NCBI GenBank assembly: GCA_026388695.1
Contig: JAPLJH010000057.1
Location: 1 to 41,476, forward strand
Source: Deltaproteobacteria bacterium
Lineage (GTDB): Bacteria > Desulfobacterota > Desulfobulbia > Desulfobulbales > Desulfurivibrionaceae
Length of the DNA: 41,476 bases
Direction: 5' to 3'
The position numbers and the translations under genes were made by a program. Positions 1 through 41,476 of this stretch are shown here, one piece after another; position 1 is the stretch's first letter, and each line of letters begins with the position of its first letter. Below the pieces are notes generated by a model. The model was given only the letters and a program-made list of their open reading frames with translations. It was not told the origin of the DNA and did not search any database.

Positions 1-1226
1 GCCTTTTTCAGCGCATCAAGACCGAGGCGTACCGACTCAAGCGCCATTTGACGTTCTTTTTCGTTCATCGCATCCTCTCCTGCTTCATCTATTTCAATCC
101 TTGCCTGATCAACCGCACCGGCCCCGCTGGTGCCGGTCGTGGCTGACGCACGGTACTGAGCGGCTTCCGCCCTGGCTGCGGCGATAATCTTTTCTGCCTC
201 AGCCTTGGCTGCCGCCAGGACAGTATCACCTTCCTTATCCTCGGCCATTGCGGACCGAACCTCGATTACCGAACTCGACGCCGCAAGAACAACCGGCTCA
301 TCGGCAAAGACCGGACGGGTGGCGAGCCCTGCCCGGCTGACGATCTCCGGCACAGCACTCTCCCATTCAATGGCCATGATATGAACCCCGGCCACCCCTT
401 CTATCTCCCGGACCTGGCGAATGATATCAACACAGATGTTGATGCCCTCGTCTTCCTTGTCCTTGGCCCCTTGCATCCGCTTGATCACCTCATCGGTGAC
501 GTCCATGCCGGGAACGGAGCTCTTCATGTAACGGGCCATGCCCACTGATTTCGGTGGGGTTACCCCGGCCAAGATGTGGACCTTTTTATGAAGGCCGAGA
601 TCGCGGACCGCCTGCATGAACCTGGCAAAGCGCTCCACATTGTAGATGATCTGGGTCTGGACAAAATCAGCGCCATTGGCGACCTTTTTTGCCAGCCGTG
701 CGGCCCGAAACTGCTCGGAAGGCCCAGCAAAGGGGTTTGCCGCCGCACCGAGGAAAAGCTTGGGCTCGTGCGACTTGATCAGCTCACCGCACTGGAATTT
801 CTTCTCATCCCGCATGGTCTTGACCATGCCAAGCAACTGGATGGAATCCATGTCAAAGACACCCTTGGAGCCGGGATGGTTGCCGAACTTCTGATGATCG
901 CCGGTGAGGCAGAGCAGGTTCTTGAGACCCAAGGCGGCAGCACCCAGGATATCGCTCTGCATCCCGATCCGGTTCCGGTCGCGGCAGGTCATTTGGATAA
1001 CCGGCTCAACCCCTTCAGCCAAGGTAAGCAGACCGGCGCTAATGCTGGACATGCGGACAATGGCGGTCTGGCAGTCGGTGATGTTGACCGCGTCAACACT
1101 CCCCTTGAGCAGCCGGGCTTTTTCCCGCACCAGTTCGGCATTGCCGTTCTTGGGCGGCCCCAGCTCGCCGGTGACTGCGAACTCTCCTGATGTTAATATC
1201 CGTTCTAAACGACTTCCCGATTTCAT
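1..1226 (-). CDS. metF: MetF-like 5,10-methylenetetrahydrofolate reductase, extended, 3' end outside window
   Basis: Likely reduces methylene-THF to methyl-THF in the methyl branch of the Wood-Ljungdahl pathway. The frame opens at ATG 1226 and reads without a stop to the window edge (408 codons). Residues 1 to about 290 look like the MetF TIM barrel: an N-terminal segment TGELGPPK, LCLTGDH near residue 110, FVQTQIIYNVERF near 200 and ILAGVTPPKS near 225. After about residue 310 the sequence turns into an Ala/Glu-rich, probably coiled linker (AAAKAEAEKIIAAARAEAAQ) and continues into a segment starting MNEKERQMALES at residue 387. That internal Met is preceded by AGGAG at suitable spacing, so it could be a second translation start. 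It follows cooS by 36 bp and is probably co-transcribed with it. MetF identity is good; the function of the extension is unknown. Confidence 0.8.
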   Translation of the reverse strand, partial: MKSGSRLERILTSGEFAVTGELGPPKNGNAELVREKARLLKGSVDAVNITDCQTAIVRMSSISAGLLTLAEGVEPVIQMTCRDRNRIGMQSDILGAAALGLKNLLCLTGDHQKFGNHPGSKGVFDMDSIQLLGMVKTMRDEKKFQCGELIKSHEPKLFLGAAANPFAGPSEQFRAARLAKKVANGADFVQTQIIYNVERFARFMQAVRDLGLHKKVHILAGVTPPKSVGMARYMKSSVPGMDVTDEVIKRMQGAKDKEDEGINICVDIIRQVREIEGVAGVHIMAIEWESAVPEIVSRAGLATRPVFADEPVVLAASSSVIEVRSAMAEDKEGDTVLAAAKAEAEKIIAAARAEAAQYRASATTGTSGAGAVDQARIEIDEAGEDAMNEKERQMALESVRLGLDALKK

Positions 1227-1261
1227 CGGTTATGATCCTTTATTCTTGCTTCTAAAAAAGA

Positions 1262-3256
1262 TTAAGAGGCGCTCGGGCCGTGGCAACCGACGTCCTTCAG
1301 TCCGCCGCCGCCAAGATCACGCCGCATATCCATATCAAAAAGGACACGCTCTTTCTTCTTGTTGATCCCCAGGGCATCGCGCTTTTCCTCGATCTTCTCG
1401 ATCATGATCCGAGCGATCTCCAAGGGCTCCGAGGCAATATTCCAATGGGCGCCCACCTGGTCCATCAACCCTTCGGTGAGGTACTTATTAAAATTCTTGG
1501 CCCCAGTGATGGGCAGATTCTGGAACACGACCTGGGCGCCGCTGGCCACGAAATACTGGCCGATGGCCACGGCCTTTTCACTCATCCACAAAGGAGCGGT
1601 GCCGATGGCGGGCAGGTCGGAGATGTCGTCGCCTAAGCCCCCTTGGCGGACCATCTCGGTGGCAGCGATGAGAATCCGGGAGTTGTCAACACAGGAACCC
1701 ATGTGCAGCACCGGCGGCATACCCACGGTCTCACAAACCTCCCGCAGGCTATCGCCGCAGAAACGGGCCGCCTCAGGATTGAGCAGACCGGCCTTGCCCA
1801 GCGAGGTTGCAGCACAGCCCGTGGCCAGGACCAGGATGTTGTTTTTCAATAACTCCCTGACGATGATTTCGTGGGTGTCGTCGGCCAGCTTGAAGTTGTC
1901 GCAGCCAACGATGGCAGCCACGCCGCGAATCCGGCCATTGATGATATTGTCGTTGAGCGGCCGATAGCTGGCGCGGAACCGCCCGCCCAACATGGTATTG
2001 ATGGTTTCATGGCTGAAACCCACCACCACGTCCATCTTGGTTTCTTGGGGGATAAAGCACTTGCCGCGCTTCTTGTAGTTTTTGATGGCGTGGGTCAGAA
2101 TCTTCTTGGCGGACTCAAGCGCCTCGTGCTCCTCAAACTGGATATGGATACCGCCGGTCATCTTGGCCCGGTAGTTGGTGGTGATGATATCGGTGTGGAA
2201 ATTCTTTGCCACTTCGGCCACGGATTGCATGACGCACTGGACATCAACCACCATCGCCTCCACGGCGCCGGTGGCGATGACCATCTCCTGCTGAACAAAA
2301 CCTCCGGCCACCGGAATCCCGCGACGCATGAGAATCTCGTTGCCGGTGCAACAAACGCCGGCAAGATTGATGCCTTTGGCCCCTTGTTTCTTGGCCAAAT
2401 CCAGCATCTCCTGGTCCTGAGCCGCGATACACAGGGCCTCAGCCAGCAGAGGCTCATGCCCGTGCACGGTGATATTGACCTGGTCGGTCTTGAGCACCCC
2501 AAGATCCACAATGGCGCGGCGGGGCACCGGAGTACCGAACATGATGTCGGTCAACTCGGTGGAAAGCATGGAGGCGCCCCAGCCGTCGGACAAGGCGGTG
2601 CGGGAGGCCTGGAGCATGATGTTATGGTATTCCTGGTCAACGCCCATGTGGGTGCGGTGCATCATCTCCACCACCTCCCGGTCGATGCCGCGGGGCGCGA
2701 TGCCGAGCTTGTTCCAAAGGGCCTGACGCTTGGGTGTGGCCCTTTTCAACATGGAAAGGGGCGCGTCATCCTGCTTGCCGAATTCGGCAAGGGCTTTTTC
2801 GCCAAGCTCAAGAGCAATATCCTTGATCTCACGGTCTTCGGTGACGATACCAAAAACCTCGGCCAGCTTTTTCAGCTTGGGCACATCCTTAATCTGGTGC
2901 GGCCCCTCTCCCTTAGCGGCGCTAATAAAACCTTTCACCATCTCCCGGGCATGGTCGGTGTGTGCGGCAGAACCGGCGGCCACGGTACGGGCGAAATTCC
3001 TGGCTGCCACGGTGTCGGCGGTGGCGCCGCAGATGCCGAGCATGTCTTCCACGCCGTCGATGATCTGACACGGCCCCATGTTGCAGTTGCGGCAACAGGT
3101 TCCGCCGGAACCGAACAGACAGGCCGACATCCCCCGCGCTTTTACACGGTCATAACCGGTCTTGACGTTCTTGGCTATATCCTGGGAGAGAATCTGCTGC
3201 GTGGAGACGCAGGTGAGATCCGCGCACCCTTCACATCCATTTCGTTTGATCGCCAT
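1262..3256 (-). CDS. cooS: Anaerobic Ni-Fe carbon monoxide dehydrogenase catalytic subunit
   Basis: 664 residues, slightly longer than usual for the family. It oxidises CO or reduces CO2, and in this context supplies the carbonyl branch of acetyl-CoA synthesis or breakdown. The D-cluster cysteines are C46 and C54 and the B-cluster cysteines C55, C58, C63 and C76. All six expected C-cluster ligands can be recognised in their motifs: His in VHGHEPLL, then Cys in AGVCCTGNE, VDVQCVMQ, IVGCDNF, ATGCAATS and HMGSCVDNS. The N-terminus carries an extra CEGCADLTC cluster (C8, C11, C16). The start ATG at 3256 follows folD by 78 bp and metF comes 36 bp after the stop. No acsB or cooC gene is inside the window, so whether this is a CODH/ACS subunit or a stand-alone CODH cannot be settled here. 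Confidence 0.95.
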   Translation of the reverse strand: MAIKRNGCEGCADLTCVSTQQILSQDIAKNVKTGYDRVKARGMSACLFGSGGTCCRNCNMGPCQIIDGVEDMLGICGATADTVAARNFARTVAAGSAAHTDHAREMVKGFISAAKGEGPHQIKDVPKLKKLAEVFGIVTEDREIKDIALELGEKALAEFGKQDDAPLSMLKRATPKRQALWNKLGIAPRGIDREVVEMMHRTHMGVDQEYHNIMLQASRTALSDGWGASMLSTELTDIMFGTPVPRRAIVDLGVLKTDQVNITVHGHEPLLAEALCIAAQDQEMLDLAKKQGAKGINLAGVCCTGNEILMRRGIPVAGGFVQQEMVIATGAVEAMVVDVQCVMQSVAEVAKNFHTDIITTNYRAKMTGGIHIQFEEHEALESAKKILTHAIKNYKKRGKCFIPQETKMDVVVGFSHETINTMLGGRFRASYRPLNDNIINGRIRGVAAIVGCDNFKLADDTHEIIVRELLKNNILVLATGCAATSLGKAGLLNPEAARFCGDSLREVCETVGMPPVLHMGSCVDNSRILIAATEMVRQGGLGDDISDLPAIGTAPLWMSEKAVAIGQYFVASGAQVVFQNLPITGAKNFNKYLTEGLMDQVGAHWNIASEPLEIARIMIEKIEEKRDALGINKKKERVLFDMDMRRDLGGGGLKDVGCHGPSAS

Positions 3257-3334
3257 CTTGTGTCCTCAGCATCTTGAGTTCGCTATGTAACAGAGCAAAT
3301 ACCTTCTGATTACTTTATGCCGACGCGCAGTCGC

Positions 3335-4222
3335 TTACTTCAGGCCTACGGTCTGCCTGGCTGCCTGTACGGTATTTTTCATGAGCATGGTGATGGTCAT
3401 AGGTCCGACCCCACCCGGAACAGGGGTAATATACGAAGCTTTTTCCTTTACTGCATCAAAATCCACGTCGCCTGCGAGAATAGCCTTGCCCTCTGCGGTC
3501 TTGCCGATCCGGTTCACGCCGACATCGATTATCACCACTCCGTCTTTCACCATATCGGCGGTCACCATTTTCGGCACGCCTACCGCTGCGATGATGATGT
3601 CGGCCCGCTTGCAATGGGCAGCCATGTCCTTTGTGCGGGTGTGGCACAGGGTAACGGTGGCGTTGCCGCCTTTGCGCTTCTGGAGCATCAGGTTGGCAAT
3701 GGGCTTACCAACAATGTTGCTGCGACCGATAACCACCACCTCGGCACCGCTGGTCTCCACGCCGCTACGGGTCAGCAGCTCAAGGATGCCATGGGGCGTG
3801 CAGGGCAGGAAGCACTCCTCTCCCACCACCATCTTGCCCACATTCACCGGATGGAAGCCATCCACATCCTTGGCCGGATCAATGGCATACAACACGTTGG
3901 TCTCGTTGATATGTTTGGGCAGAGGCAACTGCACAAGGATGCCGTGGATATTTTTGTCCTTATTATATTTCTCGACAATGGCCAGCAAATCCTGCTCATT
4001 GGTGTCGGCGGGAAGGGTTACCTGTTCGGAATGAATGCCAAGCGCATGGGCGGTCTTATTTTTGGCGCTTACATAGGATTGAGAGGCCGGATCTTCTCCC
4101 ACCAGGATCGTCACCAGGCCCGGAACAATATCATGCTTTTCCTTAAGCTCCATGACCTCGGTCTTCAACTCTTCCCGAATGGTTTTTGCAACTTCCGTCC
4201 CGCTGATGATCTTGGCACTCAT
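3335..4222 (-). CDS. folD: Bifunctional methylenetetrahydrofolate dehydrogenase / methenyl-THF cyclohydrolase
   Basis: 295 residues, normal FolD length. It interconverts methylene-THF, methenyl-THF and 10-formyl-THF between the fhs and metF steps. The catalytic Y50-x3-K54 motif (SYVSAKNK), Q98 in GILVQLPLP, D121 in KDVDGFHP, the Rossmann motif GRSNIVGKP and the C-terminal signature TPVPGGVGPMT are all present. The ATG at 4222 has an AAGGAG ribosome site 7 bases upstream. It is the first gene of an apparent folD-cooS-metF operon, which is the main reason to assign these three to one pathway. Confidence 0.96.
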   Translation of the reverse strand: MSAKIISGTEVAKTIREELKTEVMELKEKHDIVPGLVTILVGEDPASQSYVSAKNKTAHALGIHSEQVTLPADTNEQDLLAIVEKYNKDKNIHGILVQLPLPKHINETNVLYAIDPAKDVDGFHPVNVGKMVVGEECFLPCTPHGILELLTRSGVETSGAEVVVIGRSNIVGKPIANLMLQKRKGGNATVTLCHTRTKDMAAHCKRADIIIAAVGVPKMVTADMVKDGVVIIDVGVNRIGKTAEGKAILAGDVDFDAVKEKASYITPVPGGVGPMTITMLMKNTVQAARQTVGLK

Positions 4223-4513
4223 TTATTTTCTCCTTATATCAAAAAGTTATAGATATCTCTATCAATGCGCTTAACACCAGAAAAAGGCCTGCCGCCTCAT
4301 CTCCCAGACAGATCTCCCCTCGGATGATGGCCCCGGCAAGGCAAGAATGGGGTCAGAGCTAACAAAACTACCCAATTTAACAAGACATTTCAATAGGTAG
4401 ATATACTTGCAAAAAGCCCTGTACTATACATTTTCCGGCAGAAAATAGAAGAAAAAAACGGGGGGAAATGAATAATTGTGATGGAGATGGAAGAAAAGTG
4501 ATCTATCGTCCTA
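4223..4513. other. Intergenic region between the GspE/PilB-like gene and folD
   Basis: 291 bp without a supportable gene. It must hold the folD promoter (minus strand), but no convincing -35/-10 pair with 16-18 bp spacing could be picked; TATAAC near the folD start is a possible -10 with a poor -35. At 4346-4360 lies AATGGGGTCAGAGCT, resembling a phrase often left by REP-associated transposase elements. The rest is AT-rich, and no hairpin terminator for the upstream gene was recognised. Confidence 0.4.
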
Positions 4514-6727
4514 TTATTCCGGTTTTTTTGCCCGATCGTTTGCCAGTTTCACAATGATATTGTTCGCCTGGTTCAGTCGGTTGACTACGGTCTTAAAAAG
4601 ATGACTGGCCACATCGGGATATTTTTGGATAACCTCCTGGAGCTTGTCGCCAGGGAAACGCTTTACCTTGGCCCGGCCCTTTGAGGTGATGGAGGCGGAG
4701 CGGGGCTCGCCGGAGATGGCGCTCATTTCGCCGAAATACTCGCCCGGCTCGGTGATCTCGGCGATTTTTTTACCATCCTTGACCACAGATACGGCGCCGA
4801 TGACCAGTTTAAAGAAATCACTGTCGTTGTTGTTCTGCCGGATGATGAAATCCCCATCCTCGTACTCCTCAATATCCGGATGCACCAGGTAGGCGGGCAG
4901 GCTCTCTTCGGTAATAACAGTTCGCCGCAGGATTTCTTCAATGCTGGTGACGCCTTCAATAACCTTCTTTACCCCGGCTCGCCGCAAGGGGGTCATCCCT
5001 TCCTGCACAGCAATCTTGCGGAGTTGATCTTCCGGGACTTCCGCACTGATCGCCTTGGCCACCTCATCGGTGATCTCCATCAGCTCAAAAAGACCGACCC
5101 TCCCCTTATAGCCGCCGCCGTTGCATTTCTGGCACCCCTTGGGGCCATAGATAACAAACTCTTTTTCAAAGTCATTCTCATTAAACCCCAAGGCAAGAAG
5201 CTCTTCCTTGGGTGGCATGGGCACTTCTTCCTTGCAATGGACACAGAGCTTTCGGGCCAGACGCTGGGAAAGAACCATGGTAACGGCCGAAGCCAACATA
5301 AAGGGCGGGATGCCGATATCCACCAAACGACCGATGGTGGCGGGACAGTCATTGGTGTGAAGGGTACTCAAAACAAGATGCCCGGTCATCGCGGCCTTGA
5401 TGGCAATCTCCGCAGTTTCCATATCCCGGATCTCGCCGACCATGATAATGTCGGGATCCTGCCGAAGAAAGGCCTTGAGTGCTGCGGGAAAGGTCATCCC
5501 CACTTCTTTTTTGACATTGACCTGGTTGATCCCCTTGAAGTTGAACTCCACCGGATCTTCGGCGGTGAGGATCTTGGTGTCTTCGCTGTTGAGCGAATTG
5601 AGCACCGAATAGAGGGTTACCGTCTTGCCGCTGCCCGTGGGACCGGTAACAAGCAACAGGCCCTGGGGTCGTTCGATACAGCGCTGAAGGGTGGCAAAGG
5701 TTTCCTTTTCAAAACCGAGCTTGGTAAGATCGACATTCAGACTGCTCTTATCGAGAATACGCAGAACAATACTCTCGCCAAACAGGGTGGGCAGGGTAGA
5801 AACCCGAAAGTCCACGGCCCGGTTCCGCCCCAGCTTGATCCGGATACGACCGTCCTGGGGCACCCGACGCTCGGTGATATCGAGCTGGGACATGATTTTT
5901 ATTCGGGAATTCAGGGCGTTCTTGATCGAGAGGGGTAGATTCATGGACTTGTACAGGGAGCCGTCCATGCGGTAACGCACCTGGAGCGTTTTTTCGTAGG
6001 GCTCGATGTGGATATCGCTCACCCCATCGTTGACCGCCTTGAGCAGGATGCCGTTGACCAGCTTGATGATGGGGGCATCCGAAGCGGAATACTGATCACC
6101 GCCAGACTCATCTTCCAGCGAGGCAATCTCCATACCATCAGCCGCCTCGGAGGCCAGGGTGCCGAAGTCATCGATCTGGGTAACAGGTTCCTCGTCTCTA
6201 TCTTCCGCACCCACCGAGGTGAAAAAAGATTGATGTTCCTCGTCGCTGATCTTGTAATAGGTCTTGTAGGCGTCAACGATGTCTTTTTCTGTGGCAACAC
6301 AGACGGTCAGAGGCATTTTCACTGCGGCCTGCAAGGTTTCCACCGCCCCGGTATCCGTGGGCTCGGCCATGGCGACCTGGAGGGATTTGCCGATCTGGCG
6401 CAATGGAAAGGCCAGGTATTTTTTGGCAATCTCGTAAGGAAGAAGCGCCAAGGCTTCGGGTTTGGGTGGTTCCCTGCTGATGACAACGGATTGATAGTTG
6501 TGCAGTCGGCTTAAAAAATTGAGGATGGTGGATTCTTCAATATGGCCAAGGCGCAAGAGGATGCTGCTCAGCCTGCCCCCGGATTTTTTCTGGGCGGCCA
6601 GCGCATCATCGAGCTGATAGCTGCTGATCTGCCCGGCCTTGCGCAGCAGTTCGCCGATCTTGATCTTTCCGGCTCCGGATTGATCTTTTACCGTGGAGCG
6701 CAAATTTGATTTATTGTCTACGGCCAT
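4514..6727 (-). CDS. GspE/PilB-family secretion/pilus ATPase with C-terminal cyclic-nucleotide-binding domain
   Basis: 737 residues; typical PilB/GspE proteins are about 550-580, and the excess is a C-terminal domain. Residues ~20-75 form an MshEN-like region (IGELLRKAGQISSYQLDDAL, then GHIEES), followed by a second N-terminal domain to ~165. The ATPase core has Walker A GPTGSGKT (~361-368), Walker B/Asp box IIMVGEIRD (~430), the His box STLHTND, and a zinc-type tetracysteine pair CVHC (~495) and CQKC (~530). From ~610 to 735 a CNB/CAP_ED domain follows, with the phosphate-binding cassette GEYFGEMSAI and PRSAS intact, so cyclic-nucleotide binding is plausible. No pilin, platform or secretin genes are nearby. 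It powers a type IV pilus or type II-like machine; which one is undecided. Confidence 0.9.
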   Translation of the reverse strand: MAVDNKSNLRSTVKDQSGAGKIKIGELLRKAGQISSYQLDDALAAQKKSGGRLSSILLRLGHIEESTILNFLSRLHNYQSVVISREPPKPEALALLPYEIAKKYLAFPLRQIGKSLQVAMAEPTDTGAVETLQAAVKMPLTVCVATEKDIVDAYKTYYKISDEEHQSFFTSVGAEDRDEEPVTQIDDFGTLASEAADGMEIASLEDESGGDQYSASDAPIIKLVNGILLKAVNDGVSDIHIEPYEKTLQVRYRMDGSLYKSMNLPLSIKNALNSRIKIMSQLDITERRVPQDGRIRIKLGRNRAVDFRVSTLPTLFGESIVLRILDKSSLNVDLTKLGFEKETFATLQRCIERPQGLLLVTGPTGSGKTVTLYSVLNSLNSEDTKILTAEDPVEFNFKGINQVNVKKEVGMTFPAALKAFLRQDPDIIMVGEIRDMETAEIAIKAAMTGHLVLSTLHTNDCPATIGRLVDIGIPPFMLASAVTMVLSQRLARKLCVHCKEEVPMPPKEELLALGFNENDFEKEFVIYGPKGCQKCNGGGYKGRVGLFELMEITDEVAKAISAEVPEDQLRKIAVQEGMTPLRRAGVKKVIEGVTSIEEILRRTVITEESLPAYLVHPDIEEYEDGDFIIRQNNNDSDFFKLVIGAVSVVKDGKKIAEITEPGEYFGEMSAISGEPRSASITSKGRAKVKRFPGDKLQEVIQKYPDVASHLFKTVVNRLNQANNIIVKLANDRAKKPE

Positions 6728-6880
6728 GGATGCGAGGCTACCTCTGACATGTTGTTATGTGCGGAAAAAGTCATCTTCTATTCAATACTATATCCAGCCT
6801 CCCACTGACAAGCATATCTGTTCCTTCCAAACAAAAAAGGCCACCAGGGTCTGGACGCCGCCGGGGCAGTTAAGGGCCAC

Positions 6881-6896
6881 CTGTAAGCGATTACAG
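6881..6896. repeat. Small perfect inverted repeat upstream of the PilB-like gene
   Basis: CTGTAA-GCGA-TTACAG is a 6-bp perfect dyad, about 150 bp upstream of the minus-strand ATPase gene and just before the fhs terminator. It could be an operator; no regulator is assigned. Confidence 0.3.
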
Positions 6897-6916
6897 TTTT
6901 TCTGCCTATACTACTG

Positions 6917-6961
6917 CAAAAAAAACGCTGGTCAAAAGACGGGCGTCCTTTGACCAGCGTT
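6917..6961 (-). terminator. Rho-independent terminator of fhs
   Basis: A perfect 13-bp stem (AACGCTGGTCAAA with its complement, 6924-6936 and 6949-6961) followed on the minus strand by a run of eight T. It starts 27 bp past the fhs stop and closes the nifU-nifS-thyX-fhs set. Confidence 0.93.
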
Positions 6962-6987
6962 GGATGAGAAGATGTGTAAACGGTTAT

Positions 6988-8751
6988 TTAGAACAGCCCT
7001 GAAACCTTACCTGTTTCCGTGTCGACATCAATACGGCGGAAGGCCGGATTCGAGCTGGTGCCGGGCATCAGGCTGATCGATCCCGCACACGGGCAGAGGA
7101 ACTTAGCGCCGGAATAGATCAGGATGTCCCGAACAGGCAAACGCCATCCCTTGGGCACACCCTTGAGGGTAGGATCATGGCTCAGGCTCAAGTGGCTCTT
7201 GACCATCATGGTGGCATAATCGGCATACTGGGGATCTTTCTCCAGCATCTCAGCCTTGGCATTAGCCTCAGGTGACCAATCAACACCATCACCGCCATAC
7301 ACTTCTTTGGTGATCATCTCAACCCGGTCGCGCAGTTTCATCTCCAAAGGATAGAGAAACTTGAAATCATTCTCTTCGTTACAGGCATCGATAACCGTGT
7401 CGGCGAACTCGAGTGCTCCGTCGCCGCCCAGCTCCCAATGCTTGGATTCGGCGCAACGGGCACCGGCTGCCTCGGCGATCCGGCGCACAACCCTACACTC
7501 TTCGTCGGTATCGGAATAGAAGCGGTTGATGCAGACCACCGGGTTGATGCCAGCCTTGCGGATAACATTGATCAGATGGACCATGTTCTCGCAACCCTTC
7601 TCGACCAGCCCGACGTTCTCCTTGGTGTAGGCGTCATCCAGAGGCTTGCCCGGAACAACCTTCGGTCCGCCGCCGTGCATCTTCAGGGCGCGAATGGTTG
7701 CGGTGAGAACGGAGACATGGGGCTTGAGGCCGGAGTAACGGCATTTCACATTCCAGAATTTTTCAAAGCCGATATCAGCGGCAAAGCCGGACTCGGTAAT
7801 GTTGTAATCAAAGAGTTTCAGAGCAACCCGGTCGGCGATGATGGAAGACTGGCCGACGGCGATGTTGGCGAAAGGTCCGGCGTGGACCAGACAGGGGTTG
7901 TACTCGGCGGTGCACATCAGGGTCGGGTTGATGGTGTTGCGCATGAAAGCGGCCATGGCGTTGCCGACTTCCAGGTCGCGGCAGGTAACCGGTTTGCCGC
8001 TCTTGTCAAAGGCCACGGTGATGTTGTTGATCCGTTCCTTCAAATCCGCCAGGTCGGTGGCAATGGAGAGTATGGCCATGAGTTCCGAACCCACGGCGAT
8101 GCCGAATTTGGACTGCATGGTGTACCCGTCCGTCCGGCCACCGAGGCCGATGACGATATTCCGCAGCGCCTGGGCACAGAAGTCGATGATCCAACCGAAC
8201 TCCACCCGGGTGGGGTCGATGTCAAGCCGCCGCATGCCGGTCAATCTGGCCAACTGCTCATCGTTGTAATTGCGCTCATGCTGCATGCGGGCAGTCATGG
8301 CCACCATGCCCAGGTTGTGGGCGTTCATGATGTCGTTGATGTCACCGGTGAGGCCCAAAGAGAACTCGGTCATCGGGATCAAGAGGGAGTTGCCGCCGCC
8401 TGCCGCGGTTCCCTTGACGTTCATGGTCGGGCCACCGGAAGGCTGACGCAGGGCGCCGCCGACATTCATGCCGCGCTTGCCCAACCCTTCCATTAAGCCG
8501 CAGGAAGTGGTGCTTTTCCCTTCACCCAGAGGCGTCGGGGTAATCGCCGTTACCTCAATGTACTTGCCGTCCGGCTTGTTTTTGAGACGATTCATAATTT
8601 TAAGAAAATCGAGCTTGGCCAATCTGCCCATGGGGAGAATTTCGTCTTTCTCGAGTCCCAATTTGTCTCGCCACTCCTCAGGGGTAGGCATGTTCTTTTC
8701 GGCAGCCTCGGAAATCTGCCAATCTGCCATATTCACCGCATCAAAAGCCAT
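6988..8751 (-). CDS. fhs: Formate-tetrahydrofolate ligase
   Basis: 587 residues. It makes 10-formyl-THF from formate, THF and ATP, the entry step of the methyl branch. The nucleotide-binding motif [16 protein letters not shown] lies near residue 70, and the [22 protein letters not shown] and [13 protein letters not shown] segments are typical. The start was placed at ATG 8751 because AAGGAG lies just upstream and the protein begins [11 protein letters not shown]; the frame extends 75 codons further upstream, but that stretch has no family similarity and overlaps thyX. It is about 90 bp downstream of thyX and ends in a strong terminator. Together with folD and metF it gives a complete formate-to-methyl-THF route in this window. 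Confidence 0.96.
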
Positions 8752-8840
8752 CTCTCTCTCCTTCTTAAATAAGTTGTTCTCGATTTCTCTGTAGCAACAA
8801 AAACATGGGACGACGGGCTCCAGCCCGCACCCCGGATTTT

Positions 8841-9797
8841 CTATTCCGTGGCAAAGGAGGCATCCGCGAAAACAGCCGGAAATCGCTCCTGAAAAGCCTT
8901 GGCCAGGGGGATCATTACCTCGCGCATGGAAGGCTCGGCATTCTTGGGAGTGCGCAACCTGAAGATATGCAGCCACTCCAGCAGATTGGCAAAAACGATA
9001 ATCTCGGTCTTGCAGGAGTTGGGCAGCACGGTACGGGCGGCCTGGGGCGACGAGGTGGCCAGGAGCTTGAGATAAATCTTCTCCGTGTCCAGCATGGCCT
9101 TTTCCCAGAGCTTGTATTCCTTGCTCCCCCCACTAAAAAACATCGGGGCTATAAAGGTGACCTCGTTGCCGAACTTGTCATCGGCATAGCGGCAATAGCG
9201 CTGGCTTTCCTGCAAATAGGAACAGGGCCGATGCCGGACGATCTCATGGGTCACGGCTCGGTTGGTGATAATCCGCACCGCCATGTGGCGGTGCTTTGCC
9301 AAAAGATCCGCGGAAAGACCATCGACCTCGTCCAGCGATAGCCCGGTGACTACCACCCCATCCTGGGGGAGCCAGCCGCGTTTCGGCGCCAAATCAAAGA
9401 AGAAGAGCGGATACATTTCGGCAAGATAGCCGGCCATCCCCTTGATCAACTTGACCTTGCCGTAATCGCGGGCCAGTTCCCGAAAGGCCCGGATCGTCCC
9501 GGTGATGAGCAGGACCTTTTTCTCCAGCCGGTCAAACTGGATGTATTTCGGGATCACGCTCAAAAACTGAGCAACCAGAGATTCGCTGTCTATCTCGACC
9601 CGCAGGGTCAGAGCCGCCATCTCCATGACCGAATTGTGGCCATGTTTGACAATCCCCTTGATAAAAGGCTCAGCCGAAGCCTCGGTGATCTTGTCCTCGG
9701 ATTTATAGCACAGACGCCCGCACGCCTCGATGCGCACAGCCAAGCTCTGGTGGTCCAGTTCCTCAAGTATCTGAAACGAAGCCGGTATAACTTTCAT
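8841..9797 (-). CDS. thyX: Flavin-dependent thymidylate synthase, long form
   Basis: 318 residues; common ThyX proteins are about 220-250. It methylates dUMP with methylene-THF and FAD. The ThyX motif RHR-x7-S is intact as [11 protein letters not shown] at 188-198, followed by QRYCRY. The early HxS element is [10 protein letters not shown] (51-60), so about 85 residues are inserted between it and the RHR motif. The C-terminal part ([19 protein letters not shown], then PSMREVM) fits the substrate-binding end of the family. ATG 9797 follows AAGGATAA. It lies 24 bp after nifS and 90 bp before fhs, in a folate-linked setting. Confidence 0.88.
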
Positions 9798-9821
9798 GGT
9801 GTTATCCTTATCACGTTTCTA

Positions 9822-11036
9822 TTAGGAGCAACTGCACTTGCACTGGCTGCTGCCGGTTTTGCCTTTATGCGCGCTTTGCCAAAACGGCGACATCTCGCGG
9901 AGCTGGGCAATAACCGGAGGCAATTTCTCCAGAACAAAATCAACCTCTGCCTCGGTGTTGTACACACTGAGACTCAGGCGGATCGAGCCGTGCGCCGCGG
10001 TAAAGGGCACGCCCATGGCCCGCATGACATGCGAAGGCTCCAGCGACCCGGAAGTGCAGGCAGAGCCCGAAGAAGCGCAAATCCCGAAGCGGTCGAGATG
10101 CAACAAAATCGCTTCGCCCTCCACATACTCAAAGCTGATATTGGTCGTATTGGGCAAACGCAGGGTCTTGTGCCCATTGAGCAGAGAGCTGGGGATACTG
10201 GCCAGCAAGCCATCCTCAAGCTTGTCCCGCAGAGCCTTCACTCGGGTATTTTCATCCTGCATCTGCTGGGCTGCCATCTCGCAGGCCTTGCCCAGGCCGA
10301 CGATGGCGGCCACGTTTTCCGTGCCGCCCCGGCGACCATGCTCCTGATGCCCGCCGATAATAAAGGGGACAAAAGGCGTACCCTTGCGAACATAGAGAAC
10401 GCCGATACCTTTAGGAGCATGTAATTTATGCCCGGAAAGCGAGAGGAAATCAATCGGTACTTGTGACAGGTTTATGGGAATTTTTCCCACCGCCTGCACC
10501 GCATCGGTGTGAAACAAAATTCCCCGGCTCTTGGCAATCTCGGCCATTTCCTTGATGGGAAAGATGACCCCGGTCTCATTATTTGCCCACATGGCGCTGA
10601 CAATGGCGGTTTCGTCAGTGAGGCTCTCTTCGTAGAGCTTGAGATCGAGGGTGCCGTCGCTGTTCACCGGCAACTGGGTGATCCGGTGCTTGTGGCCGGT
10701 GAGTTTATCCAGGCTCTCGCAGAGGTTTTTCACCGCCGGATGTTCGACCCTGGTGGTGACGATGTGCCGCTTTTCAGGGAATGACTGCAAGGCAGAGAGA
10801 ATGGCGGTGGAGTCAGACTCCGTGCCGCAACTGGTAAAGATCAACTCGTCGGGCCGGGCACCAAGGAGCGCAGCGATCTTGCCCCGAGCCTCCTCCACGG
10901 CCCTACCCACCTGACCGCCAAAGGTGTGCATACTGGAGGGGTTGCCGTACAGGTCGGAGTAATAGGGAAGCATGACCTCGACCACCTCCGGGGCAACCCG
11001 GGTGGTGGCGTTATTGTCCATATAGACCGTGTTCAC
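9822..11036 (-). CDS. nifS: Cysteine desulfurase NifS
   Basis: 404 residues, pyridoxal-phosphate enzyme that supplies sulfur for Fe-S clusters. It starts MDNNATT after a short MNTVY leader; the PLP lysine is in SGHKLHAPKG (~203) and the catalytic loop cysteine in ASSGSACTSG (~323). I chose GTG 11036 as start because AGGAGG sits 7 bases upstream and the GTG shares its first base with the nifU stop (TAG/GTG), a coupled junction; ATG 11021 is the alternative. The extreme C-terminus is a CKCSCS tail, unusual for NifS and possibly metal binding. It works with NifU, encoded immediately upstream. No nifHDK genes are present here. Confidence 0.95.
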   Translation of the reverse strand: MNTVYMDNNATTRVAPEVVEVMLPYYSDLYGNPSSMHTFGGQVGRAVEEARGKIAALLGARPDELIFTSCGTESDSTAILSALQSFPEKRHIVTTRVEHPAVKNLCESLDKLTGHKHRITQLPVNSDGTLDLKLYEESLTDETAIVSAMWANNETGVIFPIKEMAEIAKSRGILFHTDAVQAVGKIPINLSQVPIDFLSLSGHKLHAPKGIGVLYVRKGTPFVPFIIGGHQEHGRRGGTENVAAIVGLGKACEMAAQQMQDENTRVKALRDKLEDGLLASIPSSLLNGHKTLRLPNTTNISFEYVEGEAILLHLDRFGICASSGSACTSGSLEPSHVMRAMGVPFTAAHGSIRLSLSVYNTEAEVDFVLEKLPPVIAQLREMSPFWQSAHKGKTGSSQCKCSCS

Positions 11037-11869
11037 TATTTCCCCTCCTCAACGATCAGGGTGTCCAGCACCTGTTCGCGCAGTTTCTTTTCCACATATT
11101 CCTTCAGGGTGGTCTGTGATTTCTTGCAAGAGCCGCAAGCCCCGCGCAGGGAAACAATGACGAAATCGCCATCCACATCGATCAGCTCGATATCGCCGCC
11201 ATCCTTGCGCAGGGTGGGCCGCACCTCCCGCTCGAGAACCTCCTCGATGAGTTTGATCTTCTGGATATTGGTCAAGCGGGTCGGGCGCTTGTCCGGGATG
11301 ATCTGCTGCACCTCGTGCCGGGCCTCGCGCAAAAGCTCCTCCAGACGGTCATGGCACTTGCCGCAGCCGCCGCCGGCCTTGGTAAAATTGGTGATTTCCT
11401 CCACCGAGCGCAGATTGCTCTCAGCAATGGCCCGCTTCACCTCAAGATCGGTGACCCCGAAGCATTCGCAAACCACCTCTCCTTCCGCCATGGGCAGGGG
11501 AATACCGCGATAATAAGCGATTGCCGCCTCCAGCGCCTCACGGCCCATGACCGAGCAGTGCATCTTCTCTTTAGGCAGACCGCCAAGATACTCGGCGATA
11601 TCCTCGTTGGTAATCTTCTCCGCCTCCACAAGGGGAATGCCCTTGATCATCTCGGTGAGGGCAGAAGATGAGGCAATGGCGCTGGCACAGCCAAAGGTTT
11701 TGAACTTGGCGTCGACAATCCGCTCGGTCTCGTCCAGTTTAAAATAGAGGGTCAGGGCATCGCCGCAGGCAAGGGAACCGACCTCGCCGATCCCGTCCGC
11801 ATTCTCAATCTCACCCACATTCCGGGGATTCATGAAATGATCCCGAACCTTGTCCGTATATTCCCACAT
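11036..11869 (-). CDS. nifU: Fe-S cluster scaffold protein NifU, three-domain form
   Basis: 277 residues. Domains in order: IscU-like scaffold with C35, C61 and C105; a BFD-like 2Fe-2S domain with C134, C136, C169 and C172; and a C-terminal Nfu domain with C245-x2-C248. All expected cluster ligands are present. The start at ATG 11869 (MWEYTDKVRDHFMNPRN) is supported by GGAG upstream and by the usual IscU beginning; an upstream in-frame extension of 41 codons has no similarity and is rejected. The stop overlaps the nifS GTG by one base. It is the first gene of nifU-nifS-thyX-fhs. In non-diazotrophic anaerobes this pair serves general Fe-S assembly, so nitrogen fixation should not be inferred. 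Confidence 0.95.
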   Translation of the reverse strand: MWEYTDKVRDHFMNPRNVGEIENADGIGEVGSLACGDALTLYFKLDETERIVDAKFKTFGCASAIASSSALTEMIKGIPLVEAEKITNEDIAEYLGGLPKEKMHCSVMGREALEAAIAYYRGIPLPMAEGEVVCECFGVTDLEVKRAIAESNLRSVEEITNFTKAGGGCGKCHDRLEELLREARHEVQQIIPDKRPTRLTNIQKIKLIEEVLEREVRPTLRKDGGDIELIDVDGDFVIVSLRGACGSCKKSQTTLKEYVEKKLREQVLDTLIVEEGK

Positions 11870-12081
11870 AGTATTTCTCCCAGCAATCAAAGCAAAAGAG
11901 GCAGATCGTGCATCGGCCAAACTTCCCACACACACGCGCCATCCAAGTTCATCGTTATCCAGCAGAACAAACTCCGCAAGCAATGTGCTCACTGGTCCGT
12001 TACGGAACTCAACAATTTAGTTTTTCAGGGTTCAAAAAGCAAGAATAATCCGTGATCTACTGCCTGGGGCCTTTCACCGCC

Positions 12082-13926
12082 TTACGAGTCCGAGCCATCC
12101 CCGTCATGCAGATGCTGCCAGATCTGGGCAGCCAGGAATGGACCTATGCCCGACACTACAGCAAGCTCCGCCACGCTTGCCTGAGCAATACGCTGCATGC
12201 TGCCAAGCTCCCGCAGCAGCAATTCCTTACGCGCCTTGCCAACGCCGGGAATCTGCTCCAGAGATGAGGTCAGGCTCTCTTTTGCCCGCAATTTCCGGTG
12301 CAAGGTGATGCCATACCGATGCGCCTCGTCCCTGATCCGCATGAGATAGAGGAGAACCGAGGAATGCCGGTCCAAAATGATCGGATTTTTCCGCCCTGGC
12401 CGGTAGAGCTTCTCACCCTCCCCTGCCTTCTCCTTGGCAATGCCCGCAAGCTCAACCCCGCCGGGAATGCCCAGCTCGGCCAAAGCATGCATGGCCACAC
12501 CGAGCTGGCCCTTACCACCATCAACCAACAAAAGGTCGGGCATGTCATTTTCCGCCAGCCCCCGTGCAAAACGCCGGGCCAACACCTCTCCCATCATGGC
12601 GTAATCGTCCGGCCCTTCCACCGTATGGATTCCATAATGCCGGTAATGATCCTTCGCCTTTTCTCCTGCGATAAAACAGACCAAGGAACCCACGGCCTGT
12701 TTACCGCCCAGATTGGAGATATCCAGACACTCGATCCGCTCCGGAAGCCGTGACAAACCAAGCGCCTTTTGCAGCCCCTCGGCCAAAACCTGCCAGGTGC
12801 CTTGCCGCGTTTTTCTTGCAACCAAAACCTGCTGGGCATTGGTGTCGGCCATCTCCAACAACCGCACCCTGTCCCCCCGCTGCGGGCAGGCAATGGTCAC
12901 GGTGCCGCCCCTCTGTTCGCTTAGCCATTCCGCTAGCAACGGATCATCGATTCCCGCAAAGGGCAGCAAAATCTCCTGGGGAAGAAACTGCCCCTCCTCG
13001 CCGTAAAACCGGGAGAGCACCTCGGTAAGCACTTCCGGGTCGGAACCCACCGGATCAGCAAGAAAGAATGCCTGCTGACCGCTGATCGCCCCCTTGCGGA
13101 TAAACAACAGGGCCACGGCCACCGAATCCCCTTGGCGGGCAAAGCCCAACACATCCTGATCCCTGCCGTGCGCCGCCACCACCTGCTGCTTTTCCAGGGT
13201 CTTGTTCAGGGAATTGATCCGGTCCCGCAGCTCCGCCGCCGCCTCAAAATCCAGGGCTGCCGCAGCCAGCTCCATCTTTCGGGACAGTTCCTTGACCAGT
13301 TGCTGGTTTTTCCCCTCCAGCACCAGCACGACATTACGCACCAACTCCTGGTACTCATCACAGCCCACCTTACCCGCACAGGGGGCCAGACAGCGGCCCA
13401 TCTGGTGATTCAGGCAGGGCCTAGCCTTGGGCTTGAGGTTCTTTTCCTTGCAGCGGCGCAGGGGGAAAAGCGAGTTGAGATAGCGGATGGTTTCCCACAT
13501 GGCCGAGGGAGAAGAAAAGGGGCCGAAATACCGGGCACCGTCCTTGATCCGTCGCCGGGTCATCACCAACCTGGGCCACTCCTCCTGCACCGTCACCTTA
13601 AGCAGCGGATAACTCTTATCGTCGCGGAGGATGACATTGTACTTGGGCCGATGCTGCTTGATCAGCGAGGACTCAAGGATGAGGGCCTCTTTTTCCGTAT
13701 TGGTAACAATGGTCTCGATCTCGCGCACCTGGGAGAGCAGCATCGCGGTTTTGCCGTGCTCGGCCTGATCGATGCGGGCATAGGAGGACAGCCGCTTGCG
13801 CAGCTCCCTGGCCTTGCCGACATAGAGCACCTCGCCTGCCCGGTTTTTCATCAGATAGACGCCGGGCTTCAAAGGAACGGTTGGGAGAAATTCTTTGAAA
13901 TCAAATGGGGGCATGGTTACCATCAT
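12082..13926 (-). CDS. uvrC: Excinuclease ABC subunit C
   Basis: 614 residues, normal length. UvrC makes the dual incisions in nucleotide excision repair. Visible are the GIY-YIG domain (PGVYLMKNRAGEVLYVGKA, ~20-38), a zinc/Fe-S type cysteine group CKEKN...CLNHQMGRCLAPCAG, a UVR segment around 205-240, the RNase H-like nuclease domain with LLLVDGGKGQL, and the C-terminal helix-hairpin-helix pair (IPGVGKARKELL, VSGIGPFLAAQIW). The start is uncertain: Met codons occur at residues 1, 2 and 5 and none has a clear ribosome site; MPPFDFKEFL may be the true start. A good -35 (TTGACA, minus strand, near 13990) lies upstream with only a weak -10. Confidence 0.95.
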   Translation of the reverse strand: MMVTMPPFDFKEFLPTVPLKPGVYLMKNRAGEVLYVGKARELRKRLSSYARIDQAEHGKTAMLLSQVREIETIVTNTEKEALILESSLIKQHRPKYNVILRDDKSYPLLKVTVQEEWPRLVMTRRRIKDGARYFGPFSSPSAMWETIRYLNSLFPLRRCKEKNLKPKARPCLNHQMGRCLAPCAGKVGCDEYQELVRNVVLVLEGKNQQLVKELSRKMELAAAALDFEAAAELRDRINSLNKTLEKQQVVAAHGRDQDVLGFARQGDSVAVALLFIRKGAISGQQAFFLADPVGSDPEVLTEVLSRFYGEEGQFLPQEILLPFAGIDDPLLAEWLSEQRGGTVTIACPQRGDRVRLLEMADTNAQQVLVARKTRQGTWQVLAEGLQKALGLSRLPERIECLDISNLGGKQAVGSLVCFIAGEKAKDHYRHYGIHTVEGPDDYAMMGEVLARRFARGLAENDMPDLLLVDGGKGQLGVAMHALAELGIPGGVELAGIAKEKAGEGEKLYRPGRKNPIILDRHSSVLLYLMRIRDEAHRYGITLHRKLRAKESLTSSLEQIPGVGKARKELLLRELGSMQRIAQASVAELAVVSGIGPFLAAQIWQHLHDGDGSDS

Positions 13927-14050
13927 CTAGCGCTGTTTATCGATTGTAAGAGCTTTGCGATATGACTACCCCTCCTGGATTTTTTTGTCAAACACGGCGT
14001 TTCTCCTTCTGGAGGGGACATCTATTTTTATTTGCCTAACACAAAATACT

Positions 14051-14079
14051 TTGACAATCGCAGATTATTTCTCTACACC
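14051..14079 (+). promoter_or_regulatory. Candidate sigma-70 promoter for the membrane protein gene
   Basis: TTGACA (14051-14056), 17-bp spacer, TACACC (14074-14079), about 80 bp upstream of the plus-strand gene at 14161. The -35 is consensus but the -10 is weak. Confidence 0.35.
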
Positions 14080-14160
14080 CTTTGCATACTGCTTTCCAGG
14101 TTATGAAAAGAAGCTCAAGGACATGCACCACTGAGACACGAAAAGTCGCAAAAAGGGATC

Positions 14161-15003
14161 ATGGACAACAAACGAGAAAGGCCGTCTGCGCCAGGCGAGA
14201 GGGATACGGGAGGAAATGAATTGGGTATAATGGGCGCCTCGTTGCAAATACCTTTAGTAGGTCCGACTTCTTTGTCGCCCTTTAAGGAAGCATTATGCGT
14301 TGCCGCGATCTGGTTGTTTATTGCCGGAATCCCGCTTTCCTTTTTCTACAACATCTTACTGTGGCCCTTTGTTTCTGGAGGGGAAATCTTTCTAAGAGGC
14401 TGGCTGCGCAAGAAATATAGTATTGCCTTTTTGCCCAGACGTTTTTTGAATTGGCTGTACGCCACCCGGGTTTGGGACATGTTCGTCCTGCGTTCAGAGG
14501 GTAACCCGAAAGCAAAATCCCTTAAAGATAGGGCCATGGTCTGCTTCTATCTCGGCATTCTGTTTTTTTACATCCCTCATATTTCCTCCTCTGCGGCTGT
14601 TGATCTGGATGAAATGCGAAAGGTCACCGGCTCCATCGAGAGCTTTCAAGTAATTACTGCACGATATTCATGCGGCGACTCACTTACTCTTCGTTTGGAA
14701 GACGGCAGGATTGAATCATTCTGGTGCTACACAAGCGAAGAGGACTATCTCTCCCGGATCAAGGGACAGGAGGTGACTGTTTGGCTTAAACACAATAGGG
14801 ACGCTGTCAATCCGGCTTGCCGGAAACGTGAAAGAGTTGGGCAAATAATACATGAATCCCACGTTGTTGGCTTGCCTTACAGTAAGGAGCGCCATGAAAC
14901 AATAAATCGAGTTCTCATGAATATATCGAAGGTGTTTTTTTGTCTTGGCCTGTTTTGCTATCTGCGCCTCTGGCAAATCAACCGGAGGATAAGGGCAAAA
15001 TAA
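14161..15003 (+). CDS. Membrane protein of unknown function
   Basis: 280 residues; I do not recognise the family. A hydrophilic N-terminus of ~43 residues is followed by a hydrophobic segment (~44-71, LFIAGIPLSFFYNILLW), a basic loop rich in Arg/Lys/Trp, a second membrane segment (~124-146, CFYLGILFFYIPHI), then a soluble region (~147-250) beginning with DLDEMRKVTG. That region is predicted beta-rich and contains three Cys. A last membrane segment (~257-273, VFFCLGLFCYLRLW) and a basic tail follow. It stands alone on the plus strand between uvrC and the hybrid kinase and is closed by its own hairpin. The ATG has only a weak GGGA-type ribosome site. Hypothetical, but length and composition support a real gene. 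Confidence 0.7.
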   Translation: MDNKRERPSAPGERDTGGNELGIMGASLQIPLVGPTSLSPFKEALCVAAIWLFIAGIPLSFFYNILLWPFVSGGEIFLRGWLRKKYSIAFLPRRFLNWLYATRVWDMFVLRSEGNPKAKSLKDRAMVCFYLGILFFYIPHISSSAAVDLDEMRKVTGSIESFQVITARYSCGDSLTLRLEDGRIESFWCYTSEEDYLSRIKGQEVTVWLKHNRDAVNPACRKRERVGQIIHESHVVGLPYSKERHETINRVLMNISKVFFCLGLFCYLRLWQINRRIRAK

Positions 15004-15016
15004 ATTACCACAGCAC

Positions 15017-15120
15017 ACAAAAAAGCCCCCGACACCTTTCGGCACCGGGGGCTTTTCATAACCAGAGAAAACGCAGTACGACTTATCTCTTCTCGTCCTC
15101 GCTCAAACCTTTCACAATAA
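15017..15120. repeat. Direct repeat copy A: ferredoxin 3' end plus terminator
   Basis: This 104-bp segment matches 17731-17833 at roughly 88% by eye. It contains the hairpin and the last 11 codons plus stop of a ferredoxin-like gene. The hairpin differs from the other copy by paired changes (GCCCCCG/CGGGGGC here, GCCCTCG/CGAGGGC there), so the stem is preserved. Confidence 0.85.
15020..15056. terminator. Bidirectional terminator between the membrane protein and the hybrid kinase
   Basis: Stem AAGCCCCCG...CGGGGGCTT with T-runs on both strands: TTTT after the plus-strand gene ending at 15003, and six T for minus-strand transcripts of the kinase. On the minus strand the inner part can also pair (GUGCC, GAAA loop, GGUGU). 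Confidence 0.88.
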
Positions 15121-15121
15121 C
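15083..15121 (-). pseudogene. Remnant of a second psrB-like ferredoxin gene (last codons only)
   Basis: Reading the minus strand just past the kinase stop gives VIVKGLSEDEKR-stop, nearly identical to the C-terminus MIVKGLSEDEKE-stop of the ferredoxin at 17796. It has no start and no upstream homology. It appears to be the tail of a lost paralogue or a recombination footprint. Confidence 0.7.
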
Positions 15122-15129
15122 CAGCCGAA

Positions 15130-17505
15130 TCAGCCCCCCTTTCCATCATCCAGCACCTGCCTAACCAGCCGGGCCAGCTCATCACCTTGTAACGGTTTAT
15201 AGGCGTATCTCTTTATGCCGATCTCCATTGCCTTTTCCTCACTCAAAATAGCGCTGTAACCGGTACAAAGGATAATCGGCAAATCGGGCCGGCTGGACAA
15301 AATCTCCTTGGCCAACTCGGAGCCGGGCATGAAAGGCATGGACTGATCGGTGACGATCAAATCAAAGCCACTTGGGTTTTCCCGCACCATGGTCAGCGCC
15401 TTCGCGCTGTTGTTGCTCGTGGTGACCGCATACCCCAATCGCCCCAGCCACTGACTCACCATTTCGGTGATGGCCGGCTCATCATCCACCACCAGAATGC
15501 GCTCTGTTCCCGGCGGACAAAAACGTTCCTCTTCTTCGACTTTTCCCATAACAGGCTGCTCTATGGCCGGGAGAAAGACCTCAAAAGAGGAGCCTTTCCC
15601 CTCTTGACTGGTGAGGCGCATCAACCCGCCATGACTGCGCAAGATGCCATGCACCACCGCCAACCCCATGCCGGAACCCTTACCCACACCCTTGGTCGTG
15701 AAGTAGGGTTCAAAGATCCGGTTCTGGATATCCAGGCTCATGCCGCATCCGCTGTCGGCCACGATCAACCGAACATAGCGTCCCTCGCCGCCTCCAAGCC
15801 CGGCGGCCTCTTCCCTTCCCAACTGCACATAATCAAGGGTAATCGAGAGGATGCCGCCTTGTTCTTCCATGGCATGGAAGGCATTGGTGCAGAGATTGAT
15901 GATTACCTGGTGCAACTGGCTCTGATCGCCGAGCACCGTACTGTCTACGGCGCTGATCCGCTCTTTAATGACAATGGTGGAAGGGATAGAGGCTCGCACC
16001 ATCTTGAGTGTTTCTTTAAGAAATGGGGCCATCAAAAGCGGCTTTTTTGTCCTTTCAGCCTTGCGGCTAAAATCCAGGATCTGCCTGACCAACTCCTTGG
16101 CGCGGATGCTGGCCTTGATGATCTCTCCAAGCTTACTGCGTCGCGGGTCTGTTTCGAGGGTTTCTCTCAAGGTCAGTTCGGCGTAGCCCAAAATAACGGC
16201 CAAGATGTTATTGAAATCGTGGGCAATCCCGCCAGCCAAGGTGCCAATGGCCTCCATTTTTTGGGACTGGCGAAGCTGAGACTCAAGCTTGGTTTTTTCC
16301 TCCTCGGCGCGGATACGTTCGGTGATATCGCGAGCAAGTCCACAGACATAGCTGATGCCATTATAGGCGACACTGCTGATGCTGACCTCCACCGGAAATT
16401 CCGTACCGTTTTTAGCGCGGTGCACTGTTTCAATGGTCCGAGCACCATGTGTCATAAGGTATTGCCAATGCTCCGGCCATTTTTCTGCGGGCGATAAAGG
16501 ATCGATATCGAACACCCGCATGGAAAGAAACTCTTCACGGGTATAGCCAAGACGGCGACAGGCACCATCGTTGACAAAACGGATGGCGGCATTTTCGTCC
16601 GCCAGAAAGACCCCTTCATTGGCAGCATTGATGGAGTACAGCATGAGATAGAGCTGTTCCTCCATTTTCTTGCGCTCGGTAATGTCAATAACATTCCAGA
16701 GTACGCCCGATTCACCGCTGGGCAGTTGCATCTTAACCCCGGCAAAGAAACACCAGAAAACCGAGCCGTCCTTGCGGCGCCACGGATAATCAGCGCTGGC
16801 AATAGGAAACCCTGCCTTGGCCTCCTGGAAGCGGGGAGCCCAGGCCTCATAATGCTGCTGATCAACATGCAAAACCCGGGCACTCTGCCCCACCAGCTCT
16901 TCACGGCTGTAGCCAAACAGGTTACAGAACTGGCGATTGACCTGCAAGATTTGCCGGGTGGAAGAAACGACCAGCATGCCAGAGCCGTTTACCTCAAAGA
17001 GGGTCTGCATGTGGCTACGTTCGGTGGCGAGCTCCGCTTCCGTCTGTTTTTTATCGCTGATGTCAGTCAGGCTCCATACCACCCCCATGTTGCCATCGGG
17101 TAACATCAAGGCCCCTCCGGAAATGACAGCCCAGAAGGTACTGCCATCCTTGCGACGGTACTGGTATTCAATCTGCACCAGCGGGCCTTCGTTGCGGGCA
17201 TTGTCAAACCACTGCCTGAACCGCTCGAACTGTGCCCGATCAAGGTGGAAAATCTCGGCGCTTTGGCCTATCAGCTCATCCCGGCTGTAACCGTACATTT
17301 CACACAGTCGCCGATTCACTTCAATAATTTGGCGCTCTGGCGAGACGATCACAATACCGGCTGTTGTGCGTTCCAGCAGGTCATGCCAGAAATTAATCTG
17401 GTTTTGCAGCCTGGCGGTTGATCGACGGAGGATCAGCATCATCCCGCTCAGAACAATAATGACAACTGCACAAGCAACAATGATCACCGGGACACCGCTA
17501 GCCAT
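15130..17505 (-). CDS. Hybrid sensor histidine kinase: TM, three PAS, HisKA, HATPase, receiver
   Basis: 791 residues. One N-terminal membrane anchor (~5-27, [20 protein letters not shown]) has no sizeable periplasmic loop, so sensing is cytoplasmic. Three PAS/PAC units follow (~38-155, 160-275, 285-405), the first two close in sequence (both with [13 protein letters not shown]-like or [13 protein letters not shown] motifs). The H-box is [17 protein letters not shown] (His ~425), then N-box [10 protein letters not shown] and G-boxes DSGCGM and [11 protein letters not shown]. The C-terminal receiver has the acceptor Asp in IVTDQSMPF (~717). ATG 17505 has GGAG upstream. It is monocistronic, with no output regulator next to it, and is bracketed by two copies of a ferredoxin-tail/terminator repeat. 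The signal is unknown; PAS domains in this setting often sense redox state. Confidence 0.93.
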
Positions 17506-17730
17506 TGTCTTCTCCTGTACTCGTCCATGACAACCGATTTAGAAGATTGAGAGCTAAAACGCCAATCTCTCAGAGAAACAAACTCTGTCCTACATAAACA
17601 TCCCATGCGCCAAATATAAATGTCAACGCCTAACCATCTGACATCCATAAAGAAAAAGACCTCGCCGCGAATCCAGCAGACCACTCACAGCGAGGTCTTG
17701 AAAAGGCAGTTCCTCGTACACGAAATGCAA
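17506..17730. other. Intergenic region upstream of the hybrid kinase
   Basis: No gene is seen. On the minus strand a TTGACA occurs at 17626-17621, but no -10 at good spacing. It also holds a second terminator-like hairpin (listed separately). Confidence 0.4.
17651..17699 (-). terminator. Second, tandem terminator after the ferredoxin operon
   Basis: Perfect 10-bp arms AAGACCTCGC (17656-17665) and GCGAGGTCTT (17690-17699) with a 24-nt loop, followed on the minus strand by TTTTTCTTT. It lies about 40 bp beyond the first terminator. Confidence 0.65.
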
Positions 17731-17833
17731 ACAAAAAAAGCCCTCGACACCTTTCGGCACCGAGGGCTTTTCGCAACCAGAAAAAGGAGTACGACTTATT
17801 CCTTCTCGTCCTCGCTTAAGCCTTTAACAATCA
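17731..17833. repeat. Direct repeat copy B: ferredoxin 3' end plus terminator
   Basis: The functional copy, containing the last ~12 codons of the ferredoxin gene and its terminator. It is the counterpart of 15017-15120; 2.6 kb of unrelated sequence with the hybrid kinase lies between the copies. Confidence 0.85.
17736..17771 (-). terminator. Rho-independent terminator of the torD-molybdoenzyme-ferredoxin operon
   Basis: Stem AAGCCCTCG...CGAGGGCTT with a run of seven T on the minus strand, about 25 bp after the ferredoxin stop. The loop can extend the stem with G-U pairs around a GAAA tetraloop. Confidence 0.92.
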
Positions 17834-18611
17834 TCGCTCCAGCCAAACCAAGCATGCCGAGATTCTTCGCCTGATCCATGGCCGGTTTCAGCATATGGGC
17901 CATGATGGTCCGACGTAAATTAGCCTGCGGCATTGCCTGCGGGGTTGAAGTGGCAATCAGCAGGTGCATGTCCTTTTTGTTCCCGTAATACCGAACATTC
18001 GGACCGATTTTTACCTTACTGCTTTCCAGCTTGACTGCGCCCTTCTGCACATACTTGGCAACCTCGGAATTGGGATCGGAGAGATCTCCGAATATCCGGG
18101 CACGGGCCAGGCAAGTCTGCACGCAGGCAGGCTCCAACCCCTGGGCAACCCGCTCCACACAAAAGGTGCACTTGTCGGCCTTGGGATCGCCCTCTTCCTC
18201 ATTCACATAGCGGGCGCTGTACGGGCAGGCATCGGCACAGGCGCCACAACCGAGACAGCGCTCCTTGTCGATCTGCACCGTGCCGTTGAAGGGGTCCTTC
18301 CAGGTGGCAGCCACTTCCATCTTCTTGGTCGCCCCGTTTTTCGGATCGGTAAAGGTGGCCTCGACCTTGTCCGCCGGACAGACCGCGACGCAGGCTGGCT
18401 TGTCGCAGTGGTTGCATAGACCGGGATAATAAGTGGACGCCAACCCTTGCGGGGTCTTGCTGGGGCCAAGGCGTTTGACCCAGTTTCTTCTCCGTTCCCG
18501 CTCCGCCGAATCCTTGCCCGTGGGAACCTCCCACTCGGCCCGACAGGCGATGGCGCAGGCATGGCAGCCCACGCATTTCTCAAGATCTATAATCATTCCG
18601 TATTGACTCAC
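17796..18611 (-). CDS. PsrB/DmsB-like 4x[4Fe-4S] ferredoxin subunit of molybdoenzyme
   Basis: 271 residues. Four cluster-binding groups are visible: CVGCHACAIAC (from residue ~14), CNHCDKPACVAVCP, CLGCGACADACP and CTFCVERVAQGLEPACVQTC, the standard 16-cysteine arrangement of electron-transfer subunits of the DMSO reductase family. It lacks its own export signal and would be co-exported with the Tat-signalled catalytic subunit. About 70 residues follow the last cluster and include a short hydrophobic stretch (NLGMLGLAGAMIV, ~248-260) that might help membrane association, notable because no NrfD/PsrC anchor gene follows. The 65-bp gap to the molybdoenzyme gene has no terminator, so they form an operon. 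It probably passes electrons between a quinone-linked donor and the molybdenum site. Confidence 0.92.
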   Translation of the reverse strand: MSQYGMIIDLEKCVGCHACAIACRAEWEVPTGKDSAERERRRNWVKRLGPSKTPQGLASTYYPGLCNHCDKPACVAVCPADKVEATFTDPKNGATKKMEVAATWKDPFNGTVQIDKERCLGCGACADACPYSARYVNEEEGDPKADKCTFCVERVAQGLEPACVQTCLARARIFGDLSDPNSEVAKYVQKGAVKLESSKVKIGPNVRYYGNKKDMHLLIATSTPQAMPQANLRRTIMAHMLKPAMDQAKNLGMLGLAGAMIVKGLSEDEKE

Positions 18612-18676
18612 GGCGACCCTCCATAAATAAAATTGGTTAATTTCCCTGCGGTATCATCACGCCAAAATACTCATTT

Positions 18677-20929
18677 TCAGGCGGGAATGCTCAGCACCTT
18701 GCCATTCTTGACGAACTTGACGAAGTTGTTCCGCATGCCGTGCGCCCCGGTTTCCGGGTCAACCGCCAGTTTGGTGATCAGGCTTTGGTCGTCGATACCC
18801 TTGCCCACGCCAACGGTCATGGCCGGATTCTTGGTGCCGTAACCATGGGCCATGTAAATGGTATCCTTGCGAATGCCAGGAGTAACTTTGACCACGCTGC
18901 TGGTCTGGGATTTCACGCCATCCTGATTCACCAGTTCGATGCGGTCGCCGTCTTTCAGCCCCATCTTCTTGGCGGATTCGTCGTTGAGCCACACCGGATT
19001 CTCCGGCATCTCGTTCATCAGCCAGACGTTGTTCATGGAACGGTTGAAGGTATGCACCGGTGCCCGGCCATAGACCAATCGGGCAAAGCCCTTGGGCGGC
19101 TCCGGCACCGGAACATAGGTGGGAACCCCGGGGAAACCCGCGTCGGCAACTTCCTGGCTGAAGAATTTCACCTTGAGCACCTTGCCGTATGGATCAGCGC
19201 CGGGCTGCACATGGATGCCGTCTTCCTTGACCAGTTGCTCGATGGAGAGATTGGCGCCAGCAAGAATCTTGTTGGTCATCTCCACCTCGGACTGGACCGG
19301 GATATGCTTGCCGTAACCCATGCGCTTGGCCAGCTCGTTGGTGATCCACACCGAATCCTTGCGCTCGTGATCGGCCGCAGTGGGAGAAACCAGCGGCATG
19401 CGGGCGGTGATGTACTGCTCCTGCTTGCCGGAAAGATCCCACTGGGTGCCGGTCTTGACCTGATCGTAACGCTCAAGATAGGAGGATTCCGGCAGCAGGA
19501 TGTCGGCGTACATGGTGATATCGGTGGGCATAACATCAACCACCATGACAAAATCCATCTGCTGAAGCATCTTGATGGTCAGATCCTGGCCAGGAATGGT
19601 CTGGATGGGATTCTGGCCCCAGCCCACATAGCCTTTAATCGCATAGGGCTTGCCGGAAACAGCGGCCTCGCGGATCATGTCCGTCGGGGTGCCAGGAGGC
19701 GAAAACTGATACTTCTTGGCCATCTTGTGCAGAGCATATTCCTCGGCGTGCTCGGCCATGGGCTTGGGCCAACCGGCCTTGCCCACCTTGGGACCCTTGC
19801 CTGCGACAAAACCGCCCTTGACCCCGATGGCGCCCAACAGGCCGGTAAGGCAGGCCAGAGAGCGCTCACGCTGGAAATCGTTGCCATACCAGCTCACATG
19901 CCGGCCCGGATGAATGGACACATTGGGGGCGTTGGCGGCCAGCATCTCGGCCACCTCTTTGATCTGCTTGGCCGGAATATCGCAGATCTTGGCGGCCCAA
20001 TCCAGGGTGGCATGGGAAATTCCGGCGCTGAACTTGTCAAATCCCTCGCCATTGGCTTCCACATAGGCCTTGTTGTACTTGCCGGTCTTAACCAGATGGT
20101 TCATGATCGCCAGCAAAAAGGCGGTATCGGTGCCGGGCTTGATCCTGACCCAGGTGTGGGCCTTGGCTGCGGAAGCAGAGAAACGGGGATCGACCACCAC
20201 CAGCTTGGCGCCGTTTTCCAACCCCTTCAGGTAACGCTTCACATGGGAGACGTGCACGTTCTCGCCGAAATGGCCGCCCAACAGGAAGATAACCTTGGCG
20301 TTGGCCATGTCGACATTCTCGTCCGGCGCGGTATCCAGGGTGGCGACATAGGCCATGTCGCGGATACCGCGACACTGGAAGAATGAGGCCTCGGAGTTGT
20401 TCGGGGTGCCAACCACATCCTCAAAAAAGGTCATGGGATATTTGGCCGAGGAACCGTGGGGGAAGATGGTGATGCCTTGGGGTCCGTGCTTATCGACCAC
20501 AGCCTTGAGCTTGGTGGCGCACTCGTCCAGAGCCTCATCCCAGGTGATCCGCTTCCACTGGGGAGCACCGCGTTTCCCCACGTTCTTCATGGGGAATTTC
20601 AGACGATCCGGATCGTACAGCAGCTTAACTCCGCCATTGCCCCTTGCACAGATGCTTGCGCCGTTGTCGATGCTCTTTGGGTTGCCCTCAAGCTTCACCA
20701 GCTTGCCGTCCCGCACCTTGCCCACCAGCTGACAACGCCAGAAGCACATCTCGCAAACACCGCCCACTGCAGTCTTGGTGTCGGCAAAACTACCGGGCGC
20801 GGTAAAAGGTTTTTTGACAAACGGGGTACTCGCGTTTGCCTGCCTGGCAAAACAACCGGACATCGCTGCCGTGGCTGCCGCAAGGGATGCGGTCTGGAGA
20901 AATTTACGTCTCGTCAGATTCAAAGCCAT
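18677..20929 (-). CDS. Tat-exported molybdopterin oxidoreductase catalytic subunit (PsrA/PhsA-like)
   Basis: 750 residues. The N-terminus has a twin-arginine signal (LTRRKFLQTAS) and ends near residue 33. A [4Fe-4S] motif C59-x2-C62-x3-C66-x27-C94 precedes the molybdopterin fold, and SFFQCRGIRD places C186 where PsrA/PhsA-type enzymes carry the molybdenum-ligating cysteine. GHFGENVHVSH and VVVDPRFSASAAKAHTWV are typical cofactor-binding segments, and the C-terminal domain (residues ~620-750) is a normal molydopterin-dinucleotide barrel. Substrate cannot be fixed by eye: polysulfide, thiosulfate, tetrathionate and arsenate reductases are all possible. It starts one base after the torD stop and precedes the ferredoxin subunit. 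No membrane subunit is encoded in the operon. Confidence 0.92.
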   Translation of the reverse strand: MALNLTRRKFLQTASLAAATAAMSGCFARQANASTPFVKKPFTAPGSFADTKTAVGGVCEMCFWRCQLVGKVRDGKLVKLEGNPKSIDNGASICARGNGGVKLLYDPDRLKFPMKNVGKRGAPQWKRITWDEALDECATKLKAVVDKHGPQGITIFPHGSSAKYPMTFFEDVVGTPNNSEASFFQCRGIRDMAYVATLDTAPDENVDMANAKVIFLLGGHFGENVHVSHVKRYLKGLENGAKLVVVDPRFSASAAKAHTWVRIKPGTDTAFLLAIMNHLVKTGKYNKAYVEANGEGFDKFSAGISHATLDWAAKICDIPAKQIKEVAEMLAANAPNVSIHPGRHVSWYGNDFQRERSLACLTGLLGAIGVKGGFVAGKGPKVGKAGWPKPMAEHAEEYALHKMAKKYQFSPPGTPTDMIREAAVSGKPYAIKGYVGWGQNPIQTIPGQDLTIKMLQQMDFVMVVDVMPTDITMYADILLPESSYLERYDQVKTGTQWDLSGKQEQYITARMPLVSPTAADHERKDSVWITNELAKRMGYGKHIPVQSEVEMTNKILAGANLSIEQLVKEDGIHVQPGADPYGKVLKVKFFSQEVADAGFPGVPTYVPVPEPPKGFARLVYGRAPVHTFNRSMNNVWLMNEMPENPVWLNDESAKKMGLKDGDRIELVNQDGVKSQTSSVVKVTPGIRKDTIYMAHGYGTKNPAMTVGVGKGIDDQSLITKLAVDPETGAHGMRNNFVKFVKNGKVLSIPA

Positions 20930-20930
20930 T

Positions 20931-21497
20931 TCACATTTCCTCCCTGGTAAAAAAATCGATAAGATTGACTAGAACTCCATAAAAAGGGTGGCGACCCTCT
21001 TGTAAAATCCGTGCCTGAAACTTTGGAAACCACGGCCTGAAATGCTGGGCCAAAAACCGCTCTTCCTCCTCGCTCTTGCCTTCCTCGGCCAGCAGGGCCA
21101 GAAATTCCAGCTCAAAGGAAATATGATCGGGAATATCCGCCTCGCCTACCAGGTCGAAGCCCTGCTCGCGGTAAAAGGCCCTGGCCTTTTCGGCGCTGGG
21201 GCCGTAAAGCATTCCGTCGCCGCTGAGATAGACCGAACCGTATGGCGGCGCGATCACGGTGGGGATGGCGTTGACAAACAGGCGGGTATGTTCCACCTGC
21301 AACGGCTCCAGCCAGTCATCGCTTTCGAAGATTGACTGCCCAAGTGCCTGGGTCTCGGCATCCCAGCCAAGTTCGGCCAGAAAGGTGTCGAGCACGGAAA
21401 AATAATCCGCCTGCATCCATTCGGGGCTGGGGTAGCGCATGGATTGGGCGAGAAAGCGGTAGATCTCAGCCATGCTGATCGAAGTGGTTTGGGTCAT
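20931..21497 (-). CDS. TorD/DmsD-family chaperone for the molybdoenzyme
   Basis: 188 residues from ATG 21497 (MTQTTSISMAEIYRFLA), chosen because AGGTGAAG lies just upstream; 30 codons of extra open frame upstream are not needed. The protein is all-helical in appearance and carries the family signatures EHTRLFVNA...APPYGSVYL and DHISFELEFLALL. These chaperones bind the Tat signal and hold the apo-enzyme until the molybdenum cofactor is inserted. Its stop is separated from the catalytic subunit start by one base (TGA-A-ATG), so the two are translationally linked. It is the first gene of the operon, facing the regB gene across a 277-bp divergent region. Confidence 0.88.
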   Translation of the reverse strand: MTQTTSISMAEIYRFLAQSMRYPSPEWMQADYFSVLDTFLAELGWDAETQALGQSIFESDDWLEPLQVEHTRLFVNAIPTVIAPPYGSVYLSGDGMLYGPSAEKARAFYREQGFDLVGEADIPDHISFELEFLALLAEEGKSEEEERFLAQHFRPWFPKFQARILQEGRHPFYGVLVNLIDFFTREEM

Positions 21498-21537
21498 GAT
21501 CTTCACCTGGGACAGAAAAATATCGTTATAGAAAAAC

Positions 21538-21611
21538 ACGCTCACCGGATGATGCGCCATCACATCGAAGAGCCGCCAGCAACACAAAGAAGGTTCCCAA
21601 CCGGTGAGCGT
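21538..21611. repeat. Long-range inverted repeat in the divergent region
   Basis: ACGCTCACCGG (21538-21548) and CCGGTGAGCGT (21601-21611) are exact complements separated by 52 bp, on the torD side of the 49-bp palindrome. They could be paired operator half-sites. Confidence 0.55.
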
Positions 21612-21650
21612 TTACAAGGAGAGGAAACAACGAAAAAGCTTTACCACGAT

Positions 21651-21699
21651 GTACCCCCGTTGCAAATGCGGCAAATTGTCGCATTTGCAACGGGGGTAC
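21651..21699. promoter_or_regulatory. 49-bp palindrome with RegA-like box between torD and regB
   Basis: Two perfectly complementary 20-bp arms (21651-21670 and 21680-21699) flank a 9-bp centre that is itself nearly self-complementary. The centre spans 21668-21682 and reads GCGGCAAATTGTCGC, i.e. GCGGC-N5-GTCGC, which matches the RegA/RegR binding consensus as I recall it at 13 of 15 positions. It lies ~75 bp before the regB start and ~150 bp before torD, with no T-run, so an operator is more likely than a terminator. Confidence 0.75.
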
Positions 21700-21774
21700 A
21701 GGTTGCGCTTCAACTTCCTGGCGAATAATGGTATGCATCAGGGGTTGCTTCCCAATTAACGAAGAGGCTATTCC

Positions 21775-23136
21775 GTGCACACTGTCGTCCAACAGAACAA
21801 TTTCAGCGGTGAAGAAAAAAACACCGCCTCGGCCAAAATCGCCTTTGCCTGGCTATTACATTTGCGCTGGGGTGCGGTGGCGGCCCAGGTTCTTCTGGTG
21901 CTGATCGCCCTCTTCTTTCTTGAGATCAGTCTCCCCTACCGGATTATCTCCGGCATCCTGATCTTTGAGATCAGCACCAATCTCCTGTTCGGCTTCCTGA
22001 AAAAGAAAGAAATGGCCATGGCCGACCAGCTTTTCGCGCTGGTCATGTTCCTGGATACCGCCCTGCTCACCGGACTTATCTACTATTCCGGCGGCCCCAT
22101 GAACCCGTTCACCTTCCTCTATTTGGTGCATATCACCCTGGGCGCCATCCTCATGCCGCCAGGCTGGTCATGGAGCCTGGCCTTTTTCACCACCGGCTGC
22201 TATGCCACCCTTTTCTTTCTCCCGGCCCAAGGAGACCTGGGCCAATCCTGCCATCCGGATCCTACAATGCTGGCAACCCTGAGCGACCCCCTAAAGATCC
22301 ATCTCCAGGGCATGTGGGTCGCCTTTGCCGTGACAGCGTTTTTCATTGTTTTCTTTGTCAGCCGGATTCAATTGGCCCTGGCTCGGCATCAGAAAACCCT
22401 GGCAGATCTCCAGGAGGAAAAAACCAAAAGCGAACGCATGGCCTCCCTGGCCACCCTGGCCGCCGGAGCGGCGCATGAGTTTTCCACCCCGCTGTCAACC
22501 ATCGCCGTGGCCGCAGGCGAGATGCTCCATGGCCTGAAGAAAAACACCAGCGCAGACTGCCAGGAACTTCTTGCCGATGTCGTCCTGATCCGCGATCAAG
22601 TCGCTCGCTGCAAGGACATCCTCTTTCACCTGGCCGCCGATGCCGGAGACCAGATGGGTGAGGCCTTCACGGATTTCTCCCTGGACGGGCTCATGAAAAA
22701 TCTGTTCGATACCTTTCCCGGCGCCAGCAAAAATCAGATACGATATATAAATAAGACGGGCGATCTTTCGATAAGGATGCCGCTTCGCACCCTGCGCCGC
22801 ATTATCCGGGGCCTTATCAAGAATGCCCTCGATGCCGGTCCGAGCGCCCCGGTTCAGGTGGAGTGCCGTCAAGACGCAACCCGGCTCTATATTGAGGTCA
22901 CGGACAATGGCTCCGGCATGGCCCCGGACATTGCCGAGCGGGCGACAGAGCCGTTTTTCACCACCAAGGAACCGGGCAAGGGATTGGGGCTTGGCCTCTT
23001 TCTTGCCAAATCAATAGCCGAAAGATTCGGCGGGGGGCTGAGCCTGATTTCCCAGCCGGGCAAAGGCTCGAAGGTAACGTTGTTCTTTGCCCTTCAACAG
23101 ATCACAGCCGGTACGCCGGAGGCATTTCATGGATAA
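21775..23136 (+). CDS. regB: RegB/PrrB/ActS-type redox sensor histidine kinase
   Basis: 453 residues. Six hydrophobic segments occupy ~20-200. The loop motif GGPMNPFTFLYL (~106-117) is the GGxxNPF quinone-sensing signature of RegB. The H-box is AAGAAHEFSTPLSTIAV (His234), and a cysteine at 279 (QVARCKDIL) matches the position of the redox-active cysteine of RegB just after the H-box. HATPase motifs NALDAG, DNGSGM and GKGLGLGLFLAKS follow. The start is GTG 21775 with GAAGAGG 7 bases upstream. The end overlaps the regA start by 8 bp. It faces the torD operon and probably reads quinone-pool or thiol redox state. Confidence 0.92.
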   Translation: MHTVVQQNNFSGEEKNTASAKIAFAWLLHLRWGAVAAQVLLVLIALFFLEISLPYRIISGILIFEISTNLLFGFLKKKEMAMADQLFALVMFLDTALLTGLIYYSGGPMNPFTFLYLVHITLGAILMPPGWSWSLAFFTTGCYATLFFLPAQGDLGQSCHPDPTMLATLSDPLKIHLQGMWVAFAVTAFFIVFFVSRIQLALARHQKTLADLQEEKTKSERMASLATLAAGAAHEFSTPLSTIAVAAGEMLHGLKKNTSADCQELLADVVLIRDQVARCKDILFHLAADAGDQMGEAFTDFSLDGLMKNLFDTFPGASKNQIRYINKTGDLSIRMPLRTLRRIIRGLIKNALDAGPSAPVQVECRQDATRLYIEVTDNGSGMAPDIAERATEPFFTTKEPGKGLGLGLFLAKSIAERFGGGLSLISQPGKGSKVTLFFALQQITAGTPEAFHG

Positions 23137-23665
23137 GACGATTCTTCTGGTGGACGATGAGGAGCTGTTCCGGGAACGGTTGGCAAAAGCCTTTAGCCAG
23201 CGCGGTTTCACGGTTTTCACCGCCGGTAATTTCGATGAGGCCATGCGGGTTATCGACCAAGAGAAGCCTGCCATGGGAGTGATCGATCTCAAAATGCCCG
23301 GCAAATCCGGGCTTGAGCTCATTGCCGCAGCCAGAGAGATCAACCCGGACATGCAAATGGTCGTGCTCACCGGTTACGGCAGCATCGCCACGGCCACGGA
23401 AGCGGTCCGGCTGGGCGCGCTCTATTACCTCCCCAAGCCAGCGGATGTGGACGATATCCTCGGCGCCTTTTCTAGGAATCCAGAACTAAACCTGGAGGTG
23501 GACCAGGATGAGTTCTCGGCCCCGTCCCTGGCCAGGGCGGAATGGGAACACATCAATCGCGTACTCACCGACTGTGACGGCAATATCTCCCTGGCCGCCA
23601 AAAAACTCGATCTGCACCGAAGAACCCTGCAACGAAAGCTACAAAAATATCCTCCCAGCAAATAA
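23129..23665 (+). CDS. regA: RegA/PrrA/ActR-type response regulator
   Basis: 178 residues. The receiver has the acidic pair DDE at 9-11, the acceptor D53 (VIDLKMPG) and K102-type switch residue in YYLPKPAD. A Fis-type helix-turn-helix closes the protein (CDGNISLAAKKLDLHRRTLQ, ~148-167), very close to the highly conserved RegA DNA-recognition helix. The start at ATG 23129 (MDKTILLVDDEE) has GGAGG upstream and overlaps the regB stop as ATGGATAA, so the pair is translationally coupled; 14 codons of upstream frame inside regB are rejected. It is the probable binder of the palindrome at 21651. Confidence 0.95.
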   Translation: MDKTILLVDDEELFRERLAKAFSQRGFTVFTAGNFDEAMRVIDQEKPAMGVIDLKMPGKSGLELIAAAREINPDMQMVVLTGYGSIATATEAVRLGALYYLPKPADVDDILGAFSRNPELNLEVDQDEFSAPSLARAEWEHINRVLTDCDGNISLAAKKLDLHRRTLQRKLQKYPPSK

Positions 23666-23695
23666 ACCCCGCAACCTTTACACAAGGAGACGAAT

Positions 23696-24247
23696 ATGCA
23701 CAGCAAACAGACAGGCAACACATACGGAAGACGGTTTATCCTTGTGGTTTTGAGCGCAGCAATGCTGCTGACCAGTAATTTGACCCTGGCCGCTGGCCCG
23801 GAACCCCAGACAATCACCGAGGGGATGAGTTGCGCGGCCTGCGGCATGTATCCGCAGCGCTACCCCCAATGGCAGACCCAGGTTATCTTCACCGATGGCG
23901 CCATGGCGGCCTTTGACGGCAACAAATGCATGTTCCGCTTTCTCCTCAACATGCAGAAGTTCGCGCCCGAACGCAAGGCAGAGCAGGTGGCCGCCATCTG
24001 GGTCAAGGATTTCAAAACCGGCAAGTGGCTTGACGGTAAGGCTGCCCATTATGTAATCGACAGCAAGGAAATGGGACCCATGGGCAAGGAGCTTATCCCC
24101 TTTGCCACCCGTGCTGCGGCGGAAGAGTTCCAGAAGGCCAACGGCGGCGCCATCGAGACCTTTGCAAACATCAGTATGGACACCATCAGGCCGCTCATGG
24201 GCGGAATGCACATGCAGATGAATATGCCACGCCCTCCCATGCAGTGA
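23696..24247 (+). CDS. NosL-family periplasmic copper-binding protein
   Basis: 183 residues with a signal peptide (residues 1 to ~33, cleavage near LAAG). The mature part has C46-x2-C49-G-M (SCAACGMYP), the NosL copper-binding signature, followed by DGNKCMFRFLL and a typical NosL fold. The C-terminus is Met-rich (MGGMHMQMNMPRPPM), suggesting further copper binding. It lacks the lipobox cysteine of many NosL proteins. NosL normally serves nitrous oxide reductase maturation, but no nosZ, nosD or nosF gene is present; here it is the last gene after regBA, 30 bp behind regA with AAGGAG before its ATG. Copper delivery or sensing linked to the redox module is an inference. Confidence 0.85.
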   Translation: MHSKQTGNTYGRRFILVVLSAAMLLTSNLTLAAGPEPQTITEGMSCAACGMYPQRYPQWQTQVIFTDGAMAAFDGNKCMFRFLLNMQKFAPERKAEQVAAIWVKDFKTGKWLDGKAAHYVIDSKEMGPMGKELIPFATRAAAEEFQKANGGAIETFANISMDTIRPLMGGMHMQMNMPRPPMQ

Positions 24248-24262
24248 TAAGCCGCACCCCAA

Positions 24263-24286
24263 GGCACGGGGGCTTCCCCCCGTGCC
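24263..24286 (+). terminator. Hairpin after nosL
   Basis: GGCACGGGGG and CCCCCGTGCC pair perfectly around a 4-base loop, starting 15 bp after the nosL stop. The following tract is C-rich rather than T-rich, so termination efficiency is uncertain. Confidence 0.6.
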
Positions 24287-24439
24287 CATCCCCCCTTCCC
24301 CATCCAGCCAGCACCTACCACACACAATTGTCATGATTGTCGGAAACAATGTATTCCCCTGATGCTACCGCGTCTGCGGCCCTTAATCTTCACACCCGTA
24401 GTTTACATGCAACTACTTGAAATTACGCGTTTTTTCTAG

Positions 24440-24467
24440 TTGACTTCTTCTCGGAAATTCTTATCAT
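24440..24467 (+). promoter_or_regulatory. Candidate sigma-70 promoter for the small membrane protein pair
   Basis: TTGACT (24440-24445), 16-bp spacer, TATCAT (24462-24467), about 50 bp upstream of the AAGGAGG ribosome site of the first small gene. Confidence 0.55.
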
Positions 24468-24524
24468 TAAGGTAAAGAGTGAAAGTCACTCAGGAACATT
24501 CATCCCACGGGAAGGAGGCGCATC

Positions 24525-24743
24525 ATGACACATGCATCATTGGCAAAAAACAGAAACCAGGCCAGATCTGTAGCGCAAGTAACAACAGACACCAGGATTT
24601 CAACCGGGGCCTTGGCAACATTTGGCACGCTCTCAACCTTGGTTGGCCTCTGGGCAGTGGCCTGTTTTGTCGGGGCATTGCTCAGCACCGGTGGCCCCAT
24701 TGCGCTGGCCCAAGCTTGGATCTCTGCGGTAACCGGCGGATGA
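24525..24743 (+). CDS. Small membrane protein, paralogue 1
   Basis: 72 residues. After a polar N-terminus of ~28 residues comes one long hydrophobic segment (LSTLVGLWAVACFVGALL) and a C-terminal WISAVTGG. It has a near-perfect ribosome site (AAGGAGG, 7-base spacing) and a plausible promoter, so it is very likely expressed. Its C-terminal half resembles the next gene product: both share VG-x-L, GG and a WI-x-A-x-TG end. Family not recognised. Confidence 0.75.
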   Translation: MTHASLAKNRNQARSVAQVTTDTRISTGALATFGTLSTLVGLWAVACFVGALLSTGGPIALAQAWISAVTGG

Positions 24744-25030
24744 GAGGCAAAATGTCGGCATCCACGCTGGAGACAGCTCCCATGCACAACGAGTTCGCCA
24801 TCGCCAAGGTAAAGGTGAAAGCAAACAGACAATCCCATGCTGTTCTTGGAGGACCGGAGCACAACACCGATGTTGGGCATGAGGTTTCCAAGGCTGGCCT
24901 GGGCGTTATTCTTTGCGCCGGGGTGATCATCGGGCTGAGCGGCTTCTTCTTTATGGTTGGGGGACTTATCAAAAGTGGTGGGATCACAGGCTTTGTTAAG
25001 GGCTGGATTACCGCCTTTACCGGCATCTAA
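24740..25030 (+). CDS. Small membrane protein, paralogue 2
   Basis: 96 residues from ATG 24740, which overlaps the preceding stop (ATGA); ATG 24752 behind GAGAGG is an alternative start giving 92 residues. A polar N-terminus of ~50 residues is followed by one hydrophobic segment (GVIIGLSGFFFMVGGLI) and WITAFTGI. The match to the upstream small protein across the hydrophobic segment and terminal Trp motif indicates tandem duplication. Function unknown. The pair is closed by a strong terminator and sits before ftsH and the multiheme cytochrome. Confidence 0.72.
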   Translation: MRGKMSASTLETAPMHNEFAIAKVKVKANRQSHAVLGGPEHNTDVGHEVSKAGLGVILCAGVIIGLSGFFFMVGGLIKSGGITGFVKGWITAFTGI

Positions 25031-25091
25031 TCGCAAGATCTTCAAAAGGAACTTCTTTCAAAACAAGAGCGCAACCCCAGCACACAGACAG

Positions 25092-25129
25092 GCCCGGGCG
25101 TACCTTGCGTACGTTCCGGGCTTTTTTTA
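25092..25129 (+). terminator. Rho-independent terminator of the small membrane protein pair
   Basis: GCCCGG...CCGGGC outer stem, inner CGTAC/GTACG pairing, then seven T. It starts ~60 bp after the second small gene. Confidence 0.92.
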
Positions 25130-25250
25130 TTTATGATTGGCAGCAGGATACTGCTTCCGGTACAATGAAGAACAGCGGGAAGATATCCCAGAAAGCCATA
25201 CAACGCCGAGCCTTCGCGTGCAAATGCATCGCGAGCAAAAAGAGGTTGCC

Positions 25251-27143
25251 ATGACCAAACTTATCTACACGCTCTTCCTTGTCGCCGTGCTTGGGGTTAT
25301 TGGCCTTGCCACCGCTCTTTTCTGGAGGCTGGAAAACACCAGCCCACCCCTCAAATACAACGATTTCTTGACCAACCTGGAGAACAATGAGGTTGCCGAG
25401 GTGCACCTCAAGGGCGGCAACATCAAGCTCACCGATATCTATGGTCGTGAATTTTCGACATTTTCCCCGGACGTTGGCGATCTAATGGATAAACTTGCCC
25501 CAAAAAAGATTGCCATCACCGCGGAAGACGATCGCCCCTCGCCATTCTGGAACCTCTTTACCGTCACCCTACCGATCAGCGTCATCTTGATCGGCTGGCT
25601 GCTACTGATGCACACCCAGCAGCGGGGCGGCGAAGAGGAACCGGAATTTGCCAAGAATAAGGCAATTCATTTCGACAAGAACAACAAACCAATAACCTTT
25701 GACGATGTTGCTGGCATCCCGGAGGCAAAGGAAGAACTCAAGGAGATTGTCAATTTCCTCAAGGAGCCGAAAAAATTCAGCCGCCTCGGTGCCAGCCTGC
25801 CCAAGGGCGTCCTGCTGCAAGGACTTCCCGGCACGGGCAAAACCCTTCTCGCCAAAGCCATTGCCGGCGAGGCCGGGGTTCCGTTTTACAGCTTCAGCGG
25901 CTCTGATTTCGTGGAGATGTTCGTGGGGGTTGGCGCCTCCAGGGTGCGGGATCTCTTTCGGGAAGCCAAAAAGAATGCCCCCTGCATCGTCTTTATCGAC
26001 GAGATCGATGCGGTGGGCGCCCGCCGCAGCGGGGCAGGATCGGTGGGCGGCCAGGATGAACGGAGCCAGACCTTGAACGCCCTGTTGGTCGAGATGGATG
26101 GCTTCAGCCGTGACGACACCATCATTGTCCTTGCCGCCACCAACCGCCCGGACATCCTTGATCCGGCCCTAAGGCGCCCAGGCCGCTTTGACCGGCAGAT
26201 CACCATCCTGCCCCCGGACGTGAAAGGCAGGCTGAAAATCATCCAGGTGCACAGCCAACGCGTCACCATCTCGGATGGTGTCGATCTGGCCGAAGTTGCC
26301 AGAAACACCCCAGGTTTTACCGGCGCCGAGCTGGCCAATCTCGTAAACGAAGCCGCCCTGATCGCAGCGCGAGAAGGCAAGGAGGGCATCGAAGCCAGCG
26401 ATTTCAACGAGGCAAAGGACCGGATTCTTATCGGCGTCGAGCGCAAGGGCTTCGTGATCAGCAAGGATGACCGGCGGACCATGGCCTACCACGAGGCAGG
26501 CCATGCCATTGTTGCCCGCCATATCCCCGGAGCCGATCCCATTCAGAAAATCACCATCATCCCCCGGGGCCGGGCCATGGGCCATACCCAGCAGCAAAGC
26601 CTTGTCGACCGCCAGGCCTACACCAAGGAATACCTGCAAGCCAAGATCACCATCCTCATGGGTGGCAGGGCTGCGGAACGAATCGGCCTCAACCAGCAGA
26701 CCACCGGGGCAGAGGACGATCTGTTGCGCGCCACCCAAATTGCCACCAAGATGGTGTGCCAGTGGGGGATGAACGAGGTTGTCGGCCCCCTGGCCTATGC
26801 CAAATCCGATGAAGGCTTTCTCGGAGACCAGGCAAGCCAGCTGATCTACAGCGAAACCACGGCCCGGCACATCGACATGGAGGTGCGAAAGCTGGTGGAG
26901 GACAGCTACCAGAGGGCACACGCCATCCTGCTGCAAGAAAAACCTTTTCTAGGGCACCTTGCGGAAATCCTCCTGCAAACAGAAACCCTGGACCGGGAGG
27001 AGATGGAGATAATATTCGAGTGCTCCCAGAAAAAACTGTCTTCGGAAACAACGGAATCCAGCGAGGGAAAGGTTCATGAGTGCATGACCTGCCCGGCCGC
27101 CAGCCATTGCGCGCATCTGCCTTCGCCAGGGGACTACTACTGA
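25251..27143 (+). CDS. ftsH: ATP-dependent membrane zinc metalloprotease FtsH
   Basis: 630 residues from ATG 25251 ([11 protein letters not shown]), with AGAGG upstream; a TTG start 38 codons earlier is rejected. Two N-terminal membrane segments flank a small periplasmic domain. The AAA core shows [14 protein letters not shown], Walker A GLPGTGKT (Leu replaces the usual Pro), Walker [10 protein letters not shown] and the second region of homology ([20 protein letters not shown]). The protease site HEAGH is intact. Unlike usual FtsH, the C-terminus ends in a Cys/His cluster, [15 protein letters not shown], about residues 608-622, which could bind a metal or respond to redox. FtsH degrades damaged or unassembled membrane proteins; this may be a second, specialised copy. 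Confidence 0.95.
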
Positions 27144-27305
27144 AACCAGAGCCCCACGATCAAGACACCTGGTGCGCATTTTTTCGCTTTTTTTGCGATA
27201 TTATGATTGACCAAAAAACTTACATTTTAAATTTCCGCAAATCTTTTCTATTTTTCATCCTGCAATGCTAACATCTTAAACTGACACGTAACATACTAAA
27301 ATTAT

Positions 27306-27333
27306 TTGTTTTTTCTTTATACACATCTATGAT
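27306..27333 (+). promoter_or_regulatory. Candidate promoter of the multiheme cytochrome gene
   Basis: TTGTTT (27306-27311), 16-bp spacer, TATGAT (27328-27333) within an AT-rich tract, about 70 bp before the start codon. Confidence 0.45.
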
Positions 27334-27353
27334 AGATTACAAGGGAGGCGGCA

Positions 27354-27370
27354 TTTCACGGAATGTGAAA
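27354..27370. promoter_or_regulatory. Palindrome in the cytochrome leader
   Basis: TTTCAC-GGAAT-GTGAAA lies just downstream of the candidate promoter and upstream of the start codon, a position suited to a repressor operator. No binding protein is identified; the neighbouring MerR regulator is one possibility. Confidence 0.45.
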
Positions 27371-27402
27371 CCATGAAAATAACCGAGACGGGAGGATGAG
27401 CA

Positions 27403-28845
27403 TTGGTCAAATTCACGGACATTATCAAAACGTTTATCAATGGCATTGCACGCAGCAAGGTTTCCCTGGTGGGTGCCGTCCTGACCACCGTTACCTTTCC
27501 AATCCTGCTGGTTGCGGCAGTCCTCGACATCATGGGAGTTGTGGAGAACGCTTATTTCGGGTTTGTCATCTACATGGTTCTGGGTCCGCTCTTTATGACG
27601 AGCCTGATCCTTGTTTTCCTGGGCCTTTTTTTCTTCAAGGGCAAGGAAGAAGTCGGCATCTTCACCTATGATTATCTGAAAGAACAATTCACCGCCCCGG
27701 ACCGGTTCACCAAGGTGCGCAAGCTTATTCTCCTGGCAACCGCCCTTACCCTGCTCAATCTTTTCATCCTCGCCCTCATTTCCTACACCGGTTACCACTA
27801 TACCGAGTCCGTCGGCTTCTGCGGGCAATTCTGTCATACGGTCATGGCACCGGAGTACACCACCTACAAAAACTCCCCCCACTCCCGGGTCCGCTGCGTG
27901 GAATGTCATATCGGCCCGGGCGCCCAGTGGTTTGCAAAATCGAAGATTTCCGGGGTCAGGCAGCTCGCTGCCGTTGCCTTTGGCACCTACAGCAGGCCTA
28001 TTCTAACCCCGGTTCACGGCCTGCGCCCGGCCCGGGAAACCTGCGAGGAATGTCATCGGCCTGAATTGTTTCATGGCGACAAGCTCTATATCCGGGATAA
28101 ATTCAAAGCCGATGAAAAAAACACCCATCTCCAGACCGTGCTTCTCCTCAAAGTTGGTTCGGGCGGCTACCGGGGCAGCGACGCCCACGGCATCCACTGG
28201 CATGTGGCTCCAGAAAACAAGATAACCTATACGCACACCGATACGGCACGGGAAAAAATCAGCGAGGTGACGCTCTCCAAGCCGGACGGCACACAGGTTG
28301 TTTTCGCCCAGGCTGCGGAAGCCTCTACCGGGCCTGCCGGAGAAGTCCGGACCATGGATTGCATCGATTGCCACAATCGTCCAACCCATGTTTACCTCTC
28401 CCCGGATGAAGCCTTGGACCAAAAACTGCTGCACGGGAATATTCCTGCTTCCCTTCCCTACATAAAGAAAAATGCTCTGGAGTTGATCACGAAAAGCTAT
28501 GCCAGTCAGGAAGAAGCCAAAAACGTTATTGCCACAGAAATCCGGGCCAGATACCGAAAGGATTACCCCAAACTGGTGAGCAACAATATGCCGCTACTGG
28601 AAAAGGCCATCGCAGGTATCCAGGCGGCCTACGCGGAGAACGTTTTCCCTGAAATGAAGATAGAATGGAACACCTACCGGAATTTCCTTGGTCACAAGAA
28701 TGATTCAGGCTGTTTCCGTTGCCATGATGACGGCCATACAACCAAGGCTGGCGAGGCCATCTCCATGAACTGTGATACCTGTCATGTCATTTTGGCCGAG
28801 GACGAGGAGGCCCCCAAGGTTCTGAAAACACTGCGCGGCTTGTAA
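27403..28845 (+). CDS. Inner-membrane multiheme cytochrome c, NapC/NirT-type, ImcH-like
   Basis: 480 residues. Three membrane segments (~17-40, 52-78, 107-128) precede a periplasmic domain with six heme sites: one unusual CX3CH (C140-C144-H145) and five CX2CH (C165, C214, C320, C437, C457). This layout, with an FCGxxCHTVMAPEY first heme, resembles ImcH-like quinol dehydrogenases that feed periplasmic cytochromes during metal or electrode respiration in Geobacter; ImcH itself has more hemes. The start is TTG 27403, set by GGGAGG 7 bases upstream; an ATG at 27396 is out of frame. It has its own candidate promoter. The likely job is moving electrons from menaquinol to periplasmic acceptors, possibly including the neighbouring molybdoenzyme; the acceptor is inferred, not shown. 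Confidence 0.88.
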   Translation: MVKFTDIIKTFINGIARSKVSLVGAVLTTVTFPILLVAAVLDIMGVVENAYFGFVIYMVLGPLFMTSLILVFLGLFFFKGKEEVGIFTYDYLKEQFTAPDRFTKVRKLILLATALTLLNLFILALISYTGYHYTESVGFCGQFCHTVMAPEYTTYKNSPHSRVRCVECHIGPGAQWFAKSKISGVRQLAAVAFGTYSRPILTPVHGLRPARETCEECHRPELFHGDKLYIRDKFKADEKNTHLQTVLLLKVGSGGYRGSDAHGIHWHVAPENKITYTHTDTAREKISEVTLSKPDGTQVVFAQAAEASTGPAGEVRTMDCIDCHNRPTHVYLSPDEALDQKLLHGNIPASLPYIKKNALELITKSYASQEEAKNVIATEIRARYRKDYPKLVSNNMPLLEKAIAGIQAAYAENVFPEMKIEWNTYRNFLGHKNDSGCFRCHDDGHTTKAGEAISMNCDTCHVILAEDEEAPKVLKTLRGL

Positions 28846-28857
28846 CAGATGTGTTAT

Positions 28858-28898
28858 GTTGGGGAAGGTCAGCTCTTAGCGGGGCGGCCTTCTCCAAC
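28858..28898 (+). terminator. Imperfect hairpin after the cytochrome gene
   Basis: GTTGGGGAAGG and CCTTCTCCAAC pair with one mismatch around a ~19-nt loop. There is no T-run. It may be an attenuator before the MerR gene or a weak terminator. Confidence 0.4.
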
Positions 28899-28956
28899 AC
28901 TCTATTCAGGAGAGGGCGTTCCATCCCACCCAAAACGGATACGCACGGAGCGGCAC

Positions 28957-29391
28957 ATGACACTTGACAACAGCGAACCGATTTACCCGATCAGTGTTGC
29001 AGCAAAACTTCTCTCCGTTCACCCACGAACCTTACGAATCTACGAAGAAGAGAACCTAATCAAGCCGGCTCGGCAAGGCAACAAGCGCTATTTCTCGAAC
29101 AACGACATTGAGTGGATCACCTGCCTGCGCACCCTGATCCATGAAAAGGGCATCAGCATCCCCGGCATCAAGATGCTGCTCGAACTTACCCCCTGCTGGG
29201 AAATCACCAAATGCCCCCCCGAAAAAAGGGACCGTTGCTCAGCCTATATCGACAGATCCATCCCCTGCTGGCAGCGAGCCAGCACCGCCTGCGCCAAGGA
29301 GTTTCAGCAATGCGACAACTGCGAGGTCTATATCCGGGCCATGAAGCAGGTCAAGGAACTGGCCGCAACCAGCGACTCCCCTAAGCCATAA
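28957..29391 (+). CDS. MerR-family regulator with C-terminal seven-cysteine (two-CW type) domain
   Basis: 144 residues. Residues ~8-76 are a MerR helix-turn-helix (YPISVAAKLLSVHPRTLRIY, then EENLIKPARQGNKRYF), closest in style to HspR-type short regulators. The tail has cysteines at 80, 86, 94, 104, 112, 119 and 122 in the pattern CW-x4-C, C-x-AY, PCW, C-x6-C-x2-C-x-VY, which I recognise as the two-CW domain seen in deltaproteobacterial sensor proteins. It could bind a metal or Fe-S cluster, making this a candidate redox or metal sensor. ATG 28957 was chosen with GGAG 9 bases upstream; a frame reaching further upstream has no similarity. It lies 110 bp behind the cytochrome gene and converges on pepA. 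Confidence 0.88.
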   Translation: MTLDNSEPIYPISVAAKLLSVHPRTLRIYEEENLIKPARQGNKRYFSNNDIEWITCLRTLIHEKGISIPGIKMLLELTPCWEITKCPPEKRDRCSAYIDRSIPCWQRASTACAKEFQQCDNCEVYIRAMKQVKELAATSDSPKP

Positions 29392-29397
29392 AGCCTC

Positions 29398-30891
29398 CTA
29401 CCCCTTCCAATTTCTGACAAAATCGAACAGTGTACGCACGGCGATACCGGAAGGCCCTTTGGGGATATAGGATTTTTCGGTAAAGTCCCAGGCCGTGCCG
29501 GCAATATCCAGGTGGGCCCAGGGGGTCTCCCCGACAAATTCCTTAAGAAAGGCGGCGGCGGTGATGGTGCCGCCGTCCTTTTTTCCAACGTTTTTGAGAT
29601 CGGCAATCTCTGATTTCAGCTGTTTGGTGTACTCCGGGTCCAGGGGCAGCCGCCACAAAGGTTCGCCACTGCGATCTCCTGCGGCAAGTATCCGATCGCA
29701 CAAATCATCGTTATTGGACAACAGGCCGGTACGGTGATGGCCAAGGCCGACAATGACGGCACCGGTCAGGGTGGCAACGTCAATCACCATGTCCGGCTTG
29801 TATTTCTTGATGCCGTAGGCCAGAGCATCGGCCAGGATAAGACGGCCCTCGGCATCGGTGTTGACCACCTCCACAGTTTTGCCGCCGTACTGGGTGATCA
29901 CGTCCCCTGGTTTCAAAGCGGCCGGGCCGGGCAGATTTTCCGTGGCCGGGACAATCGCCACCACGTTCAACCCTTTAAGCTTCGCTTGGGCAACCGCCTG
30001 CATGGTGCAAAGGACCGCAGCCCCCCCGCACATATCGTACTTCATCTCTTCCATACCCGCGCTGGGCTTAAGCGAGATGCCCCCGGAATCAAAGGTGAGT
30101 CCCTTGCCGACCAACAGCAGGGTGGGCGCGCTTGGCTTTACGGCATACTCAAGAATCACCATTTCCGGGGGACAGGCCGAGCCCTGATTGACAGCCAAGA
30201 TTCCCCCCAGGCCCAGTTTTTTCAGCCGGGTCTGATCCAGGACTGTACAGGTCATCCCGTGGGTAGCGGCCAACTGTCTGCCATATTCAGAAAAATGTGC
30301 GGGAGTCCAGTGACTGGCTGGCTCATTGGCCATATCGCGGGCCTGGCAGGCGGCCTGGGCGCCAATTTCACCCAGCTTAAGTGCCTTGTCCAGTCCCTTG
30401 TGATCAACGGCATACAGGGCCGCCTGCTTCAACATCTCTCCCGAGGCAGCCGGGTCGGCATTTTTAGTTTTGTACTTCTTAAACCGGTAGGCACCCAGCA
30501 CAAGGCCTTCGGACAGGCCCTCCACCATCTCGGCCTTATCACAGCCAAGGTCCGGTAAAACAAGCAACAACTCCTGGACATTGCTCTTCATGGCCAGGGA
30601 AGCTATGGTCCCGCCCGCCTTGCGAAACAACTCTCGAGTCAAGTCCTCTTTGCCTAGACCGACAACCAGTATCCGCTTGGCCGACGGGGTACCCTGCTTT
30701 CCTTTTTCTGGATAAAAAAGCAGGTGCTCTCCCTCTTTTCCGGAAAAATCCCCAAACCCATGCACCCGCCGGATAACTCCATCGACAACCCCATTGGCAC
30801 AGCGGGGGGCACCCTTGCCCGACTGACGCACCAGATATACCACAAGATCACCCACATATGTTTCCGGACCAGCCTTACTGAACTGCAACAT
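29398..30891 (-). CDS. pepA: Leucyl aminopeptidase (M17, PepA)
   Basis: 497 residues from ATG 30891 (MLQFSKAGPE), with GAGG ~10 bases upstream; TTG 30906 is a possible alternative. The family signature NTDAEGRLILADAL and the metal-binding block GKGLTFDSGGISLKP are intact, followed by EEMKYDMCGGAAVL. It is a cytosolic hexameric di-metal exopeptidase that releases N-terminal residues from peptides. It lies 61 bp downstream of the HDOD gene on the same strand and may share its transcript; its end converges with the MerR gene, 6 bp apart. Confidence 0.95.
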   Translation of the reverse strand: MLQFSKAGPETYVGDLVVYLVRQSGKGAPRCANGVVDGVIRRVHGFGDFSGKEGEHLLFYPEKGKQGTPSAKRILVVGLGKEDLTRELFRKAGGTIASLAMKSNVQELLLVLPDLGCDKAEMVEGLSEGLVLGAYRFKKYKTKNADPAASGEMLKQAALYAVDHKGLDKALKLGEIGAQAACQARDMANEPASHWTPAHFSEYGRQLAATHGMTCTVLDQTRLKKLGLGGILAVNQGSACPPEMVILEYAVKPSAPTLLLVGKGLTFDSGGISLKPSAGMEEMKYDMCGGAAVLCTMQAVAQAKLKGLNVVAIVPATENLPGPAALKPGDVITQYGGKTVEVVNTDAEGRLILADALAYGIKKYKPDMVIDVATLTGAVIVGLGHHRTGLLSNNDDLCDRILAAGDRSGEPLWRLPLDPEYTKQLKSEIADLKNVGKKDGGTITAAAFLKEFVGETPWAHLDIAGTAWDFTEKSYIPKGPSGIAVRTLFDFVRNWKG

Positions 30892-30952
30892 AAATGTGTT
30901 CCTCAATGCTTATTGTTGAAATTAGAAAAACCAAGGCGGACGAACGAGGCAC

Positions 30953-32149
30953 TCAGGCGGCAATGGTCATGATTTTATCCATGGTCAGAATACGGGCATA
31001 TTGCAGCCATTCCTCCACCGGCAGATCCTGAGGCAGGAGATTGAAATCCGTGGTGATTGCCTCCCCGTTGGCTGCCTTAAGAAGACACCGATCGGCAATG
31101 GCCACGCATAACGGCACCCCATGTAGGGAGTTAAGAGGCTGGCTGTGGTTTGCCGCTGCGTCAACCATAACCATGGGAAGATTCCACCAGAGAAGCAAAG
31201 CACTACCCAATTCCAGATGGGAGATGCCGAAAATCTGTTCTTCCATTTCGGTGGCAAATAGACCATATCGGCGCAGAAATGCTGGAGAATGGTGTAACGC
31301 CTCTTCAAGGGAGGCGAGAAAAACCAGTTTGCCGATATCATGCAGGAGCCCTGCGGTAACTGCGGTTCTCTCCTGATCCGGGGCAAGTCTCTTGGCTATA
31401 AGTCCGGCCAGTTTGCCACACTGGATGCTGTGATCAATAATATTCAGGGCATGACGATGGTACTTTTTGGGATACTGGAAGTGGTTGAGCGCACAGATAA
31501 AAAGGACCATTTTCCGCGTTCTGCTGATCCCAAGGCAGCTTACCGCCCGATGGAGATCATCAATCTTCATCCCTCTGGAAAAATGCACGGAATTGACCAT
31601 CTGCAAAAGCCGGGCGGCAAGGATTGGATCTTTGCCAAGAACCTCGACAACCTGGGTCAAGGCATACTCAGGGTTCTGGAGAAGGGCTTCAAGTTCATGC
31701 ACCACCGGCGGCAATGTAGGCAGTCCCTGGCCATGGTTCAAAAACTCCCAGCATTTACGAATCCGAATCCGCGAGCGCACGGCAAGATCATGCTCCAGTG
31801 AGCGTTCCAGCTCTTTACTCAAGGGCAAACAAAATGCCCGATGCGCCGCCCCGGTCGCCACAAGCCTTACCAGTGCATCAGCCCCGGTCTTTTCCGAAAA
31901 AACAATCCTGATTGCATGGGGGCAGACGTTGGCGACATATCGCAGGAAATCCTGCTCTTGCATGCCAGGCAGGTAAAGGTTGCACAGGACAACATCCGGC
32001 ACAACCCCGGCAAGAAGTTGCTTGAATTCTTCGATGGTTTTAGAATAGCAGACGAGATGCGGCCAACGCCCCAGCAATTCCTGGAAAACGGCCGTATGTA
32101 ACGGGTCAAAATCGACAATAAAGACCGAACATTTTTTCATGCAAACCAT
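30953..32149 (-). CDS. HDOD-domain signalling protein with degenerate receiver domain
   Basis: 398 residues. Residues ~6-125 have receiver-like secondary structure (SVFIVDFDPLHTAVFQELL), but the usual acceptor Asp is replaced by Asn57 (VVLCNLYLPG), so it is probably not phosphorylated. Residues ~155-350 form an HDOD domain (GLPTLPPVVHELEALLQNP, VNSVHFSRGMKI, SCLGISRTRKMV) that keeps an HD-like LLHDIGKL motif. HDOD proteins act in signalling, motility or biofilm control and are usually non-enzymatic. I chose ATG 32149 (MVCMKK); ATG 32140 is also possible and a longer upstream frame is unsupported. It is divergent from the DUF21/CBS gene. Confidence 0.85.
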   Translation of the reverse strand: MVCMKKCSVFIVDFDPLHTAVFQELLGRWPHLVCYSKTIEEFKQLLAGVVPDVVLCNLYLPGMQEQDFLRYVANVCPHAIRIVFSEKTGADALVRLVATGAAHRAFCLPLSKELERSLEHDLAVRSRIRIRKCWEFLNHGQGLPTLPPVVHELEALLQNPEYALTQVVEVLGKDPILAARLLQMVNSVHFSRGMKIDDLHRAVSCLGISRTRKMVLFICALNHFQYPKKYHRHALNIIDHSIQCGKLAGLIAKRLAPDQERTAVTAGLLHDIGKLVFLASLEEALHHSPAFLRRYGLFATEMEEQIFGISHLELGSALLLWWNLPMVMVDAAANHSQPLNSLHGVPLCVAIADRCLLKAANGEAITTDFNLLPQDLPVEEWLQYARILTMDKIMTIAA

Positions 32150-32289
32150 AGGTTGCAAATCCCCTTCCGGCCTCTCTGCGCGAGGCCACGGTGGCACATC
32201 CAGAAAACAAAATCTGTTTTCGCCATCTCAAAAAAACTGAAGGAGTTCGGTGGTGTTGCTCTGGTACTGCTACCCTTGTTTGTGTAGAG

Positions 32290-32318
32290 TTATTTGAAGG
32301 AGATATTTCTATTATAAT
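32290..32318 (+). promoter_or_regulatory. Candidate promoter for the DUF21/CBS gene
   Basis: A consensus TATAAT (32313-32318) with TTATTT 17 bp upstream (32290-32295). The -35 is poor. The start codon is 120 bp downstream, leaving a long AT-rich leader. Confidence 0.3.
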
Positions 32319-32340
32319 ACAGAGTAACCCTTACGCAACG

Positions 32341-32371
32341 ATAATTGCATGATAAAAACAAATAATTGCAT
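32341..32371. repeat. Phased direct repeats in the leader of the DUF21/CBS gene
   Basis: ATAATTGCAT occurs at 32341-32350 and 32362-32371, 21 bp apart (two helical turns), consistent with a tandem binding site. Confidence 0.45.
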
Positions 32372-32438
32372 TAGATTTCAGACAGCTATCGTAAACAGAT
32401 TTCCAAACCAATCTACCTGAAAAACAGGGAGGCCCCCC

Positions 32439-33485
32439 TTGATCCTGCAATTATGTCTGTCCGTCGGCCTTGCCATAATAATCGCCGCCCTGTGCAGCGT
32501 CTGCGAAGCAGCGCTGTACTCAGTGCCGGTGAGCCACATTGAAATCATCAGCCAGAGTCACAGACGGATCGGCCGAATCCTCATGGGTATGAAAAAAGAT
32601 ATCCACCGACCCATCACCGCTGTCCTCACCCTGAACACCATTGCCAACACGGCAGGCGCCACGGTCTCCGGGGCTGCGGCCGTTGCGGTGTTTGGTGCCG
32701 ACAGTCTGGTCTGGTTTTCCGCGCTCTTCACCATGGTCATTCTTCTTGTTTCAGAAATACTTCCCAAAACCCTCGGCGTTTCCTATAGCCGACCGCTTGC
32801 CATTTGGATCGCCTATCCCCTCCACTGGATGGTAAAACTACTAAGCCCGTTCATTCTGATAATTCAGGCCATCACCCGGTTGCTCCCGGCCAAGGACGAC
32901 GGCCTCCTGGTTTCAGCCCAAGAAATCCAGGCCCTTGCCAGGCAGAGCCACAGATCCGGAGAGATAAGCCTGCAAGAGCGGCGGGTCATCACCAACATTC
33001 TCGATCTTAAGGATAAAAACGTCCGCCAGATCATGACCCCCATCACCGTCACTTTCATGCTCGATGCCAATCAGAGCGTGGCCACGGCAATGCAGGCCAA
33101 CGAGATGCTCAATATGCACAGTAGGATTCCGGTCTATGAAAAAAATACGGACGAGGTGGTGGGCATTATCCTGCGCAAGGACCTGTTCATCTGGGCGGCT
33201 CAAGGAGCCGAAGAGAAAACCTTGCGGGAGTTCATGCAACCTGTACATTTTGTCCCGGAAACAGGACGGCTGACGGCTGTCATGCTCGAATTTTTTGAGC
33301 ACCGCCAGCATCTTTTTGTGGTGGTTGATGAATACGGCTCGGTCACCGGCGTTGTCAGTCTTGAGGACGTCATTGAAGAAATCGTGGGCCGGGAGATCAT
33401 TGATGAATCGGATCGGGCCACCAACATGCGGGAGTTTGCCAAACGCAAACGCCTCTCCTTCCTGAGCCAATCCCAAGCAAAATGA
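32439..33485 (+). CDS. DUF21/CNNM transmembrane protein with CBS pair (HlyC/CorC-related)
   Basis: 348 residues. The DUF21 membrane domain (~1-180) has four hydrophobic segments and the NTIANTAGATVSGA motif; the CBS pair covers ~195-320 (RIPVYEKNTDEVVGII, VVVDEYGSVTGVVSLEDVIEEIVG). The usual C-terminal CorC_HlyC domain is missing: only a short basic tail follows the CBS pair. Family members act in divalent cation (Mg/Co) homeostasis. The start is TTG 32439, set by GGGAGG just upstream; no in-frame ATG fits. Confidence 0.9.
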   Translation: MILQLCLSVGLAIIIAALCSVCEAALYSVPVSHIEIISQSHRRIGRILMGMKKDIHRPITAVLTLNTIANTAGATVSGAAAVAVFGADSLVWFSALFTMVILLVSEILPKTLGVSYSRPLAIWIAYPLHWMVKLLSPFILIIQAITRLLPAKDDGLLVSAQEIQALARQSHRSGEISLQERRVITNILDLKDKNVRQIMTPITVTFMLDANQSVATAMQANEMLNMHSRIPVYEKNTDEVVGIILRKDLFIWAAQGAEEKTLREFMQPVHFVPETGRLTAVMLEFFEHRQHLFVVVDEYGSVTGVVSLEDVIEEIVGREIIDESDRATNMREFAKRKRLSFLSQSQAK

Positions 33486-33546
33486 AGCGCAACAGAACAG
33501 CTCCGTAACTATTCCTGAGCCAGACAAACGGGATAAGTGCGTTAAC

Positions 33547-33585
33547 GAAATTATTTTCCGTCCCAAAAACGCAGAAAATAATTTC
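33547..33585. terminator. AT-rich inverted repeat between convergent genes
   Basis: GAAATTATTTTC (33547-33558) and GAAAATAATTTC (33574-33585) are perfect 12-bp complements with a 15-base loop, between the convergent DUF21/CBS and polyferredoxin genes. Likely a bidirectional terminator, although T-runs are short. Confidence 0.55.
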
Positions 33586-33592
33586 CAACTTA

Positions 33593-34948
33593 CTAAAAAA
33601 TAACCGTCAGGTAGAAAAAGAGCAGCGCGACAATCAGAAGATTGATTCCGAGAAAATTCCGAAAACGGATATGCCCTTCGAAATCATTAAGACAGAACTG
33701 CCAGAGGATGTAACACCCGGCGATGGAGCCGTTGAGCATAAAAAAAGCCGAGAGTATCTGCACCGGAAAATCCGGGATGGTAAAAAAGAATTTCTCCAGG
33801 AACGCCACTCCAGCCTGACGCCCAAAGGTGGGGATAAAATCTCCAACCCCTGCGGCAAAATATCCCAGCCGGTACACAAGCTCCCCGGTGAAAGCCATGG
33901 GAATCAAAATGGGCACCATGGGCGAAAACTTGCCAAACATGGGGTCCTCATTGACCCCAAACAGGCGGGCGCCAAAACGGATTATCGTCAGGCTTAAACC
34001 AAAACCGATCAACAGCAATAAGCTGAAAAGCACGGCATCCGGCCAGCCGGAGAAGGCGGCAAGCTGACCGTAAATCTCCTTTTTCCTTAAGAAACGGGCG
34101 AGCTGCGAGCCTATGAGAAATGGGACAATATACGAGCAGGTGATGTAACGGCCCTTGTTGCGAATCAGCTCCGAATAGGGATTTCGCAAGAGCAGCTGCG
34201 GTGAGTCGCGGTCACAGAAAGGCAGACAGTGACCGCAGACCAGACAATGCAGATTGTTTTGGACATTATAGGCGCCAAGATAGACCGGGCAGCCCTGCTT
34301 GCCATCAACGCCTTTTTTGCAGGCAAAGGTTTCGCAGCCACGACATTTTTCATGATCGGGCCTGAACTCGGTGATGGAAAGGGTTGCCGCTGCGCCACTG
34401 ATGCGGCCCAGGGGACAAAGATGCCTGCACCAGGCCTGCCCAGGAAAAAAAACCGCGAGCAGGGCCGCGCCAAAAACGATGGACAAAACAAAACAGGAAG
34501 TGCCGACCGGAGAATGATCAAGCCCGACAACAACCTCGGTCCAGATAATAAAAGCCAGCAGAATAACCGAGGCGTACACACCGTACTTCTGGAGAATTTT
34601 CGGCACACTCAGGGAAAGGGTTATCCCCCGGCGTTGCAGGAAAACGCCAAGCCCTGGGAATGGGCAGATCCCGCACCACATCCGTCCCACAAAAAACCAG
34701 CTCAAGACAATACTTGGCCAAATGAGGCCCCAGGAGAGAAATACCGCGACATTGCTGCGCGCATCCCTGGGGCCGAAGAGTCCGGAAATAACCACCAGGG
34801 CAAAGAGAATATCGCCGGCAGTCCGCAGATAGGCGTAGTGGTGCCGGGCTGCCAAAAACCTTCTTATTCCGGGAAAAACCCGAAACAGATCCAGCCGCTG
34901 CTCGTCTATGGAGATAAGACTCTTAAGGGCACGGGTCCACCAGGTCAC
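33593..34948 (-). CDS. NapH/NosR-like membrane polyferredoxin
   Basis: 451 residues with about nine or ten membrane segments. Two membrane-linked motifs typical of NapH/NosR/RdxA relatives are present: C92-x2-C95-P (GRMWCGICPFPG) and C174-x3-C178-P (QAWCRHLCPLG). Two ferredoxin-like clusters follow at ~202-245 (CRGCETFAC...CP and CLVCGHCLPFC). The long C-terminal membrane half (~260-451) is not typical of NapH. It probably moves electrons between the quinone pool and the periplasm or an Fe-S partner; the partner is unknown. The start is GTG 34948, 4 bp after the htrA stop, so the two genes are coupled. Confidence 0.85.
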   Translation of the reverse strand: MTWWTRALKSLISIDEQRLDLFRVFPGIRRFLAARHHYAYLRTAGDILFALVVISGLFGPRDARSNVAVFLSWGLIWPSIVLSWFFVGRMWCGICPFPGLGVFLQRRGITLSLSVPKILQKYGVYASVILLAFIIWTEVVVGLDHSPVGTSCFVLSIVFGAALLAVFFPGQAWCRHLCPLGRISGAAATLSITEFRPDHEKCRGCETFACKKGVDGKQGCPVYLGAYNVQNNLHCLVCGHCLPFCDRDSPQLLLRNPYSELIRNKGRYITCSYIVPFLIGSQLARFLRKKEIYGQLAAFSGWPDAVLFSLLLLIGFGLSLTIIRFGARLFGVNEDPMFGKFSPMVPILIPMAFTGELVYRLGYFAAGVGDFIPTFGRQAGVAFLEKFFFTIPDFPVQILSAFFMLNGSIAGCYILWQFCLNDFEGHIRFRNFLGINLLIVALLFFYLTVIF

Positions 34949-34952
34949 AAGA

Positions 34953-36074
34953 CTATCCTACCTTTTCCAGTACCACTGGCAGTTGCATCTGCCGGCCTTC
35001 CCGCTCGATGATCAAAGTAACCGTATCCCCGACTTTATATCGATCCATGGCATTGCGCAAGTCGTCGTAGGAAGAGACCTTAAGCCCATCCACTGCCAGA
35101 ATGACATCCCCAAAGACTATCTCCCCCTGAATCCTGCGGGTTCCCCGCAGTCCGGCAGCCTCGGCGGAACTGCCCGGCTGGATGTTCATGACCAGCACCC
35201 CTGTCACCCCTACCCGTCTGGCAACTTGGTCATCCGCCACGGAAATACCGAGACCGGGACGAATAAGCCGCCCATGCTGGATAATCTCTGGAATCACCCT
35301 GGCCACCACGTCCACCGGCACGGCAAAACCGATACCGGCGCTACCTCCGGACGGACTATAGATGGCAGTATTCACCCCAATAAGACGTCCAGCACTGTCT
35401 AAAAGAGGCCCGCCTGAGTTGCCGGGGTTGATGGCGGCGTCCGTCTGAATAACCCCCTGGATGATTCTGCCGGTTGCCGATTGAATTTCCCGGCCTAGGG
35501 CGCTGACGATGCCGGAGGTGAGACTCTGATCAAGACCAAAGGGATTGCCGATGGCAAAAACCTTCTGGCCCACCAGCAAATTATGGGATTCCCCCACGGG
35601 AAGCGGAGTGAGTTTTGCTGCGGGTGCCGTGATCTGCAACACCGCCAGATCTTTATCCGGAGCAACACCCACCAGGGTTGCCTGCCAAGTTGAACGGTCC
35701 GCCAGGGTCACCTCGACCCGACTGGCCGATTCGATAACATGGTAGTTGGTCACGATCCGTCCCTGCTTGTCCCAGATAAAACCGGAACCTGTACCCTTGG
35801 GAATTTCATGAATATTGAGACTGAAGATGTTCCTTCGGACTTCAATGTTGGTGATATAGACAACCGCTGGGGAGGCAGAACGAAACAGGGCGATGGTGCT
35901 TTGCTCGTCGGCCGCGAGATCTCCCCGCGCCGCTACCGGGATGGGGGCGACTGTAGGCGCAGGGACCGGTCGCTGGTAAACGAAAAAAAACCACCAACCA
36001 AGAAGGATAAAAAGCAAGAGGACTGCGAAGGAAACGCGTTTCTGCCTTGGGGCACTTGCAGGGGAAATATTCAT
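34953..36074 (-). CDS. Membrane-anchored HtrA/DegS-like serine protease
   Basis: 373 residues. One N-terminal membrane anchor (~14-33), a Pro-rich linker, a trypsin-like domain with the triad H112 (TNYHVI), D142 (PDKDLAVL) and S220 (GNSGGPL), and one PDZ domain (~275-370). One anchor plus one PDZ is the DegS arrangement, suggesting a regulatory or quality-control protease facing the periplasm. ATG 36074 was taken as start with a weak AGG upstream. It is followed 4 bp later by the polyferredoxin gene, an unusual partner. No rseA/rpoE-like genes are near. Confidence 0.93.
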   Translation of the reverse strand: MNISPASAPRQKRVSFAVLLLFILLGWWFFFVYQRPVPAPTVAPIPVAARGDLAADEQSTIALFRSASPAVVYITNIEVRRNIFSLNIHEIPKGTGSGFIWDKQGRIVTNYHVIESASRVEVTLADRSTWQATLVGVAPDKDLAVLQITAPAAKLTPLPVGESHNLLVGQKVFAIGNPFGLDQSLTSGIVSALGREIQSATGRIIQGVIQTDAAINPGNSGGPLLDSAGRLIGVNTAIYSPSGGSAGIGFAVPVDVVARVIPEIIQHGRLIRPGLGISVADDQVARRVGVTGVLVMNIQPGSSAEAAGLRGTRRIQGEIVFGDVILAVDGLKVSSYDDLRNAMDRYKVGDTVTLIIEREGRQMQLPVVLEKVG

Positions 36075-36331
36075 CCCTTGGCCTAAAGACTCAGCAACTT
36101 TTTAGTGAAGGGCATAATCGTGCGCACACGGTGTATAGCCGTTACAAGCACCATTGCGTTGTGGCCGATGCGTTGTGTCGTGATCGCAATATTCATGCTC
36201 TCAACCCGTTTGTACGCCGAACATCAAGAGGATACAGCAAAAATATAGCTTCTTTCAGCAAAAACCGCCAACCATAAAGGGCCGGTATCCGGCGCATCCC
36301 ATACAGCTTGGGGAAAAGCCTGTCTTTTTCA
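36075..36331. other. Intergenic region upstream of htrA
   Basis: 257 bp without a supported gene. It must carry the htrA promoter. The plus strand at ~36118-36190 translates as AHTVYSRYKHHCVV, faintly like the beginning of IS200-type transposases, then degenerates. A small GCCGG-TAT-CCGGC hairpin at 36284-36296 may end the minus-strand gene at 36332. Confidence 0.35.
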
Positions 36332-36610
36332 TCACAGCCAGCCCTGCAAGGCCTCGACAATCTTTTGCGCCTGATCGGGGCTTGAAATATTGAATTTGGA
36401 CTGCTGGCTGTATTCCCCGTTCACCTTGCGGTAACGACGGATAGAGTACTTGTCCGGGCTGTATTCATTCTTCTTGGGGTCCCACTGCTGAAAACGAAAG
36501 AGAATGGTAGCCCAAGCGCCCTTGGACAGGATAACCTTTTCGATTTCCTTGACGACCACGACCCCGTCTTCCTCATAATTGATTGTTACCTCGTCAACGG
36601 TTGCCGCCAT
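36332..36610 (-). CDS. Small conserved-looking protein, possibly PC4/YdbC-like
   Basis: 92 residues, ATG 36610 with AAGGAG 6 bases upstream, so well supported as a gene. The sequence is beta-rich (VTINYEEDGVVVVKEIEKVI, then ATILFRFQQWD) and continues YSIRRYRKVNGEYSQQSKFN, ISSPDQAQKIVEALQGW. The strand order and the final helix resemble PC4-like single-stranded DNA/RNA-binding proteins of bacteria. This is a fold-level impression only; the basic residues in RRYRK would suit nucleic-acid binding. Monocistronic, downstream of the initiator tRNA terminator. Confidence 0.75.
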   Translation of the reverse strand: MAATVDEVTINYEEDGVVVVKEIEKVILSKGAWATILFRFQQWDPKKNEYSPDKYSIRRYRKVNGEYSQQSKFNISSPDQAQKIVEALQGWL

Positions 36611-36690
36611 ATTCTCTCCTTATTGCCGATCAGCCAAACAGTCTGCGGAAAACAGCATCCAGCCTACACTTCCACCAAGGACGCTGCACC

Positions 36691-36724
36691 AAAAAAAAGG
36701 ACTCGGCAGTACGCCAAGTCCTTA
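36691..36724 (-). terminator. Rho-independent terminator of tRNA-fMet
   Basis: AAGGACT...AGTCCTT stem with an inner GGC/GCC extension, then eight T on the minus strand, ~10 bp after the tRNA 3' end. Confidence 0.9.
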
Positions 36725-36733
36725 AAATTTACA

Positions 36734-36810
<77 letters not shown>

Positions 36811-36863
36811 TCAGTGGCGACATAATACTCGCTACAGGGAGAATGTCAAGGAAAATAAAGGGA

Positions 36864-37223
36864 TTAATGGGTGGTGTATCCTTGAACCAGCACCTTGCCG
36901 TCATTTTCCCGTATAATCCGGTAGTTAAAACGACAGGTTCGGGATTTCACTTCCAAAAGACAGGTTTCAATCAGCAGCAGATCATCATAGCGGGCCGAGG
37001 CCTTATACCGCACCTGGCATTCCACCACCGGCATAATAAACCCTTGCCCTTCGATCTCTTTATAGGAGAGAGCCCGCTCCCGCATGAACTCGGTGCGGGC
37101 GGCCTCAAAGTAGCGCAGATAATTAGCATAGTAGACGACTCCACCCGAATCGGTATCGCCGTAAATCACCCGACAGCGATGCCGATGCAGCGGTTCGTGG
37201 ATCTCAAGGGATTTTTCCGCCAT
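36864..37223 (-). CDS. ybgC: YbgC-family acyl-CoA thioesterase
   Basis: 119 residues, hot-dog fold. The catalytic-site motif YGDTDSGGVVYYANYLRYFEAARTE is kept in full (Asp in DTDSGG). The C-terminus ends at VQGYTTH, roughly 10-15 residues shorter than most YbgC proteins, so the last strand or tail is missing. The start ATG 37223 overlaps the upstream stop (TGATG); GTG 37226 is an alternative. It is last in hom-apgM-ybgC. ybgC often precedes tolQ in other bacteria; here tolQ is nearby but divergent and separated by two genes. Confidence 0.9.
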   Translation of the reverse strand: MAEKSLEIHEPLHRHRCRVIYGDTDSGGVVYYANYLRYFEAARTEFMRERALSYKEIEGQGFIMPVVECQVRYKASARYDDLLLIETCLLEVKSRTCRFNYRIIRENDGKVLVQGYTTH

Positions 37224-38446
37224 CACGCCCGCCCGAGAACCCGCTCAAAAAACTGCCGTCCATCCGTCAGCAGCTTCCCCACCATGGCAGCGCCTTGCTC
37301 ATCATAGGGCAACCCGCTTCCCGCGTGGACCGCTCGAGAAGCATAAATAGCTACCGGCACTGGGTCGACGCTGTGTGTCCTGAGGGCAAGCGGGGTAAAA
37401 TGATCCATGGCCACAGCCAAGCGGAAATCCTGCCCGCTTGCCAAAAGCGCTTCAAAAATCGGCTTGACGATCTTGCCGTCAAAATCCTCAATGGCCTGAA
37501 GTTTGTCCTTAAGACTGCCCTGATGCCCTGCCTCGTCCGGGGCTTCCACATGCACGAAAACCAGATCCTTTGTTTTCAGGGCCTCAATAGCGGCGGCTGC
37601 CTTGCCAGCATAGTTGGTGTCCAGATAGCCCGTAGCCCCGTTCACCTCAATGATTTCCAGTCCAGCATACACACCAATGCCCTTGAGCAGATCAACCGCC
37701 GAAATCAAGGCCCCCTCGACGCCAAACTGCTCCCGGATGGTCGGCATGGACGGAGCCTTACCCTCCCCCCAGAGCCAGATGGCATTGGCGGGATTGTGCT
37801 GCTGTGCCTGGCGCTCACGATTAACCGGATGGTCAGCCAGATAGGCCACGGCCTTGGCTAAGGCCTCTCGCAGGTGGGGGATGCTGGTATACCGCTGCCA
37901 GAACTCCGTTACCTCTTGCCCGGTGTAATCATGGGGCGGCACGGTGACCAGCGACCCGACCTCGCCAGAGTGCACGAGAAGATGGCGGTAGCTTACCCCT
38001 GGGTAAAACCGCAGACGATCAGTGCCAGCAACCACTTCGAGACCTTCAATGAGGATTCGCGCCTCATTGCTGGAGATATGGCCGCTGCTGTAATCCTCCA
38101 TGAATACCCGGTCTCCTTCGAAACGCAGAGTAACCAGGTTGCAGCGAAAGGCAATCTCGTCGTCAGCCAGAGCAACGCCAAGACTGGCAGCCTCCAAGGG
38201 AGCGCGGCCGCTGTAGCACTCATGCGGGAGATACCCGAGCAGGGAAAGGTTAGCGACATCGCTGCCAGGCGGGTACCCTTCTGGCACGGTGCGCACCAGA
38301 CAGAGCTCTCCTTCACTGGCAATCCTGTCCATGGCCGGGGTTTTGGCAAAAGCCAAAGGGGTTTTGCCGCCCAATTCGGCAATGGGCAGATCCCCCATGC
38401 CGTCACCGACCAGGATGATATATTTCATGCCGTTACTATTCTGCAT
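37223..38446 (-). CDS. ApgM-family phosphotransferase, probable homoserine kinase
   Basis: 407 residues of the archaeal-type, cofactor-independent phosphoglycerate mutase family (alkaline phosphatase superfamily). D15 in VGDGMGD, S62 in PPGSDVANLSLLGY, HVEAPDEAGHQG and AMDHFTPLALRTHSVDPVP supply the metal and catalytic residues. In bacteria this branch is often found next to threonine genes and has been proposed to act as homoserine kinase in genomes lacking thrB; the start here overlaps the hom stop by 11 bp, which favours that role. Start ATG 38446 was kept; ATG 38428 (MKYIILVGD) is also possible. Substrate assignment is an inference from context. Confidence 0.88.
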   Translation of the reverse strand: MQNSNGMKYIILVGDGMGDLPIAELGGKTPLAFAKTPAMDRIASEGELCLVRTVPEGYPPGSDVANLSLLGYLPHECYSGRAPLEAASLGVALADDEIAFRCNLVTLRFEGDRVFMEDYSSGHISSNEARILIEGLEVVAGTDRLRFYPGVSYRHLLVHSGEVGSLVTVPPHDYTGQEVTEFWQRYTSIPHLREALAKAVAYLADHPVNRERQAQQHNPANAIWLWGEGKAPSMPTIREQFGVEGALISAVDLLKGIGVYAGLEIIEVNGATGYLDTNYAGKAAAAIEALKTKDLVFVHVEAPDEAGHQGSLKDKLQAIEDFDGKIVKPIFEALLASGQDFRLAVAMDHFTPLALRTHSVDPVPVAIYASRAVHAGSGLPYDEQGAAMVGKLLTDGRQFFERVLGRA

Positions 38447-39746
38447 GGGCCTTCATGATCCGAATCTTCACCGTCTTGTCGGTGCAGATATCCAGGGCGT
38501 CAATCTCGGCAAGGGCCTTGCGTACCGAGGCTTCCTCCGCCTCGTAGGTCATCATGACCACGGGCACGGTGCCCTTTTTCTGCCTGCCCTTCTGAAGAAC
38601 CGATTCGATGCTGATATTGTGCCGCGCCAGAATCCCGGCGATGGTGGAAAGAACGCCCGGCTTGTCCATGGCGGTCATCCTGAAATAATAACAGCCGCGC
38701 AGACTCTCCATGGGAGTGATGCCCCGAGGCTTGATCTCCTCCGGCAGGTAAGCAAGGCACGGCACCCGGTTGATGCTGTTACAGAGGATGTTCCGGGCGA
38801 TATCAACCACGTCTGCGGCAACCGCGCTACCGGTGGGCATTTTACCCGCGCCCTGACCATACAACAGGATATCCTCCACCATATCGCCGGTGAACTGGAT
38901 GCCGTTATAGGCGCCGCCGATGTTTGCCAGCATATCTTTTTCCGGAACCATGGTCGGATGCACCCTGGCCTCCACGGTATCGCCATGATTGCGGCTGATG
39001 GCCAGAAGCTTGATGCGGTAGCCGAACTCCCGGGCAAAATCAATGTCAATGGGCTCAATCTGGGAAATGCCTTCGATACTGACATCGCTCAGGCTCACCT
39101 GCATGCCGTAAGCCATGGTCATCAAAATCACCAACTTGTGCGCCGTATCAATGCCCTCGACATCATAGGTGGGGTCGGCCTCGGCATACCCTTTTGCCTG
39201 GGCCTCCTTCAGCACCTCGGCAAAGGCCATGCCCTCATCGGTCATCTTGTTGAGGATATAGTTGGCCGTCCCGTTCATGATGCCCATGATCGAGAGGATC
39301 TTGTTGGCCACCAGCCCCTCTTTCAGGGCCTTGATCACCGGAATACCGCCGCCGACACTGGCCTCGAAGCCGACTTCAACATTTTTTCTGGCCGCAGCTT
39401 CAAAAATTTCCATGCCATGCTGGGAGATCAGGGCCTTGTTGGCGGTCACCACATGCTTGCCATGCTCTATGGCCCTAAGGATAAAGGTTTTCGCCGGCTC
39501 AATGCCGCCGATGAGTTCGACCACGATGTCGATCTCCGGATCCTTAAAAATAAGATCCGCATCCCGGACAAGCTCCACATCCGTAAATTGCGGAGGCAAC
39601 GCTTCAATGCGGATATCCGCAACCCGGCACAACCGGATGGTTGCCCCAGTTTTCCGACGCAACCGCTCTGCCTGGAGCAAAAGAACTTCTGCCAAACCAC
39701 TGCCAACGGTGCCAAAGCCCAGCAAGCCAACCTTGATTTCTCTCAT
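38436..39746 (-). CDS. hom: Homoserine dehydrogenase with ACT domain
   Basis: 436 residues. NAD(P)-binding GLLGFGTVGSG begins at residue ~8; the catalytic domain contains GTANYILNKM and EADPTYDVEGIDTAHKL with the conserved acidic and Lys residues. A C-terminal ACT domain (~355-430, YYFRMTAMDKPGVLSTIAGI) suggests threonine feedback control. ATG 39746 was chosen because AGGAAGG sits just upstream and the protein then starts MREIKVGLLG; 41 further codons upstream are leader sequence. A strong promoter lies 95 bp upstream. First gene of hom-apgM-ybgC. Confidence 0.96.
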   Translation of the reverse strand: MREIKVGLLGFGTVGSGLAEVLLLQAERLRRKTGATIRLCRVADIRIEALPPQFTDVELVRDADLIFKDPEIDIVVELIGGIEPAKTFILRAIEHGKHVVTANKALISQHGMEIFEAAARKNVEVGFEASVGGGIPVIKALKEGLVANKILSIMGIMNGTANYILNKMTDEGMAFAEVLKEAQAKGYAEADPTYDVEGIDTAHKLVILMTMAYGMQVSLSDVSIEGISQIEPIDIDFAREFGYRIKLLAISRNHGDTVEARVHPTMVPEKDMLANIGGAYNGIQFTGDMVEDILLYGQGAGKMPTGSAVAADVVDIARNILCNSINRVPCLAYLPEEIKPRGITPMESLRGCYYFRMTAMDKPGVLSTIAGILARHNISIESVLQKGRQKKGTVPVVMMTYEAEEASVRKALAEIDALDICTDKTVKIRIMKAHAE

Positions 39747-39840
39747 GGGACCTTCCTGCAAATGTGTCCAGAAACGAAACGAGATGCTGCAAAAGCTGGC
39801 AACACAGCCAGCCACCGTTCCGACGATACTCAACCGGAAT

Positions 39841-39869
39841 TTAATACCTTTTTTGTCCAATGATGTCAA
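39841..39869 (-). promoter_or_regulatory. Sigma-70 promoter of hom
   Basis: On the minus strand TTGACA (39869-39864), a 17-bp spacer and TATTAA (39846-39841), giving a leader of about 90 nt before the hom start. Confidence 0.65.
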
Positions 39870-39945
39870 AAATATTCATGCTGGACCTCTTGAAGTATTT
39901 CACTGATATTTTTTTGAAAAACCTCGCTATCATTAATGACTCCCA

Positions 39946-39974
39946 TTGACAAGATTCACAAAAAAAATTACAAG
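39946..39974 (+). promoter_or_regulatory. Candidate promoter of the tol operon
   Basis: TTGACA (39946-39951), 17-bp spacer, TACAAG (39969-39974). The -35 is consensus and the -10 weak; the implied leader is ~150 nt. Confidence 0.4.
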
Positions 39975-40132
39975 TAGCGGGAATATTCAGGGGCGCTGTT
40001 CACCGGAATGTCACCGCATCACTTCCCCCTTTCTCGATACGGATCAGCCCCAGCTGCGTCATCGATGTGTATTCTTGTGTGGGTTTTGCGTTTCAGGCCT
40101 CATTCAAATCAACCTAAAGAGGACGACTGCAA

Positions 40133-40837
40133 GTGGGAGAGCTTAATATTATTTCAATGTTTTTGGGCGCCGGACTCACGGTCAAATTTGTCATGACCAT
40201 GTTGCTGGGCTTCTCTGTGTACTCATGGTTCATTGTTTTTCAGAAATTTTCCCTGTTCAAGAAGGCAGGCGAAGAAAGTGAAGAATTTCTTGAGACCTTC
40301 TGGCAGAGCAAAAATCTCTCCGAGGCCGTTAGGTTTGCCAACAACCTGACCCTCTGCCCCGAGGCAAATATCTTCAGAACCGGCTACCATGAGTTGCAGA
40401 AACTCGGCAAAACTACCGCCACCTCCCGCGGCGCAGCCGATGAGACCTTGGAAACACGGCTTGCCGGCATGGAACCCCTAAAAAGGGCCTTGCGCAAAGC
40501 GGAAAACCTCGAGTCCTCCCGGCTTTCCAAGTCCCTCTCCTTCCTGGCCACCACCGGCAGTACGGCGCCATTTATCGGCCTTTTCGGTACGGTTTGGGGC
40601 ATCATGACCTCTTTCCATGAAATCGGCATGCGCGGTTCCGCCTCCCTGGCCGTCGTGGCTCCCGGTGTCTCCGAGGCCTTGGTCGTAACAGCGGCTGGCC
40701 TTGCCGTGGCGATCCCCGCCGTGGTTTTCTACAATTATTATTCCAACCAGATGGCGGAGATCGAAAGTAGGATGCACAGCTTTTCCGTCGACTTTCTGAA
40801 CCTCGTGGAACGGGACTTCATTTCCCGTCAGGGCTAA
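40133..40837 (+). CDS. tolQ: Tol-Pal system protein TolQ (MotA/TolQ/ExbB channel)
   Basis: 234 residues, three membrane segments (~13-35, ~145-165, ~178-202). The conserved second and third segments are readable: TTGSTAPFIGLFGTVWGIM and GVSEALVVTAAGLAVAIPAV. TolQ with TolR forms the proton-driven motor that energises TolA to keep the outer membrane attached. The start is GTG 40133 with GAGGA upstream. tolR follows 22 bp later. ExbB is the alternative name, but the downstream TolR/TolA-like genes favour Tol. Confidence 0.9.
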   Translation: MGELNIISMFLGAGLTVKFVMTMLLGFSVYSWFIVFQKFSLFKKAGEESEEFLETFWQSKNLSEAVRFANNLTLCPEANIFRTGYHELQKLGKTTATSRGAADETLETRLAGMEPLKRALRKAENLESSRLSKSLSFLATTGSTAPFIGLFGTVWGIMTSFHEIGMRGSASLAVVAPGVSEALVVTAAGLAVAIPAVVFYNYYSNQMAEIESRMHSFSVDFLNLVERDFISRQG

Positions 40838-40859
40838 CACACACTCACAGGAATTCGCC

Positions 40860-41288
40860 ATGGGTCCGGTCGAAGACGGCAGCTGCAAAAAACGACTTGT
40901 TTCGGATATCAACGTCACCCCTTTAGTGGACGTCATGTTGGTGCTGCTGATCATTTTCATGATCACCGCCCCCATGATGACCCAAGGCGTTGATATTAAT
41001 CTGCCGGAAACAACCGCCAAGCCCCTGCAACAGGAAAAAACTCCCATCATTGTAACGATCACGAAAAAGGGGGAGTTCTTACTCAACAATACCAAAGGCA
41101 GCCAAGCGGCAATCAAAGAATCACTGGCCGCCCTTGCCAAAAAAGGCACAAATGATGCGGTTTTGCTCAGGGCCGACAAAGAAGTACCATACGGGGTGGT
41201 GGTTTCCCTCATGTCCGATATCAAGGCCGTTGGCTTTGATAAACTTGGCATGATAACCCAGCCCGAAATCGACAAACCAAAAAGATAA
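40860..41288 (+). CDS. tolR: Tol-Pal system protein TolR (ExbD/TolR)
   Basis: 142 residues. A short cytoplasmic N-terminus is followed by the single membrane segment with the essential aspartate in NVTPLVDVMLVLLIIFM (D23-D25 area), then a periplasmic domain ending RADKEVPYGVVVSLMSDIKA, all typical. ATG 40860 has AGGAA upstream. It works as the stator partner of TolQ. Confidence 0.93.
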   Translation: MGPVEDGSCKKRLVSDINVTPLVDVMLVLLIIFMITAPMMTQGVDINLPETTAKPLQQEKTPIIVTITKKGEFLLNNTKGSQAAIKESLAALAKKGTNDAVLLRADKEVPYGVVVSLMSDIKAVGFDKLGMITQPEIDKPKR

Positions 41289-41298
41289 CATACACACC

Positions 41299-41476
41299 GT
41301 GCCTTTCCGTCCACCTAAATCCGAACTGCCCGATGAACAATGGCAAAAACCATTATTTTTGACCATTACCGTGCATGTTTGTTTTTTGCTCTTTGGCTTT
41401 TTCGCCCCAAATTTTCTGCACTTCCAACAGAAAATTCCGGAGGTGTACACGGTCAATCTTTTTTCCGTTGAGGATC
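41299..41476 (+). CDS. TolA/TonB-like energy transducer, N-terminal fragment
   Basis: The open frame from GTG 41299 continues past the window end (59 codons visible). It reads a short polar N-terminus, one membrane segment (LTITVHVCFLLFGFFAP) and the start of a periplasmic stretch ending YTVNLFSVED, the layout of TolA or TonB. It begins 10 bp after tolR. The start codon is not certain because no clear ribosome site is present. Confidence 0.7.
   Translation, partial: MPFRPPKSELPDEQWQKPLFLTITVHVCFLLFGFFAPNFLHFQQKIPEVYTVNLFSVED

Follow-up and report, generated by a model that had tools for sequence, protein, structure and literature searches.

What is a 51-bp, almost fully paired palindrome doing between a pair of regB-regA-like genes and a divergent torD/dmsD-like gene in a bacterium of the Desulfurivibrionaceae, and how did its arms become so long? 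We have addressed this question in a 41,476-nucleotide stretch of contig JAPLJH010000057.1 (here called the window) and in the corresponding loci of related genomes.

Results

The regB-regA-like locus

The palindrome occupies part of a 277-bp gap between a torD/dmsD-like gene on the minus strand and a regB-like gene, and the neighbouring genes are as follows.

20931..21497, minus strand: torD/dmsD-like chaperone gene (family match to Nitrate_red_del), with its ATG at 21497
21775..23136, plus strand: regB-like sensor kinase gene with a GTG start
23132..23665, plus strand: regA-like response regulator gene

A molybdopterin oxidoreductase gene comes after the torD/dmsD-like gene on the same strand, and a NosL gene lies downstream of the regA-like gene. 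The kinase carries GGPMNPF, which fits the GGXXNPF quinone motif, and a candidate redox cysteine in QVARCKDIL that we take to be equivalent to Cys-265. A histidine kinase with this quinone motif and a redox cysteine is what has been described as RegB (PMC8191878). The regulator combines a receiver (Response_reg) with a Fis-type helix-turn-helix (HTH_8) containing the HRRTLQRKL helix, and it matches 3rqi_A (1.9e-40, with HRRTLQRKL identical) and, over the helix-turn-helix, 1umq_A (6.8e-9). The top NCBIfam matches are the ActS/PrrB/RegB equivalog for the kinase (210 bits, not reaching the cut-off of 350) and the ActR/PrrA/RegA equivalog for the regulator (180 bits, not reaching the cut-off of 250), and RegBA-like is therefore the safe name. 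The initial annotation had the adjoining genes encode RegB and RegA, and at the level of RegB/RegA-like proteins the domains, motifs and 3rqi_A match bear this out.

The palindrome and the sites beside it

The following features lie in the intergenic region.

21642..21647, plus strand: TACCAC, an element of the form TA[ACG]CA[CT] placed exactly 25 bp upstream of the core
21650..21666, plus strand: left palindrome arm, its inner TTGCAAA probably ancestral
21667..21683, plus strand: 17-bp core TGCGGCAAATTGTCGCA, a RegA-type operator by comparison
21684..21700, plus strand: right palindrome arm, probably derived and matched to the left arm in the genus
21709..21737, plus strand: putative regB promoter TTCAAC-17-TATGCA

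Together the arms and core form a 51-bp palindrome at 21650-21700, TGTACCCCCGTTGCAAATGCGGCAAATTGTCGCATTTGCAACGGGGGTACA, in which 24 of 25 pairs match; the sole unpaired position is a G.T at 21671/21679, near the centre. It had been reported as a perfect 49-bp palindrome. The extent of 21651-21699 and its two 20-base perfect arms around a 9-base centre are as reported, and the figure changes in that one further pair on each side brings the length to 51 bp and the G.T leaves the pairing one short of perfect. Under equal base frequencies and counting odd centres only, the expected number of palindromes with at least 24 of 25 pairs is about 3e-9 for the window and 2e-7 for the 2.58 Mb genome. The palindrome is the top-scoring one of the window (22, with a runner-up of 13); seven further hairpins scoring 15-18, overlaps counted, occur in 413 kb of retrieved loci, and arm length by itself is therefore not unique. 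Elsewhere in the window, a 38-bp hairpin at 6924-6961 lies between two minus-strand open reading frames and is possibly a terminator.

The putative promoter comes from an alignment of 10 of 14 genus loci (L008, L009, L011 and L018 were missed by the search pattern), in which G004 differs over the TTCAAC stretch; a sigma-70 scan returned no consensus site. The TA[ACG]CA[CT] element was recognised in a profile of 64 non-redundant sites, near-duplicates having been removed from 92, where it stands at exactly -25 in 25 sites and the next commonest offset accounts for 3. Because the reverse complement of TACCAC, GTGGTA, resembles the half-site TGYGGYA, the element probably serves as an accessory half-site, the alternative being a promoter element. 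With regard to a plain -10 role, it falls between the box and the gene at the NosL site, whereas at regB the box separates it from the gene.

A second, spaced inverted repeat, CGCTCACCGG ... CCGGTGAGCG, was observed at 21538-21551 and 21598-21611 of the window, in the interval between torD and the operator, with a 46-nt gap. It is kept in part of the genus, with matching changes in both halves in G007, and may belong to the torD leader or be two paired sites for a regulator.

The core motif

At the centre of the palindrome, GCGGC-AAATT-GTCGC (21668-21682) fits the GCGNC-N5-GNCGC form of the RegA operator inverted repeat. The earlier count of 13 of 15 positions against the RegA/RegR consensus as given there, GNGRCRTTNNGNCGC, is arithmetically correct. 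Conservation at regB extends further: outside the genus, 9 of 13 regB loci (L019-L023, L025 and L028-L030, the L025 core overlapping the first aligned regB codons) carry TGYGGYAWAWTGTCGCA with no more than one mismatch, and L024, L026, L027 and L031 lack it within the 420 bp examined. The genome scan proposed earlier for the box gave a divided answer, in that the 17-mer with at most two mismatches is enriched in the source genome (7+8 places against 1+1 in the control) and the loose GCGNC-N5-GNCGC pattern is not (49 against 71 in the reversed control).

Across both strands of 38 related genomes the motif pattern gave 145 matches against 9 in the reversed control, a count that partly contains its own source because the pattern was derived from regB-upstream sites of the same genomes. 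The same holds for the association with RegA, in which the 30 genomes with a RegA ortholog (E<=1e-30) average 4.3 matches and the eight without average 1.9 (Mann-Whitney p 0.004), and at least one match occurs in 30/30 and 5/8 genomes, respectively (Fisher p 0.007); the p values ignore kinship, and the regB sites themselves raise the ortholog-bearing group. Of the other three strong sites in the source genome, one adjoins a NosL-domain gene (C74), one lies by a gene for a multihaem cytochrome that matches the octahaem tetrathionate-reductase family best in NCBIfam without reaching the cut-off (C40), and one falls between an ABC/redoxin pair and a gene without a confident family (C38); C96 carries a weaker match with one mismatch. 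At C38 (L114 from 2712) a second box-like stretch, TGGCAATTTGCCGCA, comes immediately after the operator, and a similar tandem recurs in several genus genomes. Within the palindrome, 8 of 11 distinct genus rows retain the core G.T mismatch, which is what recognition of the core by a protein would predict.

On this comparative evidence we regard the inner 17 bp as a RegA-type operator of long standing, conserved beyond the genus, and RegA is the predicted and probable binder. The RegA-type box originally placed at the palindrome centre thus gains support from the regB sites of other genera and from the motif counts. Searches limited to open-licence literature found no paper on the 17-mer motif.

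The arms in the genus and in outgroups

The genus set comprises 17 genomes, of which 16 have a regB match (G011 does not). The core precedes regB in 12 of these 16; in G004 it lies at the end of a separate contig (L183), the assembly break falling inside the palindrome (L183:1-40), and it was not seen before regB in G001, G008 or G009, the last with 141 bp of upstream sequence only. Among the at least 80 kinase-locus matches listed, one near relative (L033) was found, the others being more distant kinases that were left out, and L033 appears identical to record L008 of G016 in the same genus. G009 also carries a second regB-regA pair (L205, G009:C68) with scores and identities to the query nearly equal to those of G023 (genus g6), for which contamination (7%) and transfer are alternatives.

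Ten of the 12 genus loci keep 9-12 of the 12 core-adjacent pairs, and in two sister species the arms are decayed (3/12 in G007, 4/12 in G012). The nine regB-proximal sites outside the genus have 0-6 of 12 pairs with at most two consecutive, and no arms this long occur at the other motif sites retrieved, a subset of the 145 matches. Among the loci compared, long arms are therefore limited to the regB site and to the genus. The longest mirror arms seen at a site other than regB are the 7-bp AAGGTGG/CCACCTT around a variant core, TGAGGTAAAATGTCGCA, at L193:1971 in G002.

The arms change in a matched manner. Counting outward, the ninth pair varies among C-G, G-C and T-A in ten palindromic rows, which were selected for pairing, and it matches every time; in the decayed G007 it is unmatched. 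When all 12 genus loci are taken in, both-sided change occurs in 10 of 12 arm pairs, a number reached in 0 of 500 shuffles, and the tally of further pair types is reached in 2 of 500. One-sided change with pairing kept was seen in two cells, both in decayed rows. With G014 removed, both-sided changes fall to 4 of 12 arm pairs (13 of 500 shuffles as high), two of the four being in decayed rows, and further pair types become unremarkable (113 of 500); the covariation score and the number of paired cells stay at 0 of 500. The covariation thus leans on G014, the source of most both-sided changes, among eleven distinct rows in all.

The direction of change can be read from the closest outgroup on the regB tree, G020, in which the left arm matches at 8 of the 8 inner bases and the right arm at 2 of 8. 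With no counterpart of the right arm in G020, the left is probably the older of the two and the right was made to match it, and we infer that the right arm was probably copied within the genus, mainly on the strength of this one outgroup. The other eight regB-proximal outgroup sites match at 2-6 of 8 bases on the left (2/8 in G021) and 0-4 of 8 on the right; pooled over all nine, the left arm matches at 42/72 and the right, at chance level, at 15/72, the left-arm match being owed in part to an A-rich flank common to the motif.

Two lineages depart from the common form. G014 has wholly different arms with 12 of 12 pairs matched, at an unchanged distance to the downstream promoter block; its box precedes regB, yet the upstream flank is unlike the torD leader of other species. 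In the sisters G000 and G013 (support 100/100) the palindrome is about five pairs longer, with two mismatches in G013, and the left flank is unlike that of other species whereas the right flank resembles theirs. This asymmetry suggests a later copy from right to left. A candidate spacer inversion was found just downstream in G004 (L012): its sister G002 reads CAGGAAG-CACTTCAA-CTTCCTG, and in G004 the spacer is TTAAAGTG. Because this candidate lies at a contig end, it may have arisen in assembly.

Discussion

Our comparison favours, as a reasonably likely explanation, a core that is the RegA-type operator of regB-regA and long arms that are mainly a by-product of replication through quasipalindrome template switching. 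The RegA-like regulator would act through the inner 17 bp on its own regB-regA genes; the site centre lies about 69 bp upstream of the predicted regB start, and activation from upstream would be a guess. The divergent torD-oxidoreductase genes are perhaps also controlled through the core. The short dyad of the operator would allow fold-back of the nascent strand, so that the sequence of one flank is copied to the opposite side. On this model the left arm would have been copied rightward in an ancestor within the genus, the palindrome would later have been extended outward by about five pairs in the G000/G013 lineage, apparently from right to left, and further switching would have re-matched arms that had drifted. 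The arms may since have acquired a use, for example through the right-hand copy of the TTGCAAA flank.

RegA binding, the sign of regulation and the process of template switching are all what we infer, the observations themselves being a conserved core, arms confined to the genus, a left arm shared with the nearest outgroup and matched differences between species. The step from an ancestral imperfect repeat to a more perfect derived copy is seen in the comparison with G020, which has the left arm only, and the new 12-pair arms of G014 fit a single mutational event, as judged at the level of species. Bare template switching fails to explain why long arms arose at the regB site only.

Matched changes in both arms are also what compensatory selection for a hairpin would leave, and a less likely reading has the arms selected as part of an RNA, either the regB leader or a transcript of the opposite strand, which they would stabilise or attenuate. 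Positions 21640-21710 fold strongly as RNA (-46.5 kcal/mol, z -9.2), and TATAAC just upstream in relatives would, if it is a promoter, place the hairpin near the 5' end of the transcript. However, the ten palindromic rows, selected as they were for pairing, contain no one-sided change that keeps a pair, and the arms have decayed in G007 and G012. The arm mismatches of G013 and G010, too few to decide, are A.C on the sense strand and G.U on the other, and a search of 21400-21900 against Rfam returned a sub-threshold snoRNA match only. A terminator was considered separately and rejected, since no intrinsic terminator (a GC-rich stem followed by a T-run) was found in 21450-21850, and this too speaks against the hairpin.

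That another regulator, and not the RegA-like protein encoded here, recognises the motif is unlikely. Five of the eight genomes without a close RegA ortholog do hold motif matches (six in G033, three each in G011 and G037, two in G027 and one in G032), and both NCBIfam cut-offs are missed; against this, regB itself carries the motif in other genera, genomes with RegA have more copies of it, and its GCG inverted repeat agrees with the description of PrrA/RegA sites (PMC4263372).

The proposal of a special operator design, in which the long arms serve cooperativity, cruciform extrusion or dual control, fared less well. If regB and torD expression were tuned by a cruciform that depends on supercoiling, or by a larger platform for cooperative RegA binding, this would account for pairing that is maintained while the arm sequence differs, and the 51-mer forms a stable DNA hairpin (-29.3, z -11.7). 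Long arms are nonetheless missing from the regB loci of other genera and from the other motif sites retrieved, and two sister species have let them decay, so that we consider such a design distinctly unlikely. A version in which structure alone matters, with a supercoiling-dependent cruciform formed by any sequence that is paired and template switching re-matching the arms, is improbable; if it were true, RegA would be displaced from the linear core, and redox autoregulation would thereby be coupled to the cell's energy state.

Palindromes of about 51 bp are typical of REP-like and mobile repeats. A different 51-bp palindrome, of a length that is a multiple of three, was observed inside the open regB frame of G017 (L025:1479-1529). 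That the present palindrome is such a repeat inserted beside the operator is nevertheless highly improbable, and a REP or MITE was rejected for the source assembly (86.9% complete, 114 contigs): instead of copies at many unrelated sites there is no second copy at E<=0.001, an arm 16-mer with at most three mismatches shows no excess (28 matches, its own two arms included, against 27 in the reversed control), the position is identical in ten genus loci, and the core is conserved outside the genus.

The favoured explanation, an operator with template-switched arms, has counterparts in known systems. The operators of RegA, PrrA and RegR in alpha-proteobacteria are likewise GCG inverted repeats near redox and respiratory genes, beside a RegB/RegA-like pair. 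There, PrrA ChIP-seq in Rhodobacter sphaeroides is described as giving no strong consensus (PMC4263372) and RegR half-sites as variably spaced (PMC4064962), whereas here the site is a near-invariant 17-mer, often with a fixed -25 element. At quasipalindrome hotspots in E. coli, template switching makes imperfect inverted repeats more perfect by copying one arm (PMC7202029); the present case differs in being drawn from species comparison and seeded by the operator of a regulator. Inverted-repeat arms are also homogenised in yeast genes, with multinucleotide changes that perfect the arms and with spacer inversion (PMC8604942), whereas ours is a bacterial intergenic operator whose sole spacer-inversion candidate is the one at the G004 contig end.

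These findings carry a caution that matched changes in a palindrome need not imply a selected RNA or cruciform structure. They provide a motif, sharp enough to be tested, for a regulator of the RegA type beyond the alpha-proteobacteria, and the palindrome may preserve in nature the steps by which a short operator dyad becomes a long one.
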